In this document: piece by piece, positions 1 to 64,000 of the stretch
How positions within the stretch are numbered: the first letter of the stretch is position 1
How the letters are laid out: every line of letters starts with the position of its first letter
NCBI RefSeq assembly: GCF_002209565.1
Contig: NZ_NJIH01000010.1
Location: 248,001 to 312,000 of the forward strand
Direction of reading: 5' to 3'
Length of the DNA stretch: 64,000 nt
Source: Candidimonas nitroreducens
Lineage (GTDB): Bacteria; Pseudomonadota; Gammaproteobacteria; Burkholderiales; Burkholderiaceae_B
Translations under genes and position numbers: made by a program
The notes under the pieces: generated by a model
Seen by the model: only the letters and a program-made list of their open reading frames with translations
What the model was told of the DNA's origin: nothing
The model's database searches: none

Positions 1-662
1 TTCATGCCGCGAATGCACTTCCCATCGACCAGATTGCGGGTCTGAGGGGTCAGCGGCACATGCAGTGTAATCACGTCGCTGGATGCAAACAGCTCGGCCA
101 GCGACACGTTTTGGTAGTACTGCTGCCCCGCTTGGTTCTGCGCCGCAGTATCGTAGACAAGCACCCGCATGCCCAGGGCGTGCGCGAGCTGCCCGGTTAT
201 GCGGCCTATGCCCCCGAACCCAACGATGCCCATGGTGCGCCCCTGGATCTCGCCGCCCAGGTTGAGCCTTTCCTTCGGCCACTGTCCGTCGATGACTTCC
301 TGCGTCGACAGATAGGCGGTGCGCACCAGCATCAATGCCGTGGCAATCACATATTCGGCCACGCTGCGCGCATTGGCGCCAGGTGCCGGGATGACCGCGA
401 TGCCGCGCTGCCTGCACGTTTCGACATCGATATTGTCCAGCCCTACGCCCAGGCGCCCCACCGCCTTGCAGTCCGGCATTCCGTCCAGCAACGTCCCGCG
501 CACCTGGGTAAGCCTGCGCACGATGATTGCATTCGCCGGGCGCGCCGCCTCGAGCAATGCCTCGGGGCGCCTGACCAGTTCCGGGTCGTAGTGAACCGTA
601 TGCTTCTCGCGCAAGCGCGCCAGGGAATCGGGAAGTATGCTTTCGGGAATGAGGATATGCAT
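1..662 (-). CDS. D-2-hydroxyacid dehydrogenase, NAD-binding (3' end beyond window)
   Basis: This is the N-terminal part of a D-isomer-specific 2-hydroxyacid dehydrogenase; the stop codon lies left of base 1. Such enzymes reduce 2-oxoacids or oxidise D-2-hydroxyacids with NAD(P)H in the cytoplasm. The translation starts MHILIPESILPDSLARL and carries the catalytic-domain segment GRLGVGLDNIDVE. It then has the Rossmann glycine motif GFGGIGRITG and the family stretch DVITLHVPLTPQTRNL at the window edge. The ATG at 662 is the first start after an in-frame TGA, but it has no strong ribosome binding site. It begins 30 bases after the dehydratase stop on the same strand, so the two are probably co-transcribed. 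The family call is secure; the substrate (hydroxypyruvate, glyoxylate or a sugar-acid product) cannot be told. Confidence 0.85.
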   Translation of the reverse strand, partial: MHILIPESILPDSLARLREKHTVHYDPELVRRPEALLEAARPANAIIVRRLTQVRGTLLDGMPDCKAVGRLGVGLDNIDVETCRQRGIAVIPAPGANARSVAEYVIATALMLVRTAYLSTQEVIDGQWPKERLNLGGEIQGRTMGIVGFGGIGRITGQLAHALGMRVLVYDTAAQNQAGQQYYQNVSLAELFASSDVITLHVPLTPQTRNLVDGKCIRGM

Positions 663-692
663 GTTCTGAACGCTATGCGGGAAAAGTGGTGA

Positions 693-1892
693 TCAACTAC
701 GCTTGTATTGCAGCAGGCCGCCGGTGACCTTGGGCGGCCGCGCCCGTATGGCCTCTTCATTGGGCTCTGTACCCCAGCCCGGCCTGTCGGGCACCAGCAG
801 ATAGCCATCCTCGAACACCGGAGAATGCGAGTAAAGCTCGCTTTCCCAGGGCAGCCTGTCGACATCGACTTCCATGATGTGCAGGTTCGGGGCAGCCGCG
901 GCAAAGTGCGTGTTCATCATGGTGCACAGGTCGCCGTAGAAATTATGCGGCGCCACGTTCACTTCATGGGCATCGGCCAGTGCGGCGATTTTCATGGACT
1001 GCGACAAGCCGTTCCATATGGCATCCACGATGGCCACGTCCATCGCTTGCTGCTCGAAGTACGGCAGGAAGCTGCGCATGCCTATCAGGGTTTCGCACGA
1101 GCTGATGGGATGCGGGCTGTGGCGCCGCACGTCGGCCAGCGCCTTGGCGCTGCCCAGGTCGATTTCGGCCCAGAACAGATCGAAGTCGGCCAGCTCGCGC
1201 AGGATCCGGATCAGGCCCTCGGGCTTGGCGTTGAAGTTGAAGTCGATGAGCAAGCCCATATCCGGCCCCGCGCCGTCGCGCAGCGCCTCGAGGTGGCTGC
1301 GGATATTCCGGATCAGGCGCTTGTCGACGGTCAGCTCCGGCATGAAGGGAACGGCAAAGCCCGCGCGCCAGGCGTAGGCGTCACCTTCGTCGTGAATGAA
1401 CAGATTGGTTTTCAGCCCCTTGAAGCCGCGCTTCCGGGCTTCTTCGGCCGTAGCCTTGACGCCATCGAGATCGGTGACGGCTGGCTGGTAGAACTTCGGA
1501 TGGTTGATCCGCCAGGTCGGGCAATGCGACCAATAGACCTTGACCTTGTCTCGCACCTTTCCACCCAGAAGCTCGTAGCACGGCACACCCAGCGCCTTCG
1601 CCTTGGCATCCAGCAAGGCATTTTCGAGGCAGCCGATGGCCTGGCCGATGACCCCGCCCGCGGCGGGACGCGTCAGGCAGCTGGCCAATTGAAAGAATTT
1701 CTCGGTGGCGTAGACATCCTGGCCGATGAGACGATGCTTGAGCTGCTCGATGACGCCGGTCACGCCCGGCGAACCAAAGCCCTCGTCATACTCGCTCCAG
1801 CCGGCAATGCCGGCGTCGGTGGAAAGCTTGAGGAAGAAATAATTTCTCCAGCCCGCATCGCAGGCTATCGTCTCAACCGCAGTGACCTTCAT
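693..1892 (-). CDS. Mandelate racemase/muconate lactonizing enzyme family protein (enolase superfamily)
   Basis: A 399-residue enolase-superfamily enzyme, the normal length for this group, most likely a sugar-acid dehydratase or a racemase. The capping domain covers about 1-120 and the barrel follows. Candidate metal ligands are D217 (LLIDFNF), E243 (FWAEIDLG) and E267 (SSCETLIG). K161 lies in FKGLKTN, and the general-acid/base region VAPHNFYG has H316. The ATG at 1892 is chosen because GGAAGGAG sits just upstream; a longer frame to 1940 has no such signal. The downstream 2-hydroxyacid dehydrogenase suggests a short pathway in which an acid-sugar is dehydrated and a 2-keto/2-hydroxy acid is reduced or oxidised. 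The exact substrate is unknown. Confidence 0.88.
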   Translation of the reverse strand: MKVTAVETIACDAGWRNYFFLKLSTDAGIAGWSEYDEGFGSPGVTGVIEQLKHRLIGQDVYATEKFFQLASCLTRPAAGGVIGQAIGCLENALLDAKAKALGVPCYELLGGKVRDKVKVYWSHCPTWRINHPKFYQPAVTDLDGVKATAEEARKRGFKGLKTNLFIHDEGDAYAWRAGFAVPFMPELTVDKRLIRNIRSHLEALRDGAGPDMGLLIDFNFNAKPEGLIRILRELADFDLFWAEIDLGSAKALADVRRHSPHPISSCETLIGMRSFLPYFEQQAMDVAIVDAIWNGLSQSMKIAALADAHEVNVAPHNFYGDLCTMMNTHFAAAAPNLHIMEVDVDRLPWESELYSHSPVFEDGYLLVPDRPGWGTEPNEEAIRARPPKVTGGLLQYKRS

Positions 1893-2394
1893 AAAGTTTC
1901 TCCTTCCGTGAATTCGGGTCGCCGAATTACCAAACAACAACAGCAGAAACTTTATGATAGAGAGTAACGAGCGGAAGCCATAGCCATTTTTTCAATTTGT
2001 CAGCGTCGAAAAATTCGATGCTGGGATCGCTACAGCAATTGACAACTGCCTATAGGCGCCAGGGATTCAGAGCCCGACAGCCCGGGCCGCCCCGACCCAG
2101 CCTTGCTCTCATGCAGCCGGCACACAGGCAAATTCCGTTCCCGATATCGCCCCCCGTACGGGCCTGTTCACCCTAAACTACCAAGCCCGCATCACTTCGC
2201 AGCGCAGAAGACCGAGCATAGGAATTCGTAAATCTCAGAGTAAGTTATTTAAAGTTTACCGATGTTGCGCGCCATCCTAGAATTTCCGCAAGCACAGTGC
2301 TGTCGCGCGGCCAGGCAAGGTCTCGGGCGCGGAGGTACCGGCCAGCCCCAACCACGGCAATCGACACACGCAAAGTAGTCAGAGCAGCGCTTAT
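1893..2394. other. Divergent intergenic region with imperfect dyad
   Basis: About 500 bases separate the minus-strand dehydratase from the plus-strand permease. No gene is convincing here. The part nearest the dehydratase is AT-rich and contains the inverted repeat at 2001-2023, so both divergent promoters probably lie here. Nothing recognisable was seen in 2060-2394. Confidence 0.6.
2001..2023. promoter_or_regulatory. Inverted repeat CAGCGTCGAA-AAA-TTCGATGCTG
   Basis: Two 10-base arms around a 3-base centre match with a single mismatch (CGTCG against CGATG). It lies 109 bases upstream of the dehydratase ATG in a divergent promoter region. That is a plausible position for an activator or repressor site, and the LysR gene at 5379-6332 is a candidate regulator. 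Role inferred only. Confidence 0.4.
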
Positions 2395-3150
2395 ATGCAT
2401 ACATACGTCCTTTTTTTATTATTCGCCGCCGTTGCGGTCTATGCGCAGGTGCTGACCGGCTTCGCACTGGCGCTGATATTTCTCGGCCTGATCGGCGCTA
2501 CCGATCTCGTCCCGCTGCCCGATGCCGTCAACGCCGTCACAGTGATCATCATTATCAATTCCTGCATATTCCTCTATCGCCGCAGGGCCCTGCACCTGAA
2601 CCGCGAGATATGGGCAGCGCTGCTGACCAGCCTGGCCGGCGCCGTCGTCGGCATCGCCTTGCTGACCTGGCTGGCCGGCAACTCCTATCAGGTTCTGCGT
2701 ATAGTGCTGGGCGTAAGCATCATCCTTTGCGCCTTGCTGCTTTGGCACACGGCCAAGCCCTTGCAAAACACCTCGGGGCAAGGCACGTTCCTGTCCGCCG
2801 GCAGCCTGGCGGGCATATTGGGCGGCATGTTTTCCGCCCCCGGCCCTCCGCTTGTCTATATTATGTATAGACAGCCTTGGCCGATTTCCCGCATACAGGA
2901 ATCATTGATTTTCCTGTTCGGGGCAGGATCGGTATTGCGTCTGATCATCGTCGCATTCTCAGGGCAATTCACAATGGAATCGACCCGACTGACCTTGATA
3001 GCCGCACCAGTGGTGATCCTGGTTACGTGGGTGGCGGCACACCAGAAAGTTCCTTTTTCGCCCCAGATCATGAAGAGCATCGTAAGCGTCCTGCTGATTG
3101 CGTCCGGGGTAACCATGTGCGTATCGGCGCTGCATATTCTGATGCACTGA
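2395..3150 (+). CDS. TSUP (TauE/SafE) family membrane transporter
   Basis: A 251-residue membrane protein of the sulfite exporter TauE/SafE (TSUP) family. It is mostly hydrophobic, with roughly seven to eight segments. The two family half-repeats are visible: N-terminal AQVLTGFALALIFLGL, and the central GGMFSAPGPPLVYIMYRQPW, which corresponds to the conserved G-x-P-P loop. TSUP members move small organic or sulfur-containing anions across the inner membrane. Its stop is about 120 bases before the CoA-transferase start, so a role in moving the acid that is activated by that enzyme is likely but unproven. The start ATG has only a weak ribosome binding site. Confidence 0.8.
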   Translation: MHTYVLFLLFAAVAVYAQVLTGFALALIFLGLIGATDLVPLPDAVNAVTVIIIINSCIFLYRRRALHLNREIWAALLTSLAGAVVGIALLTWLAGNSYQVLRIVLGVSIILCALLLWHTAKPLQNTSGQGTFLSAGSLAGILGGMFSAPGPPLVYIMYRQPWPISRIQESLIFLFGAGSVLRLIIVAFSGQFTMESTRLTLIAAPVVILVTWVAAHQKVPFSPQIMKSIVSVLLIASGVTMCVSALHILMH

Positions 3151-3271
3151 ACCCGAATACCGCCGCATGCCAAGCGAACTTGCCACTACGCCATCAGGAC
3201 GTGGCGCGGCGGCGCATAGGCCGCTGGCGGCCCGGCCTGACACTTTTACGGTAAATCCAGGACATACCGAC

Positions 3272-4504
3272 ATGAATGAAAGCTCCGACTCCCAGCGCAA
3301 CGCCGACACGCTTGCGGGCCCGCTTGCAGGCGTGCGCATTCTGGACATGGCCACTGTGCTGGCGGCGCCATTTTCCGCGACCCTGTGTGCCGACCTGGGC
3401 GCCGAAGTGGTCAAGCTCGAGCTGCCCGACGGCAGCGACCCGCTGAGGTCGCTCGCCCCGGTCAAGGGCGAACACGCCCTGCATTGGAAGGTTACGAACC
3501 GGGGCAAGCGCGGCATCACCCTGGACGTGCGCAAGCCCGAAGGCAAGGCGCTGTTTCTGCGCCTATTGCCTCGTTTCGACGTGCTGGTAGAGAACTTTCG
3601 TACGGGAACGCTCGACCGCTGGGGGCTGGATCTGGGCACCCTGCGCAAGGCGAACCCCGGCTTGACAGTGCTGCGCCTGACTGGTTTCGGCCAGACCGGC
3701 CCTTATGCGAACCGCCCCGGCTTCGCCCGCATTTTCGAGGCCATGAGCGGCTTTGCGCACCTGACCGGGGAAAAAGACGGCAGCCCGCAGCACATGAATT
3801 TTCCGCAAGGCGATGTGATCGCCGGGCTATTCGGAGCCTTCGCAATCGCCTCCGCCATGGCGGAGCGGCGCGGCAACCCGGGCGCGCCGGCACGCGAGAT
3901 CGATCTGGCGGCTACCGAGGCGATGATACGCCTGCTCGACCCGCTGGCCGCGGAATACGAGCAGCTCGGCAGCGCGCGAGCGCGCGCAGGCAATCGAGCC
4001 ACCTATACCGCGCCCTCGAACATGTACAGAACAGCCGATGGCGTATGGATGACCGTGGTCGGCACGTCCGAGGCCGTCTTCCGCCGGCTTTGCGCGGCCA
4101 TGGAGCGCACCGAACTCATCGAAGACCCGCGCTTCGTCACCAACCCGGAACGTATGCGACATATCGAGGAAATCGACGCCATTGTCGCCCAGTGGTGCGC
4201 GAGCCGGACTTTCGCTGCGGCAAGCACTGCGTTCAACCGCCACGACGTGCCGTTCACCAAGGCCTATGCGATCGACGACGTGCTCGCCGATCCGCACTTC
4301 CAGGCACGCTCTACCATTGTCCGCCTGGCCGACCCCGACTTAGGAAGCATCCCTGCGCCCTGCGTCGTGCCACGTTTTTCGGGTACGGCGCCGCGGGTGC
4401 TGCGCACCGGCCCGGGGGTCGGCGAACACAACAGCGAAATCTTCGGTGCGCTGCAGCTTACCGACGCAGATCTCGCCCATCTCAAGGCGGCGGGAGTCAT
4501 CTAA
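3272..4504 (+). CDS. CaiB/BaiF (family III) CoA-transferase
   Basis: A 410-residue type III CoA-transferase, which moves CoA between carboxylic acids in the cytoplasm. Family features are the N-terminal GPLAGVRILDMATVLAAPF, the ADLGAEVVKLE block, NRGKRGITLD, and the RLTGFGQTGPYANRPGF segment. At the position of the catalytic Asp of formyl-CoA transferase (helix VSMQDAV) this protein reads LAATEAMI, so Glu216 is there instead. ATG 3272 is preferred because CAGGAC lies just upstream and the conserved domain begins at once; a longer frame to 3167 adds an unrelated leader. It is followed after 94 bases by an enoyl-CoA hydratase, so the pair probably activates and then hydrates or cleaves an imported acid. 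Confidence 0.88.
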   Translation: MNESSDSQRNADTLAGPLAGVRILDMATVLAAPFSATLCADLGAEVVKLELPDGSDPLRSLAPVKGEHALHWKVTNRGKRGITLDVRKPEGKALFLRLLPRFDVLVENFRTGTLDRWGLDLGTLRKANPGLTVLRLTGFGQTGPYANRPGFARIFEAMSGFAHLTGEKDGSPQHMNFPQGDVIAGLFGAFAIASAMAERRGNPGAPAREIDLAATEAMIRLLDPLAAEYEQLGSARARAGNRATYTAPSNMYRTADGVWMTVVGTSEAVFRRLCAAMERTELIEDPRFVTNPERMRHIEEIDAIVAQWCASRTFAAASTAFNRHDVPFTKAYAIDDVLADPHFQARSTIVRLADPDLGSIPAPCVVPRFSGTAPRVLRTGPGVGEHNSEIFGALQLTDADLAHLKAAGVI

Positions 4505-4598
4505 ACAGCTTGCTCGAACTCGTGCCATGGCGGCGCTGCGCCACCAGCCGCCCTGTCATTCCATTTCCAAATCAGTCGCGAAAGCGAAAGGAGTTCTA

Positions 4599-5357
4599 AT
4601 GCCGGAATATCAGACCCTACTCGTGTCCCAGGAAGACGAAGGCGTACTCTTGATCAAGCTGCATCGCCCTCAGCGCAAGAACGCCCTCAGCGCCACGCTG
4701 GTGCGGGAACTGCAAGATGTCTTCCTGGAATTCGATGCGAACGACGAACACCGCGTGGCCGTCCTGACCTCCAGCGGGGACGACATGTTCTCCGCGGGCG
4801 CGGATGTGTCCGAATGGCCCGACGAGCTCTGGCGCTGCATGCCCAACCTCGGCTTCAAGACCGACAAGCCCATCGTCACGGCGGTCAGCGGCTGGTGCAT
4901 CGGAGGCGCCCTGACGATCTGCATGCTTTCCGATGTACTGGTTGCGTCCGAAAGCGCCAAATTCCTGTACCCGGAAGGGAAGCTGGGGTTCACCGGCGGC
5001 ATGGTGGCCAGCCTGGCCGCGCGCATACCGCATCATGCCGCGATGGACATGATTCTGCTCGGCAGGCCGCTGGAGGCGAAACGGGCGTACGAGCTCGGAT
5101 TCGTCAACGAAGTCACACCCGTGGGCGGACAGGTCGAGTGCGCGCTGGGCATGGCGCGCAACCTGGCCCGGATGTCGCCGATGGTGCTCAAAACCATCAA
5201 GCGTTTCGTCAACGACCATGTGTTGGCAAAGGGCCCTTCCGAACAAATGGTGCAGACCATGCGTGCCTTGAAGCACGTCGCGGAAAGCGACGATTTCAAG
5301 GAAGGAATGGCAGCCTTCAAAGAAAAGCGCCCCGCAGTCTATAAGTGGAAGTCCTGA
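4599..5357 (+). CDS. Enoyl-CoA hydratase/isomerase (crotonase) family protein
   Basis: A 252-residue crotonase-fold protein, which acts on acyl-CoA thioesters by hydration, isomerisation or retro-Claisen cleavage. The first oxyanion-hole strand is seen in MFSAGADVSEW and the second in SGWCIGGALTICMLSDVLVA. The segment YPEGKLGFTGG provides an acidic residue in the usual active-site area. The start at 4599 is set by a perfect AAAGGAG seven bases upstream; the longer frame from 4446 overlaps the preceding gene. It sits directly after the CoA-transferase and is probably in one transcript with it and the TSUP permease. The specific acyl-CoA is not known. Confidence 0.88.
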   Translation: MPEYQTLLVSQEDEGVLLIKLHRPQRKNALSATLVRELQDVFLEFDANDEHRVAVLTSSGDDMFSAGADVSEWPDELWRCMPNLGFKTDKPIVTAVSGWCIGGALTICMLSDVLVASESAKFLYPEGKLGFTGGMVASLAARIPHHAAMDMILLGRPLEAKRAYELGFVNEVTPVGGQVECALGMARNLARMSPMVLKTIKRFVNDHVLAKGPSEQMVQTMRALKHVAESDDFKEGMAAFKEKRPAVYKWKS

Positions 5358-5378
5358 AACCGCAGGCTGCGCACCTCG

Positions 5379-6332
5379 TCAATCGCCGGTGCGCGGCCTG
5401 CGGGCCGCCTTGGCGGGCGCGGCGCGCCTGGCCGCCGCGGTCTTGCCGGTGGCCGCCGATTCGGCGAGTACGCTTTTGAAGCTGCTCAATACCTGAGCCG
5501 TCATGTTCGAGCGTATGTGCGTCTTGCGCTCGGCCATGGAAATGGTGCGGCTCAGGCCGGCAATTCTTGTTATCTTCAAGCGCTCATCGTGGCCGATATC
5601 GGCTCCGCGCGTCAGGGGCAGCACGGTTACGCCCAGACCGAACCTTACCGCGGCGAGGATGGCTTCCTGCGAATTGAGCTCCATGATCGGCTCGACGTCT
5701 ATTTCCTGGCGCTCCAGGTGATTCTGGATCTGGCGGCCCGCCCAGGTGTCGCGATCCAGGGCTATATACGGACACGCGCCGAGCACATCACGCAGCGAGC
5801 CCCGCGCAGAGTGCGGCAGCTGTATCAGCGCAATCGGCTCGTCGAAAAGCTTGTGGACTATGAATTCATCGCCCAGGGACTTGGGCGGCTGGCTCACCAC
5901 GGCCGCATCCAGCAAACCCGCAGCAACCTTGGCGACCAGATCCGGCGAGGTGCCCATGCTGACATTGATTTCCATGCCCGGACAATCCCGGATGACGCGC
6001 TGCACTACCGCCGGGAAAACGCCGACGAGCACATTGTTTACCACCCCCAGAGAAATCCGGCCATGAATCGAACTGCTGCCTGAATGCCGCAGCAGCTCTT
6101 CGTATGCGGTAAGCACCTTTTCCACCAGCGGCACCACCCCATAACCCGCCGAGGTCAATCGTATGGATCGCTTGGTGCGTTCGAACAACGGAATGCCCAG
6201 CTGCTCTTCCAGCAGCTTCAGCTGCACACTTACCGCCGCAGGCGAAAGGTGCACCTCTTCCGCAGCCGCCGCGATGGTGCCGTGTCTGTGAAAGGCAAGT
6301 AAAGCGCGTAGTGGCCGCACAGCCATTATCAT
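5379..6332 (-). CDS. LysR-family transcriptional regulator
   Basis: A 317-residue LysR regulator. The winged helix-turn-helix is at about 5-65 (LLAFHRHGTIAAAAEEVHLS, then LEEQLGIPLFERTKRSIRLT). The effector domain follows, with ISLGVVNNVLVGVFP as its first strand. The C-terminus carries an unusual Ala/Arg/Lys-rich tail of about 25 residues. The start is taken at ATG 6332, with GTG 6335 and ATG 6326 close by. The open frame continues much further upstream, but only as read-through antisense to the Bug gene. It ends 21 bases from the enoyl-CoA hydratase stop (convergent), so it may control that operon, the Bug gene, or both. Confidence 0.88.
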   Translation of the reverse strand: MIMAVRPLRALLAFHRHGTIAAAAEEVHLSPAAVSVQLKLLEEQLGIPLFERTKRSIRLTSAGYGVVPLVEKVLTAYEELLRHSGSSSIHGRISLGVVNNVLVGVFPAVVQRVIRDCPGMEINVSMGTSPDLVAKVAAGLLDAAVVSQPPKSLGDEFIVHKLFDEPIALIQLPHSARGSLRDVLGACPYIALDRDTWAGRQIQNHLERQEIDVEPIMELNSQEAILAAVRFGLGVTVLPLTRGADIGHDERLKITRIAGLSRTISMAERKTHIRSNMTAQVLSSFKSVLAESAATGKTAAARRAAPAKAARRPRTGD

Positions 6333-6487
6333 CACCCATGTCGTCGCCGCCCCCGGTAATGCGAGGCGCAATACATGGGATTCTCTTACATTCGGTACCG
6401 GTCGCGCAATCAGGCGCAATCCACAAAGGTATCTCGCGACACTGCGGCTCGCCCGTCGGATGAGCGAGCGAGCCGGGGTCGTTTGTT

Positions 6488-7444
6488 TCAGTCCAGATGG
6501 ATATCGAGAGACTTGGCTATCGGCGCCCAGCGCTGATTCTCGGACTTGATGAATTTCTTGAACTGATCCGGCGTACTGCCCACGGGGACGGCACCGAGTT
6601 TTGCCAGCTGGTCGCGGATTTTGGGGTCTTTCATGGCCTGGTCGACGATGCTGCTGACCCGCTCGAGCACCTCTTTGGGCGTGCCCTTGGGGGCGAACAT
6701 GCCGTACCACGAGTTCACGTTGTATCCGGACAGCACGTCGGACACAGGGGGAAGATCGGGCGCCAGGGTGGAACGCTTCAAAGAGGTGATGGCAAGGCCC
6801 TTCAGGCGCCCGTCCTGGATATAGGGCAGGGATTCGTTGCCGGCATAGAAAGTGACCCGCCCGCTGATCACATCCATGATGGCCGGCACACCGCCGCGGT
6901 ACGGTATGGTTTCTATGTGCGTACCCGCGTCCTTGTTGATTATCGCGCAGACCAGGTGCGCCGCGGTGCCTACGCCCGGCGTGGCGCACGTGACTTGCTT
7001 GGGATCGGCCTTGGCCTCGTCCAGCAGCTGCTTGAACGAGCTGTACTTGGACTTCGGCGAAACGGCGATATAGTTGGGGATATTGGTAAGCTGCGCGACC
7101 GGCGCCAGATCCCGCTCGACGCTCAGCGTCTTCTCGCGATGAAAGAATTCACCAAGCATATTGGCGAAAGCGCCCAGCAAGAAGGTATAGCCGTCGGGCT
7201 TCGCGTGCGAGACGTACAGCGCGCCTACCATGCCGCCCGCGCCCGAGCGGTTCTCGACCACCACGGGCTGCCCCAGCTTTTCGGACATGACTTTCGCGAA
7301 AAGCCGGGCGTGGATGTCGGCATTTCCGCCAGCCGCCCAAGGCGCCACCACAGTGATCGTATGATCGGGCCAGCTTGCATGCGCCGTGCCGGCAGCAGCC
7401 AGCGCGAGCCCGCATGCGATGTTTCTAAAAAACCTGATATTCAT
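6488..7444 (-). CDS. Bug/TctC-family periplasmic solute receptor
   Basis: A 318-residue extracytoplasmic receptor of the Bug (TctC) family. The signal peptide spans about 1-23 (FRNIACGLALAAAGTAHAS, probably cleaved after AHA). The family start WPDHTITVVAPWAAGGNADIHAR follows. Later hallmarks are VVENRSGAGGMVGA, HAKPDGYTFLLG, and the SWYGMFAPKGTPKEVL segment of the second lobe. These proteins bind small carboxylates in the periplasm. ATG 7444 is supported by CGGAGA seven bases upstream. No TctA/TctB membrane partner is nearby, as is common for Bug genes in Bordetella relatives. Ligand unknown. Confidence 0.92.
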   Translation of the reverse strand: MNIRFFRNIACGLALAAAGTAHASWPDHTITVVAPWAAGGNADIHARLFAKVMSEKLGQPVVVENRSGAGGMVGALYVSHAKPDGYTFLLGAFANMLGEFFHREKTLSVERDLAPVAQLTNIPNYIAVSPKSKYSSFKQLLDEAKADPKQVTCATPGVGTAAHLVCAIINKDAGTHIETIPYRGGVPAIMDVISGRVTFYAGNESLPYIQDGRLKGLAITSLKRSTLAPDLPPVSDVLSGYNVNSWYGMFAPKGTPKEVLERVSSIVDQAMKDPKIRDQLAKLGAVPVGSTPDQFKKFIKSENQRWAPIAKSLDIHLD

Positions 7445-7806
7445 GATGTCTCCGTAGGTATCGTTGTGGACAACTGCGGAATCCCGGGACGCAGCTTCGG
7501 ATGACGCAGCGCAATTTGCATTCTAGGTATCAGGCCAACACACGAATAGCTAATTCTTTTTTCGCTGAGCATTAAAGGTTGCGATGCTGAAAAAAACGGG
7601 TGGCGATATGAACCCGCGCGCAAGCGCCTCCGGCCGCGCCGGCCGGATACATTCTGGGAGTTTGTTCGATTGCGCGCCGCACGAAACCGCAGAACGGGCT
7701 CGCGCAAGTGGCCATGCGATAGACAGCGGACGCCCGGGACTCGGGCCCGTCGCCTGGCCGCTCTAGGATATGAGACTGGCTAGCCTGGTTCGCCCGGACA
7801 GGGTCT
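7445..7806. other. Intergenic region with GC-rich inverted repeats
   Basis: There is no supportable gene between the hydroxy-acid oxidase stop and the Bug start (both minus strand). Two GC-rich inverted repeats lie in it. The first is 7732-7746 (GCCCG/CGGGC around 5 bases), about 60 bases past the oxidase stop. The second is 7629-7647 (TCCGGCC/GGCCGGA around 5 bases). Neither is followed by a clear U-tract. The AT-rich 7520-7600 probably carries the Bug promoter. Confidence 0.45.
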
Positions 7807-9003
7807 CTACAGCCCAGGCGATGGATACAAAGTAGATATATGCCTTACCAGCGTATCATCGAGTTCGGCAAGGCGATTGATGCCCAGCAGCGCCATGTTG
7901 CGATGGATCTCGCCGCGCAGGATGGCAATGGCGTGATCCACACCGCGGGCGCCCCCCACGGCAGCGGCGTAGTTGAAGGGGCGGCCGGCGAAGACGCAGC
8001 GGGCGCCCAGCGACAGCGCCTTGAGCACATCGCTGCCGCGGCGTACGCCGCTGTCCATCATCACCGTTACGTCGGGCACCGCTTTCACGATGCCGGGCAG
8101 TACGTGCAGGGGCGACACCGAGCCGTCGACCTGGCGCCCGCCATGGTTGGACACAATGACGCCGTCCACGCCGGCATCGCGGGCCAGTACCGCGTCCTGC
8201 CAGCGCACCAGGCCCTTGACGACCAGCGGGCCTTTCCAGAGTTCGCGTATCTGACGCACGTGCGTCCAGTTGAAATGATCGCGCGCCTGAAAGTCTCTTT
8301 CCACTGTGGATGAAAGAATGGGGGCACCGCGTTCGGCGCGCCAGTTCTCGAAGTGCGGCATGCCTCGCCGCACTAGGGTGCGGCCGAAGGTGCCCAGCAG
8401 CCAGCGCGGATGGCTGATGCCCTGCCATGCCAGGCCCAGGCCGGGCCGCAGCGGCGAGCTGAAGCCATTGCGCGCGTAGTTTTCCGGGTTGACCGAAACG
8501 GGCAGATCCACCGTCAGCACCAGCACGCGATAGCCGGCCGCCGCGACCCGCGCCAGCAAGGCTTCGACACGTGCCGTGTCGCCTGGCATATAGGCCTGGA
8601 ACCACGTACCGGGCGCGGCCTGCGCCACGTCTTCCATGCGCGTCAGCGAAGCGCCGCTCAGCACGGCGGGAATATTGGCGCGGGCCGCCGCGCCCGTCAG
8701 CAGCAGGTCGCCGCGATAGGCGTACATGGCTCCCAGGCCCACAGGCGAAATGCCGAAGGGCGCATCGTAGCGCTGGCCGAACAATTCGATCTGCTGGCTG
8801 CGCCCGGAGACGTCCACCAGCATGCGCGGCATCAATACGTATTGGTCGAATGCCGTCCGATTGCCGCGCAGCGTCACCTCGTTGTCGGCGCCGTTGCTGA
8901 TGTAGCTGAACAGCGGCCGCGGCAGCCGGCTGCGAGCCGGCTTTTCGAAATCGTTCAGGGAGTGGATGCGCCGAAGCGCGCGGGGCAGCCTGGAAGAAGT
9001 CAT
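7807..9003 (-). CDS. FMN-dependent alpha-hydroxy acid oxidase/dehydrogenase (LldD/GOX type)
   Basis: A 398-residue FMN enzyme of the glycolate oxidase / L-lactate dehydrogenase family. It oxidises L-2-hydroxy acids to 2-oxo acids. FMN-site and catalytic motifs are visible: FGISPVGLGAMYAYRGD (80s-90s), the active Lys263 in PLVVKGL, and His287 with Arg290 in VIVSNHGGRQVDGS. MMDSGVRRGSDVLKAL and GRPFNYAAAVGG then follow. Its length is normal. The ATG at 9003 has no good ribosome binding site. It is the first of two such oxidases in the window (the other is at 38811-40001). It diverges from the LysR gene at 9278, which is its likely regulator. Confidence 0.9.
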   Translation of the reverse strand: MTSSRLPRALRRIHSLNDFEKPARSRLPRPLFSYISNGADNEVTLRGNRTAFDQYVLMPRMLVDVSGRSQQIELFGQRYDAPFGISPVGLGAMYAYRGDLLLTGAAARANIPAVLSGASLTRMEDVAQAAPGTWFQAYMPGDTARVEALLARVAAAGYRVLVLTVDLPVSVNPENYARNGFSSPLRPGLGLAWQGISHPRWLLGTFGRTLVRRGMPHFENWRAERGAPILSSTVERDFQARDHFNWTHVRQIRELWKGPLVVKGLVRWQDAVLARDAGVDGVIVSNHGGRQVDGSVSPLHVLPGIVKAVPDVTVMMDSGVRRGSDVLKALSLGARCVFAGRPFNYAAAVGGARGVDHAIAILRGEIHRNMALLGINRLAELDDTLVRHISTLYPSPGL

Positions 9004-9193
9004 CGGAATGTTGCTTGGGAAAGAGTAGATCGGATCAGGAAATTAAAATGCCAGAGAGCCGCAGCCTCCGGCTTGCGGTCGCATTATTATGCACGCGCGG
9101 GAACCTGGCGAAGCGCATGCACCGACGCCGCGCAGCCGTACCACATGCCGCGAGGCCAGAGGGCCTGCCCGCTGCGGCTTGCGCGAGGATGCG

Positions 9194-9206
9194 GCGATAA
9201 TATCGC
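9194..9206. promoter_or_regulatory. 13-bp palindrome GCGATA-A-TATCGC
   Basis: A perfect dyad (6-base arms, 1-base centre) about 70 bases upstream of the LysR start, in the region shared with the divergent oxidase. This is a usual location for a LysR autoregulatory site. A second, looser dyad GCAT-TATT-ATGC lies at 9081-9092. Role inferred. Confidence 0.35.
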
Positions 9207-9277
9207 AACATCCGCTCATCGATGACTTTGGCCGCAGCCGAAGGCGATACAGGGTAATGGCATCCCGGGACACCAGC

Positions 9278-10261
9278 ATGAATCCCACCGCACTTGAATA
9301 TTTCGTCCGCATCGCGCAGTCCGGCAGCATCTCGCGCACCGCCATCGAGGCGGGAATCGAACAATCCACCATGACCCGCCATATCGCGCGGCTGGAGGCG
9401 GAACTGAAGGTGCGCCTGTTCCACCGCAGCGGCAGGGGCGTGGTGCTGACCGATGCCGGCGCCCTGCTGCTGACCCGGGCCCGCAAGGTGGCCGAGGCGC
9501 TGGATGAAACGCGCAAGCTGGCCGTCACGCTGGCGGACGAAGGCCCGTCGGAACTGGTAATTGCGGCCCAGCCGACGATTGCGCAGCGCAGTTTCGCCGC
9601 CGTGGCGCGCGCACTGCGAGCCTGCTTTCCGGACACGCGGCTGCACATGGTGGAAACGCTGGGTCACCAAATCATCAACTCCCTGGCCGACGGCAAGATC
9701 GACGTCGCCTTGCTGTACGTGCCCAACACACAGGCCGGCACAGTGGACATGGACGTACTGCTGCACGAGCCCTTGTATCTCATTCTGCCTCCCGACTATC
9801 CGCCCGCCGCCACGACCACGCCCGTCACCCGGATGTTCGACCAGCCGCTGATCCTGCCCGGCACACCGCACGGGGTGCGCGGCCTGGTCGAATCCTTGGC
9901 GCTGAGCTGCAACCGGCGCCTGCACGTCGAAGTGGAATGCGACGGCTCGAATGCCATTACCAAGAACCTGGTGCGAGGCGGCGTAGGCTGTGCGGTGCTG
10001 CCCCTGGCCACCGTGGCCGAAGAGGTAGCGCTGGGCCAGGTGCAGGCGTCACGCCTGGTCGAACCCGAGGTCATACGCCAGATCGCCATCGCCACGGCAC
10101 GCAACCGGCCGCCGGTGATCGGCCAGTGGGACATCCTGCAAACCCTGCGCCAGGCGATCCTGGGCCAAACCGCGCAAGGCAACTGGCCGGGCGCCACCGA
10201 GGCCGCCGGCCCGGCCGGCGCCGGCCTTGAAGCCGGCCCGCCCGATACACAAGATGCTTAA
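9278..10261 (+). CDS. LysR-family transcriptional regulator
   Basis: A 327-residue LysR protein. The DNA-binding domain starts MNPTALEYFVRIAQSGSISR and continues through HIARLEAELKVRLFHRSGRG. The effector-binding half begins SELVIAAQPTIAQRSFA and ends with a low-complexity Ala/Gly/Pro tail. ATG 9278 is preferred on homology of the first helix; ATG 9257, seven codons earlier, has AGGG in front of it and is an alternative. It diverges from the hydroxy-acid oxidase and overlaps the convergent Bug gene by four bases at the stop codons. It may control one or both of them. Confidence 0.87.
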   Translation: MNPTALEYFVRIAQSGSISRTAIEAGIEQSTMTRHIARLEAELKVRLFHRSGRGVVLTDAGALLLTRARKVAEALDETRKLAVTLADEGPSELVIAAQPTIAQRSFAAVARALRACFPDTRLHMVETLGHQIINSLADGKIDVALLYVPNTQAGTVDMDVLLHEPLYLILPPDYPPAATTTPVTRMFDQPLILPGTPHGVRGLVESLALSCNRRLHVEVECDGSNAITKNLVRGGVGCAVLPLATVAEEVALGQVQASRLVEPEVIRQIAIATARNRPPVIGQWDILQTLRQAILGQTAQGNWPGATEAAGPAGAGLEAGPPDTQDA

Positions 10262-11253
10262 TGCAGCTTGATGTGGCCCTTGGCCGCCACGGCCGCCCAT
10301 TTGGCGACCTCGGCCTTCTGGAAGGCGGCCAGCTCGTCGGGGCCCATGCCCGAGATCGTGATGCCCAGCCCTTCCAGGCGCTTGCGCACCTCGGGCTTCT
10401 GCAAAGTCGCATGCATGGCAGCATAGAGCTTGTCGATAATCGGCCTGGGTGTGCCGGTGGGCGCGAACACCGCCTGCCACGACACGACTTCGTAATGCTC
10501 CAGGCCATTGCCGAAGTCTTTCAGCGGCTTCACGTCGGGCAGCATGGCGGCGGGCTGGGTCGAAGTAACGGCCAAGGCCCGCAGCTTGCCCGACTGGATC
10601 AGCGGCAGCGCCGAGGTGATGTTGTCGAACAGCAGATCGATGTCGCCCGCGGCCAGCGCCTGCAGCGAAGGGGCGCTGCCCTTGTAGGGCACGTGCAGCA
10701 TATGCGCGCCGATGTCCTGGGCGAACAGTTCACCCGCCAGGTGCTGCGAAGAGCCCACGCCGGACGAGCCGAAAGTCAGGGCGTCGTTTTTGCTGCGAGC
10801 CTTCTTGATGAGGTCGTCAACCGTCTTGTAGTCGCTGTTGGCGCGCACCACCAGTACATTGGGCAGCGTGCCGGTAAGGATTATGGGCGTAAAAGACTTG
10901 ACGGGGTCGTAGCCAATTGAAGGATAGATACTTACATTGATGGCGTGCGAGCTGATCGTGCCGCCCACCAGCGTATAGCCGTCGGGCTTGGCGCGCGCCG
11001 CATAGGCCGTGCCCAGGCTGCCGCCGGTTCCCGGCTTGTTTTCTACTACCATCGACACGCCCAAGGCCTGGCCCACATACTGGGCATACATGCGGCCCAG
11101 TATGTCCGTGGCGCCACCGGGCGCGAAAGGCACGACGTAATTGATGGGCCGGTCGGGCCAGGCGTTTGCCGCCAGGGCAGGCAAAGGGGCCACCGTCGCA
11201 ACTGCCAGCATGCCGGCGGCCGATTGCAGAAACTGTCTTCTGGCGATTTTCAT
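10258..11253 (-). CDS. Bug/TctC-family periplasmic solute receptor with Tat-like leader
   Basis: A 331-residue Bug receptor. The leader MKIARRQFLQSAAGMLAVA contains RRQFLQ, close to a twin-arginine export motif, and ends near PALAANA. The mature part begins WPDRPINYVVPFAPGGATDI, then MVVENKPGTGGSLG, RAKPDGYTLVGG and SWQAVFAPTGTPRPI. ATG 11253 is chosen because AGGAGA lies about ten bases upstream; a longer frame to 11520 runs over the divergent ThDP gene. It diverges from the ThDP enzyme gene and probably supplies the substrate of that two-enzyme unit. Ligand unknown. Confidence 0.9.
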   Translation of the reverse strand: MKIARRQFLQSAAGMLAVATVAPLPALAANAWPDRPINYVVPFAPGGATDILGRMYAQYVGQALGVSMVVENKPGTGGSLGTAYAARAKPDGYTLVGGTISSHAINVSIYPSIGYDPVKSFTPIILTGTLPNVLVVRANSDYKTVDDLIKKARSKNDALTFGSSGVGSSQHLAGELFAQDIGAHMLHVPYKGSAPSLQALAAGDIDLLFDNITSALPLIQSGKLRALAVTSTQPAAMLPDVKPLKDFGNGLEHYEVVSWQAVFAPTGTPRPIIDKLYAAMHATLQKPEVRKRLEGLGITISGMGPDELAAFQKAEVAKWAAVAAKGHIKLH

Positions 11254-11372
11254 GAACTGATGTCTCCTGGTAGAAGTAGGCGTCTCGGAGCCCAGTGGCC
11301 GAGCCACGAAAAAGAAGGCACATTCTATCGGCCGCCAAGCTGCGCAACACATGCATTTATTACATATCAGAA

Positions 11373-11388
11373 ATGGCGTTGCGGCCAT
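11373..11388. promoter_or_regulatory. Inverted repeat ATGGC-N6-GCCAT
   Basis: Perfect 5-base arms around a 6-base centre. The dyad lies between the divergent Bug and ThDP-enzyme starts, about 80 bases from the latter. Possible operator; no regulator can be assigned. Confidence 0.3.
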
Positions 11389-11403
11389 ATCATCACTATG
11401 GAA

Positions 11404-11415
11404 TGTATCTATACA
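11404..11415. promoter_or_regulatory. Palindrome TGTAT-CT-ATACA
   Basis: Perfect 5-base arms with a 2-base centre, 50 bases upstream of the ThDP-enzyme ATG. The TGTAT/ATACA form resembles operators of GntR/FCD regulators, although the nearest regulator gene is LysR. Candidate site only. Confidence 0.35.
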
Positions 11416-11465
11416 CTGCTGAGCATCCTTAGCCGAAGCCATGCAAAATTGAAAGGAATTGCAAG

Positions 11466-13160
11466 ATGAAGGACTCGCTCGCCCCAGTGCTTGCAACAGA
11501 CATACAGACCGCCTCGCCACGCAGCGCGGGCCGCGCCATCGTGGACGCGCTGCGCCAGCATGGCGTGGATCGCATATTCTGCGTGCCCGGGGAAAGCTAC
11601 CTGGAAGTGCTGGACGCCCTGTACGACACGCAGGAAATCGAGCTGGTCGTAGCCAAGCATGAAGGCGCGGCCGCCAACATGGCCGAAGCCGACGGCAAGC
11701 TGACCGGGCGCCCCGGCATATGCATGGTCACGCGCGGGCCCGGCGCGACGCACGCCAGCATAGGCGTGCACATCGCCCAGCAGGACTCGACCCCGATGCT
11801 CATGTTCGTCGGCCAGATCGCCCGCGGCCACGTGGGGCGCGAAGCCTTCCAGGAAGTGGACTACCAAGCCATGTTCGGCTCCCTGGCGAAATGGGTGGTC
11901 GAGATCAACGACGCCGACCGCATCCCCGAAATCATGGCGCGCGCTTTCCATACGGCGATGTCGGGCCGGCCAGGCCCGGTGGTGATATCGCTGCCGGAGG
12001 ACATGCTGCTGGATCCCTGCCACACACCGGACTGCCCCGCGCCAACCCTGGCGCCGGCGTCGGTCGCGCCGGAAACACTGGCGCAGATCACCGGCGCCCT
12101 GGCCGCGGCGCAGCGCCCGCTGGTGTTCATCGGCGGCCCGAACTGGAGCGAAACCGCCCGCGGGAACCTGGCCGCATTCCTGGAACGCTGGAATCTGCCC
12201 GCCTCATGCGCCTTCCGCCGCCAAGACATTCTGGACAACCGCAATCCGCACTATGCCGGCCACATGAGCCTGGGCATGAACCCCGCGCTGGCTCGGCGCA
12301 TCAAGGAATGCGACCTGATACTGGCCATAGGGACGCGGCTGGGCGACGTCATGACCGATGGCTATACCCTGCTGAAACCACCGCGCCTGGCACAGAAGCT
12401 CATCCATATCCACGCCGACGCGGCGGAGCTGAACCGCGTCTTCCAGGCAGATCTTGCGGTGCAAAGCCGCGCCGCCGAGGCGGTCGCCGCGCTGGCCGGC
12501 ACCACGCCGCCGGCCAGCCGCCCCTGGGACGGCTGGACTCGCGCCGCCCGCGCCGACCAGGAGGCCTATGGCCTTGTGCCGACGCAGCCCGCCGCGCACA
12601 CGGGGGTGGACATGGGCTTTGTCGTCAAGCACCTGTCGCAGACCCTGCCGGACGACGCCGTACTGACCAACGGCGCCGGCAATTACTCCGTATGGCTGCA
12701 CCGCTACTACGAATACCGCAGCGGCCGCAGCCAGCTGGCGCCCACTTGCGGCGCCATGGGCTACGGCCTGCCGGCCGCGGTGGCCGCCGCGCTGCGTGAC
12801 AAGACGCGCAGCGTGGTATGCCTGGCAGGCGATGGCTGCTTCCTGATGTACCCTCAGGAACTGGCCACCGCCGCCGAACACGGCGCCAAGCTGGTAGTGC
12901 TGGTGGTCAACAATGGCATGTACGGCACGATACGCATGCACCAGGAACGGCGCCACCCGGGCCGTATCAGCGGCACGCGCCTGCAGGGGCCGGATTATGT
13001 GACACTGGCGCAATCCTTCGGCGCCTACGGCGAACGCGTAACGCGCGGCGCAGACTTCCCGGCGGCATTCGCCCGCGCCCGCGAGGCCGGCGGCCTGGCG
13101 CTGCTGGAACTGCAAGTGGATCCGCGCCAGATCACGCCGACGATGCGCCTGGCCGAGTAA
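11466..13160 (+). CDS. Thiamine-diphosphate-binding enzyme (acetolactate synthase-like large subunit)
   Basis: A 564-residue ThDP enzyme of the acetolactate synthase / 2-oxoacid decarboxylase superfamily. It has the usual three domains: PYR (about 20-185, with catalytic Glu66 in VAKHEGAAANMAEA and GPGATHASIG), a middle FAD/nucleotide-like domain (about 205-340), and a C-terminal PP domain. The PP domain carries the ThDP/Mg motif GDGCFLMYPQEL, ending VVNNG, and CGAMGYGLPAA. The start has AAAGGAA eight bases upstream. It forms an operon with the DHDPS-family gene 100 bases downstream. A role in carboligation or decarboxylation of a 2-oxo acid made by the partner aldolase is likely; biosynthetic IlvB is less likely because no small subunit is adjacent. 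Confidence 0.85.
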   Translation: MKDSLAPVLATDIQTASPRSAGRAIVDALRQHGVDRIFCVPGESYLEVLDALYDTQEIELVVAKHEGAAANMAEADGKLTGRPGICMVTRGPGATHASIGVHIAQQDSTPMLMFVGQIARGHVGREAFQEVDYQAMFGSLAKWVVEINDADRIPEIMARAFHTAMSGRPGPVVISLPEDMLLDPCHTPDCPAPTLAPASVAPETLAQITGALAAAQRPLVFIGGPNWSETARGNLAAFLERWNLPASCAFRRQDILDNRNPHYAGHMSLGMNPALARRIKECDLILAIGTRLGDVMTDGYTLLKPPRLAQKLIHIHADAAELNRVFQADLAVQSRAAEAVAALAGTTPPASRPWDGWTRAARADQEAYGLVPTQPAAHTGVDMGFVVKHLSQTLPDDAVLTNGAGNYSVWLHRYYEYRSGRSQLAPTCGAMGYGLPAAVAAALRDKTRSVVCLAGDGCFLMYPQELATAAEHGAKLVVLVVNNGMYGTIRMHQERRHPGRISGTRLQGPDYVTLAQSFGAYGERVTRGADFPAAFARAREAGGLALLELQVDPRQITPTMRLAE

Positions 13161-13259
13161 AGCCGCCGGGCATCGGGCACAGCGATCATACGCCGCCGGC
13201 ATCAACCCGCCGCCGCGAGCGGCAGCGTAAACAAGATCAGGAAAGACAAGGAACACATC

Positions 13260-14174
13260 ATGAACGGCATTTCAGACAAGCTGCGCCAGGCCTTGACCGG
13301 CATCTCGGGCATATTGGTGACCCCCTTCGACAACGCAGACCAGATCGAGCCCGAGCGCTTGCGCCCGGTCATGGACAGAGCCATAGACGCCGGCGTCGAC
13401 ATCTTGGTCGTCAACGGCAACACCAGCGAGTTCTATGCGCTGCAGGCGCACGAAGCGCAGGCCATGATGGAGGCCGTGACCGACATGGCCGCGGGCCGCG
13501 CGCCGGTCGTCAATGGCGTAGGCCGCAGCGTGCACGAAGCCTGCGCGCTGGCGCGCGCCTCGCGCAAGGCAGGCGTCGACGGCATCATGGTGCACCAGAC
13601 GCCCGATCCGTTCGTATCGCCGCGCGGCCTGGTGGATTATGTGCAGCGGGTCGCCGACGCGGCCGACGGCCTGCCGGTCATGCTGTACCTGCGCAACGAC
13701 GCCATCGGCACGGACGCCATCGTGCGGCTGACGGAAATCCCCGGCGTGGCCGGGGTGAAATGGGCCTCGCCGAATCCGATCAAACTGGCGCAGGCCATCG
13801 AGCGCGCCGCCCCCGGGATCATCTGGGTAGGAGGCCTGGCCGAAACCTGGGCGCCGGCGCTGTGCGCCGTGGGCGCGCAAGGCTTCACATCGGGGCTGAT
13901 CAACATCTGGCCCGAGCGCTCGGTGGCAATCCTGCAGGCGCTGCGTGCGCAGGACTACGCGCACGCCATGCAGCTGATCCGCGGCATCGAGGCGTTCGAG
14001 GACATCCGCGCGCAAGAACTCAATGGCACCAATGTCACCGGCGTGAAGGCCGCGCTGCAGATCATCGGCAACGACTGCGGCCCGACGCGCCCGCCCGCCG
14101 CCTGGCCGCTGACCAAAGACCAGCAGGCGCGCCTCGAAGAGCTGGTGCGCGGCTGGGGCATCACGCGCCAGTAA
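13260..14174 (+). CDS. Dihydrodipicolinate synthase (DapA/NanA) family lyase or dehydratase
   Basis: A 304-residue class I aldolase of the DHDPS family. The Schiff-base lysine is K167 in GVAGVKWAS and the conserved tyrosine is Y143 in LPVMLYLRN. The phosphate/carboxylate loop appears as VVNGNTSEFYALQAHEA in place of the usual GTTGE, which points to a sugar-acid or keto-acid enzyme rather than DapA itself. AAGGAA precedes the ATG. Coupled with the upstream ThDP enzyme and a divergent Bug receptor, it likely belongs to breakdown of an imported hydroxy- or keto-acid, for example retro-aldol release of pyruvate. Convergent with the MlrC-like gene 36 bases away. Confidence 0.85.
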   Translation: MNGISDKLRQALTGISGILVTPFDNADQIEPERLRPVMDRAIDAGVDILVVNGNTSEFYALQAHEAQAMMEAVTDMAAGRAPVVNGVGRSVHEACALARASRKAGVDGIMVHQTPDPFVSPRGLVDYVQRVADAADGLPVMLYLRNDAIGTDAIVRLTEIPGVAGVKWASPNPIKLAQAIERAAPGIIWVGGLAETWAPALCAVGAQGFTSGLINIWPERSVAILQALRAQDYAHAMQLIRGIEAFEDIRAQELNGTNVTGVKAALQIIGNDCGPTRPPAAWPLTKDQQARLEELVRGWGITRQ

Positions 14175-14210
14175 TGTCTTCGCGGCTCTTGGAGGCTGGC
14201 GGCCGTGCGG

Positions 14211-15752
14211 CTACGTGCGCCGCGCGGCATCCTCGCTGAACGGGAACACGCGCTCCATCTGCAGGTGCTGATAGGGAAGCTGCTTGAGATCGGCCAGCCC
14301 GTAATCGGGGGTGTCCACGATCAGGATCTCGCGCGCGAGCGGCTCGTAAAAGGCCCGGAAATGGGTCTTGGAGCGCAAGATGATGATGTCGAAGTCCTCG
14401 GGCTTGAGGCCGAAGACGTAGAACGGATCGCCGTCCACCGCAAAGGCGAATCGGCTGACGACACTGACGCTGACGCCATCGATGTCGAGCAGCGCGCACT
14501 CCCCCAGATTGACCGGCATCCCATGCATATAGGTGCCTGATACGCGGTACCGCTTGGTGCCGGCCCAGAGCACTTTGGCCTTCACATCCAGCGTCGGGCC
14601 GGCCTTGTCCGAACTGTGGCCGCCCAGTTGCAGGCGCACCTCGCTGCCGGCACCCGCTTCACAGGCCTTTTTCGCGCTGGCGGCATCCCAGATGAATGGT
14701 GCCGCCACGCGCTCGAGCCGGCGCTTCAGAACCTCTGCGAGTATATAAGTGGAGTCGTTCATCCGGTCGGCGTGTTCCAGCAGGACATAAGGCCTGCCCT
14801 TGCCTTCCCCGGCCGCCACCTGCGCGGTGACGTGATCCACGGCCTCGGTCACCGAATATACGCGCAAGGGCCGATACAGCGCGTTCCGGGCTGCCCAGAT
14901 CTTGTCGGAAAATGTTCTGGCGAGCTTCTCGGCCTGTTGTTGGTCGTCGTCCGCCACCACCAGGACGCTGAAGCCCGTGTTGTGCGCATCCGCATACGAA
15001 AACCCCGCCATTACGGAAATATCCAGATAGCGGGCGTTATTCTGCTCGGCCGTTTCGGTCTCTTTGATGATGTCGGCCAAGGGATGCAGGGCCGTGGCGC
15101 TGAAGATGCTGGGCACCAGCACGCCGGGCTTGGCAATCGCCCACGTGGGGCGGATTTGCCCGCGCAGCGTCCGTACCAGGCAATCGGCCGCGCGGCGCCC
15201 GGTATCGCCGGTGTCCGTGTGCGGAGAGCGTTGATACGCAAACGCGGCAGTGGCGTTTTTCAAGGTCTCGGCATCGATATTGCCATGGTAGTCCAGGGCG
15301 ACCATGATGGGCTTGCCCGGCCCTATCGCCCCACGCACCCGGTCGATGAAGTAGCGTTCGGGATCGCGATAGGACGGGGCCCAGCAGGCTCCGTGCAAAA
15401 ACAGCAGCACACCGTCGAGCGTATCGGCCTGTGCACGGATCGCTTGCGCCATCTCTTCGGCATAGCGTTCTACCACCTCGTCGGTAGTCGGGCCTACGGC
15501 TCCGAGCGCCGCATTGACGATGGGCATCATGGCCACGTGTTCGCGCTCACACACCTCGATAAAGCCGCCCATTACGGTATTCGTGCCGCGCAGGTTCTCG
15601 AAAATGCGCTCGCCCCGGCTGGCCTGGCTCTCGAAATCGGCGTATGTCGCCGCCTTGGGAAGGAAGCTGACGCACTCGATGTGAAATCCGGCCAACGCCA
15701 CGCGAAATTCGGAATGCTCGCCCCGCGCGGAGCCGTCAAACGTATCGACCAT
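14211..15752 (-). CDS. M81-family metallopeptidase (MlrC-like)
   Basis: A 513-residue protein of the microcystinase C (MlrC, peptidase M81) family. MlrC of microcystin degraders cleaves linearised microcystin fragments. The N-terminal family motif appears as FHIECVSF. The metal-ligand signatures are VALDYHGN (D154, H156) and RSPHTDTGDTGRRAAD around 176-190. The C-terminal domain has LQLGGHSSDKAGPTLD and SGTYMHGM. Length is typical. The start is supported by CGGAGA upstream. It is the last gene of a minus-strand run: aminotransferase, peptide ABC transporter, nitrilase-family amidase, MlrC-like. The context suggests hydrolysis of an unusual imported peptide or amide; microcystin itself is not implied. 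Confidence 0.85.
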   Translation of the reverse strand: MVDTFDGSARGEHSEFRVALAGFHIECVSFLPKAATYADFESQASRGERIFENLRGTNTVMGGFIEVCEREHVAMMPIVNAALGAVGPTTDEVVERYAEEMAQAIRAQADTLDGVLLFLHGACWAPSYRDPERYFIDRVRGAIGPGKPIMVALDYHGNIDAETLKNATAAFAYQRSPHTDTGDTGRRAADCLVRTLRGQIRPTWAIAKPGVLVPSIFSATALHPLADIIKETETAEQNNARYLDISVMAGFSYADAHNTGFSVLVVADDDQQQAEKLARTFSDKIWAARNALYRPLRVYSVTEAVDHVTAQVAAGEGKGRPYVLLEHADRMNDSTYILAEVLKRRLERVAAPFIWDAASAKKACEAGAGSEVRLQLGGHSSDKAGPTLDVKAKVLWAGTKRYRVSGTYMHGMPVNLGECALLDIDGVSVSVVSRFAFAVDGDPFYVFGLKPEDFDIIILRSKTHFRAFYEPLAREILIVDTPDYGLADLKQLPYQHLQMERVFPFSEDAARRT

Positions 15753-15805
15753 AAAGATCTCCGTAAGTGTGTGTTCGTAGAAACAGGATCAGAGCGCGCG
15801 CAGCC

Positions 15806-16684
15806 TCATACATACCGTCGGTAGATATCTTCACGCCGGTCGGTGAAGATACCGGTCGAAGCCCGATAGCGCGCCACCGCCGAAAGATCTAGATCGGCCC
15901 GCACGAGGTCTTCGCCGTCGGTTCCGGATTTCGCGAGCACCTTGCCATCGGGAGCCACGATCAGGCTGCGCCCCAGAAAGTGGAAGCTGCCTTGGTCGCC
16001 GGCCCGGTTGCAGCTGAGGAAAAACACGCCATTCTCCACGGCGCGGGTATAGGCCCGGTGCAGAAACAGGTCGGGATCGGCAAGCGGCGTGTCTTCCGGC
16101 GTGGCCGACGCCCACGCGCTGGTGATGATTTCCGCCCCTTGCAGGGCCATGATGCGCGTGATTTCGGGAAAGCGGATGTCGTAGCAGATCTGCATGCCGA
16201 TGCATCCGAGCCCGGTCTGCCAGGTGGATATGCTGTCGCCCGGCACGAAGTAGAGCTTTTCCATGTGCCAGCGATGCATCTTGTGATAGATGCCGACGAC
16301 GCCTTCGGGCCCGACCAGCACCGACGAATTGTGCATGACGCCGGCAAGCTTGGGGTGGCGCAGCGCCAGGCCCGCCACGAGATAGGCATCGTGCCGGCGC
16401 GCGATATCGCACAACATCCGTATGCCGGGGCCGCCTTGCGCCGGCTCCGCCGCTTCGTACAGTTGCAGCGCATACCCGCGATCGTTGTCGATGCGAGCCC
16501 CATACGGCAGGCCGGGCGATATGGGATCGACATAGCCCGTGTTGGAGAGCTCGGGAAAGACGATCAGGCGCGAGCCCGACCGGGCCTCGGAGGCGGCCAG
16601 CGCGCTCATGGCGGACAGGTTGTGTTCCGGCTCCAGCAGCCTGGGGCTGAACTGGATGAGGCTGGCTTGAAAAGAGCTTGTCAT
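15806..16684 (-). CDS. Carbon-nitrogen hydrolase (nitrilase superfamily amidase)
   Basis: A 292-residue nitrilase-superfamily amidohydrolase with the complete catalytic triad: Glu45 in VFPELSNTGY, Lys135 in GIYHKMHRWH, and nucleophile Cys167 in GMQICYDIRFPE. A second conserved Glu lies at 142 in MEKLYFVPGD. Such enzymes cleave amide or carbamoyl C-N bonds in the cytoplasm, for example N-carbamoyl-beta-amino acids or omega-amides. It lies 48 bases after the ABC ATPase gene and 53 bases before the MlrC-like gene on the same strand, so it is probably part of the peptide operon. Substrate unknown. Confidence 0.88.
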   Translation of the reverse strand: MTSSFQASLIQFSPRLLEPEHNLSAMSALAASEARSGSRLIVFPELSNTGYVDPISPGLPYGARIDNDRGYALQLYEAAEPAQGGPGIRMLCDIARRHDAYLVAGLALRHPKLAGVMHNSSVLVGPEGVVGIYHKMHRWHMEKLYFVPGDSISTWQTGLGCIGMQICYDIRFPEITRIMALQGAEIITSAWASATPEDTPLADPDLFLHRAYTRAVENGVFFLSCNRAGDQGSFHFLGRSLIVAPDGKVLAKSGTDGEDLVRADLDLSAVARYRASTGIFTDRREDIYRRYV

Positions 16685-16732
16685 TGCCGATCGAAGTAAG
16701 GATTCTACAAAGCCATAGTTGAACGCAGCGCG

Positions 16733-17569
16733 CTACGCGGCTATGCGCGGCACGGCGTTGATGAGTTTCCGGGTATAGGAATGTGCCGGATGATGAACAA
16801 TCTGGTCGGTCGGCCCCACCTCGACGATTTCACCGAGATACATCACCGCGGTTCGATGGCAGATCTGCGACACTAGAGCCAGGTCATGGGATATCACCAG
16901 CACGCTGAGCTTCTTCTGCGCGCTGATGCGATCGAGCAGCGCGATCACCTGGGCCTGCACCGTGACGTCCAGTGCCGACGTCGGTTCGTCCATCACCAGA
17001 ACTTCCGGCGACAGGGCCAGCGCGCGCGCCAGGCTCAGGCGCTGGCACTGGCCGCCCGACAGCTGGCGCGGCCTGCGGCCGGCAATGGAAGATTCCAGGC
17101 CGACGTCGTTCAGCAACTGCGCCACCTTCTCGTCCAGGTTCATTGCCGCGTACTGGCGGCGATGGATGATGAGCGGCTCGGCGACCAGTTCGGCCGCCGT
17201 CATCCGCGGGTCGAGAGCGCCGAAAGAATTCTGGTAGACGAACTGGATCTTGCGCGCGAAGTCGGGCCTGTCGCGGTTTTTGATCGAAGCAACATCGATG
17301 CCGCAGATTTTTACGGTACCCGAGGTGGGGGCCTCGAGCCCGACCGCGATGCGCGCCAGCGTCGTCTTGCCGGAGCCCGATTCTCCGACCAGGCCCAGCC
17401 ATTCGCCGCGATGCAGATCCAGATCTACCCCCTTCAAGGCCAGGACGCCTTCGCGTCTGGCGCCCAGCCAGCCGGATTTTCGCGATCTGAACGATTTCTT
17501 CAGATCGCGGATCGAAATGACAGGAGAATCGGACTGTGCTGTTTCAAACAAGATGTCACCTCTAGCCAT
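16733..17569 (-). CDS. Dpp/Opp-type peptide ABC transporter ATPase (DppF/OppF-like)
   Basis: A 278-residue cytoplasmic ATPase of the oligopeptide/dipeptide ABC class. The Walker A is GESGSGKTTLAR, the Q-loop VYQNSFGALDPR, the signature LSGGQCQRLSLARAL, the Walker B VLVMDEPTSALD and the H-loop VISHDLALV. The C-terminus keeps the family tail HPAHSYTRKLINAVP, but the protein is shorter than OppF because the final Cys-rich region is absent. The start lies five bases past the stop of the partner ATPase. It works with the other ATPase, two permeases and the binding protein encoded just upstream. Confidence 0.92.
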   Translation of the reverse strand: MARGDILFETAQSDSPVISIRDLKKSFRSRKSGWLGARREGVLALKGVDLDLHRGEWLGLVGESGSGKTTLARIAVGLEAPTSGTVKICGIDVASIKNRDRPDFARKIQFVYQNSFGALDPRMTAAELVAEPLIIHRRQYAAMNLDEKVAQLLNDVGLESSIAGRRPRQLSGGQCQRLSLARALALSPEVLVMDEPTSALDVTVQAQVIALLDRISAQKKLSVLVISHDLALVSQICHRTAVMYLGEIVEVGPTDQIVHHPAHSYTRKLINAVPRIAA

Positions 17570-17574
17570 CGCAT

Positions 17575-18642
17575 CTATCGGAGGGCGTCATCGGGCCGCA
17601 CCATCTCGTCCCGGAAATGGCAGGCGCTGCCGTGACTGGCGAGCGGATCCAGGGCCGGCTGGACGGAGCTGCAAAGTTCACGCCCCCTGCTGAGGGTGCA
17701 CCTGGGACTGAACCGGCAGCCGTCGGGCCATTGGCCGGGCGCGGGCACGTTGCCGGGCAGATAGAAGCGCTGCGCATTCCTTTCCCCTAGCTGCGGCCGG
17801 CTTTTCAGCAGCGCCGCGGTATAGGGATGGCGCGGCGCCAGCAGCACATCCCGGGTGGAGCCGATCTCGACGATCCGGCCCGCATACATGACCACGACCC
17901 GATCCACCAGCCCCGCCACGGCCGCGAGATTGTGGCTGACGAAAATGATGGCGCAATGGCGCTCGCTCTGCACGCGTTTTATCAGCTCTATTACCTGTGC
18001 CTGTATGGTGACGTCCAGCGCGGTCGTCGCCTCGTCCGCGATGAGCAGCGACGGCGAGTTGCAGATGGCAATGGCGATGGCCACCCGCTGGGCCATGCCG
18101 CCCGACAGTTCGTGCGGATAAGAGTGCGCCACTCGGTTCGGGTCGGTGATGCCCACATCGGCCAGCAGTTTCAGGCCTTCTTGCAAAGCCTGGCGTTGCG
18201 GCATGCGACGGCGCGACCGGATGGCTTCGACGAGCTGCGAACCTATCTTGAACAGGGGATCCAGGCTGCCGATGGAATCCTGGAACACCATACCCATGCG
18301 CGATCCGCGCAGCGCCTGCAGCTGCGCCGCGCCCGCACTCGTGATCTCGGTGTCGTCCACCTGGATGGCGCCTCCGGCGACATGCACGCCCTTGGGCAGC
18401 AGGCCGAAAATGGAACGCACCAGCAGCGACTTGCCGGAGCCCGACTCGCCGATGATGCCCAGCGCCTCGCCGCGCCGCAAGGAGAGTGACAGATCATCGA
18501 GCAGGCGGATTTCCTCTCCGCGCTCATTCCAGGTGGCGAGAGTCAGCCCGTCGACGGCCACGAGCGCATCGACCTGGCGGGTGGGGCCGGGCTGGCCGCA
18601 GGAATGATCGGCTGCCGCGGCTACGCAAGAAGCCGGACTCAC
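17575..18642 (-). CDS. Dpp/Opp-type peptide ABC transporter ATPase (DppD/OppD-like)
   Basis: A 355-residue partner ATPase. The Walker A is GESGSGKSLLVR, the signature LSGGMAQRVAIAIAI and the Walker B LLIADEATTALDVT. The DppD/OppD tail is present, with HPYTAALLKSRPQLG and CRFSPRCTLSRGRELC, the Cys cluster typical of peptide-class ATPases. The start is read as GTG 18642, overlapping the permease stop by four bases (GTGA), with GGAGG six bases before it. The frame stays open far upstream, but only antisense-like through the permease. Four-base overlap implies translational coupling. Confidence 0.9.
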   Translation of the reverse strand: MSPASCVAAAADHSCGQPGPTRQVDALVAVDGLTLATWNERGEEIRLLDDLSLSLRRGEALGIIGESGSGKSLLVRSIFGLLPKGVHVAGGAIQVDDTEITSAGAAQLQALRGSRMGMVFQDSIGSLDPLFKIGSQLVEAIRSRRRMPQRQALQEGLKLLADVGITDPNRVAHSYPHELSGGMAQRVAIAIAICNSPSLLIADEATTALDVTIQAQVIELIKRVQSERHCAIIFVSHNLAAVAGLVDRVVVMYAGRIVEIGSTRDVLLAPRHPYTAALLKSRPQLGERNAQRFYLPGNVPAPGQWPDGCRFSPRCTLSRGRELCSSVQPALDPLASHGSACHFRDEMVRPDDALR

Positions 18643-19505
18643 CGCTTTCCTCCAGTGATGACATCGCTCTTGTCTCGCAGCCAGTCGCCAATGATGTTGA
18701 CCGCCATGGCAGTAACGGCGATGCAAAGCCCGGGGGCGATCGTCAACCACCACGCCTGGGTAATGTACAGCCGCCCTTCCCCGAGCATATTGCCCCACGA
18801 CGGCGTTGGCGGCGGAACGCTCAGGCCCAGAAAGCTCAGGCCGGCATCGATCACGATGGCGCGGGCCATGACGTAGGTCGCCTGGACGGCAATCGGGCCT
18901 ATGGTATTGGGCATCACATGCCGGACGGCGGCGCGCCAGCGCGGCCCTCCCATCACTTTCACGGCCTCGACGAAGGGCGCTGAAGTGACCCCGAGAGAGA
19001 CGCCGCGTGTCACCCGGGCGATTCTGGGAAAGAAAACCACCGAAAGCGCGAAGATGACCTGCCAATATCCGCCGCCGAAGGTGGCGATGATCAGGATGGC
19101 GAGAATGATCGGAGGGAAAGCAATGAAGCCATCCAGTATGCGCATGACGAAGTTGTCGAGCCCCCTCCAGACTGCGACCAGAATGCCGCATGCGCCCCCG
19201 AGCACACTGCTGACGATGGCCGTACCCAGCCCGATGATGATCGAAGTTCTCGCGCCCACAATCGCCCGGTCGAAGACATCCCGGGCAAAGTTGTCGGTAC
19301 CGAAGAAATGGGCCAGCGAAGGCGGTTGCAGGCGCGCGCCTAGAATAGGCGTGGTGGCGCCATACCGCGTAATGACATCGCCCAGCACCACCGCGGCCAG
19401 AATGGCGGCCAAGGCGACGAACGCCAGTACGACCGAGACATCGGGGCCCCTGGAGCGGCGCGGGCTTGTTTTTTTCGACACCATGACAGCAGATTTCATT
19501 GGCAT
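18639..19505 (-). CDS. Peptide ABC transporter permease (DppC/OppC-like)
   Basis: A 288-residue inner-membrane permease. After a short basic N-terminus comes the first membrane segment (VSVVLAFVALAAILAAVVLG). The OppC motif HFFGTDNFARDVFDRAIVGAR follows in two parts, and the coupling-helix EAA loop reads FVEAVKVMGGPRWRAAVRHVMPN. GLSFLGLSVPPPTPSWG near the C-terminus is diagnostic of DppC/OppC. Starts at ATG 19505, GTG 19511 and ATG 19499 are all possible. The region overlaps or abuts the upstream permease stop at 19512, so the two are translated together. Confidence 0.9.
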   Translation of the reverse strand: MPMKSAVMVSKKTSPRRSRGPDVSVVLAFVALAAILAAVVLGDVITRYGATTPILGARLQPPSLAHFFGTDNFARDVFDRAIVGARTSIIIGLGTAIVSSVLGGACGILVAVWRGLDNFVMRILDGFIAFPPIILAILIIATFGGGYWQVIFALSVVFFPRIARVTRGVSLGVTSAPFVEAVKVMGGPRWRAAVRHVMPNTIGPIAVQATYVMARAIVIDAGLSFLGLSVPPPTPSWGNMLGEGRLYITQAWWLTIAPGLCIAVTAMAVNIIGDWLRDKSDVITGGKR

Positions 19506-19511
19506 TACCAC

Positions 19512-20483
19512 TCAAGCACCTGCGTCGCGTATCCTCGGGTCAATCGCCGCGTACAGCATGTCGACCAACAGATTCACGACTACATAAGAAACGGCGGCCA
19601 ACAGCACCGCACCCTGCAATAGCGGATAGTCCCGACGTTGCGCCGCCTGCGTGATCAGCCAACCGAAGCCCGGGATATTGAAGACGATCTCGACCACCAC
19701 GGCAGCCGTGATGAAGCCGGCGAACGCGTTGCCGATGACAGTGATCGCCGCCACCAGCGAGCTCTTGAGCTGATGCCTGAACAGGATGGTACGCGGCTTC
19801 AGGCCGCGCGCATACAGAGACGTAACCCAGGGCTCTTCGCTGGTGGATATGACTGAATCGCGCACAATGCGCGCTACCAGGGCGAGCTGATCGACTGCCA
19901 GGGCGATGCCGGGCAGCAGAATGGAATGCAGCCACCCGCTGAGCGACACGTCGGGCGCAACGTACCCGGACACGGGCAGCAGTCCGAGATGCACGGCAAA
20001 AATCAGCACCAGCACCATCCCCACCCAGAACTCGGGCAGCGACATGCCCAGGAAACTGAGCGACATCAGGAATTTGTCTTGCACCGTGTCGCGCCGATGC
20101 CCTGCAATCAAGCCTAGCGGGATTCCGATTGCGATCATGATGACGAGAGCCAGCCCTGAAATGCTCAGGGTCGGCCAAATATGCTGCACAATGACATGGC
20201 CGACGGGCGCATCGAAGAAGATCGACTTCCCGAAGTTGCCGTGCAGCATGTTCGCGCACCAGTGCCAGAGCTGGCTTCCCAGGGATCCGCGCAGGCCCCA
20301 CTGGGCTTCGAGTTCGGCGACCTGTTGTTGGCTCGCGCCGTCCCCCAGCATGAGCTCGATCGGGTTGCCCGGCGCCAGGCGCGACAGGGTGAAGGTCAGG
20401 AGCCCGATCACGACGATGACCGGAATCACCGCCGTGACGCGATATGCCAGATAACGGGTTATCGAATTCTGCCGGCTCGCCAT
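19512..20483 (-). CDS. Peptide ABC transporter permease (DppB/OppB-like)
   Basis: A 323-residue inner-membrane permease with about six segments. The OppB-type N-terminus is RYLAYRVTAVIPVIVVIGLL with LSRLAPGNPIELMLG. The EAA loop region reads VTSLYARGLKPRTILFRHQL, and the C-terminus has NIPGFGWLITQAAQRRDYPLLQG. This pairs with the DppC-like permease encoded next. It lies 45 bases after the binding-protein stop, in the same orientation. Confidence 0.92.
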   Translation of the reverse strand: MASRQNSITRYLAYRVTAVIPVIVVIGLLTFTLSRLAPGNPIELMLGDGASQQQVAELEAQWGLRGSLGSQLWHWCANMLHGNFGKSIFFDAPVGHVIVQHIWPTLSISGLALVIMIAIGIPLGLIAGHRRDTVQDKFLMSLSFLGMSLPEFWVGMVLVLIFAVHLGLLPVSGYVAPDVSLSGWLHSILLPGIALAVDQLALVARIVRDSVISTSEEPWVTSLYARGLKPRTILFRHQLKSSLVAAITVIGNAFAGFITAAVVVEIVFNIPGFGWLITQAAQRRDYPLLQGAVLLAAVSYVVVNLLVDMLYAAIDPRIRDAGA

Positions 20484-20528
20484 GTGGCATCCTTATCAAG
20501 CGCAGCGCTCATGCAAGTTCCCCCCGAA

Positions 20529-22154
20529 TCAACGAACCTTGGCATTCCACCACGTGGGTTGATAGAACGACATGGCCGACACATCCACCGACGGGACAAA
20601 GGCGTTGAGGCTGGCGATATCCGCAATCTTGACCGCGGGCACGTCCCGATAGAACTGGGCCTGAATCTCGTTCATGACTTCGGACTGCTTCTTGCTGTCG
20701 TTGCCGGCAGTATTCCAGTCGGCCAGCAGCTTGGCCACTTTGCCCTTGCCATACCAGCCGTCGAAGGGGAAGTGGCCGGTCAGAAGCAGATTGGAAGTCG
20801 GCAGGATGTAGCCCAGGCCGAAGCCGGTGCTGAACATGTCCCAGGTCTTTGTCTGCTTGTAGTGGGCATTCATGGTGGCCCAGTCCATGACTTTCATTTT
20901 GACGTTGAAGCCGGCGGCGGTCAGCTGGCTTTGCAGCACTATCGACGCGTTGTAGATCCATGAAATGGCGGTCGAAGTCATCAAGACGACAGGCTCGCCG
21001 TGATAGCCGGCTTCGCTCAGCAACTGCTTGGCCTTCTTCAGATCCGGATGGTCGTAGCTGTCGGCGCCCACGCCGCTGGTCAGTACGCCCATGCCTTTTG
21101 GATAGATGCCGGGCGAAAGCTGGTAAAGCTCGGGATCACCGTACGCGAGCTGGCCCAAGGCGCTCTGGTTGATGGCCAGCGCGGCGGCACGCCGCACCTT
21201 GACGTTGTCGAACGGCGGCTTGGAGGTATTGAGCAACAGGAACTGCGCGTAGTAAGGCCGGATGATCTGGGGCTTCAGGCTCGCCGCCGTCTTGACCTGG
21301 GCATACAGGTCGGCCGGCAAATTGAGAATGGCCTTGTACTGGCCGCCGATGGCACTCTGCAGCCGGGTGTTGCTGTCGGGGACGAAGGACACGACCACCT
21401 TGCTGAAGCTCGCGGCCTTCCTGCCCGCGAGACCGCTGGGCTTCGCATCGACGGAACTGTAGCCGTCGTAGCGATTCAGGACATAGTTCTGCCCCCGATG
21501 CCACGCCGTCAGCCGGTAAGGCCCGGTGCCGATCAGGTCTTTGACGTCATTGATGCTGGACTTGCCGTACTTGTCGACGATGGCCTTGGGCATGATGATG
21601 GCCGGCGCGATCGGTACCGCCAGTGTGCGCACCACATCGTAGGGCTGCTTGAGCTCGATCTTCACCGACAGCGGCGTAGGCGCCGAGATCTGCGCGACAT
21701 TGGCCCACATGGCCTCGCCGATGGGAGACACTTGGCCCCAGCGCTGGAGCGATGCAACCACGTCGGAGGCCGTCATCGGCGTTCCGTCCTGGAATTTGAC
21801 GCCAGAGCGCAGCGGAATGGTGTACGTGCGGCCCGCATCACCGATCTGCGGCATGCCCGCGGCCAGCATGGGAACGGGTGAATAGCTTGAATCGACCGTG
21901 TACAGGGTTTCGAACACCTGGACGCCGGCGATCTGGGTGGAGCCCTGGGTGGACGCCATCCAGTCGAAGGTCGAGGGCTCCGCGTCGGTTGCAACAGTCA
22001 GGGTGCAGGCGGCACTCGTCGTGCCCTTGGGGCAGGCCGGCTCTTTGGCCGCTGCACTGGTGAAATGGCTGAGGAATGCGGCCGCGGCGAGCGCAAGGGC
22101 TGCCTTGTGGCCGCGAAACAAAGATTTGCCGGGGGCTGAATGGTGGGATTGCAA
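20529..22154 (-). CDS. Peptide/nickel-type ABC substrate-binding protein (SBP_bac_5), TTG start
   Basis: A 541-residue periplasmic binding protein of the DppA/OppA class. The leader has a basic stretch, a hydrophobic core ALALAAAAFLSHF and a cleavage region near AAAKEP. Family motifs are FETLYTVDSSYSPVPMLAAG, YTIPLRSGVKFQDGTPMTASDV and TGPYRLTAWHRGQNYVLNRYDG, and later FDNVKVRRAAALAINQ. The start is read as TTG at 22154 because CGGAG sits eight bases before it and no ATG or GTG is near in frame. It is the receptor of the four-gene transporter downstream. Ligand presumably a peptide or peptide-like amide. Confidence 0.9.
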   Translation of the reverse strand: MQSHHSAPGKSLFRGHKAALALAAAAFLSHFTSAAAKEPACPKGTTSAACTLTVATDAEPSTFDWMASTQGSTQIAGVQVFETLYTVDSSYSPVPMLAAGMPQIGDAGRTYTIPLRSGVKFQDGTPMTASDVVASLQRWGQVSPIGEAMWANVAQISAPTPLSVKIELKQPYDVVRTLAVPIAPAIIMPKAIVDKYGKSSINDVKDLIGTGPYRLTAWHRGQNYVLNRYDGYSSVDAKPSGLAGRKAASFSKVVVSFVPDSNTRLQSAIGGQYKAILNLPADLYAQVKTAASLKPQIIRPYYAQFLLLNTSKPPFDNVKVRRAAALAINQSALGQLAYGDPELYQLSPGIYPKGMGVLTSGVGADSYDHPDLKKAKQLLSEAGYHGEPVVLMTSTAISWIYNASIVLQSQLTAAGFNVKMKVMDWATMNAHYKQTKTWDMFSTGFGLGYILPTSNLLLTGHFPFDGWYGKGKVAKLLADWNTAGNDSKKQSEVMNEIQAQFYRDVPAVKIADIASLNAFVPSVDVSAMSFYQPTWWNAKVR

Positions 22155-22494
22155 TTGAATATCTCCGTTGTACCTATCTCGTTCTTCGCAGTTCTTTCTT
22201 GATGGCTCCAGGCGAACCCCGCAGAAAACAGCACCGGAACCGACACACGACTGCTGAGAAAATCATGTTATCTGAAGAATCAAACGTTGACAATATCAAT
22301 TTATACACAACATATGTATCTTCAGGGTAAACACCAGCCAAAACCGGAGCCCATAGGCTCGAGCAGGAATCTGCGCAGGCTTCCAGAAACCACAGCGCCC
22401 TGCCGCAGACCGCAACCATGGCGGCTGGCCGCGCCTTTTCGGGCGCAGCGGATATCCATTCACGAACGTTGTCGAACAGCGGGAATCCCCCCGC
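22155..22494. other. AT-rich intergenic region upstream of the peptide transporter
   Basis: This separates the aminotransferase stop from the binding-protein start. 22260-22330 is markedly AT-rich and holds TTGACA-like and TATAC/ATATG elements, so an internal promoter for the transporter is plausible. No gene was recognised. A short hairpin AGCGGG/CCCGCT (22478-22495) touches the aminotransferase stop but lacks a U-tract. Confidence 0.4.
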
Positions 22495-23823
22495 TTACGC
22501 TGCCGGCAATACCTGGCGCACGGTTCGATCCAGCCGGGCAACGATCTCTTCGATCTCTCCCGCGCTGCAGATGAAGGGCGGCGCCAGCAATACATGGTCG
22601 CCATGTTCGCCATCGACAGTCCCGCCCATGGGGTAAGTCATCAGGCCGTTTTCCAGCGCCTGGCGCTTCAGGCGGGCATGGGTCTTGAGCGCGGGATCCA
22701 GCGGCGATTTGTCCGCCCGATCGCGCACGAACTCCACCCCGACGAACAAGCCCCTGCCCCGCACTTCGCCCACGTTCGGATGGTCGGCAAAAACCTCGCG
22801 CAGACGCGCCCGCAGCTGTTCGCCGCGAGCCTGCACGTTCGCAAGCAGGCCATCGCGCTCGATCACCCGCTGCACCGCCAGCGCTGCCGCGCAGGCCGTG
22901 GCATGAGCCATGTAAGTATGCCCGTGCTGGAAAAAGCCACTGCCGCCGCAGATGGTGTCATAGATGCGGCGGCTGGCCACCATGGCGCCGATGGGCTGAT
23001 AACCCCCGCCGAGCCCCTTGGCAATGGCCAGTATGTCCGGCGCAATGCCGTCTTCCTCGCAGGCAAACAAATGACCCGTGCGTCCCATGCCGCACATCAC
23101 CTCGTCCAAAATGAGCAGCACTCCGTACCGATCGCAAACTTCGCGGATGCGCTGGAAGTACGTACGCACAGGCGGTAGCGCGCCGGCCGTGGAGCCCACT
23201 ACGGTTTCCGCCACGAAGGCGGCCACCCGATCGGCGCCGACCTCCTGGATCTTGCGCTCGAGCTCGTCCGCCAGCCGGGCCGCATATTGTTCCTCGGCCT
23301 CATCGGCGCGCTGGTCGCGATAGGCATAGCAGGGAGACACATGATGCGCAGGCACCAGCAGCGGCAGGAACGGCTCGCGGCGGGCCTCATTGCCGCCGAT
23401 GGCCAGCGCCCCGAGCGTGTTGCCGTGATAGCTCTGGCGCCGGGCAATGAAGCAACTGCGCTGCAGTTCGCCACGCTCGACGAAATACTGGCGGGCCAGC
23501 TTCAGCGCAGCCTCCATCGCTTCGGAGCCTCCCGAGACGAAATACACGCGATCCAGATCGCCCGGCGCGCGCGCCACCAGGAAATCGGCCAGATCTTCAC
23601 AGGGCTGGTTCGTGAAGAACGACGAATGGGCGTATTCCAGCTGGTCGATCTGGGTCTTGACGGCTGCGATCACGTCGGGATGGCCGTGCCCCAGGCACGA
23701 TACCGCCGCCCCCCCGGAAGCATCCAGGTATTGGCGGCCTTGGGCATCAAACAAGGAAATACCCTGCCCGCGCACCGCGCAATTCAGCGCGTGCTGCGGG
23801 TTGCGATGAAACACATGAGTCAT
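22495..23823 (-). CDS. Class III (omega) aminotransferase, PLP-dependent
   Basis: A 442-residue PLP enzyme of aminotransferase class III (omega-amino acid / beta-alanine:pyruvate / diamine transaminases). Visible are VYFVSGGSEAMEAALKLARQ (phosphate binding), SYHGNTLGALAIGG, LLILDEVMCGMGRTG with the PLP-N1 aspartate, and AIAKGLGGGYQPIGAM with the Schiff-base lysine. FQHGHTYMAHATACAAALAV follows. It is the first gene of the minus-strand peptide operon and diverges from the RpiR gene across a strong inverted repeat. It probably transaminates the amine or beta/omega-amino acid freed from the imported compound. Confidence 0.9.
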   Translation of the reverse strand: MTHVFHRNPQHALNCAVRGQGISLFDAQGRQYLDASGGAAVSCLGHGHPDVIAAVKTQIDQLEYAHSSFFTNQPCEDLADFLVARAPGDLDRVYFVSGGSEAMEAALKLARQYFVERGELQRSCFIARRQSYHGNTLGALAIGGNEARREPFLPLLVPAHHVSPCYAYRDQRADEAEEQYAARLADELERKIQEVGADRVAAFVAETVVGSTAGALPPVRTYFQRIREVCDRYGVLLILDEVMCGMGRTGHLFACEEDGIAPDILAIAKGLGGGYQPIGAMVASRRIYDTICGGSGFFQHGHTYMAHATACAAALAVQRVIERDGLLANVQARGEQLRARLREVFADHPNVGEVRGRGLFVGVEFVRDRADKSPLDPALKTHARLKRQALENGLMTYPMGGTVDGEHGDHVLLAPPFICSAGEIEEIVARLDRTVRQVLPAA

Positions 23824-23878
23824 GATGTAGATATTGGGTTATTGTGGCAAGCAACAGAAAGAATGATGGACAAGCAAC

Positions 23879-23912
23879 ATACGTTTCATTCATCATATCA
23901 AATGAAACGTAT
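23879..23912. promoter_or_regulatory. Perfect 12-bp inverted repeat, probable RpiR operator
   Basis: The arms ATACGTTTCATT (23879-23890) and AATGAAACGTAT (23901-23912) are exact reverse complements around a 10-base AT-rich spacer. The site lies between the divergent aminotransferase (start 23823) and rpiR-type gene (start 23960), overlapping the space where both promoters must lie. The adjacent SIS-domain regulator is the obvious candidate to bind it. The symmetry is directly visible; the binding partner is inference. Confidence 0.7.
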
Positions 23913-23959
23913 AAATCAATCCCTATTCGTGGAATCCACGCATTTCTCATAAAACTGTC

Positions 23960-24826
23960 ATGCCAGCGCCACACACTCTTGACGAGCTGATCCACAGAAT
24001 AAAGTCCTGCTATGAGGATCTGAGCCCGCAATTCCAGGCGGGTGCACGCTACCTCATCGACCACCCGATTCAGGTCTCGACACTCTCGGCTCGCAAATTG
24101 GCTGTCCTGGCGCAAGTCCAGCCCGCAACACTGGTGCGCCTGGCCCAGCACCTCGGCTACGACGGCTGGGACGCCATGAAGTCGGTGTTCACGCGCGACT
24201 TTCAGCTGCCCCCGGGCAGCTACGCCGCCCGGGCCCAGTCGCTGGTTCAGCGTCCCGAAACCATCCAGGCGGTGTGGGAAACGGCCATCGCGCAGCACAG
24301 CCGCAACCTCAATGCCCTCAGCCTGGCGAACCAGAAGACCATGACCCAAGTAGTGGAGCAGTTGCGAAAGGCCAAGCGCATTCTGGTCGCGGGCTTTCGC
24401 TCTTGTTATCCCGCGGCCTTCAACCTGCGGTATCTGTGCAATCTTTTCCGCTCCGACGTGCATCTGCTTCATAACACGGGGGGCACGATGGATATGGATC
24501 TGCACCATCTGCATAGCGACGACACGGTGGTGCTGATCAGCTACGACCCATATTCACGTGAAATTTCCGTCGTCGCCAACGCCGCCTACGAAGCCGGCTG
24601 CCACATCATCACCCTGTGCGACAGCCAGCTCGCCCCGATTGCCTTGAAAGCCGACGACGTCATGACATTTCCCACCCAGGGAAACTCTTTCATTCCCTCG
24701 ACGGTGGCCCTGCATGCCCTGGTCGAGATGCTGGCCCAACAACTGCTCGTGCGGGGCGGGGAAGAGGCAATCGGCCAATTGGCACGCACCGAAACCAGGC
24801 TGCGCGCCAGCAAGGCTTATCTTTAA
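23960..24826 (+). CDS. MurR/RpiR-family transcriptional regulator (HTH + SIS domain)
   Basis: A 288-residue regulator. The N-terminal RpiR-type helix-turn-helix covers about 1-80 (LSPQFQAGARYLIDHP, then TLSARKLAVLAQVQPATLVRL). The SIS domain covers about 125-255 (RILVAGFRSCYPAAFNLRYL, DTVVLISYDPYSREISVV, IITLCDSQLAP). SIS domains usually sense phosphosugars, but this subgroup often sits beside peptide and amino-acid transport genes. It diverges from the aminotransferase-Dpp operon and precedes the P1 peptidase gene by 71 bases. It probably controls both sides through the 23879-23912 repeat. Confidence 0.9.
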   Translation: MPAPHTLDELIHRIKSCYEDLSPQFQAGARYLIDHPIQVSTLSARKLAVLAQVQPATLVRLAQHLGYDGWDAMKSVFTRDFQLPPGSYAARAQSLVQRPETIQAVWETAIAQHSRNLNALSLANQKTMTQVVEQLRKAKRILVAGFRSCYPAAFNLRYLCNLFRSDVHLLHNTGGTMDMDLHHLHSDDTVVLISYDPYSREISVVANAAYEAGCHIITLCDSQLAPIALKADDVMTFPTQGNSFIPSTVALHALVEMLAQQLLVRGGEEAIGQLARTETRLRASKAYL

Positions 24827-24897
24827 CAGCGGCCGCGGCGCAAAGAAAAAAACGGCAGCGGCTCGGGGAAGCCGCGGACATGAAAAAGGAAAGCCAC

Positions 24898-25926
24898 ATG
24901 AACACGCACGAATACATGATGCCGCTGGCCGCCCTGGCGGCCGAACACCCCGCCCTGCTTGCGGGCTTCGACGGCGTGGCCATCGGCCACGACACCGATA
25001 CGCGCCGCCCTACCGGCTGCACCGTATTCCTGTTCAAGCACGGGGTGTGCGCCTCGGCGGACGTGCGCGGCGGCGCGCCGGGCACGCGTGAAATCGCCCT
25101 GCTCGAGCCCGTCAATACAGTATCGAGCATCCACGGCCTGGTGCTGTCGGGCGGCAGCGCCTACGGCCTGGACACGGCCGGCGGCGTGATGCGCTGGCTG
25201 GCCGAACGGCGCATCGGCTTCCAGCTCGGCCACCGCGTCATCCCCATCGTGCCGGCCGCGGTGCTGTACGACCTGGAAGTGGGCGAGGCCGAGGCATACC
25301 CGGACGCGCAATCCGGCTACCGCGCCTGCCAGCGCGCCGCAACGCTGGCGGAAGTACAGGACGGCTCGATGGGCGCCGGCGCCGGCGCAACCGCGGGCAA
25401 ACTATTCGGCATGGATCGCGCCATGCGATCGGGCATAGGCATGATGGCCTGCGTGGTGCCCGGCACCGACGTGGTCGTGATCGCCGTAGTGGCGGCCAAC
25501 CCGGTGGGCGACATCTACGCGGCGCAAAGCCCCGAGATACTAGCCGGCGCCCGCGCCGACGAACGCGGCCGGTTCCTGCACACCACCCGCAGCATGATCG
25601 AAGCCGCCGAGTCCGGCATGCAGCATCTGTTCGCCAGCAATACCACCATAGGCGCCATACTCACCAACGCGCCGCTGGACAAGGCGCAGCTGCAGAAAGT
25701 GGCGCAGATGGGCCACGACGGCCTGGCCCGCACGATCAACCCCATACACACTCCGCTGGACGGCGACACCCTGTTCGCCGTCAGCACCGCACGCAGCCAA
25801 ACGTCTTTGTCCGTGGGCCTGCTGGGCACGGTGGCCGCAGAGACCGTGGCCGCCGCTACCGTGCGCGCCGCCATGCAGGCCGACAGCCTGCCCGGGCTGC
25901 CCTGCCATCGGGACTGGCGGGTCTGA
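24898..25926 (+). CDS. P1/S58-family aminopeptidase (DmpA/BapA-like)
   Basis: A 342-residue Ntn-hydrolase-like peptidase of MEROPS family S58 (P1). Members such as DmpA and BapA remove N-terminal D-amino or beta-amino residues and self-cleave into two chains. Visible are GLVLSGGSAYGLDTAGGV, DGSMGAGAGATAGKLFGMD, and the autocleavage region ASNTTIGAILTNAPL, where Thr250 sits at the usual Ser/Thr nucleophile position. ATG 24898 is fixed by AAAAAGGAAAG upstream; a longer frame reads back into the regulator gene. Context with the class III aminotransferase, peptide importer and MlrC-like peptidase suggests processing of non-standard peptides. Confidence 0.87.
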   Translation: MNTHEYMMPLAALAAEHPALLAGFDGVAIGHDTDTRRPTGCTVFLFKHGVCASADVRGGAPGTREIALLEPVNTVSSIHGLVLSGGSAYGLDTAGGVMRWLAERRIGFQLGHRVIPIVPAAVLYDLEVGEAEAYPDAQSGYRACQRAATLAEVQDGSMGAGAGATAGKLFGMDRAMRSGIGMMACVVPGTDVVVIAVVAANPVGDIYAAQSPEILAGARADERGRFLHTTRSMIEAAESGMQHLFASNTTIGAILTNAPLDKAQLQKVAQMGHDGLARTINPIHTPLDGDTLFAVSTARSQTSLSVGLLGTVAAETVAAATVRAAMQADSLPGLPCHRDWRV

Positions 25927-25940
25927 AGCGCAGCCGCTTT

Positions 25941-26867
25941 TCAGGCCCGCGTACCTTGGCCAAACCCAGTCTGGCGCAGTTCCCGTAGCAGGCCTTCTTC
26001 CAGCTGTCTTGCCGCGCGCCCCAAACCCCGGTTCAAGGGCCAAACAATATCCAGCTGCAAGAACCCGGCGCATTCGATCGGCAATACACACAAACCGTGG
26101 CGCCGAGCATAAATGCTGCTCATGCTGTCAAGGATCGCCACGCCAAGTCCACGCTCTGCGAAGGCACAGGCGACGGAATACTGGCTGACTTCTATCTCCG
26201 GTACGAAAGGCAGGCGTGCGGCCTCGAACTGCCGTGCGGTCAGCGCGCCGATCTGCAGGTGGCGGCTCAGGGAAATATACGGAATGGACTCGAAATCGGC
26301 GAGTACCAGCGACGTGCGCGACGCAAGCGGATGATCGGGTCTCAGTACTGCGTGTATGGCCAGGCGCGCCAGCGTCTTCTGCCCGACGTTGGGCCAGGCC
26401 GCGGAACCGATAACGACACCGACGTCGATACGCTGATCCGCCGCCAGCCCGACTACACCCAAGGTCATATCAGTGCGTACCGCCACGCGAACTGCAGGGC
26501 TTTGCTGCTTGAGCCACGCAATAGCGCCCGGAAGCACACTTGCGCCAACAGCGGCGACGGCCCCTACTTCCAGCCCCTGCCGCGTGCGTACATACCCGCG
26601 CATACTGGCGGCCACACGCTCGGCATTGTCTAACGCCACCAACGCATTGACGATCTCGGGCAGCAATATGCGAGCCTCATCCGTCAACGCCAAACGCCGC
26701 TTTTCGCGCGTGAACAACGCAAACCCCAGCTTGCTTTCCAGCCCCTTCAACATGGCGCTCGCGGCCGGCTGCGACATATTCGTGGCTGCCGCAGCCAAGG
26801 TCACGGAGCCCGTACGGCCGACTGCTTCGAACAAAGACATTTCGCGCTTGTTCATTGGCACGCCCAT
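25941..26867 (-). CDS. LysR-family transcriptional regulator
   Basis: A 308-residue LysR regulator. The HTH is in MSLFEAVGRTGSVTLAAAAT with SQPAASAMLKGLESKLGFAL. The effector domain begins LEVGAVAAVGASVLPG. Start codons ATG 26867, GTG 26861 and ATG 26855 compete; GGAGGAG lies immediately upstream of the first, so the GTG has the best spacing. It diverges from the Bug gene at 27060. A 9-base perfect inverted repeat between them is the probable operator. It ends 14 bases from the convergent P1 peptidase stop. Confidence 0.88.
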   Translation of the reverse strand: MGVPMNKREMSLFEAVGRTGSVTLAAAATNMSQPAASAMLKGLESKLGFALFTREKRRLALTDEARILLPEIVNALVALDNAERVAASMRGYVRTRQGLEVGAVAAVGASVLPGAIAWLKQQSPAVRVAVRTDMTLGVVGLAADQRIDVGVVIGSAAWPNVGQKTLARLAIHAVLRPDHPLASRTSLVLADFESIPYISLSRHLQIGALTARQFEAARLPFVPEIEVSQYSVACAFAERGLGVAILDSMSSIYARRHGLCVLPIECAGFLQLDIVWPLNRGLGRAARQLEEGLLRELRQTGFGQGTRA

Positions 26868-26894
26868 TCTCCTCCGAATTACCTGCACCTCCAT

Positions 26895-26916
26895 TTCATA
26901 CATATTAATGTATGAA
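26895..26916. promoter_or_regulatory. Inverted repeat TTCATACAT-N4-ATGTATGAA (LysR operator candidate)
   Basis: Perfect 9-base arms around ATTA, in the AT-rich divergent region between the LysR gene (start 26867) and the Bug gene (start 27060). The arms contain LysR-style T-N11-A spacing. It lies 28 bases upstream of the regulator start, suiting autoregulation and activation of the Bug/amidohydrolase pair. Confidence 0.6.
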
Positions 26917-27059
26917 TACAGCCAACTAATATATTTGACCGTATTAAACGGCTTGCCAGATACTAACCATACGGATGCGCGCCGAAACATACCGCCCGCG
27001 GCTCTGCCCGACCAGGCCTTGCTGCGCGCCGCTACCAACCTCCAATATGGCGAAAAATC

Positions 27060-28043
27060 ATGAGTCAACACCTCAAGCTGTTTTCTCTTATTTTGTGCGG
27101 AGTGCTTGCCAGCACCCTGAGTGCATCCGGCAAAGCCGAGTCAGGCGAGGCCGCAGGCCCCATCCGCATCGTGATCGGCGCCCCGCCGGGGGGAGCTCCC
27201 GACACAGTGGCGCGCATCGTCGCCCAGCACATGCAAGTCGACGGGCGCGGCATCATTATCATGAACAAGAATGGTGCGGCTACCATGATCGCAGCGCAGT
27301 ATGTCGCCCATTCGCAGCCCGACGGAAATACCCTCTTGTTGGCGAGCCAGACTACAGTTGCTGTCGCCCCCGTCCTGCAAAACGTCACGAGGTTCGATCC
27401 CGTCAAAGACTTCACCGGCGTCGCCCTGATCGGCAGCGCCCCGCAGGTGCTGCTGGCCGGCCCCAAGCTGAAAGCCAATACGGTTCCGGAGTTGATTGCG
27501 CAGGCCAAGGCGGCGCCCGGCCACATCGACTTCTGCTCGGGGGGCGTTGGCACCTCACCCTACATGGCGGCGGTGCTCTTTGCCCAAATGGCCGACATCC
27601 AGCTCAACAGCATTCCTTACGCGGGCGAGCAAGCCTGCATCACCGAAATGCTGGCCGGACGCCTGCCCTTCATGTTTGCCAACGCATCCACGGCGCTGCG
27701 CCATCTCTCAGACAAACGCCTGCGGGCACTGGCCGTGACCAGTACCCAACCAGCCGCCTTCGCACCGGAACTGCCGACTGTCGCCGATGCCGGGCTCAAG
27801 GGCTACGAAGTGGCAACGTGGCTCGGCTTGCTGGCTCCGGCAGGAACCCCGCAGCAAGCCATCGATCGGATCAACGCAGAAGTCCGCCGCGTACTGCACC
27901 TGCCCGATGTGCGACAAAAGCTGGAGGCCCAAGGCTATGCATTGTCCGACGACAGCCCTGCCGCATTCACCCGCTACTACATGGCCGATCGCGAAAAATG
28001 GATCAAAGTAATCGAGAAAGCCGGCCTCAAGGGCGCCCATTGA
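27060..28043 (+). CDS. Bug/TctC-family periplasmic solute receptor
   Basis: A 327-residue Bug receptor. The signal peptide covers about 1-26 (HLKLFSLILCGVLASTLSASG). The mature part opens IRIVIGAPPGGAPDTVARIV rather than the usual PFAPGG, then HSQPDGNTLLLAS and SGGVGTSPYMAAVLFA. It ends with TWLGLLAPAGTPQQAIDRI. The unusual first loop and Cys residues at the pocket positions (FCSGG, EQACITE) suggest a ligand different from the other receptors here. It is followed by an amidohydrolase 55 bases downstream. Confidence 0.9.
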   Translation: MSQHLKLFSLILCGVLASTLSASGKAESGEAAGPIRIVIGAPPGGAPDTVARIVAQHMQVDGRGIIIMNKNGAATMIAAQYVAHSQPDGNTLLLASQTTVAVAPVLQNVTRFDPVKDFTGVALIGSAPQVLLAGPKLKANTVPELIAQAKAAPGHIDFCSGGVGTSPYMAAVLFAQMADIQLNSIPYAGEQACITEMLAGRLPFMFANASTALRHLSDKRLRALAVTSTQPAAFAPELPTVADAGLKGYEVATWLGLLAPAGTPQQAIDRINAEVRRVLHLPDVRQKLEAQGYALSDDSPAAFTRYYMADREKWIKVIEKAGLKGAH

Positions 28044-28098
28044 CCCACACCCTGCCCCACTCGACGGCACACCAGAGACACACCAGAGATTTACCGCA

Positions 28099-29052
28099 AT
28101 GAGCAACAACGACAGCAACATCGGCAGCACCGGCGACCGTACCGTTCTCGGCGTCACGCATAGCATCGTTCCCGCCGCCATTCCTCAGGGCGCCTGCGAT
28201 TGCCATGTACATATCTTCGGCCCTTACGACAAGTACCCTCTGGCCGCAAACCGCGTGTTCATGCCCAGTCCAGCCTCGGTCGACGACTTATTGGCATTGC
28301 ACGAGGCCTTGGGCATCGATCGGACGGTCATCATCCAGGCCAGCCCACAAGGAATCGACAACCGCTGCACCATCGACGCATTGAATCAATTAAATGCAGC
28401 CGGCCATGCCGCGCGCGGAGTCGCCGTCCCGGCATCGGACGCTAGTGCGGCGGAATTGCATGAACTGCACACGGCGGGCGTACGCGGAGCCCGCATCAAT
28501 CTGCAATCGTATGGTCAATGCGACCCAGAGGCGGGGCGCCAGGCTCTGGCGCGCACCGTGGCGCAAGTAGCCGATTTGGGCTGGCACATACAAATCTATA
28601 CCAATCTGGCCGTGATCGCTGCCATGGCCGATGCGCTGGCTCACTGCCCAATTCCCGTAGTCATCGACCACTACGCTCTCGCCAGCGCTGTGGCCGGCAC
28701 CGGACAGGCGGGGTTTGAAAATCTGCTGGAAATCGTTGCTGCCGGCAATGTGTACGTGAAGCTTTCCGCGCCTTACCGCCTGACCACGTGGAAGGATGGC
28801 CGCCCGCCCGAGGCAGCACGAGATATCGCCCGGGCGTTGATCGACACACGCCTGGATCGGATGTTGTGGGGTACCGACTGGCCACACACCGGGCCCTGGC
28901 CCGGCAAGCCGAGATCCGTCGACGCATGTGAACCGTTACACCCCATCGACGATGGCCGGCAACTGGCGGCTTTCCGCTCCTGGGTCAGCGCAACAGAAGC
29001 ACAGGCAATCCTGGTGGACAACCCCGCCCGCCTATACGACTTCAATTCTTAG
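28099..29052 (+). CDS. Amidohydrolase-2 family hydrolase (2-pyrone-4,6-dicarboxylate lactonase-like)
   Basis: A 317-residue TIM-barrel metal hydrolase. The metal-binding His pair is H36/H38 in ACDCHVHIFGP. RTVIIQASPQGIDN and GVRGARINLQSYGQ follow, then VVIDHYALA, and LWGTDWPHTGPWPG carries the catalytic Asp. Length and motifs fit the LigI-like group, which opens lactone rings of dicarboxylates in the cytoplasm. Its coupling with the upstream Bug receptor suggests that the imported acid or its lactone is hydrolysed. Exact substrate unproven. Confidence 0.85.
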   Translation: MSNNDSNIGSTGDRTVLGVTHSIVPAAIPQGACDCHVHIFGPYDKYPLAANRVFMPSPASVDDLLALHEALGIDRTVIIQASPQGIDNRCTIDALNQLNAAGHAARGVAVPASDASAAELHELHTAGVRGARINLQSYGQCDPEAGRQALARTVAQVADLGWHIQIYTNLAVIAAMADALAHCPIPVVIDHYALASAVAGTGQAGFENLLEIVAAGNVYVKLSAPYRLTTWKDGRPPEAARDIARALIDTRLDRMLWGTDWPHTGPWPGKPRSVDACEPLHPIDDGRQLAAFRSWVSATEAQAILVDNPARLYDFNS

Positions 29053-29221
29053 TGTGGGGGCTTAGGACACCCTCATTGCGCCCATTGCCGCAAGACACCG
29101 AAGTTGCCACGATACGGCGCTCGACGGCGAAGCGCCGGCGCTCCCGCTATCTCGGGCATCTTAAAACTGTCATGTTTGCCCCCTACGATACGCGCTGATT
29201 TCATAGCCACACGGAGCAACC

Positions 29222-31183
29222 ATGCCGGATCAGTCCCTACTACCGCGCCGCAAAGCGCTGAAACTTCTTGCGGGCGCGCCTATGCTGCCCCTTACCCTGG
29301 GCGCCTCTAGCCTGTTGGCGAAACCCGGCACGGCAAACGCCGCCGGCGCAAAAGCCGGCTACGTCGCGGCGCAGTTCATCGGCATGCCCGCCCCCACGCT
29401 GGACGATCCGGCGGCCATGGCCACGACATCGGTCGGCTCGACGCTCAGAGTCCGCTACAGCGACGGCGGCACGCGGGACGTGAAACTGGCCTACACGCCC
29501 TTCTTCAAGACCGGCGATATGGTGGCGGACGGCAAAGGCGGCCGGATCCTGGCGGGCGGCTACCTGGACATCAACGCTCAGCCCATCATCGACAAGTCGG
29601 TTCCGGGCAAAGAACGCCCGTTTTTTTCAGACTGCCCCGACGGCACGTCGCTGCTGACTGTCGAAAATGCCAGAATCGAGGGCATAAAAGGCAAGCCGGT
29701 ATTCGCCGTCGTCCAGTTCGAATACCTGAGCCGGAACCAGAAAGGCGACGATATGTACGGCACCATGCCTTCGCCGGTCGCTATTCTGACGCTGGATCAG
29801 GATCCGGCCACCGGCCACCTGAGCCTGGTGCAATACAGAACCGTGGATACCTCGGGCGCACACGGACTGTGGATTACCTGTGGCGCCAGCCTGTCGCCCT
29901 GGAACACGCACTTGTCCAGCGAAGAATATGAGCCCGACGCGCTGAGCATCGACCACGACAAGCCATTTCGCGCATTCAGCCAGAACTTGTATGGAGATTC
30001 GGCCAAGGCCAATCCCTACCATTACGGCCATCTGCCGGAAGTCACCGTACATCCTGACGGCTCGGGCACGCTCAAAAAGCACTATTGCCTGGGCCGCATC
30101 TCGCATGAACTGATTCAGGTCATGCCGGACAAGCGCACGGCGCTGATGGGAGACGACGCCACCAACGGCGGCCTGTTCATGTTCATCGCCGACAAGCCGG
30201 CCGACCTTTCCGCCGGCACGCTTTACGCCGCCCAGTGGCACCAGACCAGCGGCGAGGGCCCCGGTTCAGCCGATTTGAGCTGGATCCGGCTGGGCCATGC
30301 CACGAGCGCCGAAATAGAAGCTCTGGCGGATCGCCTGAAAATCGCCGACATCGCCGACGTGCGTACCAAAGATCCGCAGGATGCCAGTTTCACCAAAATC
30401 CCCTTTTCGGGGAAAACCAACTGGATCAAGCTGAAACCTGGCATGGAAAAAGCCGCGGCCTTCCTGGAAACCCATCGATACGCCGCATTGAAGGGCGCCA
30501 GCATGGGCTTTACGAAAATGGAAGGCACGACCGTCAATGCGCACGACAAAATCGCCTATTCCGCCATGTCGTACATCACTGCCTCGATGCTGAACGGATC
30601 GGGCGGCATCAAGGTGCAGGGGCCCGAAGCCGGAGCCGTCTATGCGCTGAATCTGAAGGGTGGCCAGAAAGACGCCGGCGGCCAGCCCATCGCCAGCGAG
30701 TGGGTGCCCGTGGATATGGCGGCCCCCGCCGCATTGATCGGAAAAATGCTGCAAGCGCCGGACGCCTTGGGCAATCTGGCCGACCCCGACAGAATCGCCA
30801 ACCCCGACAACATCAAGTTTTCAGAAAAGCTGCGCACCCTGTTCATCGGCGAGGACACCAGCCTGCACGTCAACAATTTCCTGTGGGCCTATAACGTGGA
30901 TACCCGCCAGCTGGCGCGCGTGCTGTCCACGCCGGCCGGCGCGGAGGCCACCGGCCTGCATGCCGTGGATGAAATCAACGGCTGGACTTACATAATGAGC
31001 AATTTCCAGCACGCCGGCGACTGGAAGCTGAAAAAGGACAAAGAAAGCGGCAAGATCAAGGGCGGGCTGCATGCCGTGGTGTACGAGAAGCTCGACCCCC
31101 TGATCGATGCAAACTATCGGGACAAGTTCGCCGCTTCGGTGGGCTACCTGACGGGAGTCTCCTTGGCGGGGAAGCCAGCCTGA
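29222..31183 (+). CDS. PhoX-family (DUF839) alkaline phosphatase-like protein, Tat-exported
   Basis: A 653-residue PhoX-type protein. These are Tat-exported, Ca/Fe-dependent phosphatases of the periplasm. The leader has PRRKALKLLAG (a twin-arginine type motif) and a hydrophobic core ending near ANAAGA. Family blocks include HGLWITCGASLSPWNTHLSSEEYEPDA (given in part), YHYGHLPEVTVHPDGSGTL, YCLGRISHELIQVMPD, and TLFIGEDTSLHVNNFLWAYN with metal-ligand Glu. CGGAG stands six bases before the ATG. A single CTGTCAT at 29167-29173 matches one half of a Pho box but has no proper second half. Substrate likely phosphomonoesters. Confidence 0.85.
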   Translation: MPDQSLLPRRKALKLLAGAPMLPLTLGASSLLAKPGTANAAGAKAGYVAAQFIGMPAPTLDDPAAMATTSVGSTLRVRYSDGGTRDVKLAYTPFFKTGDMVADGKGGRILAGGYLDINAQPIIDKSVPGKERPFFSDCPDGTSLLTVENARIEGIKGKPVFAVVQFEYLSRNQKGDDMYGTMPSPVAILTLDQDPATGHLSLVQYRTVDTSGAHGLWITCGASLSPWNTHLSSEEYEPDALSIDHDKPFRAFSQNLYGDSAKANPYHYGHLPEVTVHPDGSGTLKKHYCLGRISHELIQVMPDKRTALMGDDATNGGLFMFIADKPADLSAGTLYAAQWHQTSGEGPGSADLSWIRLGHATSAEIEALADRLKIADIADVRTKDPQDASFTKIPFSGKTNWIKLKPGMEKAAAFLETHRYAALKGASMGFTKMEGTTVNAHDKIAYSAMSYITASMLNGSGGIKVQGPEAGAVYALNLKGGQKDAGGQPIASEWVPVDMAAPAALIGKMLQAPDALGNLADPDRIANPDNIKFSEKLRTLFIGEDTSLHVNNFLWAYNVDTRQLARVLSTPAGAEATGLHAVDEINGWTYIMSNFQHAGDWKLKKDKESGKIKGGLHAVVYEKLDPLIDANYRDKFAASVGYLTGVSLAGKPA

Positions 31184-31221
31184 GCAGAAACGGCTTTCTG
31201 CGATCCGCAGGGGTTGCGGAT
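31184..31221. terminator. Two adjacent hairpins after the PhoX-like gene
   Basis: Directly after the TGA are GCAGAAA-CGGC-TTTCTGC (31184-31201) and, one base later, ATCCGCA-N5-TGCGGAT (31203-31221). Both have perfect 7-base arms. They sit between two convergent genes. There is no long U-tract, so a Rho-independent terminator is possible but not classical; mRNA end protection is an alternative. Confidence 0.5.
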
Positions 31222-31295
31222 GCTAGCGGCGAACCCCGTTGGCAAGTATTCACGAGGTGGCCGCCGCCACGCCTGCATCGGCGTCGGCAAGTTCG

Positions 31296-31721
31296 CTATT
31301 TCGCGAAAAGCTGGCCCATGTCCTTGAACGCCTTGAACTCCAGGGCGTTGCCACAAGGGTCGAGCAGGAACATGGTGGCCTGCTCGCCCACCTGGCCCTT
31401 GAAACGGACATAGGGTTCGATCACGAACTTGGTGCCGAACGACTTCAGGCGCTCGGCCAGGGCTTCCCATTGCGTCCATTGCAGCACGATGCCGAAATGC
31501 GGCACCGGCACCTCGTGGCCATCGACGGGATTGGTGTGGGCGTGATCCTGCGAGGCCGTCTTGGGATGCTCGTGGATCACCAACTGGTGGCCATAGAAAT
31601 CGAAATCCACCCACTGGGTGCTGGAACGGCCCTCTTCCAGGCCAAACACTTCGCCATAGAAGCGCCGGGCGGCAGCAAGATCGTAAACGGGGATGGCAAG
31701 ATGGAACGGGGACAGGCTCAT
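31296..31721 (-). CDS. VOC-family (glyoxalase/bleomycin resistance/dioxygenase fold) protein
   Basis: A 141-residue vicinal-oxygen-chelate protein with the two beta-alpha-beta-beta-beta modules. Probable metal ligands are His7 (SPFHLAIPV), the His in PVPHFGIVL and Glu in [10 protein letters not shown]. The [10 protein letters not shown] end motif is typical. The longer frame to 31859 is not used because the conserved domain begins at MSLSPFHL and the extra part is low-complexity. Convergent with the PhoX-like gene. It may be a small dioxygenase or lyase; the substrate cannot be assigned. Confidence 0.82.
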
Positions 31722-32122
31722 GCTGGACTCTGGGGTTGAGGATAGGCTGGGGTTAAGGATGGAGTTCGGAAATGCAAGGATTGTATCCGGGAGGCGAATC
31801 GTGCCGCGGCGAGGCCGGCGGGCCGCTGCAGGGCCCATGGGCCGGACGGGAAGGATCACCGCTTCCTGGGCAACTCTTGCAGTCGCCCGCCATCATAAAG
31901 CCGGCGACAAAATAATAAAATCAATATATATTTCTATAAAGCACAAATTTAATTGATGAGTCGACGAATTAATGAACCGATGAATCGATAAGCCGATGAG
32001 AAATCGAGAGATCGGTGAATTGACGCGTCGACGAATCGAAGTGCCGACGAACCGAAGTGCCGACGAATTGACGTGTCGACCAGTCGATGAATCGATGCAC
32101 CGATGAATTTTGTGATGGCTGA
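31722..32122. other. Intergenic region, AT-rich then repeat-bearing
   Basis: About 400 bases lie between the VOC gene and the divergent LysR gene. 31900-31960 is strongly AT-rich (probable promoter area). It is followed by the 16-base tandem repeat array described separately. Open frames crossing it only translate the repeat. Confidence 0.6.
31962..32108. repeat. Imperfect 16-bp tandem repeat (about nine units)
   Basis: Units start at 31962, 31978, 31994, 32013, 32029, 32045, 32061, 32077 and 32093, every 16 bases except one 3-base insertion after the third. Typical units are CGACGAATCGAAGTGC, CGACGAACCGAAGTGC and CGATGAATCGATAAGC. Each begins CGAYGAA or close to it, and an 8-base sub-period (CGATGAAT) is visible. 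The array ends 14 bases before the LysR start codon, so it lies in the leader or promoter. Confidence 0.85.
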
Positions 32123-32992
32123 ATGATCCGCGAGCTCAAGACCTTCATCGCCGTCGCCCAGGAAGGCAGCTTTGCCGCGGCAGGCAACAAGATCGGGCTG
32201 ACGCAGTCGGCGGTCAGCGCGCAAATGCAGCGGCTGGAAAACGAGCTGGGCCTGGCGCTGTTCGAGCGCGCCGGCAGATCCGCGCGTATCAGCACAGCGG
32301 GCCGACAAGTCCTGGAACAGGCTCAGGAGCTCGTCCGCCTCTACAGCCATCTTGGTTCGGCACAGGCCGGCACCACGCCCGGAGGCCTGGTGACCCTGGG
32401 TGCCATCGCTTCGGTGCAGCGCTCGCTGGTGCCTGATGCGCTGGCACGCTTCTACCGGCGCTACCCAGGCTGCCGCACACGCATCGTTCCGGGCCTGTCC
32501 ATCGAGCTGGTGAACCTGGTCGATGCGGGCGAAATCGACATGGCCGCGATCATCCGGCCGCCATTCTCGCTGCAAAGCGACCTGCAGTGCACGGTGCTGG
32601 CGCGCGAGCCGTTTCGCCTGATCACACCGCGCGGCGTGCCGGGCAGCGACTGGGCCGAGCTGCTGGCCAGCCAGCCTTTCATCCGCTACGAGCGCACATC
32701 CTTCGGCGGCCGGCAGGTCGACCGCTTCCTGCGCGGCATGCACCTCACGCCGCACGAGCTATGCGAAGCCGACGAGCTGGAAACCATCGTCAAGCTGGTC
32801 GCCAACGGCGTAGGCATCGCGCTGCTGCCGCAAACCGCGGCCTTCCGGCGCTGGCCCGCCGGAGTCAGGGCCATCGACCTCGCGCAACATACCTTCCACA
32901 GGGATATCGTGCTGGTGCACCGGGCCGAGCAAACCCTGGCCGAGCCCGCCCTTGCCCTGGTGCAACTGCTGGAGCGCCAGGCTGCCCGATGA
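32123..32992 (+). CDS. LysR-family transcriptional regulator
   Basis: A 289-residue LysR regulator. The HTH is MIRELKTFIAVAQEGSFAAA with SQSAVSAQM-type continuation LTQSAVSAQMQRLENELGLA. The effector domain begins GLVTLGAIASVQRSLVPDAL, and GVGIALLPQTAAFRRWP is near the C-terminus. ATG 32123 is forced because TGA precedes it directly in frame. No clear ribosome binding site is present; the upstream 16-base repeat occupies the leader. Convergent with the GntR gene (three bases between stops). Possible targets are the divergent VOC gene and its own promoter. Confidence 0.88.
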   Translation: MIRELKTFIAVAQEGSFAAAGNKIGLTQSAVSAQMQRLENELGLALFERAGRSARISTAGRQVLEQAQELVRLYSHLGSAQAGTTPGGLVTLGAIASVQRSLVPDALARFYRRYPGCRTRIVPGLSIELVNLVDAGEIDMAAIIRPPFSLQSDLQCTVLAREPFRLITPRGVPGSDWAELLASQPFIRYERTSFGGRQVDRFLRGMHLTPHELCEADELETIVKLVANGVGIALLPQTAAFRRWPAGVRAIDLAQHTFHRDIVLVHRAEQTLAEPALALVQLLERQAAR

Positions 32993-32995
32993 AGG

Positions 32996-33721
32996 CTATA
33001 GCCGCACGAGCCTGAGCCCCGTATCGCCGGGCTCGCCGAGCGTGCGCCCCGCAAGCCCCTCCAGGGCAGCCTTGGCGGCATTCTCGACATGCAGCCGGCA
33101 TGCCCGTTCGGCGCCATCCGCATCGCCGCGGCGGATGGCGTCGAACAAGGCCTCGAATTCACGCAAGGATTCGGCCGAACGCGACGGCTGGGCCAGGGAC
33201 GCGGCACGCAATTGCGAAACGCGTACATGAATGCTCTTCAGCGGGGGGCCGAGCAAAGGGCTCGCCGCGCCTTTCAGCAGCGCGTCATAGAAGGCTCTTT
33301 TGCTGTCGTATATCTTGTCCGGCTCGCCGCTCTTGTACGCGCCGCGCAGGGCGGCGAATGCGGCCGTCAGGGCTTCGACCTCTTGCGGGCCGGCCCGCGA
33401 TACGAACAACCTGACCGCCAGCGATTCCAGAGCGCCCCTCAATTCAAAGGTCGAGCGCGCCAGGTCGGGATCTATGCGAGACACGATAATGCCCCGGTTG
33501 GGTATCGAAGTGACCAGCCCCTCGCTTTCCAGTTCGCGCAAAGCCTCCCGCAAAGAGCTGCGCGACACGCCCGTCGACTCGCACAGAGCCCGCTCGCGCA
33601 GGCGCTCGCCCGGCACGAAATGACCGCGCGCAATGGCTTCCCGCAGCCGGGCAACAAGCCTTTCGCGCAAACTGGGAGACGAAGTGACTTTCAGCGAATA
33701 ATTCAAGATCAGAGCCTCCAT
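32996..33721 (-). CDS. GntR-family regulator, FCD (FadR-like C-terminal) subfamily
   Basis: A 241-residue GntR/FCD regulator. The winged helix covers about 15-80 (SLRERLVARLREAIARGHFV, ALCESTGVSRSSLREALREL). The all-helical FCD domain follows (STFELRGALESLAVRLFV). The conserved C-terminal metal/effector histidine is in CRLHVENA. ATG 33721 gives the normal length; a longer frame to 33799 adds 26 residues unlike the family. It diverges from a Bug - alpha/beta hydrolase pair, and a perfect TTGTC-N-GACAA-type operator lies between them. Confidence 0.88.
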   Translation of the reverse strand: MEALILNYSLKVTSSPSLRERLVARLREAIARGHFVPGERLRERALCESTGVSRSSLREALRELESEGLVTSIPNRGIIVSRIDPDLARSTFELRGALESLAVRLFVSRAGPQEVEALTAAFAALRGAYKSGEPDKIYDSKRAFYDALLKGAASPLLGPPLKSIHVRVSQLRAASLAQPSRSAESLREFEALFDAIRRGDADGAERACRLHVENAAKAALEGLAGRTLGEPGDTGLRLVRL

Positions 33722-33851
33722 CTGGCCGGCGCCCCTTTTCGTCGAATCATTGTGCAGCAGGGCTACGGGAACGGCGCCTTCGAAAATCAGGTCATGCACA
33801 CGAGCCTTACGGCTCAGGCACGTCCAAGCTTATTGCGTTGGCTTCGATCAT

Positions 33852-33872
33852 ATCATATGATTGTCGGACAAT
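33852..33872. promoter_or_regulatory. GntR/FCD-type operator: ATCATATGAT overlapping ATTGTC-G-GACAAT
   Basis: Two perfect palindromes share an end: ATCATATGAT (33852-33861) and ATTGTCGGACAAT (33860-33872). The second has the T-G-T-C-N-G-A-C-A form typical of FCD-GntR sites. It lies 19 bases before the Bug ATG, at or just after its promoter, and upstream of the gntR start. This fits repression of the Bug/hydrolase pair plus autoregulation. Confidence 0.65.
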
Positions 33873-33890
33873 ATGCCAATGGAGACCTCC

Positions 33891-34874
33891 ATGCTGCTAC
33901 GCCGCCTGATGCCGCTCTTTTCTTTGCTGGCCGCCGCCGCCATCCACACCCCGGCATCAGCCGCCGACACGAATACGACATATCCCGCAGGGCCGGTTTC
34001 CATCGTCGTGCCTTTCGGGCCAGGCGGCGGAACAGATATGATCGCACGCATATTCGCGAAGCCTTTTTCCAAAGAGCTTGGCCAATCCGTCGTCGTAAGG
34101 AACCGCGGCGGCGCCGGCACGACCATAGGCACGGCATTCGTGGCGCACTCGGCGCCGGACGGCCTTACCCTGCTGCTCAACGGCAGCACGCTGACCTACC
34201 ATCCCGCCATGTACAAGAAACTGCCGTATGACGTGAAGAAGGATCTGATTCCGATCGCGTTCATCTCGGATCAGCCCTACGTGCTCGTGGCCAACAAAGA
34301 CTTTCCGGCCAAGACGCTGGGCGAGCTGGTGGCAATGGCGAAGAAAGATCCTGGCCAGATCCCGTACGGCAGCGCCGGCATCGGAAGCGCCATGCACCTG
34401 TCGGCCGAACTGCTGTGGGAAAAGCTGGGCATCAAGATGATGCACGTGCCGTACCCCGGAACGGGCCCGGCCATGACCGACCTGATGGGCGGGCGGGTCA
34501 AGGTGGTATATACAACGGCAGCCGGCGCCACAGGCATGGTGCGCTCGGGCGCCGTTCGCGCGCTCGGGGTAAGCAGCCTCAAGCGGCTCGACACGATGCC
34601 GGACGTTCCGACCATCGCCGAGTCCGGCCTGCCCGGCTATCAGTTTGGCAGCTGGATGGCGCTGTTCGCGCCGGCCGGCACGCCCCCCGCGGTCGTGAAC
34701 CGGATTTCACAGGCTACCGCCAAGGCATTGACGGATCCCGAGCTGCTCAAGCAATTCGCCGCCCAAGGGCTGGAGACAAAGACAGGGACACCGGAAGAAG
34801 TGAAGCAATTTTTCGATGCCGAAGTCGACCGCTGGAGCGGCGTCATCAAGGCCGCGGGCATTCAGCCTCAATAA
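33891..34874 (+). CDS. Bug/TctC-family periplasmic solute receptor
   Basis: A 327-residue Bug receptor. The leader is MLLRRLMPLFSLLAAAAIHT, cut near PASAA. The mature domain begins YPAGPVSIVVPFGPGGGTDM, then VVVRNRGGAGTTIGTAFV, HSAPDGLTLLLNGS, YGSAGIGSAMHLSAELL and SWMALFAPAGTPPAVV. ATG 33891 is chosen because GGAG lies six bases upstream; an in-frame ATG at 33861 falls inside the operator. The gene is under the divergent GntR and is followed 59 bases later by an alpha/beta hydrolase. Confidence 0.92.
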   Translation: MLLRRLMPLFSLLAAAAIHTPASAADTNTTYPAGPVSIVVPFGPGGGTDMIARIFAKPFSKELGQSVVVRNRGGAGTTIGTAFVAHSAPDGLTLLLNGSTLTYHPAMYKKLPYDVKKDLIPIAFISDQPYVLVANKDFPAKTLGELVAMAKKDPGQIPYGSAGIGSAMHLSAELLWEKLGIKMMHVPYPGTGPAMTDLMGGRVKVVYTTAAGATGMVRSGAVRALGVSSLKRLDTMPDVPTIAESGLPGYQFGSWMALFAPAGTPPAVVNRISQATAKALTDPELLKQFAAQGLETKTGTPEEVKQFFDAEVDRWSGVIKAAGIQPQ

Positions 34875-34933
34875 GCGTACGTGGCAACCCCGGGGAACCG
34901 GGCCCGCCTATGCTCGAAACGGAAACAGGAAAC

Positions 34934-35719
34934 ATGGACGAATATTTGGATGTGAACGGCGTGCGCATGCGCTACAGAATCGAAGGCAGCGGCGACTGGC
35001 TGGTGCTGATCCACGGCGTCGGGGGCCGGCTGGAACAGTGGGATCAGTTCGTGGCGCTGCTGCAAGGCAAGTATCGAACCCTGCGCTTCGACCAGCGCGG
35101 CATGGGTGAAACGTCCAAGCCGGAAGGCCCCTACAGCATCGACGATTTCGTCGGCGATGCCTACGGGCTGATGCAGGCCGTAGGCATACAGCGCTGCGCC
35201 CTGGCGGGCTGCTCACTCGGAGCGCTTGTGGCGCAAGGGCTCGCCTTGGCCCATCCCGAAATGCTGGACAAACTGATTCTGCTCGCCGGCATCGCCGGAC
35301 GCACCGAAGAAGAAAAGCGCCTGGTGCAAGAGCGGCTGAGCATCGTCGCCAACGGCATCCCCGGCCAGCACTTCGAGAACTCGGTGGCCAGATGGTTCAC
35401 CGACGAATTCCGCGCACAGCACCCGGACATCATCGCCGCCTACGCGGCCAGCAACCGCAAAAACGACCCCAAGGCCTACGCGGCCGCCTATGGCGTGCTG
35501 GCCAATACGGATTTCGCCGAACGCCTGCGCGAGATCGCGATTCCCACGCTCATCATCACCGGCGAGTATGACAAGGGATCCAATCCCCGCATGGCTCGCT
35601 TCATGCACGAGCAGATAGCGGGATCGAAGGTTCACATCATTCCCAAGCTGCGCCATTCCCTGTTGATCGAGGGGCCTCGTCAGGTGCTGGATTTGGTCGA
35701 ACCGTTTCTTCAGGCCTGA
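34934..35719 (+). CDS. Alpha/beta-fold hydrolase (3-oxoadipate enol-lactonase-like)
   Basis: A 261-residue alpha/beta hydrolase with a complete catalytic triad: Ser94 in the elbow AGCSLGALV, Asp213 in ITGEYDKGSN and His241 in LRHSLLIEG. The oxyanion segment is LIHGVGG. The general pattern, including RFDQRGMGETSKPEGPYS, is that of PcaD-like enol-lactone hydrolases, but many carboxyl-ester or C-C hydrolases look alike. Start 34934 has CAGGAA five bases upstream; ATG 34910 is an alternative. Together with Bug and GntR it forms a regulator-receptor-enzyme unit for a small acid or lactone. Confidence 0.85.
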   Translation: MDEYLDVNGVRMRYRIEGSGDWLVLIHGVGGRLEQWDQFVALLQGKYRTLRFDQRGMGETSKPEGPYSIDDFVGDAYGLMQAVGIQRCALAGCSLGALVAQGLALAHPEMLDKLILLAGIAGRTEEEKRLVQERLSIVANGIPGQHFENSVARWFTDEFRAQHPDIIAAYAASNRKNDPKAYAAAYGVLANTDFAERLREIAIPTLIITGEYDKGSNPRMARFMHEQIAGSKVHIIPKLRHSLLIEGPRQVLDLVEPFLQA

Positions 35720-35785
35720 CAAGCAGGGCCGGGCGCGTATCGATTCCTGCCGACCTGAAACAACGATGCGCCAATAACCCGCCAA

Positions 35786-36862
35786 TTATCCAAACGGAAC
35801 TATTTCCACCCAATTCGCATTGGAGCCGACACTGTAGCGATGCAGCTGCGCCAGCGCCCCGCTGGATGCGTCAATATCATAGACAACCACGGTAGCACTG
35901 CGCTGGCCGGCACAAACCAGGAACTGGCCGCTCGGGTCTATAGCAAATCCGCGGGGTGACGGATCGGCACCATAATATCCGACGCACTCGACGCGGCCCG
36001 ACGCCATGTCGACGCGCAATGCCGCGATGAGGTTGGTGCTGCGCACACTTGCATAAACGAAGCATCCGTCGGGCCTTACATGGACATCGGCGGCCAGGGC
36101 ATTGCCCTGAAAGTCAGGCGGCATGAGACTGATGGACTGCAGTTCCACAAGCTCGCCTGGCGACTCTTCGATGGCAAATACGGTCAACGATCCCGCAAGC
36201 TCGTTGATACAGTACATCACCGGCAATCGAGGATGAAATGCCAAGTGTCTCGGGCCCGATCCGGAACGACATGCAGTAGACACCGGCCCCGACAAGCCCA
36301 GGCCTTGGCCGCGAACGCTCTTGCGCCACGCAAGGATTGCATTGCCGGACACCGTCGTCGCGTAGCACACACCGTTCTGTCCTTCGACAATGCAATGCGC
36401 CTTGGGCGGTGTGTCGATCGTCTGGACTGGCGGACTCTGCGGCACACCATCGATATCAATTCGATTGACCGAAATCTTACCCTCGGTATAAGAAGCCCCC
36501 AGCAGCAGTCCGTCCCGACTCACAGATAGATAGGCCATGGCGGCCGGTAGAGGAGCCGTGCCACGACACGATAGCCCGCCATCCACCTGATCAATGACAA
36601 AAGCCGATACCGGGAACGGCGCCGAGCGCAATGCCGCATACAATATGCGCCGATCCGGACTTAAGGCCATAGGCATGCTCGCCGGCGACGGTTCGCTAGT
36701 GCCAGGCACTGCGGCAGCCCCCAACACATGCAGGCGACCGTCGGCTTCATTCAGTCGGAAGATATGAATCTCTTTGGTGCCGGCGCAGGAGACATAGACA
36801 AAGCAGCCCGGGGAATCGCGGCGGAAGCCAGGCTCTGAAACCGCTGTCGCAGGCATCGGCAT
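35786..36862 (-). CDS. Lactonase family, seven-bladed beta-propeller (6-phosphogluconolactonase/Pgl-like)
   Basis: A 358-residue cytoplasmic beta-propeller of the Lactonase (YbhE/Pgl, cycloisomerase 2) family. Repeated blade motifs are visible: FVYVSCAGTKEIHIFRLNE, LSPDRRILYAALRS, GSGPRHLAFHPRLPVMYCIN, LAADVHVRPDGCFVYASVRS and SPRGFAIDPSGQFLVCAGQ. Such enzymes open sugar-acid lactones. The start may be ATG 36862 or the second Met two codons later. It begins three bases after the FAH-family stop, so it is the last gene of a co-directional set with hydroxy-acid oxidase, Bug receptor and FAH hydrolase. Confidence 0.87.
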   Translation of the reverse strand: MPMPATAVSEPGFRRDSPGCFVYVSCAGTKEIHIFRLNEADGRLHVLGAAAVPGTSEPSPASMPMALSPDRRILYAALRSAPFPVSAFVIDQVDGGLSCRGTAPLPAAMAYLSVSRDGLLLGASYTEGKISVNRIDIDGVPQSPPVQTIDTPPKAHCIVEGQNGVCYATTVSGNAILAWRKSVRGQGLGLSGPVSTACRSGSGPRHLAFHPRLPVMYCINELAGSLTVFAIEESPGELVELQSISLMPPDFQGNALAADVHVRPDGCFVYASVRSTNLIAALRVDMASGRVECVGYYGADPSPRGFAIDPSGQFLVCAGQRSATVVVYDIDASSGALAQLHRYSVGSNANWVEIVPFG

Positions 36863-36865
36863 TCC

Positions 36866-37654
36866 TCAGCATTCCGCGACAATAGGGTTGCGCAATACAC
36901 CTATATCCGTGATTTCTATCTCGCAGATATCTCCGGGTTTCATGTTGCGCGGGGATCCATCCGTGCCCATCCAGATGACGTCCCCCGGATGCAAGGTGCA
37001 ATACTTGCTTATCTCTGCAATATACGTTTCTACATCATGGATCATTTCCCCGGTCGAAAAACGATCCACCTCTTCGCCATTCAACCGCACGATCGTCGTC
37101 ATCGCGCGGTAGTCGACATCGGTAACTATCCAGGGCCCCATAGGGTTGAACGTATCCGAATTCTTCGCTCGCCAACTGGTGCGGTCGCTACGCTGCCAGG
37201 CCCGCTCGCTTACGTCATTGCCAATTGTCCAGCCGAACACATGCTCCAGGGCACGCGCCACAGGAATATGCCGTCCTCCCTTGCCAATCACCGCTACGAG
37301 TTCACCTTCGTACTGGAATAGCTCTCCGGAGTCGGACGGCTTGACGATAGGATCGCCCGATGCGCACAGTGCACTGCTGGATCGATAATTGACACTGGGC
37401 CTCTCGGGGAATTTCGGTTCGACGCCACGCCGATTCGCCGACGCGACAAGATGTTCGCGATAATTCAGCCCTGCACAATAAAAAGTCGCTGGGACTACGG
37501 GCGACAGCATTTTCACGGCAGATACCGGATACACAGACTGTGTTGCCGCCCAATTTTCCCAAGGCCTACCGTCCACGACAAACACATCCCGGCCATCGAT
37601 CATTCCATACGATGTCCTGCCGTCGACTTCGAATCTGCACCATTTCGTCTTCAT
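36866..37654 (-). CDS. Fumarylacetoacetate hydrolase (FAH) family protein
   Basis: A 262-residue FAH-fold metal enzyme. The metal ligands are E116 and E118 in FQYEGELVAVIG and D147 in WTIGNDVSERAWQ. YCAGLNYREHLVAS, AKNSDTFNPMGPWIV and MGTDGSPRNMKPGD are family landmarks. Members include acylpyruvate hydrolases, oxaloacetate decarboxylases and 2-keto-3-deoxy-sugar-acid dehydratases. ATG 37654 has GAAAGG seven bases upstream; a longer frame overlaps the Bug gene. In its operon with lactonase and hydroxy-acid oxidase, a sugar-acid derived keto acid is a plausible substrate. Confidence 0.88.
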   Translation of the reverse strand: MKTKWCRFEVDGRTSYGMIDGRDVFVVDGRPWENWAATQSVYPVSAVKMLSPVVPATFYCAGLNYREHLVASANRRGVEPKFPERPSVNYRSSSALCASGDPIVKPSDSGELFQYEGELVAVIGKGGRHIPVARALEHVFGWTIGNDVSERAWQRSDRTSWRAKNSDTFNPMGPWIVTDVDYRAMTTIVRLNGEEVDRFSTGEMIHDVETYIAEISKYCTLHPGDVIWMGTDGSPRNMKPGDICEIEITDIGVLRNPIVAEC

Positions 37655-37706
37655 GTCGCGCCTTTCCCAAATTTCCGCAGGAATGCCGGAAACATCAAAT
37701 AGCAAG

Positions 37707-38759
37707 TCACGGGCGCTTTTTCGACTGACGCCCGGCCGCCGAGTCATTGACCAGCCGACCCCACATTTCCATGTCCGATCGCAGGAACGACCCGAGCTTA
37801 TCTGCCGACTCGTAGCTGGGCACGATTCCTTGCTTGATCAGGGGTTCTGCTACCTCTTTCAGCATCAGAGTCTTCGATAAAGCCTGATCCATGGTGTCGA
37901 CCACATGACGCGGCATGCCGGCAGGCCCCAAGAAAGCGAACCAAGTCGAAATATCCAGCATCGGATAGCCCAGTTCGGTGAACGTCGGCACATCCGGCAT
38001 GATGGGCGTGCGCGCAGAGCCCGTGACGCCGAGCACCCGGACATGGCCCGAATTCAAATACGACATGCTGGTCGAAATGGGCGCAAACAATAGCTGTATC
38101 CGATCCGCCAGCAAGTCCATCATGGCATCGGTCGTGCCTTTATATGCCGCCGACACCACATGAACGCCAGTCGCTTTTTCAAAAGACTCCAGCAAAAAAT
38201 AGGTCGTGCCAGTCGGCCCTCCCTGCCCAGCCGACAGCTTCCCCGGATTCGCCTTCATATACGCCACCAGTTGGGCCACGGAACTCGCAGGCACTGAACG
38301 GTTGACGACCAAGGTGAATGGCTGCCTGCCCACCATAGCGACTGGACTGAAGTCCGAGACTCCGTACTTCACTTTCATGGTGTATACATTGATGGAGAAG
38401 CTGACACTGGACAGCAACATGACGTAGCCGTCAGGCTTTGCGCGACGCACATAATCCGTGGCGATATATCCCGAGGCTCCCGCTCGATTCTCCACGACTA
38501 TGCTGTCATTCCCCAGGTATTTCGGCAGTTTGGCAGCCAACAGACGGCCCACTATGTCGTTGCCCGTGCCCGGGCTATAGGGGATCACGATCGTAATAGG
38601 CCTGCTTGGCCATGCCTGAGCGGCAAACAGAGGCATGCTCACGCTCATCAAGGTCGAGGCCAGCAACGATCGGCGCACCATGTCCGGTGTTCGCGCACCG
38701 CTGGCGGCACCCTTCGCGTCGGAGTATTGAATTCCGGCCTTCCTGCAAGTGGATTTCAT
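37707..38759 (-). CDS. Bug/TctC-family periplasmic solute receptor with extended N-terminus
   Basis: A 350-residue Bug receptor. ATG 38759 is supported by AGGGGGG eight bases upstream. This adds an unusual hydrophilic stretch of about 26 residues before the hydrophobic leader VRRSLLASTLMSVSMPLFAA; ATG 38681 would give a standard signal peptide but has no ribosome binding site. The mature domain has WPSRPITIVIPYSPGTGNDI, VVENRAGASGYIATDYV, RAKPDGYVMLLSS, and FAFLGPAGMPRHVVD. It stands between the hydroxy-acid oxidase and the FAH-family gene. Confidence 0.9.
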   Translation of the reverse strand: MKSTCRKAGIQYSDAKGAASGARTPDMVRRSLLASTLMSVSMPLFAAQAWPSRPITIVIPYSPGTGNDIVGRLLAAKLPKYLGNDSIVVENRAGASGYIATDYVRRAKPDGYVMLLSSVSFSINVYTMKVKYGVSDFSPVAMVGRQPFTLVVNRSVPASSVAQLVAYMKANPGKLSAGQGGPTGTTYFLLESFEKATGVHVVSAAYKGTTDAMMDLLADRIQLLFAPISTSMSYLNSGHVRVLGVTGSARTPIMPDVPTFTELGYPMLDISTWFAFLGPAGMPRHVVDTMDQALSKTLMLKEVAEPLIKQGIVPSYESADKLGSFLRSDMEMWGRLVNDSAAGRQSKKRP

Positions 38760-38810
38760 CTTTTTACCCCCCTATACATGAGTGCTCACCGTGCGCGAAC
38801 GTGCCCTAAT

Positions 38811-40001
38811 CTACATTGTCGAAGGGCTGTGCGGCGTGGGCACATATTGCAGAAAATCTCGATTCAATTCCTCGATGCTTCTGCATCCCAGATACGCAAT
38901 CGTTCGGCTGATTTCGTCGTGGTAGAACTTGAGGGCGCGCGTCGCCCCCGCGCACCCTCCAGCAGCGGTTCCCCACAAGGTCGGCCGGCCCACCATGACG
39001 AATTTCGCGCCAATCGCCAAGGCTTTCACCACATCGCTGCCTCGGCGAAAACTGCTGTCGACAATGACAGTCGTGCGTTCCCCGACGGCGTCGACGATAG
39101 GAGACAACGCCTCTATCGGAGCCATGGAGCTGTCGAAATTCCGGCCACCGTGATTGGATACGATGATGCCGTCAGCGCCGTGCGCAACCGCCAGCTCGGC
39201 ATCATGCGGCGTCAAGATCCCCTTGACGATCAACTTACCCGGCCACATCTCCCGCAGCCTGTCTAGATCGGCCCACGTCAGCGCATCATTCTTGGTCTTG
39301 CGCTCGGCCGCGGAAACCTGGGTGAACCTCTCTTTAAGGTCGCTCGGATAGTTCTCCCGACGCGGCATGCCCGTCGTCAGCAAATACCTGAATATCACCG
39401 AGGTCAGCCATCCCGGCCTGGCCAGGACACCCGCGATGTTCCGACGGTTGTAGCGGAAGGGAATAGAGAATCCATTGCGGATGTTGTACTCACGATTGGT
39501 GTTGACCGGGCCATCTACCGTCACCACCAGCGCATCGTATCCCGCATTCCTAGCACGCTCGACCAACACGTGCGACATGCGTATGTCCGACCACATATAC
39601 AGTTGGAACCAAAGCGTTCCGCCGACGATCCGTGCTACATCTTCGAGACTGGTTTGCGAAGCCGTCGCCACGGTGAATGGCACGTTTGCCGCCTTGGCTG
39701 CGCGCGCAAGCTCCAGCTCTCCTTTGTAGTACAACATGCCGGCAGCACCGGTCGGCGCGACCCCGACGGGCATATCGTGCTGTTTGCCGAATAAGGTTAC
39801 AGCCGTACTCCGCTTCGACACGTCCATCAGCACTTGCGTCTTCAATTTGACGCGCTCAAAGGCAGCGCGGTTGTTCCGCAGCGCCAGCTCGTCTTCCGTT
39901 CCCCGGTCGACGAACTCGAACAACCACTTTGGCAGGCGCCTTTTGGCCATGCGCCTCAAATCATGAACATTGAGAGCTTCCTCGACATTGCCCTTGAACA
40001 C
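38811..40001 (-). CDS. FMN-dependent alpha-hydroxy acid oxidase/dehydrogenase, GTG start
   Basis: A 396-residue FMN enzyme. VGVAPTGAAGMLYYKGE (FMN phosphate side), the active Lys in LIVKGILTPHDAELA, and the catalytic His/Arg in IIVSNHGGRNFDSSM are present. DSSFRRGSDVVKALAIGA follows, with Ser-Ser where the first oxidase has Ser-Gly. The start is read as GTG 40001 (protein VFKGNVEEALNVHD) because GGGAGG lies five bases before it; the longer TTG frame to 40079 has no signal. It is a distant paralogue of the oxidase at 7807. It is upstream of Bug, FAH and lactonase genes and is probably under the LysR gene at 40361. Confidence 0.87.
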   Translation of the reverse strand: MFKGNVEEALNVHDLRRMAKRRLPKWLFEFVDRGTEDELALRNNRAAFERVKLKTQVLMDVSKRSTAVTLFGKQHDMPVGVAPTGAAGMLYYKGELELARAAKAANVPFTVATASQTSLEDVARIVGGTLWFQLYMWSDIRMSHVLVERARNAGYDALVVTVDGPVNTNREYNIRNGFSIPFRYNRRNIAGVLARPGWLTSVIFRYLLTTGMPRRENYPSDLKERFTQVSAAERKTKNDALTWADLDRLREMWPGKLIVKGILTPHDAELAVAHGADGIIVSNHGGRNFDSSMAPIEALSPIVDAVGERTTVIVDSSFRRGSDVVKALAIGAKFVMVGRPTLWGTAAGGCAGATRALKFYHDEISRTIAYLGCRSIEELNRDFLQYVPTPHSPSTM

Positions 40002-40360
40002 CGGCGCCTCCCGTCCCACTAGTGCAACCGGCCTCACTGCGCTGTTCCGGTTCAAATTTTTCGAATACCGGCACGCCAAGCCCCAAGCAAAAAAGCCAAG
40101 GCCGGGAACGCCCGAACACGCGAGGATGTTAAGGGGGAGACGACTCGCGACACAATGACAAAGATCTCAACGTTGGCTTCAGGAAATTGGAAACCTGCGT
40201 ATACGAGGCTGTTGCATTGGAATCGAATAGGCGTCGACCTGCAAAAGGCCGGCAACAAGGTCACGTCGTCCATAAGCTCGGCCGGCCGCCCATCATCGAA
40301 CGGCAGGTTTCGCGAAACTTGCAACGCGAACCACGGCCCGCAGCCCGCGCGGTACCGGCC
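40002..40360. other. Intergenic region upstream of the hydroxy-acid oxidase operon
   Basis: There is no convincing gene in about 360 bases between the LysR stop and the oxidase start (both minus strand). It contains the palindrome at 40307-40318 and presumably the operon promoter. No other structure was recognised. Confidence 0.45.
40307..40318. promoter_or_regulatory. 12-bp palindrome GTTTCGCGAAAC
   Basis: A perfect dyad 43 bases past the LysR stop and about 310 bases upstream of the oxidase start. It could be an operator, but the distance is large. Weak evidence. Confidence 0.3.
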
Positions 40361-41302
40361 TCAGTCGATTTCCAGATAGTCGGTCGGATGGTTACGGATG
40401 AGAGTGCTACGCATTTCCGTGTCAGTGATCTGCTCGAGCACCCACTTCCGAAATGCGAGAATATGCGGCTCGTTCGCGCGCCGCTTCGCGTACACCATAT
40501 AAAAGGGGGTGCGGCGTCGAATTGCCTGCGGAAAAGGTGCTACCAGGCGGCCTGCAATAAGGTCTTCAACGAGATAGTGTCGCTGCCCCAGCGCAACACC
40601 AACACCCTCGCGCGCGGCCCTGAATGCCAAGGATCCGTTCTCGAACCATAGAGTTTTTTCAATATCCAGGCCGCCCACCCCGGCATAGGCCAGCCACGAG
40701 CTCCAATTTCCGGCCTGCTGCTCAGTATTCAATAGAGGCAGTCGCAACATATCCCGGGGAGAATTCAGGCCTGGCGCCCGCCGCAACATGTCCGGACTGC
40801 AAACGGGATAGTATTCCGCACAATACAGAGCATCGGCATCCATGCCCGAACCTACAGGCCCACGACGTATTCCCACATCCACGTCCTCGCGATCTATGCC
40901 CTTGGACGTCACCGAGGAGCTTAGCCGAAAGTCGATCTCGGGGTGCTCCATCAGGAAGCTGGACAAGCGTGGCACCAGCCACTCGGAAGCGAAAGTAGTA
41001 AACACGCACACCGACAACCGTGGCTGATCCCGGTCGTCCAACAAACGAGTTGTCGCCGAGTCGAGTTGGTCGAAAGCCTGACTGACCAGGCGCAGATATT
41101 CGGATCCTTTATCCGTCAACGAGAAACCGTTGCGGTGGCGGTCAAACAACCTGACTCCGACGTACGTTTCGACGATGCCAATATGACGGCTCACAGCCCC
41201 GAGAGAAATACATAACTCGTCGGCTGCGCCGGCCAACTTCCCGTGCCGCCCCAATACCTCGAACGCGCGCAAAGAATTTAGTGGGAGTGGGCGGCGGCGC
41301 AT
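40361..41302 (-). CDS. LysR-family transcriptional regulator (GcvA-like)
   Basis: A 313-residue LysR of the GcvA type. It opens PLPLNSLRAFEVLGRHGKLA, then ELCISLGAVSRHIGIVETYV, with the typical RLFDRHRNGFSLTDKG. The effector half begins LSVCVFTTFASEWLVPRL and includes DVDVGIRRGPVG, as in this subgroup. AAGGAC lies eight bases before ATG 41302. It is the first gene of a minus-strand series leading into the oxidase-Bug-FAH-lactonase genes, so it is their likely regulator. Confidence 0.88.
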   Translation of the reverse strand: MRRRPLPLNSLRAFEVLGRHGKLAGAADELCISLGAVSRHIGIVETYVGVRLFDRHRNGFSLTDKGSEYLRLVSQAFDQLDSATTRLLDDRDQPRLSVCVFTTFASEWLVPRLSSFLMEHPEIDFRLSSSVTSKGIDREDVDVGIRRGPVGSGMDADALYCAEYYPVCSPDMLRRAPGLNSPRDMLRLPLLNTEQQAGNWSSWLAYAGVGGLDIEKTLWFENGSLAFRAAREGVGVALGQRHYLVEDLIAGRLVAPFPQAIRRRTPFYMVYAKRRANEPHILAFRKWVLEQITDTEMRSTLIRNHPTDYLEID

Positions 41303-41536
41303 TTCTTTGTCCTTGGAGGGCTCAGTTCATGTCGGCCGAAGTGAACGATTATTCATCATACCTTGATTGGGTTCCGGCCAGGACACCGCCCTGTGCTCTT
41401 TCGGATTTTGCGCCTGAGCCAGGCGCCGGCAGCGGGCAGTACCGCATGCTAAAAACCGCCGAGTACGACAGCCGCCAGACATATATTGCCAGGATCAGGC
41501 TACTTTCCCCACGTATATCGGTTCGCTCTGCCGAGC

Positions 41537-42196
41537 CTACAAACCCAGGCCGTCGCGCTCGCGGGTCTTGCGATAGAAGCGCCAGAACAATAGCGCCGCG
41601 GCCGCCCGGTGCGGCGCCCAGGCGGCGGAGATGGCCATCAGCTCGTCTCTGGCCGGGGCGCGCCCGAGGCCCAGGGCATCGCCGACCGCCTTCTGCAGCG
41701 CGATATCGCCCGCAGGAAAAATGTCGGGATGCCCCGCGCAGAACATCAGGTAGATTTCCGCCGTCCATGGGCCTATGCCCTTGAGGCTAGTTAGTCGCGC
41801 CAAGGCGGCTTCGGTGGGCAGGCGCTCAATTGCGGGCAGATCCAGCGCGCCCGCGACGATGGCCTGCGCCACGCCCGTCAAAGTGCGGAACTTGCCGCGC
41901 GACAGCCCCACGCCCTGCAGCCCGTTTTCGCCCAGAAGCAGAAAGCCTTCCGGCGTCGTGGCACCGGCGACGGCTTCCAGCCGCCTCCAGATGGCGTCGG
42001 CCGAGGCGACGGAAACCTGCTGGCCACACACCACCCGAGCCAGGCCGGCAAAGCCCGGAGGCCGCGAACGTGCGGGAACCGCCCCCACGAGCTCGTGTAT
42101 CGCGCGCAGCCGCGGGTCAAGCTCGACAAGCCGCCGCAAGTGGCGGGTTACCGCGGCTTGCGAGCTAAGGCGGGCGGGTGGCGACGAGACAGGCAT
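41537..42196 (-). CDS. DNA-3-methyladenine glycosylase II (AlkA-type)
   Basis: A 219-residue HhH-GPD base-excision glycosylase. The helix-hairpin-helix is LTSLKGIGPWTAEIYLMF (136-153) and the catalytic Asp is D164 in IFPAGDIALQ. VVCGQQVSVASADAIWRRL precedes, as in AlkA. It lacks the N-terminal Ada/AlkA domain, so it is a short core form. It removes alkylated purines from DNA. ATG 42196 gives the conserved start; the frame extends to 42265 without better support. It is a housekeeping gene between two catabolic modules. Confidence 0.88.
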   Translation of the reverse strand: MPVSSPPARLSSQAAVTRHLRRLVELDPRLRAIHELVGAVPARSRPPGFAGLARVVCGQQVSVASADAIWRRLEAVAGATTPEGFLLLGENGLQGVGLSRGKFRTLTGVAQAIVAGALDLPAIERLPTEAALARLTSLKGIGPWTAEIYLMFCAGHPDIFPAGDIALQKAVGDALGLGRAPARDELMAISAAWAPHRAAAALLFWRFYRKTRERDGLGL

Positions 42197-42486
42197 GGGT
42201 TCACTTTTATCGCGAAAAAACCGTGGATACGGTGCCACAGAAATAATCCGGGCCGATTCACGCAAGACACATGGTAATGCAGAGGCGCCGCGCCTAAGGG
42301 CCGCCCGAAATTTTTGTCACCTTTACACGACAGGCCGCATCTAACAGGCAAGCAAGCATATTCACCCTGGTTACCGGTCACCGGCAACCTACAACCGGCA
42401 ACCGACTATCAGCCGGCAGCAGTGTCCAGCAATACCCGGGCAGCGCCCACGCCGCGGCCCGGCGCCGATCATTCATAGGAATACTC
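42197..42486. other. Divergent region between AlkA-type gene and folE2
   Basis: About 290 bases without a gene. 42379-42420 contains short direct repeats of CCGGCAACC / CCGGCAGC. No riboswitch or Zur-like site was recognised ahead of folE2. Confidence 0.4.
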
Positions 42487-43317
42487 ATGAGCGCTTACGC
42501 AATTCTTCCCCCGATACCCGACACGCCGACCGCGGGCCTGCCCGACATTCAGGCTCGTCCGGACGTGCGTGGCGTGGCCCTGGATGCCGTCGGCGTCAAA
42601 GGCCTGCGCCATCCTCTGACCCTGCACGGCGATCACGGCCAGCAGCCTGTCGTGGCCACGCTGGCCATGACCGTGGGTCTGCCGGCCGCTTCCAAGGGCA
42701 CGCATATGTCGCGCTTCATCGAGGTGTTGGAAGCGCGGCCGGCCATCGTCGGCCAGGCCGGAATGCGTACCTTGGTGTACGCCATGCTGGCGCGCCTGGA
42801 CGCTTCCAGCGGCTGCATCGAGATGTCGTTTCCTTATTTCGTGCGCAAGACGGCACCGGTTTCAGGCACGTCCAGCCTGCTGGACTATGACATCGCTTGG
42901 CGGGGCGAGGTCGACGCCGACGGCATCTACCGTTTCCGGATGCGCGTCACGGTGCCTGTGACCAGCCTGTGCCCATGCTCGAAGGAAATTTCCGCCTACG
43001 GCGCACACAACCAGCGCTCGCTCATCACCATCGAGGCCGAGCTGCGCGAAGCAATGGCCATCGAGGACTTGATTGCGCTTGCCGAGCGCAATGCGTCTTG
43101 CGAGGTGTATGGGCTGCTCAAGCGCCCCGACGAGAAATACGTTACCGAGCGCGCCTACGACAACCCCAAATTCGTCGAAGACCTGGTGCGCGACGTGGCG
43201 CTGGCATTGCAGCGCGAGCCGCGCGTGGGCGCGTACCGCGTCGAAGCCGAGAACTTCGAATCCATACACAACCACTCGGCATACGCACGCATTGCCAGGC
43301 CGGCCGCGGCCGCTTGA
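42487..43317 (+). CDS. folE2: GTP cyclohydrolase FolE2 (type IB)
   Basis: A 276-residue FolE2. It converts GTP to 7,8-dihydroneopterin triphosphate, the first step of folate (and queuosine-type) synthesis, and works with metals other than zinc. Family signatures are SKGTHMSRFIEVL and VTSLCPCSKEISAYGAHNQRS, with active-site Cys162/Cys164. The C-terminal NFESIHNHSAYA contains metal-binding His and Glu. TAGGAA precedes the ATG. Length is normal. It is a housekeeping gene, convergent with ilvD. Confidence 0.95.
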   Translation: MSAYAILPPIPDTPTAGLPDIQARPDVRGVALDAVGVKGLRHPLTLHGDHGQQPVVATLAMTVGLPAASKGTHMSRFIEVLEARPAIVGQAGMRTLVYAMLARLDASSGCIEMSFPYFVRKTAPVSGTSSLLDYDIAWRGEVDADGIYRFRMRVTVPVTSLCPCSKEISAYGAHNQRSLITIEAELREAMAIEDLIALAERNASCEVYGLLKRPDEKYVTERAYDNPKFVEDLVRDVALALQREPRVGAYRVEAENFESIHNHSAYARIARPAAAA

Positions 43318-43427
43318 TTTCCCGCGCGGCCTGCCGAGAGCGGCCGGGATGGACGAAGACAAAATCCACGACGAAGGATTCTTCGGCTATTGAACGGAAG
43401 AATGGGCGGACGGACGAATGAGCGGGC

Positions 43428-43451
43428 GGGCTCGGCCCGGGGGCCGAACCC
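43428..43451. terminator. Strong GC hairpin past ilvD
   Basis: TCGGCCC-GG-GGGCCGA (43432-43447) is extended by GGG/CCC with one mismatch on each side. It lies ten bases after the ilvD stop on the minus strand, between two convergent genes. No U-tract follows. It probably stabilises or ends transcripts. Confidence 0.45.
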
Positions 43452-43460
43452 TGCGTGCCG

Positions 43461-45146
43461 TCAGAACTTATCCAGCACCGCGCCCGTACTGGCGGCCGAG
43501 GCGTTGAAGGCGAACTTGGCTTGCACGCCGCGGGTGTAGCGCGGCGCCGGCGCCTTCCAGGCCGCGCGGCGCGCCGCGATTTCCTCGTCGGGCACGTTCA
43601 GCTGCAGCAGCAGCTTGTACGAGTCGATGGTAATGGAATCGCCTTCCTGCACCAGGGCGATGACGCCGCCGGCCGCGGCTTCGGGCGAGACGTGCCCCAC
43701 CACCATGCCCCAGGTACCGCCCGAGAAGCGGCCATCGGTGATGAGGCCGACCGAATCGCCCAGCCCGGCCCCCACCAGCGCGCCGGTGGGCGCCAGCATT
43801 TCCGGCATGCCCGGCCCGCCCTTGGGCCCCAGGTAGCGCAGCACCATGACGTCGCCGGCCTTGATGCGGCCCGCGAGTATTGCGTCCAGCGCCGACTGCT
43901 CGTCGTCGAAGACGCGGGCGGGGCCCGTCATGGCCGGGTTCTTCAGGCCCGTGATCTTGGCCACCGCGCCCTCGGGCGACAGATTGCCCTTGAGGATAGC
44001 AAGGTGGCCTTGCTTGTACAGCGCTTTATCCAGCGGGAAGATGACCTTCTGGTCGGCGCGCGGCGCATCGGGCACGTCGCGCAGCACCTCGGCGATGGTC
44101 TGGCCGCTGATGGTGATGCAGTCGCCGTGGATCAGCCCGGCGTTCAGCAGTATCTTCATGACCTGCGGAATGCCGCCGGCCCTGTGCAGATCCACCGCCA
44201 GGTAATGGCCGCTGGGCTTCATGTCGCAGATGACCGGCACGCGCTGGCGCACGCGCTCGAAGTCGTCGATGGTCCATTCCACCCCCGCCGCGTGCGCAAT
44301 GGCCAGCAGATGCAGCACCGCATTGGTGGATCCGCCGGTGGCCATGACCACGCTGACGGCGTTCTCGATGGACTTGCGGGTGATGATGTCGCGCGGCTTC
44401 AGGTCGCGCTGTATGGCCTTGAGCAGCACGCGCGCGGATTCGGCGGCGGACTGCGTCTTTTCATCGTACACATTGGCCATGGTCGAGGAATACGGCAGGC
44501 TCATGCCCATGGCCTCGATGGCCGAGCTCATGGTGTTGGCCGTGTACATGCCGCCGCAGGAACCCGGCCCGGGTATGGCGTGCAGCTCGACCTGCTTGAG
44601 TTCCTGGTCGCTCATGCGTCCGGCAGCGTTTTCGCCCACAGCCTCGAAGACGCTGACGATGTTCAGGTCTTTGCCGTGCAGGCACCCCGGCAATATGGTG
44701 CCGCCATAGACGAAGATGGCCGGCACATTGGCGCGCAGCATGCCCATCATAGCGCCCGGCATGTTCTTGTCGCAGCCGCCGATGGTCAGGACGCCGTCCA
44801 TCCACTGGCCCTGCACACAGGTCTCGATGCAATCGGCAATGACTTCGCGCGAAATCAGGGAATACTTCATGCCCTCGGTGCCCATGGCCATGCCGTCGGA
44901 AATGGTGGGCGTACCGAACACCTGCGGGTTGCCGCCGTTGTCGCGTATGGCCTCGATGGCCGCGTCGGCCAGCTTCTGCAAGCCGCTGTTGCAAGGCGTG
45001 ATGGTGCTGTGGCCGTTGGCCACCCCGACCATGGGCTTGCCGAAGTCGGTTTCCTTATAGCCCAGGGCGTAATACATGGAACGATTGGGCGCGCGCGACT
45101 TGCCCTGTGTGATGTGTCCGGAGCGCAAAGGTTTGGAATCAGCCAT
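43461..45146 (-). CDS. ilvD: Dihydroxy-acid dehydratase
   Basis: A 561-residue IlvD. It dehydrates 2,3-dihydroxy-isovalerate and -methylvalerate in valine/isoleucine synthesis. The Fe-S ligands Cys52 (TPCNSGL), Cys125 (GGCDKNMPG) and Cys197 ([12 protein letters not shown]) are all present. [15 protein letters not shown] and the C-terminal [13 protein letters not shown] are typical. Start ATG 45146 is set by AGGAAG upstream; the longer frame overlaps the Bug gene. Related sugar-acid dehydratases share the fold, so IlvD is the best but not the only call. It lies 140 bases after a Bug gene in the same direction, which allows its own promoter. Confidence 0.9.
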
Positions 45147-45286
45147 TTTCTTTTCTTCCTCTATCTGTATGTGGCAATTTTCCCGAAATGAAACAGCCCA
45201 ACAGACAAAGTGTACTCTCACGAATCGTAAAGTCCGGCAAGAATTCGCTCTAGCATATAACGTTTGGCAAATCACACAAACTTCCA

Positions 45287-46294
45287 TCACGAACGCGGCG
45301 ATGCTCTCATTCGCTCTGCGATCTCGGCCCAATTCCGGATTTGGATTTGGATAAGGTGACGGAATTCTTCGGATGTCTTGGCGTACGGTTCCATATGAAA
45401 CCGATCACGCAAGGTGATGCTTTCTTCAGAAGAAGAAATTATCTGGCGCAGCGCTTTGCCGATTATCTGCACATCCACAAGCGGCATTCCTGCGGGGCCC
45501 ACCAGTCCCGCGAGCCCATAAGGATGCACGCTTTCAACGCCGAGCAGGCCGGCCTGGCTGAATGTGGGCACGTTCGGAAGATAGGCAAGCCGTTCGGGCG
45601 TCGTGACAGCCATCGCCTTCACTCTCCCAGCCTTGACCAAAGGCAGAGCCACCTGAGCGGCCGTCAAGGCAACATCCACGCGGCCGGCCGCCAATTCAAG
45701 CATGGCCTGATTGTCGCCGCTCATGGGAACATGCACCATATCGGTGTGCAGCGCCGACAGCACATACTCCATCATCACATGGCTGGCAGAGCCTACACCG
45801 CCAGAAGCAAAATTGAGCTGCCCCGGATGGGCTCGCGCATAGGCGAAAAGTGAATGCGCGTCGTTGGCGGGAAGATTGTTTCTGGCCACCAAAATTCCAG
45901 GATGTATTCCGATCGTGCCGATGAAACTAAAGTCACGCAACGGGTCATAACCAACATTTTTACCAAGCACGTAGTTCTGCACCAGCATGCTTCCCGTGGC
46001 AACCAACAACGTATAACCATCGGCCGGGCTAGCCTTCAACACATTGGATGCTACGGCGAAATTCCCGCCAGGACGATTGAGGACAATGATCTGCACATGC
46101 AGCAGATGGGCAAGCTTCTTGGCGAGTGGCCGCACGACGGAATCGGTCGAGCTACCAGCAGCGAAGGGCACGATCAGGGTAATCGGCCGGCTTGGATAAG
46201 CGGCGGACAGTGCTGGTACAGGCGCGCTGGCCGCAAGCAACAAGCTCGCTGCCGTTGCAAGCCAGTAGCGCCGTGCCCATTTCTCAGGCTCCAT
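45287..46294 (-). CDS. Bug/TctC-family periplasmic solute receptor
   Basis: A 335-residue Bug receptor. The leader [20 protein letters not shown] is cut near ALSAA. The mature part is [69 protein letters not shown] and [19 protein letters not shown] 46294 lies one base past the LeuD-like stop. AGGAGG of its ribosome binding site lies within the end of that gene, so translation is coupled. It probably imports the substrate or an intermediate of the LeuCD-like/lyase pathway upstream. Confidence 0.92.
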
Positions 46295-46295
46295 T

Positions 46296-46796
46296 TCAGG
46301 CCTCCTGTTCCGACTGGAGCTGTTGCTGTACCCAGTTGGTCAGGCCTCCCATCCGCATGAGGTTTTCAATGAACTCTGGTAGAGGCAGCGCCTTCAGGGT
46401 ATGGTCGCCAAGGCAGATTTCTCCGGACTTAGTATCAACCACAGCTTGTTGCCCTTCATCTGCGAATTTCAATGCATCGGCGCAGGTTATGGGAGGCAGG
46501 CCCAGGTCTACACACATTCTGTAGAAAGTCCGGCTGAAACTCGCCGCGACAATGCAACTGATGCCAAGAGCCTTGAATCCGAGCGGCGCATGCTCGCGCG
46601 CCGATCCCGAGCCGAAATTTTCGCCAGCGACGATGATATCGCCCGGCTGAACCCGATGGATGAACTCCGGGTCGGTTTCTTCAAACATGTATTTTGCCAT
46701 TTCCGCCGGACTCTGCAGTGACAGATGTCGACCGGCTATCATCACATCCGTATCGACGTTATCGCCCAGGCGACGCACCAACCCTCGATAAATCAT
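46296..46796 (-). CDS. Aconitase-family small subunit (LeuD-like hydro-lyase)
   Basis: A 166-residue swivel-domain subunit of the LeuD / homoaconitase small-subunit type. It starts RGLVRRLGDNVDTDVMIAGR and has the substrate loop IIVAGENFGSGSAREHAPLG. ALGISCIVAASFSRTFYRMC follows. It would pair with the large subunit encoded just upstream to hydrate or dehydrate a 2-hydroxy/2-ene di- or tricarboxylate. The AGGAGA ribosome binding site overlaps the large-subunit stop (nine bases before this ATG), indicating coupled translation. The neighbourhood is catabolic, so it is probably not the leucine enzyme. Confidence 0.88.
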   Translation of the reverse strand: MIYRGLVRRLGDNVDTDVMIAGRHLSLQSPAEMAKYMFEETDPEFIHRVQPGDIIVAGENFGSGSAREHAPLGFKALGISCIVAASFSRTFYRMCVDLGLPPITCADALKFADEGQQAVVDTKSGEICLGDHTLKALPLPEFIENLMRMGGLTNWVQQQLQSEQEA

Positions 46797-46805
46797 TCGA
46801 GTCTC

Positions 46806-48071
46806 CTAAAGCGCTGCGGGATTGATTATTTCGCCTGCTACCGCCGCAGCGGCCGCAACATATGAATTGCTCAAGTAAACCTGCGAGCCGGCGTGACCCG
46901 CCCTGCCTTGAAAATTGCGGTTGATTGTGGCGATCGCGACTTCGCCATCATCGAGCGCGCCATTATGGCCGCCAAAGCATGCGCCACAGGTAGGAGTCGT
47001 TACGGCGGCCCCTGACTCGATGAATTGATCAATCAGGCCTTCGGCCATGGCCTGACGGTAAATCGCCTGCGTGGCGGGCACAATGATGGCTCTGGTTCCC
47101 GGCGCCACTTTCCTGCCTTTCAGGACGCTGGCGATCTGGCGCAAATCCGTTATGGTGCCATTGGCACAATTCCCCATGTAGACTTGGTCGACATGAACAC
47201 CGTGGATTTCATCCACGGGAACGACGTTGCCAGGTGAATAAGGCTTGGCAACCATAGGCTGGACGCTGGCAAGATCAAAATCATAGCGGCTTTCATATTC
47301 AGCGTCCGCATCGGCCGAAATCAGCCTATAAGGGCGCTTGCAGTGGGTAGCAGCCCATTCAAGGGTCTGCCCGTCCGGCTCGACGATGCCAGTCTTAGCC
47401 CCGGCTTCCAGCGCCATGTTGCAAATCGCCATACGCTCGTCCATGTTCAAGTCGGACAAGCCAGGCCCCACAAATTCCATAGACTTATAAAGTGCACCGG
47501 CCGTACCAATTTCCTGCAACGCTTTCAAAATGATGTCCTTACCCGTCACAAACGGCGCCTTTTTTCCGCGCAAGTTGAAACGCATCGATTCCGGCACCCT
47601 GAACCAGGTCTCGTCCAAGGCAAGTATCGCGGCGATTCCGGCCCAGCTCATCCCGGTACCGAAGGCATTGAATGCGCCCGCAGTAGTAGTATGGGAATCA
47701 CCTCCAACAATAATGTCGCCAGGGCCGACCAGGCCAAGCTCGGGAACGAGTGTGTGTTCGATGCCGCCTTTGCCCAGGTCATAGAAATGTTCTATACCTT
47801 TGGCCTTGGCAAAGCGGCGCATGTCGATACCCAGGCGCGCCCCTTGTGCATTGGGAGCAGGCGCGAAATGATCCACAACAAGAGCCAGATTTTCGGGCGT
47901 GCGTACCCTCTTCGCACCCATTTTCTCAAAATGGCGGAACGCTCCAGGGCCATTGATGTCGTTCAGCAGGCATAAGTCCACTCGCGCCCTGACGATATTT
48001 CCCGGATCCACATTTACCGAGCCATCGATCACATGGCTTTCGAGTATCTTTTGCGCTATCGTTTTTCCCAT
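46806..48071 (-). CDS. Aconitase-family large subunit (LeuC-like hydro-lyase)
   Basis: A 421-residue large subunit of the LeuC/homoaconitase family. The [4Fe-4S] ligands are Cys302 (MGNCANGT), Cys362 and Cys365 (PTCGACFGG). VVGGDSHTT-type motif IVGGDSHTTTAGAFNAFGTG and NMALEAGAKTGIVEPDG are conserved. Length fits the shorter archaeal-type/LeuC2 group, which includes 2,3-dimethylmalate dehydratase and other non-leucine enzymes. AGGAAA stands before ATG 48071, eight bases after the lyase stop. With the lyase and TcuA-like genes it suggests hydration of an aconitate-like intermediate. Confidence 0.9.
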   Translation of the reverse strand: MGKTIAQKILESHVIDGSVNVDPGNIVRARVDLCLLNDINGPGAFRHFEKMGAKRVRTPENLALVVDHFAPAPNAQGARLGIDMRRFAKAKGIEHFYDLGKGGIEHTLVPELGLVGPGDIIVGGDSHTTTAGAFNAFGTGMSWAGIAAILALDETWFRVPESMRFNLRGKKAPFVTGKDIILKALQEIGTAGALYKSMEFVGPGLSDLNMDERMAICNMALEAGAKTGIVEPDGQTLEWAATHCKRPYRLISADADAEYESRYDFDLASVQPMVAKPYSPGNVVPVDEIHGVHVDQVYMGNCANGTITDLRQIASVLKGRKVAPGTRAIIVPATQAIYRQAMAEGLIDQFIESGAAVTTPTCGACFGGHNGALDDGEVAIATINRNFQGRAGHAGSQVYLSNSYVAAAAAVAGEIINPAAL

Positions 48072-48079
48072 GGCATTTC

Positions 48080-48991
48080 CTATTGACTGCTAGTGTCCTT
48101 CTCGATATACCGCGCGGCCAAAGCACGATACTTGTCATAACCCACCAGATCACAAATGCCGTCGAATGACGCCATCATTTCTTCGGTATCTGAAAGCGAT
48201 CCGCAAGCGATGAAGCTCTTCATGACTTGTTCGACTCCATGCAGTGCCGCCAGCGTGGGCGCCAGGGAAACCACTGAGGCCGAAAAGCCGAGTTCGGCTA
48301 TCTCGCTCAAAGACAGCCGGGGAAAGAAGGTCGGAATGATGCACAGGGGCGTCGGCCTATCCCATGCACGGGCAAACGCCCGCAGCGGCTCCAATGTCCT
48401 GGACACTGGTACGATCAGATCAGCCCCCGCTTCAGCATATGCATGAGCCCGCTCCAGCGCCTCCGCGACTTCGACTCCTGCCGCAAACGAATCAGTCCGA
48501 GCCCAAACCATCAATCCTTCGTCGAAACGAGAATCAACGGCCGCTTTGATCTTGCCCACCATCTCTCGTCGGCTGGCCAGCGAGCGACTGCCGTCATAGA
48601 GCGATGCCTGCTTCAGGCTGCGCTGGTCTTCGATCACAATAGCGGCAACTCCGCCCCGGTCGAACAATTGCACGGTTCGCGCAACGTTCAAAGCATCCCC
48701 GTAGCCGCTGTCGCAATCGGCGACAACAGGCAGACCCGTTGCCTCCGCCAGCGAACTGCAAAAGCGCAGATGCTCGGTTACCGTAAGAAGACTGACATCG
48801 GGCGTGCCTAGAGTGGCCGCAGTGCTTATCATGCCTCCTCCCCATATGGCCTTGAATCCGAGCCGTTCCAAGAGCTGTGCGGACAGCGCATCGTATGGGC
48901 CGGGTATAGGCAGCGGCGTAGCGCGGCTCATTAAACCGCGCAAGGCTGTGCGCGCTTCGCGCGGCGAAAAATTCCTGTTCGGGAAGGTCAC
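48080..48991 (-). CDS. Isocitrate lyase/PEP mutase superfamily lyase, GTG start
   Basis: A 303-residue ICL/PEP-mutase barrel. Mg2+-site acids are seen in VVADCDSGYGDALNVARTV (D92, D94) and IVIEDQ (E121, D122). The gating loop that carries the catalytic Cys (K-R/K-C-G-H) in isocitrate, methylisocitrate and dimethylmalate lyases is replaced by RSLKQASLYDGSR, without Cys. This makes it closer to the Cys-less oxaloacetate decarboxylase/PEP mutase types. It could still cleave a 2-hydroxy acid by another route. GTG 48991 has GGGAG seven bases upstream. It is encoded between the TcuA-like and LeuC-like genes. Confidence 0.85.
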   Translation of the reverse strand: MTFPNRNFSPREARTALRGLMSRATPLPIPGPYDALSAQLLERLGFKAIWGGGMISTAATLGTPDVSLLTVTEHLRFCSSLAEATGLPVVADCDSGYGDALNVARTVQLFDRGGVAAIVIEDQRSLKQASLYDGSRSLASRREMVGKIKAAVDSRFDEGLMVWARTDSFAAGVEVAEALERAHAYAEAGADLIVPVSRTLEPLRAFARAWDRPTPLCIIPTFFPRLSLSEIAELGFSASVVSLAPTLAALHGVEQVMKSFIACGSLSDTEEMMASFDGICDLVGYDKYRALAARYIEKDTSSQ

Positions 48992-49103
48992 TGTCTCGCT
49001 CCCTATTCAATCCGCACTTTTTCAGCCGGGGTGATGAGGCGCAGCAAAATGATGTGCGATAAATATGGAAGGCATGTCGGACATAGGGTTTCCAATAATG
49101 AAA

Positions 49104-50639
49104 TCAACCCGGAATCGTATGCATGCCGGCATGATGGGTATCGACGACCTGTATGCCGCGAGCAAAATTAGCCGCGCTTTGTCCAGCGATCCGCCCGAAT
49201 ACCGCACCGCTCATCAGCCCTGTTCCTCCTGGATAATTGAAATAGAACATGCCACCCACAATTTCTCCAGCGGCATACAGGCCATCGATACGTTCAAGAT
49301 TGGTGTTGAGTACTTCTGCCTTATTGGTGATACGCAAACCACCATAGGTGAAAGTGATGGCACAAGTAACCGCGTAGGCTTCGAATGGCGGATTGTCTAT
49401 GGTGTTGGCCCAATTCGACTTGGGGACGCTCAACCCGGTAGTGCACCGCCCATCCTTGATGTCGGGCCGGAATGGCCGATCAGTATGGATTGCGGCGTTG
49501 TATTCACGTATGGTCTGGAGCAGTTTGGCACCATCCACGTCATCGAGTTTTTGGGCGAGTTCTTCGAGGCTTTGCGCCCGTACTCTTGTGACATGCTTTT
49601 TCTTGTACTCCTCCCGCAGCAGAGGCAACACTTTTGCATCGTATATCTGGTAGGCGAAGTGACCAGGCTGTTCCAGCACCATCTGACCGTATTTCGCATA
49701 AGTGTAATTTCGCAGATCCGCCCCCTCATCGAGGAAACGCTCGCCGCGGGCATTGACCATAATCGAGAAAGGATAGCTGTGGCGCCAGTAGCTGGGCGTG
49801 GTCGGTATGTCGCCGAACTCGGTCGCATACCGCTCCCAGCTCACGGCGTGGCATCCTGACCAATGTCCATAAGGCGAGGCACCAATCCGGGTTGCCATTG
49901 CCAAGCCGTCGCCGGTATTGAATTTCGTACCTCTGACCTTGGCCAGATCCCAACCCTTGCCCAGGTAGCGGGCGCGCCATTCGGGGTTAGACTCAAAGCC
50001 ACCACATGCGAGCACCACCGCCTTGCCGAATATTTCAACAGGTTGGCCGCCCATGTCGGCAACGACGCCTCGCACACCGCGACTGTCATGAATCAGTTCG
50101 CGAACCCAAGCGCCATAGCGGATGTCCACTCCGGCTTGCTCGCCCCGTTTGTAGAGGGCGGCCATCAAACCTTGGCCACCACCCCATAGTTCTAGGATGA
50201 CACCACCAAAAAAACGGAAAATGCCGTCGATTTTGTATGCCTGTTTGCCGAAATAAGGCAAGAATCTCACCCCATTCTTGCGCAACCAGTGCATGGTCGG
50301 ATTGCTTTGTCTGATCATGATCTCGCACAAGTCGGGATCCGTGCGGTTTTCCGTCGTGCGGGCCATGTCGTCGAAAAATTGGTCTTCTGTATAACGGCCG
50401 AAATCACTCATTGCGATGTCTTCGCTGCTGATATCGGGGCACAGGGCCTGTATGTCTTCAACGCCGTTATATACGCAACGTATCATCTCGGTATAACAGC
50501 TATTGCCACCGCGCTCGGATTGCGGCGCTCGCTCCAATACAACGACTTTGGCGCCTTCTTCACTCGCAGACAATGCTGCGCATAACGCCGCGTTTCCGCC
50601 GCCCACCACGATCACATCGTATGCTTTAGCTAATTCCAT
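49104..50639 (-). CDS. FAD-dependent dehydrogenase, tricarballylate dehydrogenase (TcuA)-like
   Basis: A 511-residue flavoprotein of the succinate dehydrogenase/fumarate reductase flavoprotein family, closest in pattern to TcuA/CobZ. The FAD fingerprint is YDVIVVGGGNAALCAALSAS, followed by ERAPQSERGGNSCYTE. TcuA-like blocks are ACGGFESNPEWRARYLG, GTKFNTGDGLAMAT, HWSGCHAVSWE and the C-terminal GEIVGGMFYFNYPGGTGLMSG. Known TcuA oxidises tricarballylate to cis-aconitate and passes electrons to the membrane protein TcuB; no TcuB gene is seen here. AGGAG precedes the ATG. It follows the Bug gene and precedes lyase and LeuCD-like genes. Confidence 0.88.
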   Translation of the reverse strand: MELAKAYDVIVVGGGNAALCAALSASEEGAKVVVLERAPQSERGGNSCYTEMIRCVYNGVEDIQALCPDISSEDIAMSDFGRYTEDQFFDDMARTTENRTDPDLCEIMIRQSNPTMHWLRKNGVRFLPYFGKQAYKIDGIFRFFGGVILELWGGGQGLMAALYKRGEQAGVDIRYGAWVRELIHDSRGVRGVVADMGGQPVEIFGKAVVLACGGFESNPEWRARYLGKGWDLAKVRGTKFNTGDGLAMATRIGASPYGHWSGCHAVSWERYATEFGDIPTTPSYWRHSYPFSIMVNARGERFLDEGADLRNYTYAKYGQMVLEQPGHFAYQIYDAKVLPLLREEYKKKHVTRVRAQSLEELAQKLDDVDGAKLLQTIREYNAAIHTDRPFRPDIKDGRCTTGLSVPKSNWANTIDNPPFEAYAVTCAITFTYGGLRITNKAEVLNTNLERIDGLYAAGEIVGGMFYFNYPGGTGLMSGAVFGRIAGQSAANFARGIQVVDTHHAGMHTIPG

Positions 50640-50701
50640 TCACTCCTGCTCCGATAGACGTCGATTGCTAAAAGGCGCTGCCGATCCGCCCAATTACTCG
50701 A

Positions 50702-51697
50702 TTACTCTTTAGGGATGCCCGCCGAGGAAATCACGTCTCCCCACTTCTTGATCTCGCCCTGGATAATGGAGCGGAATTTCTGTGGCGAAGAAGTCATGGG
50801 GCTCGCTCCAACTGTCTGCAGGGATTTTTTGACATCGGAAGCCGCCATTCCTCGGACGATAGCGCTGTGCAATGTATCGACCACCTCCTGTGGCGTACCC
50901 GCAGGGGCAAGCACCCCGAAAGTCAGGGTGCTTTCATAGCCTGGAACCCCGGCTTCGGACATCGTCGGGACGTCCGGCAGTACGTCCGAACGCTCGGAGC
51001 TGGTTACTGCCAATGCTCGCAAGCGTCCCGCTTTGATCAAAGGCACAAGCGGCGGCAGTACCCCGATATACATCTGCACCTGTTGGCCCAACAGGGCACT
51101 GATGGCGTGAGATGTGCCGTTATAAGGCACATGCACGATATTGATCTTCGCCATGCTCTTGAACAACTCCGCCGACAAGTGTTCACCAGTACCGATGCCG
51201 CCCGAAGCAAAAAACAATTTTCCGGGACTTTTCTTGGCCAGTGAGATCAAGTCTTTCAAATTCCGAACCGGCAACGCGGTAGGCACCACCAGCACCAGCG
51301 ACGAGACTCCAATCGTGCTGATCGGAGCAAAATCGCGCAACGGGTCATACGGTATCTTGGCGTACAAATTGGGATTGATAGCCAGCGTGCCCGTATGTCC
51401 GATCAGCAGGGTATAGCCGTCCGGAGCCGCTTTGGCCACATAGCCGGCGCCAATATTCCCCCCCGCCCCCGTTCGGTTCTCCACCACGACGGCCTGCCCC
51501 AAGAGCTTGGAGAGTTTCTCGGCGACAATGCGGCCAAACATATCAGTGCCACCTCCCGCAGCAAACGGCACGACCACACGGATCGGACGATCGGGATAGG
51601 AAGCCGCGGCGTGCACACTGGAAGCAAGTACGAGAGCCAAAGCGCATATGCCGCCAAGCAGCCCCAGCAACCTACAACTCTGACGGATGGAGAGCAT
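50702..51697 (-). CDS. Bug/TctC-family periplasmic solute receptor
   Basis: A 331-residue Bug receptor. The leader CRLLGLLGGICALALVLASS ends near VHAAA. Mature motifs are YPDRPIRVVVPFAAGGGTDM, VVVENRTGAGGNIGAGYV, KAAPDGYTLLIGHTG, FFASGGIGTGEHLSAELF and FGVLAPAGTPQEVVD. It is the first gene of the minus-strand operon with TcuA-like, lyase and LeuCD-like genes, and it diverges from the CysB-like regulator. GAGGTT lies before its ATG. It probably supplies the acid oxidised by the flavoprotein. Confidence 0.92.
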   Translation of the reverse strand: MLSIRQSCRLLGLLGGICALALVLASSVHAAASYPDRPIRVVVPFAAGGGTDMFGRIVAEKLSKLLGQAVVVENRTGAGGNIGAGYVAKAAPDGYTLLIGHTGTLAINPNLYAKIPYDPLRDFAPISTIGVSSLVLVVPTALPVRNLKDLISLAKKSPGKLFFASGGIGTGEHLSAELFKSMAKINIVHVPYNGTSHAISALLGQQVQMYIGVLPPLVPLIKAGRLRALAVTSSERSDVLPDVPTMSEAGVPGYESTLTFGVLAPAGTPQEVVDTLHSAIVRGMAASDVKKSLQTVGASPMTSSPQKFRSIIQGEIKKWGDVISSAGIPKE

Positions 51698-51859
51698 TTC
51701 AGAACCTCACAAGGTTAAAAGTTAAAAACTTGTTTGTTCCTGCTGTCGTAGCCATTTTCAGGATGGGCTTGGCCTGCACTGATCTTAAGCAGCACTACGT
51801 TATTAGTACAATTCAATCTATGTATGCAGTATTTGGTGTTCAAATAATGGTCGCTACCT

Positions 51860-52822
51860 ATGAACCTGAATCAGCTCCGCAGTGTCTGCGAGATCGTCAA
51901 TAGCGGACTAAAAATATCCCAGGCTGCGGGTGCCATGTACATATCCCAGCCGAGTGTTACCCGGCATATCAAGGAACTCGAGCAAGAGCTGGGATTCGAG
52001 GTTTTCGTGCGTAGCCAGAACCGTGTGCTGGCCGTAACGCCGCGCGGCGAAGAAATTGTGCGTAGCGCACGCAGAATCCTTCAGGAGATCGAGAATATTC
52101 ACGAGCTGCGCAACGAAATCGCCAATTCGGGGCACGGCGAAATGACCATCGCAACTACACATACACACGCCAAATACATCCTGCCGCCCGTGGTTCGACG
52201 GTTCATTGCAAAGTATCCCAACGTGTCGTTAACCCTGCATCAAGGCAATCCCAAGGAATGTAGTGACCTGGTCGTGCAGGGACAGGCAGATATGGCCATT
52301 TGTTCTAATGTGAAGGATCCAAGCCCCGAAGTCTGTTTCATCCCCTGCTACAAACTGCGACGCATCGTCTTGACCGGCCCCGACCACCCGTTGCTGGCGA
52401 CCCAACCCCTTACCCTCGAAGCCTTGGCTCGATACCCCTTGGTTTCCTACGATGGAGCCTACGGCGGGCGACGGATTGTCGACCAGGAATTCTCGGCGCA
52501 TCACCTCGTGCCCTCCATCGCTCTGACGGCAACCGATGCAGAGGTCAGCAAGGAATACGTCAAACTTGGGCTTGGAGTTGCTATTTTCGCGGCAGTCGCC
52601 TTCGATCCCAAGGTCGACTCACCTCTGCGCACTATTCCTGTCGACCACCTATTCCAGCCCAGCATGATCAATTTGGTGCTGCGCAAGCATAGCTTTCTGC
52701 GCGGCTACATCTATGAATTCATGCATTTTTTCGCACCCGGCTTGAACAAAGGCGTGATTGAGGAGGCGCTTTTCGGAAAAGCGGATTTTTCTGTTGGCCT
52801 AGACCAATTGCCGTTTCTGTAA
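51860..52822 (+). CDS. LysR-family regulator, CysB/Cbl-like
   Basis: A 320-residue LysR of the CysB/Cbl type. The start MNLNQLRSVCEIVNSGLKIS, the SQPSVTRHIKELEQELGFE helix, and the effector-domain strand MTIATTHTHAKYILPPVVRR are characteristic. SLTLHQGNPKECSDLVVQG matches the CysB-type sulfate/acetylserine pocket region. It diverges from the Bug-TcuA-like-lyase-LeuCD-like operon across 162 AT-rich bases and is its probable regulator. There is no sulfur gene nearby, so the effector may be an organic acid. Confidence 0.9.
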   Translation: MNLNQLRSVCEIVNSGLKISQAAGAMYISQPSVTRHIKELEQELGFEVFVRSQNRVLAVTPRGEEIVRSARRILQEIENIHELRNEIANSGHGEMTIATTHTHAKYILPPVVRRFIAKYPNVSLTLHQGNPKECSDLVVQGQADMAICSNVKDPSPEVCFIPCYKLRRIVLTGPDHPLLATQPLTLEALARYPLVSYDGAYGGRRIVDQEFSAHHLVPSIALTATDAEVSKEYVKLGLGVAIFAAVAFDPKVDSPLRTIPVDHLFQPSMINLVLRKHSFLRGYIYEFMHFFAPGLNKGVIEEALFGKADFSVGLDQLPFL

Positions 52823-53192
52823 GTTTGTTCGAAGCCCCACTCGGGCTCAGGCCAAAGAAGCAGAAGATCGGCGAGACTCTTGAGAATCTTCCTTGTTCTG
52901 TGCGAATGCTAATGAAAAGCAGGGAATCGAGAATCAGCCGCAACGTGTCGCAAAGCCTATTCTTCGCAAGGACTGGAAGCTTCCCCCACCCAATTCGGCA
53001 ACTGCTGCATTAGGGTAACTACTGCAATATCGCCGTCATACTTCAAGGATAAAATAAATGAAATCGTTTTCAAACACTTGCAGGCCACCGCGCCGGCCAA
53101 CTGCTGGAAATGCCCCCGCAAGCGGCGCGGCATGCAATGTACGGCGGTGACTGACGCGGGGCCTGTGTCTCGCTAAAACTAGAGGTGCCACA
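52823..53192. other. Intergenic region upstream of the phosphodiesterase/Ugp-type operon
   Basis: About 370 bases of noticeably lower GC than the following operon. It holds short imperfect dyads (for example GGAAGCTTCC at 52975-52984), but no gene, RNA or clear operator was recognised. It marks the right edge of the lower-GC block. Confidence 0.4.
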
Positions 53193-54062
53193 GTGCTGAT
53201 TGCCCAGATCAGTGACTTGCATATCCAGGAACGGCCAGGCCCCGACGGCGTCATGGCGGTCGATCACCTGGAACTCGCCATCGACGACTTGAACCGATTT
53301 GAACCGCGCCCCGATCTGGTGGTGGTAACGGGCGACCTGACCAATAACGGGCTACCGGCCGAATACGCGATGCTGCATGCGGCGCTGGGCAAGCTGGAAA
53401 TTCCGTATCTGCTGATCGCCGGCAATCACGACAGTCGGGAACCATTGCGCGAGGCCTTCCCCGAGCACGCCTACCTGCGCAGCGGCGGCGAGTTCATCCA
53501 GTACGTCGACGACAACTGGCCGGTGCGCATCGTGGCGCTCGACTCCACGGTGCCGGGCCGCCATCACGGTGAACTCTGCCCGGCACGCCTGCAGTGGCTG
53601 GCGGATCGGCTGGCCGAAAAGCCCGACCAGACCACGGTAGTGATCATGCACCACCCTCCTTTCGACACCGGCATATTACCGATGGATGCCCTGGGTATAC
53701 TTGCCGGCCGCGAAGAATTCGCGCGCATCATTGCGCAGCATTCCAATATCGAGCGCGTGCTGTGCGGGCACATGCACCGCAGCATCGTGTGCCGAGTCGG
53801 CAACACCCTGGCCAGCACATGTCCGGGCACCGCCCACCAGGTCGAACTCGATCTGCGCGAGCATGGGCGGCTGACGTCCAATGCCGAGCCGCCGGGCTAC
53901 CACGTGCACTGGGTGCGCCCCGGCGCAACCGTCACGCACCACGCCGTGGTCAGTTACCTGGCTTCTCCTCTTTCGCCGCCGGGCCGCCCCAAGGCAAAAA
54001 GCGCCCCCCTGGGGGGCAGCAAGCCGAAGGTGCAGCGTGCGGGCCCATCTTTGCCGGCCTAA
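53193..54062 (+). CDS. Metallophosphodiesterase (GpdQ/CpdA-like), GTG start, repeat-derived tail
   Basis: A 289-residue calcineurin-type phosphoesterase. The metal ligands are D8 and H10 (QISDLHIQ), D48 (VTGDLTNNG), N78/H79 (AGNHDSRE), MHHPPFD and CGHMHRS. The pattern matches GpdQ glycerophosphodiesterase and CpdA cAMP phosphodiesterase. GTG 53193 has AGAGGT seven bases upstream. Residues from about 255 on (SPPGRPKAKSAPLGGSKPKV) are translated from a GC-rich dispersed-type repeat, so the tail is probably not functional. It precedes four Ugp-type transporter genes, which favours a glycerophosphodiester role. Confidence 0.85.
   Translation: MLIAQISDLHIQERPGPDGVMAVDHLELAIDDLNRFEPRPDLVVVTGDLTNNGLPAEYAMLHAALGKLEIPYLLIAGNHDSREPLREAFPEHAYLRSGGEFIQYVDDNWPVRIVALDSTVPGRHHGELCPARLQWLADRLAEKPDQTTVVIMHHPPFDTGILPMDALGILAGREEFARIIAQHSNIERVLCGHMHRSIVCRVGNTLASTCPGTAHQVELDLREHGRLTSNAEPPGYHVHWVRPGATVTHHAVVSYLASPLSPPGRPKAKSAPLGGSKPKVQRAGPSLPA
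53971..54046. repeat. GC-rich palindromic repeat of Burkholderiales type inside the gene end
   Basis: A perfect GCCCCCC-T-GGGGGGC palindrome (54003-54017) is flanked by CCGGGCCGCCCCAAGG on the left and GCAGCAAG with a GTGCAGCGTGCGGGCC-type run on the right. This matches, from memory, a dispersed intergenic element common in Bordetella and Achromobacter. It lies within the reading frame of the phosphodiesterase and supplies its last 30 or so codons. Confidence 0.55.
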
Positions 54063-54080
54063 GGCCGTTCCCCTGCCGCC

Positions 54081-55133
54081 ATGTCATCCGTAGTCCTAGA
54101 CGATATCACCAAGCAATACGGCAACGCTCCGGCCGCCGTCAGCAATATCCGCTTCGAAGTCCCCGCGGGCACGTTCACCGTGCTGCTGGGGCCGTCGGGC
54201 TGCGGCAAGTCCACCACGCTGCGCATGATCGCCGGGCTGGACACGCCCACGTCGGGGCGCATACTCATCGGCTCGCGCGACGTCACCGATCTTGCGCCCG
54301 CCAAGCGCCGCATATCGATGGTGTTCCAGTCCTACGCGCTATTCCCGCACCTGTCGGTGCGGGAGAACATATTGTTCGGCCTGAAGGTGCGCAAAGAGCC
54401 GGCGCGCGACTTCGACCGACGCTTGAAACAGGTGGCCGAACTGCTGGGCCTGACGCAACTGCTGGATCGCAAGCCTTCGCAGTTGTCGGGCGGGCAGCAG
54501 CAGCGCGTGGCGCTGGGGCGCGCGGTCATCTCGGAAGCCCCGGTGTGCCTGATGGACGAGCCGCTGTCGAACCTGGATGCGCAGCTGCGCCACGAGATGC
54601 GCCGCGAGATCCGGGCGCTGCAGCAGAAGCTGGGCATCACCATGATCTACGTCACGCACGACCAGACCGAGGCCATGAGCATGGCCGACCACGTCGTGCT
54701 GCTGCGCAACGGGCAAATCGAACAGCACGACACGCCCGACCGGCTCTACGCCAGCCCGCGCACCGAATTCGCAGCGCGCTTCATCGGCACGCCGCCCATG
54801 AACCTGCTGCGGTTGGACGAGGCCGGCACGTGCATCGCCGGCAGCGCCGCCGCTATAGAAGCGCCGCATGGCGCCCGGGCGCGCAAGCTGGGCGTGCGGC
54901 CCGAACATATCGCGCTGGCCGCCGAGGGCGGCGTCGAGGCGCGGGTGGAAGGGGTGGAATTCTTCGGCGCCGACACCATCGTGGTCTGCGCCGTGGGCGA
55001 GAACACGGGCATCACCCTGCGCACGCCGGGACACCTGCGGGCCGCGCCCGGCGAGGCGATCCGGCTGGCCTGGAGCCCGCGCGAGCAGCACTTTTTTGAC
55101 GCTTCGGGCCTGGCCATCGCGGCCGGCTCATAA
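54081..55133 (+). CDS. ABC transporter ATPase, UgpC/MalK type
   Basis: A 350-residue ATPase of the sugar/glycerol-phosphate class. The Walker A is LLGPSGCGKSTTLRMIAGLD, the Q-loop MVFQSYALFPHLSV, the signature QLSGGQQQRVALGRAV, the Walker B CLMDEPLSNLDAQLR and the H-loop YVTHDQTEAMSMA. The C-terminal TOBE domain (about 240-345) includes KLGVRPEHIAL. It energises the binding protein and two permeases encoded downstream. It starts 19 bases after the phosphodiesterase stop, so the five genes are likely one operon. Confidence 0.92.
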   Translation: MSSVVLDDITKQYGNAPAAVSNIRFEVPAGTFTVLLGPSGCGKSTTLRMIAGLDTPTSGRILIGSRDVTDLAPAKRRISMVFQSYALFPHLSVRENILFGLKVRKEPARDFDRRLKQVAELLGLTQLLDRKPSQLSGGQQQRVALGRAVISEAPVCLMDEPLSNLDAQLRHEMRREIRALQQKLGITMIYVTHDQTEAMSMADHVVLLRNGQIEQHDTPDRLYASPRTEFAARFIGTPPMNLLRLDEAGTCIAGSAAAIEAPHGARARKLGVRPEHIALAAEGGVEARVEGVEFFGADTIVVCAVGENTGITLRTPGHLRAAPGEAIRLAWSPREQHFFDASGLAIAAGS

Positions 55134-55153
55134 ACCACCAAGGGGAACCACAT

Positions 55154-56449
55154 ATGCGACGCATCGTTCTGAAAACCCTCGCGCTGGGCCTGGCGGGCGC
55201 CCTGGGCACCTTGCCGGCATGGTCACAGGCCAAGCAGGTCGAGCTGGAATTCTATTATCCGGTGGCCGTGGGCGGCCCGATCACGAAGATCGTCGACCAG
55301 GCCGTGGCCGGCTTCGAAAAGGCCAACCCCGACATCAAGGTCAAGGCAATTTACTCCGGTTCATACCAGGATTCCGTCGCCAAGGCGCTGACCGCGCAGA
55401 AAGGCGGCAACCCACCGCAGGTGGCGGTGCTGCTGTCGACCGACATGTTCACCCTGATCGACGAAGGGGCCATCGAGCCCATCGACGGCTTCGTCAAGAC
55501 CGACGACGACAAGAAGTGGCTGAACAGTTTCTACGACGCGTTCATGCAGAACAGCCGCACCGGCGGCAAGACCTGGGGCGTGCCGTTCCAGCGCTCGACT
55601 ATCGTCATGTACTACAACAAGGATCTGTTCAAGCAGGCCGGCCTGGATCCGAACCATGCGCCGGGCACCTGGGACGAACTGGTGGCCGACGCCAAGAAAC
55701 TGACCAAGCGCGGCAGCGACGGCCAGGTAACCCAATGGGGCCTGGAAATCCCCTCGGGCGGCGCCTTCGCCTACTGGCTGTTCCAGGCGCTGACCACGCC
55801 CAACAAGGCCATCTTGATGAACTCCGAGGGCAACCAGGTCTACCTGGACAAGCCCGCCGTGATCGAGGCCCTGCAGTTCTGGCACGACCTGGCCTACAAG
55901 TACAAGGTCATGCCCACCGGCACCATAGACTGGGGCACCACACCGCAAGACTTCCTGCTGGGCAAGACCGCCATCATGTGGACGACCACGGGCAACCTGA
56001 CCAATGTGCGCAAGAACGCCAAATTCGCCTTCGGCGTGGCGCCCATGCCCAAGGCCAAGCAGGGCGGCAGCCCCACGGGCGGCGGCAACTTCTATATATT
56101 CAAGAAGTCCACGCCGGAACAGCAGCAGGCCGCCTTCAAGTTCGCCAAGTGGATGACCAGCCCCGAGAACGCGGCGCAATGGAGCATCGACACCGGCTAT
56201 GTGGCGGTGACCAAGCCGGCCTGGGAAACCGACAAGATGAAGGCCTACGTCAAGGAAGTGCCGCAGGCGCTGGTGGCGCGCGACCAACTGGCGGTAAGCG
56301 TGGCGGAATTTTCCACCCACGACAACCAGCGCGTGACCAAGCTGCTGAACGACAACCTGCAGGCCGTGGTCACCAACGCCAAGACGCCCAAGCAGGCCAT
56401 GGAAGACGCCCAGGCCGGCGCCAACCGCATCCTGCGTTCGTATAAGTAA
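55154..56449 (+). CDS. ABC transporter substrate-binding protein, UgpB-like
   Basis: A 431-residue periplasmic binding protein of the SBP_bac_1/UgpB group. The signal peptide is VLKTLALGLAGALGTLPAWS, cut near SQAK. The mature start VELEFYYPVAVGGPITKIVD is characteristic of UgpB relatives. STIVMYYNKDLFKQAGLDPN and the C-terminal FKFAKWMTSPENAAQWSIDT follow. AAGGGGAA lies upstream of the ATG. Together with the phosphodiesterase it suggests glycerol-3-phosphate or glycerophosphodiester as ligand, although sugar-binding relatives exist. Confidence 0.9.
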   Translation: MRRIVLKTLALGLAGALGTLPAWSQAKQVELEFYYPVAVGGPITKIVDQAVAGFEKANPDIKVKAIYSGSYQDSVAKALTAQKGGNPPQVAVLLSTDMFTLIDEGAIEPIDGFVKTDDDKKWLNSFYDAFMQNSRTGGKTWGVPFQRSTIVMYYNKDLFKQAGLDPNHAPGTWDELVADAKKLTKRGSDGQVTQWGLEIPSGGAFAYWLFQALTTPNKAILMNSEGNQVYLDKPAVIEALQFWHDLAYKYKVMPTGTIDWGTTPQDFLLGKTAIMWTTTGNLTNVRKNAKFAFGVAPMPKAKQGGSPTGGGNFYIFKKSTPEQQQAAFKFAKWMTSPENAAQWSIDTGYVAVTKPAWETDKMKAYVKEVPQALVARDQLAVSVAEFSTHDNQRVTKLLNDNLQAVVTNAKTPKQAMEDAQAGANRILRSYK

Positions 56450-56478
56450 GAGTAAGCAAGCGCGGGAGGCTCGGCGGC

Positions 56479-57360
56479 ATGAAGCTACGCAATGGCATGA
56501 ACGCGGTATACGGCTGGCTGCTGCTCTTGCCGGCCATGGTGCTGCTGATCGCCTTCACGCACTACCCGGCCCTGTCCACCTTGTGGCATAGCTTCTATTC
56601 CACGCCCAAGGCGGGCCGGCCGATGCACTTCGTCGGCCTGGACAATTATTCGGCCATGCTCGACGACCCGGTATTCTGGAAGGCGCTCTGGAACAACCTG
56701 TATTTCGCGCTGGGCACGATACCGCTGTCCATCGCCCTGGCGCTGATCATGGCCCTTTGGGTCAACAGCAAGCTGGCCGGCCGCGGCTTCCTGCGCATGG
56801 CGTACTTTACGCCCACGGTGCTGCCCATGGTGGCCGTGGCCAATATCTGGCTGTTCTTCTACACGCCGCAGTACGGCCTGCTGGCGCAGATCGGCCACCT
56901 GCTGGGCCTGCCCCCGGTCAATTGGCTGGGCGACCGCACCACGGCGCTGCCGGCGGTAATGGCGGTGACCATCTGGAAGGAAGCCGGGTTCTTCATGATC
57001 TTCTACCTGGCGGCGCTGCAACAGATCTCGCCTTCGGTGCGCGAGGCCGCGCTGCTGGAAGGCGCCTCGCGCTGGCAGTACTTCTGGCGCGTGCTGCTGC
57101 CGCTGCTGATGCCCACCACGCTGTTCGTGCTGATCAACGCGCTGATCAACGCCTTCCGCGTGGTCGACCAGATCGTGGTCATGACCAGCGGCGGCCCCGA
57201 CAACGCCACCATGCTGCTGCTGTTCTACATTTACCAGACGGGCTTCCGCTTCTGGGATTCTTCCTACGCGGCCACGCTGACCGTGGTGCTGCTGGTGATC
57301 CTGGCCGTAACGGCGCTGGTGAACTTCCGCTGGCTCGACCGCAAGACCCATTACCAATGA
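56479..57360 (+). CDS. ABC transporter permease, UgpA-like
   Basis: A 293-residue permease with six predicted membrane segments, starting at WLLLLPAMVLLIAFTHYPAL. The EAA loop is REAALLEGASRWQYFWRVLLPLLMP. VMTSGGPDNATMLLLFYIYQ is typical of UgpA/MalF-type permeases. GGGAGG lies nine bases before the ATG. It overlaps the next permease gene by four bases (ATGA), giving coupled translation. Confidence 0.92.
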   Translation: MKLRNGMNAVYGWLLLLPAMVLLIAFTHYPALSTLWHSFYSTPKAGRPMHFVGLDNYSAMLDDPVFWKALWNNLYFALGTIPLSIALALIMALWVNSKLAGRGFLRMAYFTPTVLPMVAVANIWLFFYTPQYGLLAQIGHLLGLPPVNWLGDRTTALPAVMAVTIWKEAGFFMIFYLAALQQISPSVREAALLEGASRWQYFWRVLLPLLMPTTLFVLINALINAFRVVDQIVVMTSGGPDNATMLLLFYIYQTGFRFWDSSYAATLTVVLLVILAVTALVNFRWLDRKTHYQ

Positions 57361-58160
57361 AGACGAACGCACTCGATACCCTGGGGGCATGGCTGCTGGG
57401 TCTGCTGTGGTTCCTGCCGCTGCTGTACGCCGTGTGGGCGGCGTTCCACCCTTCGGCCTACGCCGCGCACTTCGACCTGACGGCGCCGCTGACCCTGGCC
57501 AATTTCGCCGCCGCCTGGGAAGCCGCCCCGTTCGCGCGCTATTTCGTCAACACCTTCCTGCTGGTCACCATGGTGCTGGCGGCGCAATTCGTGCTTTGCA
57601 CTCTGGCCGCCTACGCCTTCGCGCGCTTTGAATTCAAAGGCCGCGACCTGATGTTCATGCTGGTGCTGTTGCAGCTGATGATCATGCCCGATGTGCTGAT
57701 TGTCGAGAACTACCGCGCCATGAGCTGGCTGGGCGTGAACGACACCATCTTCGCCATCGGCCTGCCCTATTTCGCCTCGGCGTTCGGCATCTTCCTGCTG
57801 CGCCAGACCTTCAAGACCGTGCCGCGCGAACTGGAAGAAGCCGCGCGCGTGGAAGGCGCCAGCCGCTGGCAGATCCTGATGCGCGTCTATGTACCGCTGG
57901 CCAAGCCCATCTATATCGCCTACGGGCTGGTGTCGGTCAGCTACCACTGGAACAATTTCCTGTGGCCCCTGATCATCACCAAGTCGGTGAACACGCGCCC
58001 CATCACCGTGGGCCTGCAGGTCTTCGCCTCGTCAGACCAGGGCATAGACTGGTCGGTGATCACCGCCGCCACGCTGCTTAGCGCGGCACCGCTGCTGATC
58101 GCGTTCCTGCTGTTCCAGCGCCAGTTCGTACAGTCGTTCATGCGCGCAGGCATACGCTGA
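57357..58160 (+). CDS. ABC transporter permease, UgpE-like
   Basis: A 267-residue permease of the UgpE/MalG type. The first segment is WLLGLLWFLPLLYAVWAAFH, with LEEAARVEGASRWQILMRVYVPLAKP as the EAA loop and YHWNNFLWPLIITKSVNTRPITVGLQ near the C-terminus. The ATG at 57357 overlaps the preceding TGA. It ends the phosphodiesterase-UgpCBAE-type operon, and 82 bases later the convergent MFS gene ends. Confidence 0.92.
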   Translation: MKTNALDTLGAWLLGLLWFLPLLYAVWAAFHPSAYAAHFDLTAPLTLANFAAAWEAAPFARYFVNTFLLVTMVLAAQFVLCTLAAYAFARFEFKGRDLMFMLVLLQLMIMPDVLIVENYRAMSWLGVNDTIFAIGLPYFASAFGIFLLRQTFKTVPRELEEAARVEGASRWQILMRVYVPLAKPIYIAYGLVSVSYHWNNFLWPLIITKSVNTRPITVGLQVFASSDQGIDWSVITAATLLSAAPLLIAFLLFQRQFVQSFMRAGIR

Positions 58161-58242
58161 AGAAGCCGCAAGGCGCCGGCGACGCGCGAGGCCGCCGGCC
58201 GGCTGCCCTCCGCATTGCGCCGCTCAGTGCCGCCGGCGATGC

Positions 58243-59679
58243 TCAAGCCGCCTCGGCTTGATGTATCCACACCGGCAAACGGCAGGCGGCCGCGAAGACC
58301 AGCAGGTTCAGGGCGATAAGCAGCGCGAACGGCGTCATGAACGAATGCGCATCCACGCTGGCCTGTTGCGTCTGCGTCTGAGCCAGCGACATGACGATAG
58401 CCATGACGGTCACCGCCACCGGGCCGCCCAGCCGCTGGACGATGTTGATGGCGGTATTGGCCACGGCCAGCCGGTCGCGCGCCACCGAAGCATAGGCCGC
58501 CGAAACCGAGGGGATATTGATCGTGCCCTGCCCTATGCCTGTAATGAACAGGCATACCGCCGCCAGGGTCGGCGAATATTGGCTGTGCACCATCCACAGA
58601 AAAGGCAGCATGCCCAGCATGGCCAGGAACGAACCGCCGGCCGACACCGCGCGGCAGCCGAATTTTTCCGTAAGCGTGCCCAGCATCGGGAATGAGCACA
58701 TCATGCCGAAGCCCATGGCCGCCATCGTCCAGCCCGCCGCCGGCGCGGACAAGCCGCAGCCGCTGATCAGGTACAGCGGAATCAGGAACTGCCTGGAAAA
58801 AGCCAGGCCGTTGGCCCAGAACTGGGTCGTGGCCGCCGCCCCGAACACGCGCCCGCGGAACAGGCGCAGGTCGATCAGCGCGGCACCGGCCTTGTGCCTG
58901 GCATGCCAGATGAACACTGCCACCAGCGCCACACCGGCCAAGAGCGCCGCGCCCCCTTGCCGATGCGTGGCCAGCTCCAGGCCATACAGAAAGCTTGCCA
59001 GCCCAGGCGCGATCAGCGCAAAGCCCAGCAGATCGAACGGACGCTTGCGGATGGTGGACGCATCGCTGGGCAGCAGCGCCGCCGCCAGGCCCACACCCAG
59101 CACCCCTATCGGCAGGTTGAGAAAAAACAGCCAGGGCCACGAGGCGTATTTCAGAATCGCCCCGGCCAGCACCGGCCCGAGTATCGGCGCAATCAGCACC
59201 GGCGTGACGGTATAGCCCATGACCCGCGCCATGTGCCTGCCGGCCACCCGGGCCATCATCATCTGCGTCATGGGCGCCAGGATCCCGCCCGCCATGCCCT
59301 GCAGCACCCGGGCGCAGACTAGTTCGTCAATAGTGCGCGAAGCGCCGCACAGCAGCGAGGTAAGCGTGAATGCCGAGAAACAGGCCAGGTACAGGCGCTT
59401 GGCGCCGACGCGGTCGACCAGCCAGCCGCTCATCGGCAGCATCAGCGCCAGCGCCAGCAAATAGCCGCTGACGACCCATTGCGTGGCCGAGATCGAAGCA
59501 TGCAGATCCTGGTGGATGGCCGACAGCGACAGATTCACGACGGTCGAGTCCAGCTGTGTCATGAAGGGCCCGAGAAAGACCACCACCGCGACTCGCCATA
59601 CCTGCGGATCGATGCGATCCGAGGCATCGGGGCCGGAGGGTGCCGCCTGTGCCCTTGGCGGTGAGCTGCGCAGCCTCAT
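58243..59679 (-). CDS. MFS drug transporter, DHA2 (EmrB/QacA) family
   Basis: A 478-residue, 14-segment major facilitator. The DHA2 signature regions are FLGPFMTQLDSTVVNLSLSA (first helix, motif D1) and QWVVSGYLLALALMLPMSGW with LVDRVGAKRLYL (motif A). GPVLAGAILKYASWPWLFFLNLPIG is motif C. Such pumps export toxic organic compounds with protons. Its ATG overlaps the MarR stop by four bases (ATGA), so MarR and pump are one transcript. Expression is presumably released when MarR binds a pump substrate. Confidence 0.92.
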   Translation of the reverse strand: MRLRSSPPRAQAAPSGPDASDRIDPQVWRVAVVVFLGPFMTQLDSTVVNLSLSAIHQDLHASISATQWVVSGYLLALALMLPMSGWLVDRVGAKRLYLACFSAFTLTSLLCGASRTIDELVCARVLQGMAGGILAPMTQMMMARVAGRHMARVMGYTVTPVLIAPILGPVLAGAILKYASWPWLFFLNLPIGVLGVGLAAALLPSDASTIRKRPFDLLGFALIAPGLASFLYGLELATHRQGGAALLAGVALVAVFIWHARHKAGAALIDLRLFRGRVFGAAATTQFWANGLAFSRQFLIPLYLISGCGLSAPAAGWTMAAMGFGMMCSFPMLGTLTEKFGCRAVSAGGSFLAMLGMLPFLWMVHSQYSPTLAAVCLFITGIGQGTINIPSVSAAYASVARDRLAVANTAINIVQRLGGPVAVTVMAIVMSLAQTQTQQASVDAHSFMTPFALLIALNLLVFAAACRLPVWIHQAEAA

Positions 59680-60107
59680 TCGCTTTCCGCCAGGCGCCGC
59701 ATGATGCGCCCGGCCGCCAGCAGCGTGTCCCGATCCGCCGCGTCCAGGCGGCTCATGGATTGGGCCAGCCAGCTGCGCTTGGCATCGCCCGTGCTTTTGC
59801 GCACGGCGGCGCCGCGAGTGGTGAGCCGGATATGCTGCTGGCGCCCGTCGGTGGGATGCGGCCGGCGCTCGACGATGCCCCTGTCCTCGAGGGTGGCGAC
59901 GGCCGCCCCCATGGACTGGGGCTTCATGCCCTCGGCCCGGGCCAGCTCGGCGATGGTCGCGGGGCCTTCTCTTTCCAGCCGCGCCATGACCACGGACTCG
60001 GTCAGGGAAAGTTCCTGCGTGGCGGCCGCCGCACGCATGCGGCGCACCAGCATGCCCAGGGCCTGGACGAAATCGATGACTGCGGCTTCGGGTATCGGGG
60101 TCGGCAT
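59676..60107 (-). CDS. MarR-family transcriptional repressor
   Basis: A 143-residue MarR protein. The winged helix is in LTESVVMARLEREGPATIAELARAEG (given in part), AAVATLEDRGIVERRPHPTDGRQQHIRLT and so on. RIMRRL and neighbouring helices form the dimer region at the C-terminus. ATG 60107 gives the normal MarR length; a longer frame to 60197 would translate the operator itself. A doubled palindrome at 60176-60200 lies upstream, and the DHA2 pump gene overlaps its stop. A local drug-responsive repressor of its own operon is the straightforward reading. Confidence 0.9.
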   Translation of the reverse strand: MPTPIPEAAVIDFVQALGMLVRRMRAAAATQELSLTESVVMARLEREGPATIAELARAEGMKPQSMGAAVATLEDRGIVERRPHPTDGRQQHIRLTTRGAAVRKSTGDAKRSWLAQSMSRLDAADRDTLLAAGRIMRRLAESE

Positions 60108-60175
60108 TTCATTTCTCGCAACGCCCCCGAAGCACCGACACGCTGCGCGCCGACAGGGGCGAAGCTCAACAGTAC

Positions 60176-60200
60176 AACTTGCAAGTTTAACTTGCAAGTT
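60176..60200. promoter_or_regulatory. Two tandem copies of AACTTGCAAGTT (MarR operator)
   Basis: Perfect 12-base palindromes at 60176-60187 and 60189-60200 are separated by one T, so their centres are 13 bases apart. They lie 69-93 bases upstream of the marR start codon. Form and place fit binding of two MarR dimers over the promoter of the marR-pump operon. Confidence 0.75.
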
Positions 60201-60261
60201 AAGCTGTCTAACTCCGGCTTACCCCAGATCGATACACCTTGGCCGATACACCCCGCCCGAT

Positions 60262-60840
60262 TCAGCGGCCCATCGCGTAGAACTCGTCGTTGGGCCGCAT
60301 GCTGGTGACGTTGGCCAGGCGGTTGGACAGGCCGAAGAAAGCCGCGATGGCGGCAATGTCCCAGACGTCTTCATCATCGAAGCCGTGCCCATGCAAGACC
60401 GCTGTGTCGGCATCATTTACCGCGTAGGCGCTGGCCGACACCTTCATGGCGAAGTCCAGCATGGCTTTCTGCCGCGCGGTAATGTCGGCCTTGCGGTAGT
60501 TGACGGCCACCTGGTCGGCAATCAGCGGGTTCTTGGCGCGTATGCGCAGAATCGCGCCGTGCGCCACCACGCAATACTGGCACTGGTTGGCATTGCTGGT
60601 GGCCACCACGATCATTTCGCGTTCGGCCTTGCTGAGATTGCCGGGCTTGTCCATCAGCGCATCGTGATAGGCAAAGAAAGCCCGGAACTCGTCCGGCCGA
60701 TGCGCCAGCACCAGGAATACATTGGGAATGAATCCGGACTTTTCCTGCACGGCCAGGATGCGCGTGCGGATGTCCTCGGGCAGATCGGACAATGCCGGTA
60801 TGGGGAATCGGCCTATGGCCGGGGTTGTGCTTTGTGTCAT
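60262..60840 (-). CDS. AhpD/carboxymuconolactone decarboxylase-fold peroxidase-related protein
   Basis: A 192-residue protein of the alkylhydroperoxidase AhpD-like group. The redox motif CxxC is in NANQCQYCVVAHGAILR, with the expected Glu upstream (KAEREMIVVATS) and His in AHGA. The N-terminus GFIPNVFLVLAHRPDEFRAF is typical of the peroxidase-related subfamily. ATG 60840 has GAAGG upstream; the longer frame crosses the reductase gene. It probably reduces peroxides or protects against reactive compounds, in line with the nearby reductase, TetR and efflux genes. Confidence 0.87.
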   Translation of the reverse strand: MTQSTTPAIGRFPIPALSDLPEDIRTRILAVQEKSGFIPNVFLVLAHRPDEFRAFFAYHDALMDKPGNLSKAEREMIVVATSNANQCQYCVVAHGAILRIRAKNPLIADQVAVNYRKADITARQKAMLDFAMKVSASAYAVNDADTAVLHGHGFDDEDVWDIAAIAAFFGLSNRLANVTSMRPNDEFYAMGR

Positions 60841-60877
60841 GATAGCCTTCAAAACTCTGATGCCTGGTGGGTACGGA

Positions 60878-60900
60878 AGGCCGGCGAACGGCGCCGGCCT
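60878..60900. terminator. Hairpin AGGCCGGC-N7-GCCGGCCT
   Basis: Perfect 8-base arms. It lies 20 bases after the reductase stop and 38 bases before the AhpD-like start, on the minus strand. There is no U-tract. It could reduce read-through between the two genes. Confidence 0.45.
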
Positions 60901-60920
60901 CTGACGTTGGCGGCGCGGGC

Positions 60921-61907
60921 TCAATCTCCGCCGACCGGCACGATGACGCGGCCGCGGATACGCCCCTGCACCATTTCCCCGGCCGCGGCGATGACGCCGT
61001 CCAGCGCTATGTCGCGCGTCAGCCCATCGAGCTTGGCAGGGTCGAGATCGCTGGCCAGGCGGCGCCAGGCTTCCAGGCGGTCGGCCCTGGGGCACATCAC
61101 GCTGTCCACGCCGGCCAGCGTGACCCCGCGCAATATGAACGGCGCAACGGTAGCCGGGAAAGCCATGCCCGCGGCCAGGCCGCAGGCCGCCACGGTGCCG
61201 CGATAGCGCATGGCGGCGCAGACATTGGCCAGCACGTGGCCGCCCGCCACATCCACAGCGCCCGCCCAGCGCTCTTTGGCCAGAGGCTTGCCGGGTTCGC
61301 TGAACTGCGCGCGGTCGAGGATCTCGTGCGCGCCCAGCGCCTTGAGGTAGTCCGATTCCTGCGGCCGCCCCGTCACCGCCGCCACCGTATAGCCCAGCTT
61401 GGCCAGTATGGCCACCGCCACACTGCCTACCCCGCCGGCGGCGCCCGTCACCAGCACCTCGCCGGATTCGGGCTTGACGCCGTTGCGTTCCAGGGCCATT
61501 ACGCACAGCATCGCCGTGTAGCCGGCGGTGCCTATGCCCATGGCCTGACGCAGCGTGAACGGCGCCTGCAACGGCACCAGCCAGCCGCCGTCGACGCGCG
61601 CCTTGCCCGCCAGGCCGCCCCAATGCTTCTCGCCCACGCCCCAGCCATTCAGCACGACCTGGTCGCCGGCCTGGTATTGCGGGTCGTCGGAATGCTCCAC
61701 CACGCCGGCAAAGTCGATGCCGGGCACCATGGGGTAGCTGCGCACGATGGGCGACTTGCCTGTAATGGCCAGCGCATCTTTATAGTTCAGCGTGGAATAC
61801 GCCACGCGCACGGTAACGCTGCCGGCCGGCAGGCGCTCGTCCTCGATGTCTGTCAGCGCAACGTTTTGGCCGCTGTCCGCCTTATCTATGAGTATTGCCT
61901 TGAACAC
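60921..61907 (-). CDS. Acrylyl-CoA reductase / YhdH-AcuI-type quinone oxidoreductase
   Basis: A 328-residue zinc-independent medium-chain reductase of the YhdH/AcuI group. These enzymes use NADPH to reduce acrylyl-CoA or reactive enones. Family motifs are [48 protein letters not shown] and the nucleotide-binding [27 protein letters not shown]-type [20 protein letters not shown] completes it. It follows the TetR gene by 15 bases and is probably co-transcribed with it, as acuR-acuI are in Rhodobacter. Confidence 0.88.
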
Positions 61908-61922
61908 TGCTTGCTCCTTTCT

Positions 61923-62672
61923 TTAGCGGCGATTTGCCGATTTGCGTAATGGTGGGGATGCCGGGGCGGCTGCATAGGAAGCCGCGCCCGCACAAGCGAA
62001 AAAACCTTCAGCGAAAATATCCAATGCCCTAGGGCCGCGCTCGAGCTTGGCGTGCAGAACCGCGCCTTCCCAGCCCGCCCAGAAATATGCCGCCAGGCGC
62101 CCGCAGTCGATGCCTGCGGCGATTTCGCCCACGGCCTGCGCCGCGCGCAGACACGCGGCAGTGCGCCGCTGCCAGTCGGCAAACACTTCCAGCAGGCGGC
62201 TGCGGAATGATTCCGGCAAGGAGCCCATTTCCTGCCCCAGGTTGCCGACCAGGCAGCCGCGGCGAAATTCATAGCGCGCCATGCCTTGCCTGGCGTCGTC
62301 GACGAAATTGCGCAGACGCGCCAGCGGCGCACAGGACTCATCCAGGAACCAGTGATCCAGCTTGGCGGCGAAATATTCCGCATAGGCATCGATCAGCGCC
62401 AGCCCAAAGGCCTCTTTGCTGTCGAAGTAGTAATAGAAAGAGCCCTTGGGCACCCCGGCCGAACGCAGAATCGCATCGATGCCGACGGCGGCAAAACCCT
62501 GTTCGGTGAGCACCGCCACACCGGTGCGCAAAAGGTTCTGGCGCACGTCGGCATGCGCGGCATCGTCGCGGGCCGGCCGGCCGCGGCGCCGCGGCGCGCC
62601 CGGCGCCTGCGGGCTGCCGGGCGCCACAGGGGTACGCGCTGCGGCGGACTGTGCGGCGGGCGTACCGGGCAT
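61923..62672 (-). CDS. TetR-family regulator, AcuR/NemR-like
   Basis: A 249-residue TetR regulator. After an Ala/Pro/Arg-rich leader of about 45 residues comes the HTH (GFAAVGIDAILRSAGVPKGS, FYYYFDSKEAFGLAL). The ligand domain has FRRGCLVGNLGQEMGSLPES and WAGWEGAVLHAKLERG, a pattern seen in AcuR and NemR. ATG 62672 is set by AAAGGAG eight bases upstream; a longer frame to 62708 is not needed. It lies with the AcuI-type reductase on one strand and faces the MFS gene. The dyad at 62775-62791 is its likely site. Confidence 0.9.
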   Translation of the reverse strand: MPGTPAAQSAAARTPVAPGSPQAPGAPRRRGRPARDDAAHADVRQNLLRTGVAVLTEQGFAAVGIDAILRSAGVPKGSFYYYFDSKEAFGLALIDAYAEYFAAKLDHWFLDESCAPLARLRNFVDDARQGMARYEFRRGCLVGNLGQEMGSLPESFRSRLLEVFADWQRRTAACLRAAQAVGEIAAGIDCGRLAAYFWAGWEGAVLHAKLERGPRALDIFAEGFFACAGAASYAAAPASPPLRKSANRR

Positions 62673-62974
62673 GCGTCGGCTCCTTTGTATTACAGGCTCG
62701 CGCAGCAAGGCTTGCGCCCTGCCGGGCCGCTTGCCGGCCCGGTCTTGCTGCTGCTTTTGGAATTATGCAATAAAATAGACCGATCGTCTATAAAATTCAA
62801 GACAGGCTATTCCCGGCGCATCGACATAGGCCTTCTTCAAACAGCCGCATGTCACGTCCGCACTTGCCATTGCCCGACATTGCGGCCCGGGTATCGCGGG
62901 CCGGTTCGTGGTAGCCTTTACAGACAACGCCCGCATCCTGCGGGCAGCAGAAAAACCAGGGAAGGGAAAGCAGC
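62673..62974. other. Divergent region between TetR and MFS genes
   Basis: About 300 bases. 62760-62815 is AT-rich and carries the TetR-type dyad at 62775-62791. The remaining part has no recognised gene. Confidence 0.5.
62775..62791. promoter_or_regulatory. TetR operator candidate ATAGAC-CGATC-GTCTAT
   Basis: Perfect 6-base arms around a 5-base centre, flanked by A/T runs. The core TAGACCGATCGTCTA is close to the NemR box pattern TAGACC-N4-GGTCTA. It is about 100 bases from the tetR start and 184 bases from the divergent MFS start, with TATAAAA adjoining it. It likely controls the tetR-reductase pair. Confidence 0.65.
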
Positions 62975-64000
62975 ATGGCCAGGGTCGAACACAAGGGTAT
63001 TTATTTCGGCTGGGCCATCGTCGCCTCGGCAACCGTGCTGACCCTGCTGACGGTCGGCCTGCGGCTGAGCATCGGCCCCTTCTTCCTGCCCATGGCGCAC
63101 GACCTGGGGCTGGATCGCAGCGAGCTGTCCTCCATCGTGGCCGTGGGCATGATGGTGTACGGCCTGTCGATGCCCGCGGTCGGCCAGCTCGTCAGCACCT
63201 GGGGCACCCGTAACGTCTTATTGGTGGGCACCGTGGTCGTCGCGGCCTCGGTGGCCGGAACGGTGCTGGCCACCAGTTGGGTCGGGCTGCTGCTGTCGTT
63301 CGGCGTAGGCCTGTCGGTCGGCCTGGCCCTGGCCAGCCCCGTCACCTTCACCCCCATCATCAGCCGCTGGTTCATACGCCAGCGCGGCATGGCGCTGTTC
63401 TCCCTGTCGGCCGGTTCCATGGCCGGCATCGCCATCCTTACCCCGGTCTTCACCTCGGCTATAGACACACTCGGCTGGCGCGAAACCATGGCCGGCTTCG
63501 CCCTGCTCTACGCGCTGGCCGCCATTCCCAGTGCGCTGTGGGTCATCCGCGAGCAGGCGCCGGAAAATGCCGACCTGCCAGGCGACATAGGCGACCGCCC
63601 AGCCGCCAAGAACAGCACCGCGCGCAGCCCGCAGCCCGTGCGCAGCGCCCCGCCCGCGGCAGCACCACTCAGCCTGCGCGAAGCCGTGCACACCGCACCT
63701 TTCTGGCAAATCGTCTTCGGCCTGTTCGCCTGCGGATTCAGCATGAACCTGCTGGGCACCCACGGCATGCCCATGCTGATGGATCACGGCTTCAGTGCCC
63801 ATACCAGCTCATTCGGCATCGCCCTGATCGGCCTGATGGCCATACTCAGCTCACTGGGGCTGGGCAAGCTGTCCGACGTGGTGCAGCGGCGCAGCATCCT
63901 GGCCACCATCTACATCGTGCGCGGCCTGGGCTTCTTCGGCCTGGTCGAAGCCGTGTCGCCCTGGCAGCTGTACGGCGTAGCCGCCATCGGCGGGGTCGTC
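62975..64000 (+). CDS. MFS transporter (MCT/OFA-like), 3' end beyond window
   Basis: A major facilitator gene open to the window end (342 codons seen). The protein starts MARVEHKGIYFGWAIVASAT, and the first helices are VLTLLTVGLRLSIGPFFLPM and SIVAVGMMVYGLSMPAVGQL. ISRWFIRQRGMALFSLSAGS is the motif-A-like loop region of monocarboxylate/oxalate-type MFS proteins. A hydrophilic central loop (PENADLPGDIGDRPAAKNST) separates the two halves. GGGAAGGGAAAG precedes the ATG. It probably moves an organic acid; the divergent AcuR-like TetR may control it. Confidence 0.87.
   Translation, partial: MARVEHKGIYFGWAIVASATVLTLLTVGLRLSIGPFFLPMAHDLGLDRSELSSIVAVGMMVYGLSMPAVGQLVSTWGTRNVLLVGTVVVAASVAGTVLATSWVGLLLSFGVGLSVGLALASPVTFTPIISRWFIRQRGMALFSLSAGSMAGIAILTPVFTSAIDTLGWRETMAGFALLYALAAIPSALWVIREQAPENADLPGDIGDRPAAKNSTARSPQPVRSAPPAAAPLSLREAVHTAPFWQIVFGLFACGFSMNLLGTHGMPMLMDHGFSAHTSSFGIALIGLMAILSSLGLGKLSDVVQRRSILATIYIVRGLGFFGLVEAVSPWQLYGVAAIGGVV

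Follow-up and report, generated by a model that had tools for sequence, protein, structure and literature searches.

A decayed octanucleotide array lengthens the leader of a LysR-type regulator gene in Candidimonas nitroreducens

The leader of a LysR-type regulator gene in Candidimonas nitroreducens is lengthened by an ordinary, species-specific, decayed slippage array. The gene lies in a stretch of 64,000 nucleotides, further referred to as the window. The array probably grew by slippage or local duplication from ATTGATGA and the ATG with which this gene starts and has since decayed, and no regulatory job is required to account for it. It is a real feature of the genome, and so far we have found no evidence that it has a job. 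Coordinates of the array and of the surrounding features are given in Table 1.

Table 1. Features of the LysR locus; coordinates are positions in the window
Feature	Coordinates	Strand	Basis or remark
Glyoxalase-fold (VOC) protein gene, divergent, 141 aa	31296..31721	-	Pfam PF00903
Promoter-like site of the LysR gene, GCGACA-17-TATATT	31904..31932	+	consensus match only
Conserved AATCAATATATATTT block, probable promoter/operator common to LysR and the divergent gene	31919..31933	+	orthologous leaders
ATTGATGA, probable seed and opening unit of the array	31952..31959	+	octamer directly before the start codon in close orthologues
Octanucleotide array, 19 units and a 3-base slip, consensus CGATGAAT	31954..32108	+	Tandem Repeats Finder, lag identity, octamer cutting
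163 bp in excess of the usual leader: array and tail TTTTGTGATGGCTGA before the ATG	31960..32122	+	orthologue alignment
Upstream ATGs 32087, 32103 and 32115, opening two short frames	32087..32126	+	stop codons ending at 32122 and 32126
LysR-type transcriptional regulator, 289 aa	32123..32992	+	Pfam PF00126, PF03466

Identity of the array to itself equals 0.60 at lag 8 and 0.64 at lag 16, the window means being 0.26. In 10,000 resamplings of the array under a first-order Markov model, neither value was reached, and when the 64-kb window was ranked at each of the two lags, the array took the top place for both. Hence, its units stand head to tail well beyond chance, as is expected of a slippage array. 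The mean identity of the 19 octamers to the consensus is 74%, and the longest exact repeat within the array is 15 bp. Adjacent units are identical at 0.59 of positions on average, and units two apart, at 0.68. The self-complementary tetramer TCGA occurs eight times. We considered and rejected the array as coding DNA, given an in-frame TGA directly before the LysR ATG and frames broken by stops.

The sequence-only reading had described this repeat as nine 16-bp units headed by CGAYGAA at 31962–32108, with one 3-base slip. This location holds (9 × 16 + 3 bases), as do the distance of 14 bases between the end of the array and the ATG at 32123, and the slip, found near 32002–32004. The 16-bp period stands as a local higher order, distinct only at approximately 32021–32076, and fails as the basic unit, which is 8 bp. 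Tandem Repeats Finder reports a period of 16 with 3.2 copies and 86% matches at 32029–32080, and breaks the array into pieces, several of them with period 8. The CGAYGAA head is exact in five of the nine sixteen-base units and inexact in the other four; two further exact heads (32085 and 32101) are in a phase other than that of these units.

Relatives of the LysR gene were drawn from 61 genomes, from 200 genomes of the family (of which 62 matched at E 1e-60 or better), and from named genomes, where the best 80 of 128 loci were retained. For the comparison of leaders, 92 distinct ones with at least 60% protein identity were used, that of the window among them. The LysR start codon is the expected one: ATG AT. 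follows the leader in all 92 retained orthologues. In 83 of the 92 orthologous loci, LysR has a homologue of the glyoxalase-fold gene as a divergent neighbour within 600 bp; we found no report of a LysR gene paired with a divergent glyoxalase/VOC gene in the open-licence literature.

The distance between the end of the AATCAATATATATTT block and the start codon is exactly 26 bp in 79 of the 92 distinct leaders, and this spacing is held to the base across orthologues from beta- and gammaproteobacteria. Within these 79 leaders, positions −42 to −32 are strongly kept (0.97 to 1.0), as are −28 and −27, −18 to −14 (0.91 to 1.0) and, just before the ATG, −8, −7, −6, −3 and −1 (0.89 to 0.99). The octamer directly before the ATG has the form ATTKRTGA in 52 of the 92 leaders, being ATTTGTGA in 34, ATTGATGA in 14 and ATTTATGA in four. 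The absence of a ribosome binding site before the LysR ATG, observed earlier, is confirmed and proves to be a trait common to the orthologous leaders: a four-base Shine-Dalgarno core occurs at −20 to −4 in five of the 92, the window's leader not included, and 87 have none. With the exact 26-bp spacing and the lack of this core in most leaders, the region where LysR translation starts may be under the control of the LysR protein itself.

The corresponding distance is 189 bp in the window and 49 bp in Candidimonas humi, the nearest relative. Seven leaders other than the window's, including that of C. humi, have longer spacing (37–62 bp) without an array. One leader has a spacing of 137 bp on a weak motif match, two have 4 and 11 bp, both on weak matches, and one has no acceptable match to AATCAATATATATTT. 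Since a few array-free leaders are also longer than usual, the spacing alone is not special.

In the window leader, the conserved block is intact through ATTGATGA, and the alignment places the array between this octamer and the ATG. The extra length equals 20 × 8 + 3 bases. The leader of C. humi DSM 25336, whose LysR orthologue is an 89% match, has 23 extra bases and no array. We tested 135 leaders (134 distinct) for periodicity, and only that of the window stands out (0.69, the next being 0.43). None of the other leaders is comparably periodic at the orthologous place, as is expected if the extra DNA was inserted by growth. At the start codon, 14 of the 92 orthologues read ATTGATGAATG. This form, found in the relative G014 and in the MAG locus L067, contains TGATGAAT, which differs from the array consensus by one transition and shares the phase of the first unit. 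Since the array unit is only one transition away from an octamer present at the start codon of orthologues, local growth is the simplest origin. It counts against ATTGATGA as the seed that the commonest octamer before the start is ATTTGTGA. The earlier suggestion that the array grew by slippage in an 8-base sub-period is thus well supported by the orthologue comparison as regards growth, slippage itself being the presumed mechanism.

The history that we propose is as follows. The array would have arisen from ATTGATGA-ATG, through slippage during replication or through local duplication, in the lineage of C. nitroreducens and not in that of C. humi. The start codon would thereby have been pushed 163 bp further from the conserved block. 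Point changes would then have eroded the units, and the array is now expected to be fairly stable. The direct consequence would be a leader of approximately 184 nt instead of approximately 21 nt, without a Shine-Dalgarno sequence, counted from the putative transcription start. The locus presents a clear before-and-after case, in which an array growing from a conserved operator/start-codon stretch loosened a kept spacing.

The extent of divergence agrees with this history. Units differ from the consensus at 26% of positions, and fourfold sites differ from those of C. humi at 46 of 156 (29.5%); the comparison is rough, since units multiply while decaying, and it makes an origin after or near the split from C. 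humi, followed by decay, plausible. One result speaks against it: substitutions in the array comprise 30 transitions and 10 transversions, versus 16 and 30, respectively, at the fourfold sites (Fisher p 0.0002). This excess of transitions could result from a few multiplied variant units or from codon bias at the fourfold sites. Moreover, the deviations are spread unevenly over the unit (only 79 of 20,000 redistributions were as uneven), positions 2, 3 and 5 being nearly fixed. Simple decay does not predict such unevenness, which therefore counts against pure neutrality and leaves a small probability for a selected role; shared descent of the units may explain it.

The region 31700–32200 contains two promoter-like sites, compared with a mean of 0.3 in shuffles. 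The second one is on the minus strand (31940–31912). Given that the promoter-like site of the LysR gene overlaps the conserved AATCAATATATATTT block, the array is probably transcribed as a leader, with a putative transcription start at approximately 31939.

We also looked at tandem arrays elsewhere in the genus. Stretches that had not been chosen for arrays contained 26 arrays of at least three copies per 780 kb in C. nitroreducens and 14 per 480 kb in C. humi. In the relatives from the same family, there were three per 400 kb in G014 and none in 200 kb of G074. Pooled, this gives 40 arrays per 1,260 kb of Candidimonas versus three per 600 kb of the relatives (Fisher p 0.0001), the genus being represented by two genomes, C. 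nitroreducens and C. humi. These counts suggest that short tandem arrays abound in Candidimonas, which favours the proposed growth by slippage; the open-licence literature returned nothing on tandem repeats in it beyond unrelated work on fly genomes. In pattern searches, both C. nitroreducens and C. humi proved to have octanucleotide arrays, whose units include CCGATGTG, CCGACGTG and CGATGTAG, and further GCAGTTCC, CGACGGGG and GCAGCCAC; several of these arrays are 95–100% regular. No octamer array of at least three copies occurs in the 780 and 480 kb that had been taken without regard to arrays, which fits poorly with the matches of the pattern searches.

Some of these arrays deserve separate mention. 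On contig C27 of C. nitroreducens (approximately 81.6–81.8 kb; L037, 1500–1629), directly after a hydrolase-like reading frame, there is an octamer array of 16 copies that is 97% regular and consists of three CCGATGCA units followed by CCGATGTG. As a candidate for variation in the number of units, it surpasses the array in the LysR leader. A nine-copy array in an AT-rich intergenic stretch of contig C13 (approximately 29.6 kb; L150/L182, approximately 1498–1572) comprises two blocks of units one transition apart. In two octamer arrays of C. humi (L245, 8428–8549, and L249, 11019–11137), one variant of the unit follows another block by block, which looks as though a unit had changed and the change had then spread. 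The first bases of C. humi contig C1 (L230, 1–127) form a perfect GCTTG array of 25 copies, and its position at the very end of the contig suggests that long arrays may break assemblies in Candidimonas.

One initial proposal was that the array may be a variable-number locus; slippage would then alter the number of units and thus tune LysR expression between cells or strains. This reading fits a tandem array located in a leader, in a genus with many arrays of which several are highly regular, and a segment (32021–32076) whose adjacent units are still alike over 15 bp. It is disfavoured by the state of the units: their 74% identity to the consensus and the 15-bp limit of exact repetition contrast with the regularity of several other octamer arrays of the genus, and the window array has no long runs of near-identical units of the kind expected in a variable locus. 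As a general rule, eroded repeat units lower slippage rates. Rapid variation of the unit number is thus unlikely in so eroded an array, known from one genome of the species, and we regard variable-number tuning as unlikely. A search of the open-licence literature found neither repeat-number phase variation in the untranslated region of a LysR gene nor anything on Moraxella uspA2 as a comparison.

It is equally improbable that the array forms a regulatory leader, in which upstream ATGs and short frames borne by the repeats would hand ribosomes over to the LysR start, or a fold would control access to it. The putative leader holds eight upstream ATGs. Two frames, opened by three of them, stop on or directly before the LysR ATG, the window leader has no Shine-Dalgarno core, and the unit positions are unevenly conserved, all of which would suit such a role. 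On the other hand, the upstream frames are very short (3 to 36 codons), and the array exists in a single copy, leaving no second one in which conservation could be tested. The structured leader of the sequence-only reading finds weak support. The predicted fold is slightly better than those of shuffles (z-score −2.21; 5 of 200 shuffles folded as well), and some folding is expected from the self-pairing TCGA of the unit. Around the ATG, an accessibility of 0.47 is predicted, similar to the values for the array-free relatives C. humi (0.43) and G014 (0.49). Neither the modelled fold nor the accessibility of the start codon says much for a function, and a structured leader is unlikely.

The array could also have been copied in from another YGAYG-type octamer array of the same genome instead of having grown locally. 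The genome does contain at least three further arrays of this type, on C27 at approximately 81.6–81.8 kb (CCGATGCA/CCGATGTG) and on C13 at approximately 29.6 kb (CCGACGTG/CTGACGTG) and 446.7 kb (CGATGTAG). However, when both Candidimonas genomes are searched with the DNA of the array, only the array itself is found, its first unit falls on the conserved start octamer, and octanucleotide arrays with different units also occur. An origin by copying is therefore quite unlikely. A search of plasmids for copies of the array finds no match.

A YGAYG core is common to several octamer arrays of both genomes and had suggested a genus-specific repeat family. Controls speak against such a strict rule: in the 200 family genomes, the YGAYG pattern matched 6 and its backward control 7, and the backward core also matches several arrays in Candidimonas. 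The core AYGGY has matches in C. humi, none in C. nitroreducens and one, not a repeat, in G014; the core GAGYY has no match in four genomes. The backward controls of AYGGY and GAGYY gave 15 and 0 raw matches in C. nitroreducens, and 3 and 8 in C. humi, respectively.

Returning to local growth and decay, one variant of it would assign the array a role after all. In a new leader born from slippage, the nearly fixed G-A-n-G positions and the upstream frames would be kept by selection, ribosome hand-over replacing the 26-bp coupling between operator and start. This is very unlikely; if true, tandem growth would have turned a conserved start-codon octamer into a regulatory leader. As a regulatory device, the array is unproven and probably minor.

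A multi-site operator, with the LysR protein or another regulator binding along the repeats, seems the most doubtful proposal: regular spacing would favour it, but the conserved block is located outside the array, on its upstream side, and is present without it in relatives, the AATCAATATATATTT unit is not repeated within the array as far as can be read, the array occurs at the orthologous place in the window's leader only, the sole clearly periodic one of those tested, and, at a period of 8 or 16 bp, neighbouring sites face different sides of the helix. The idea has a parallel in binding sites of four tandem octanucleotides predicted in a Geobacter genome paper (PMC2700814).

For these sites, 48 aligned sequences yield the consensus GTTGCTYN with four units per site (PMC2700814). 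The predicted Geobacter sites resemble our array in having tandem 8-bp units, and differ in that they recur in the genome, whereas the array has 19 units and no second genomic match. The sabA repeat of Helicobacter pylori is described as a contingency (phase-variable or rheostat) repeat (PMC4081817). Both repeats are located near the promoter region of a gene; compared with sabA, the window array has imperfect units and is not known to vary or to affect expression. The closest likeness is to bacterial intergenic slippage repeats, with which the array shares short head-to-tail units, length steps of one unit and presence in one lineage only, although several other arrays of the genus are less eroded.
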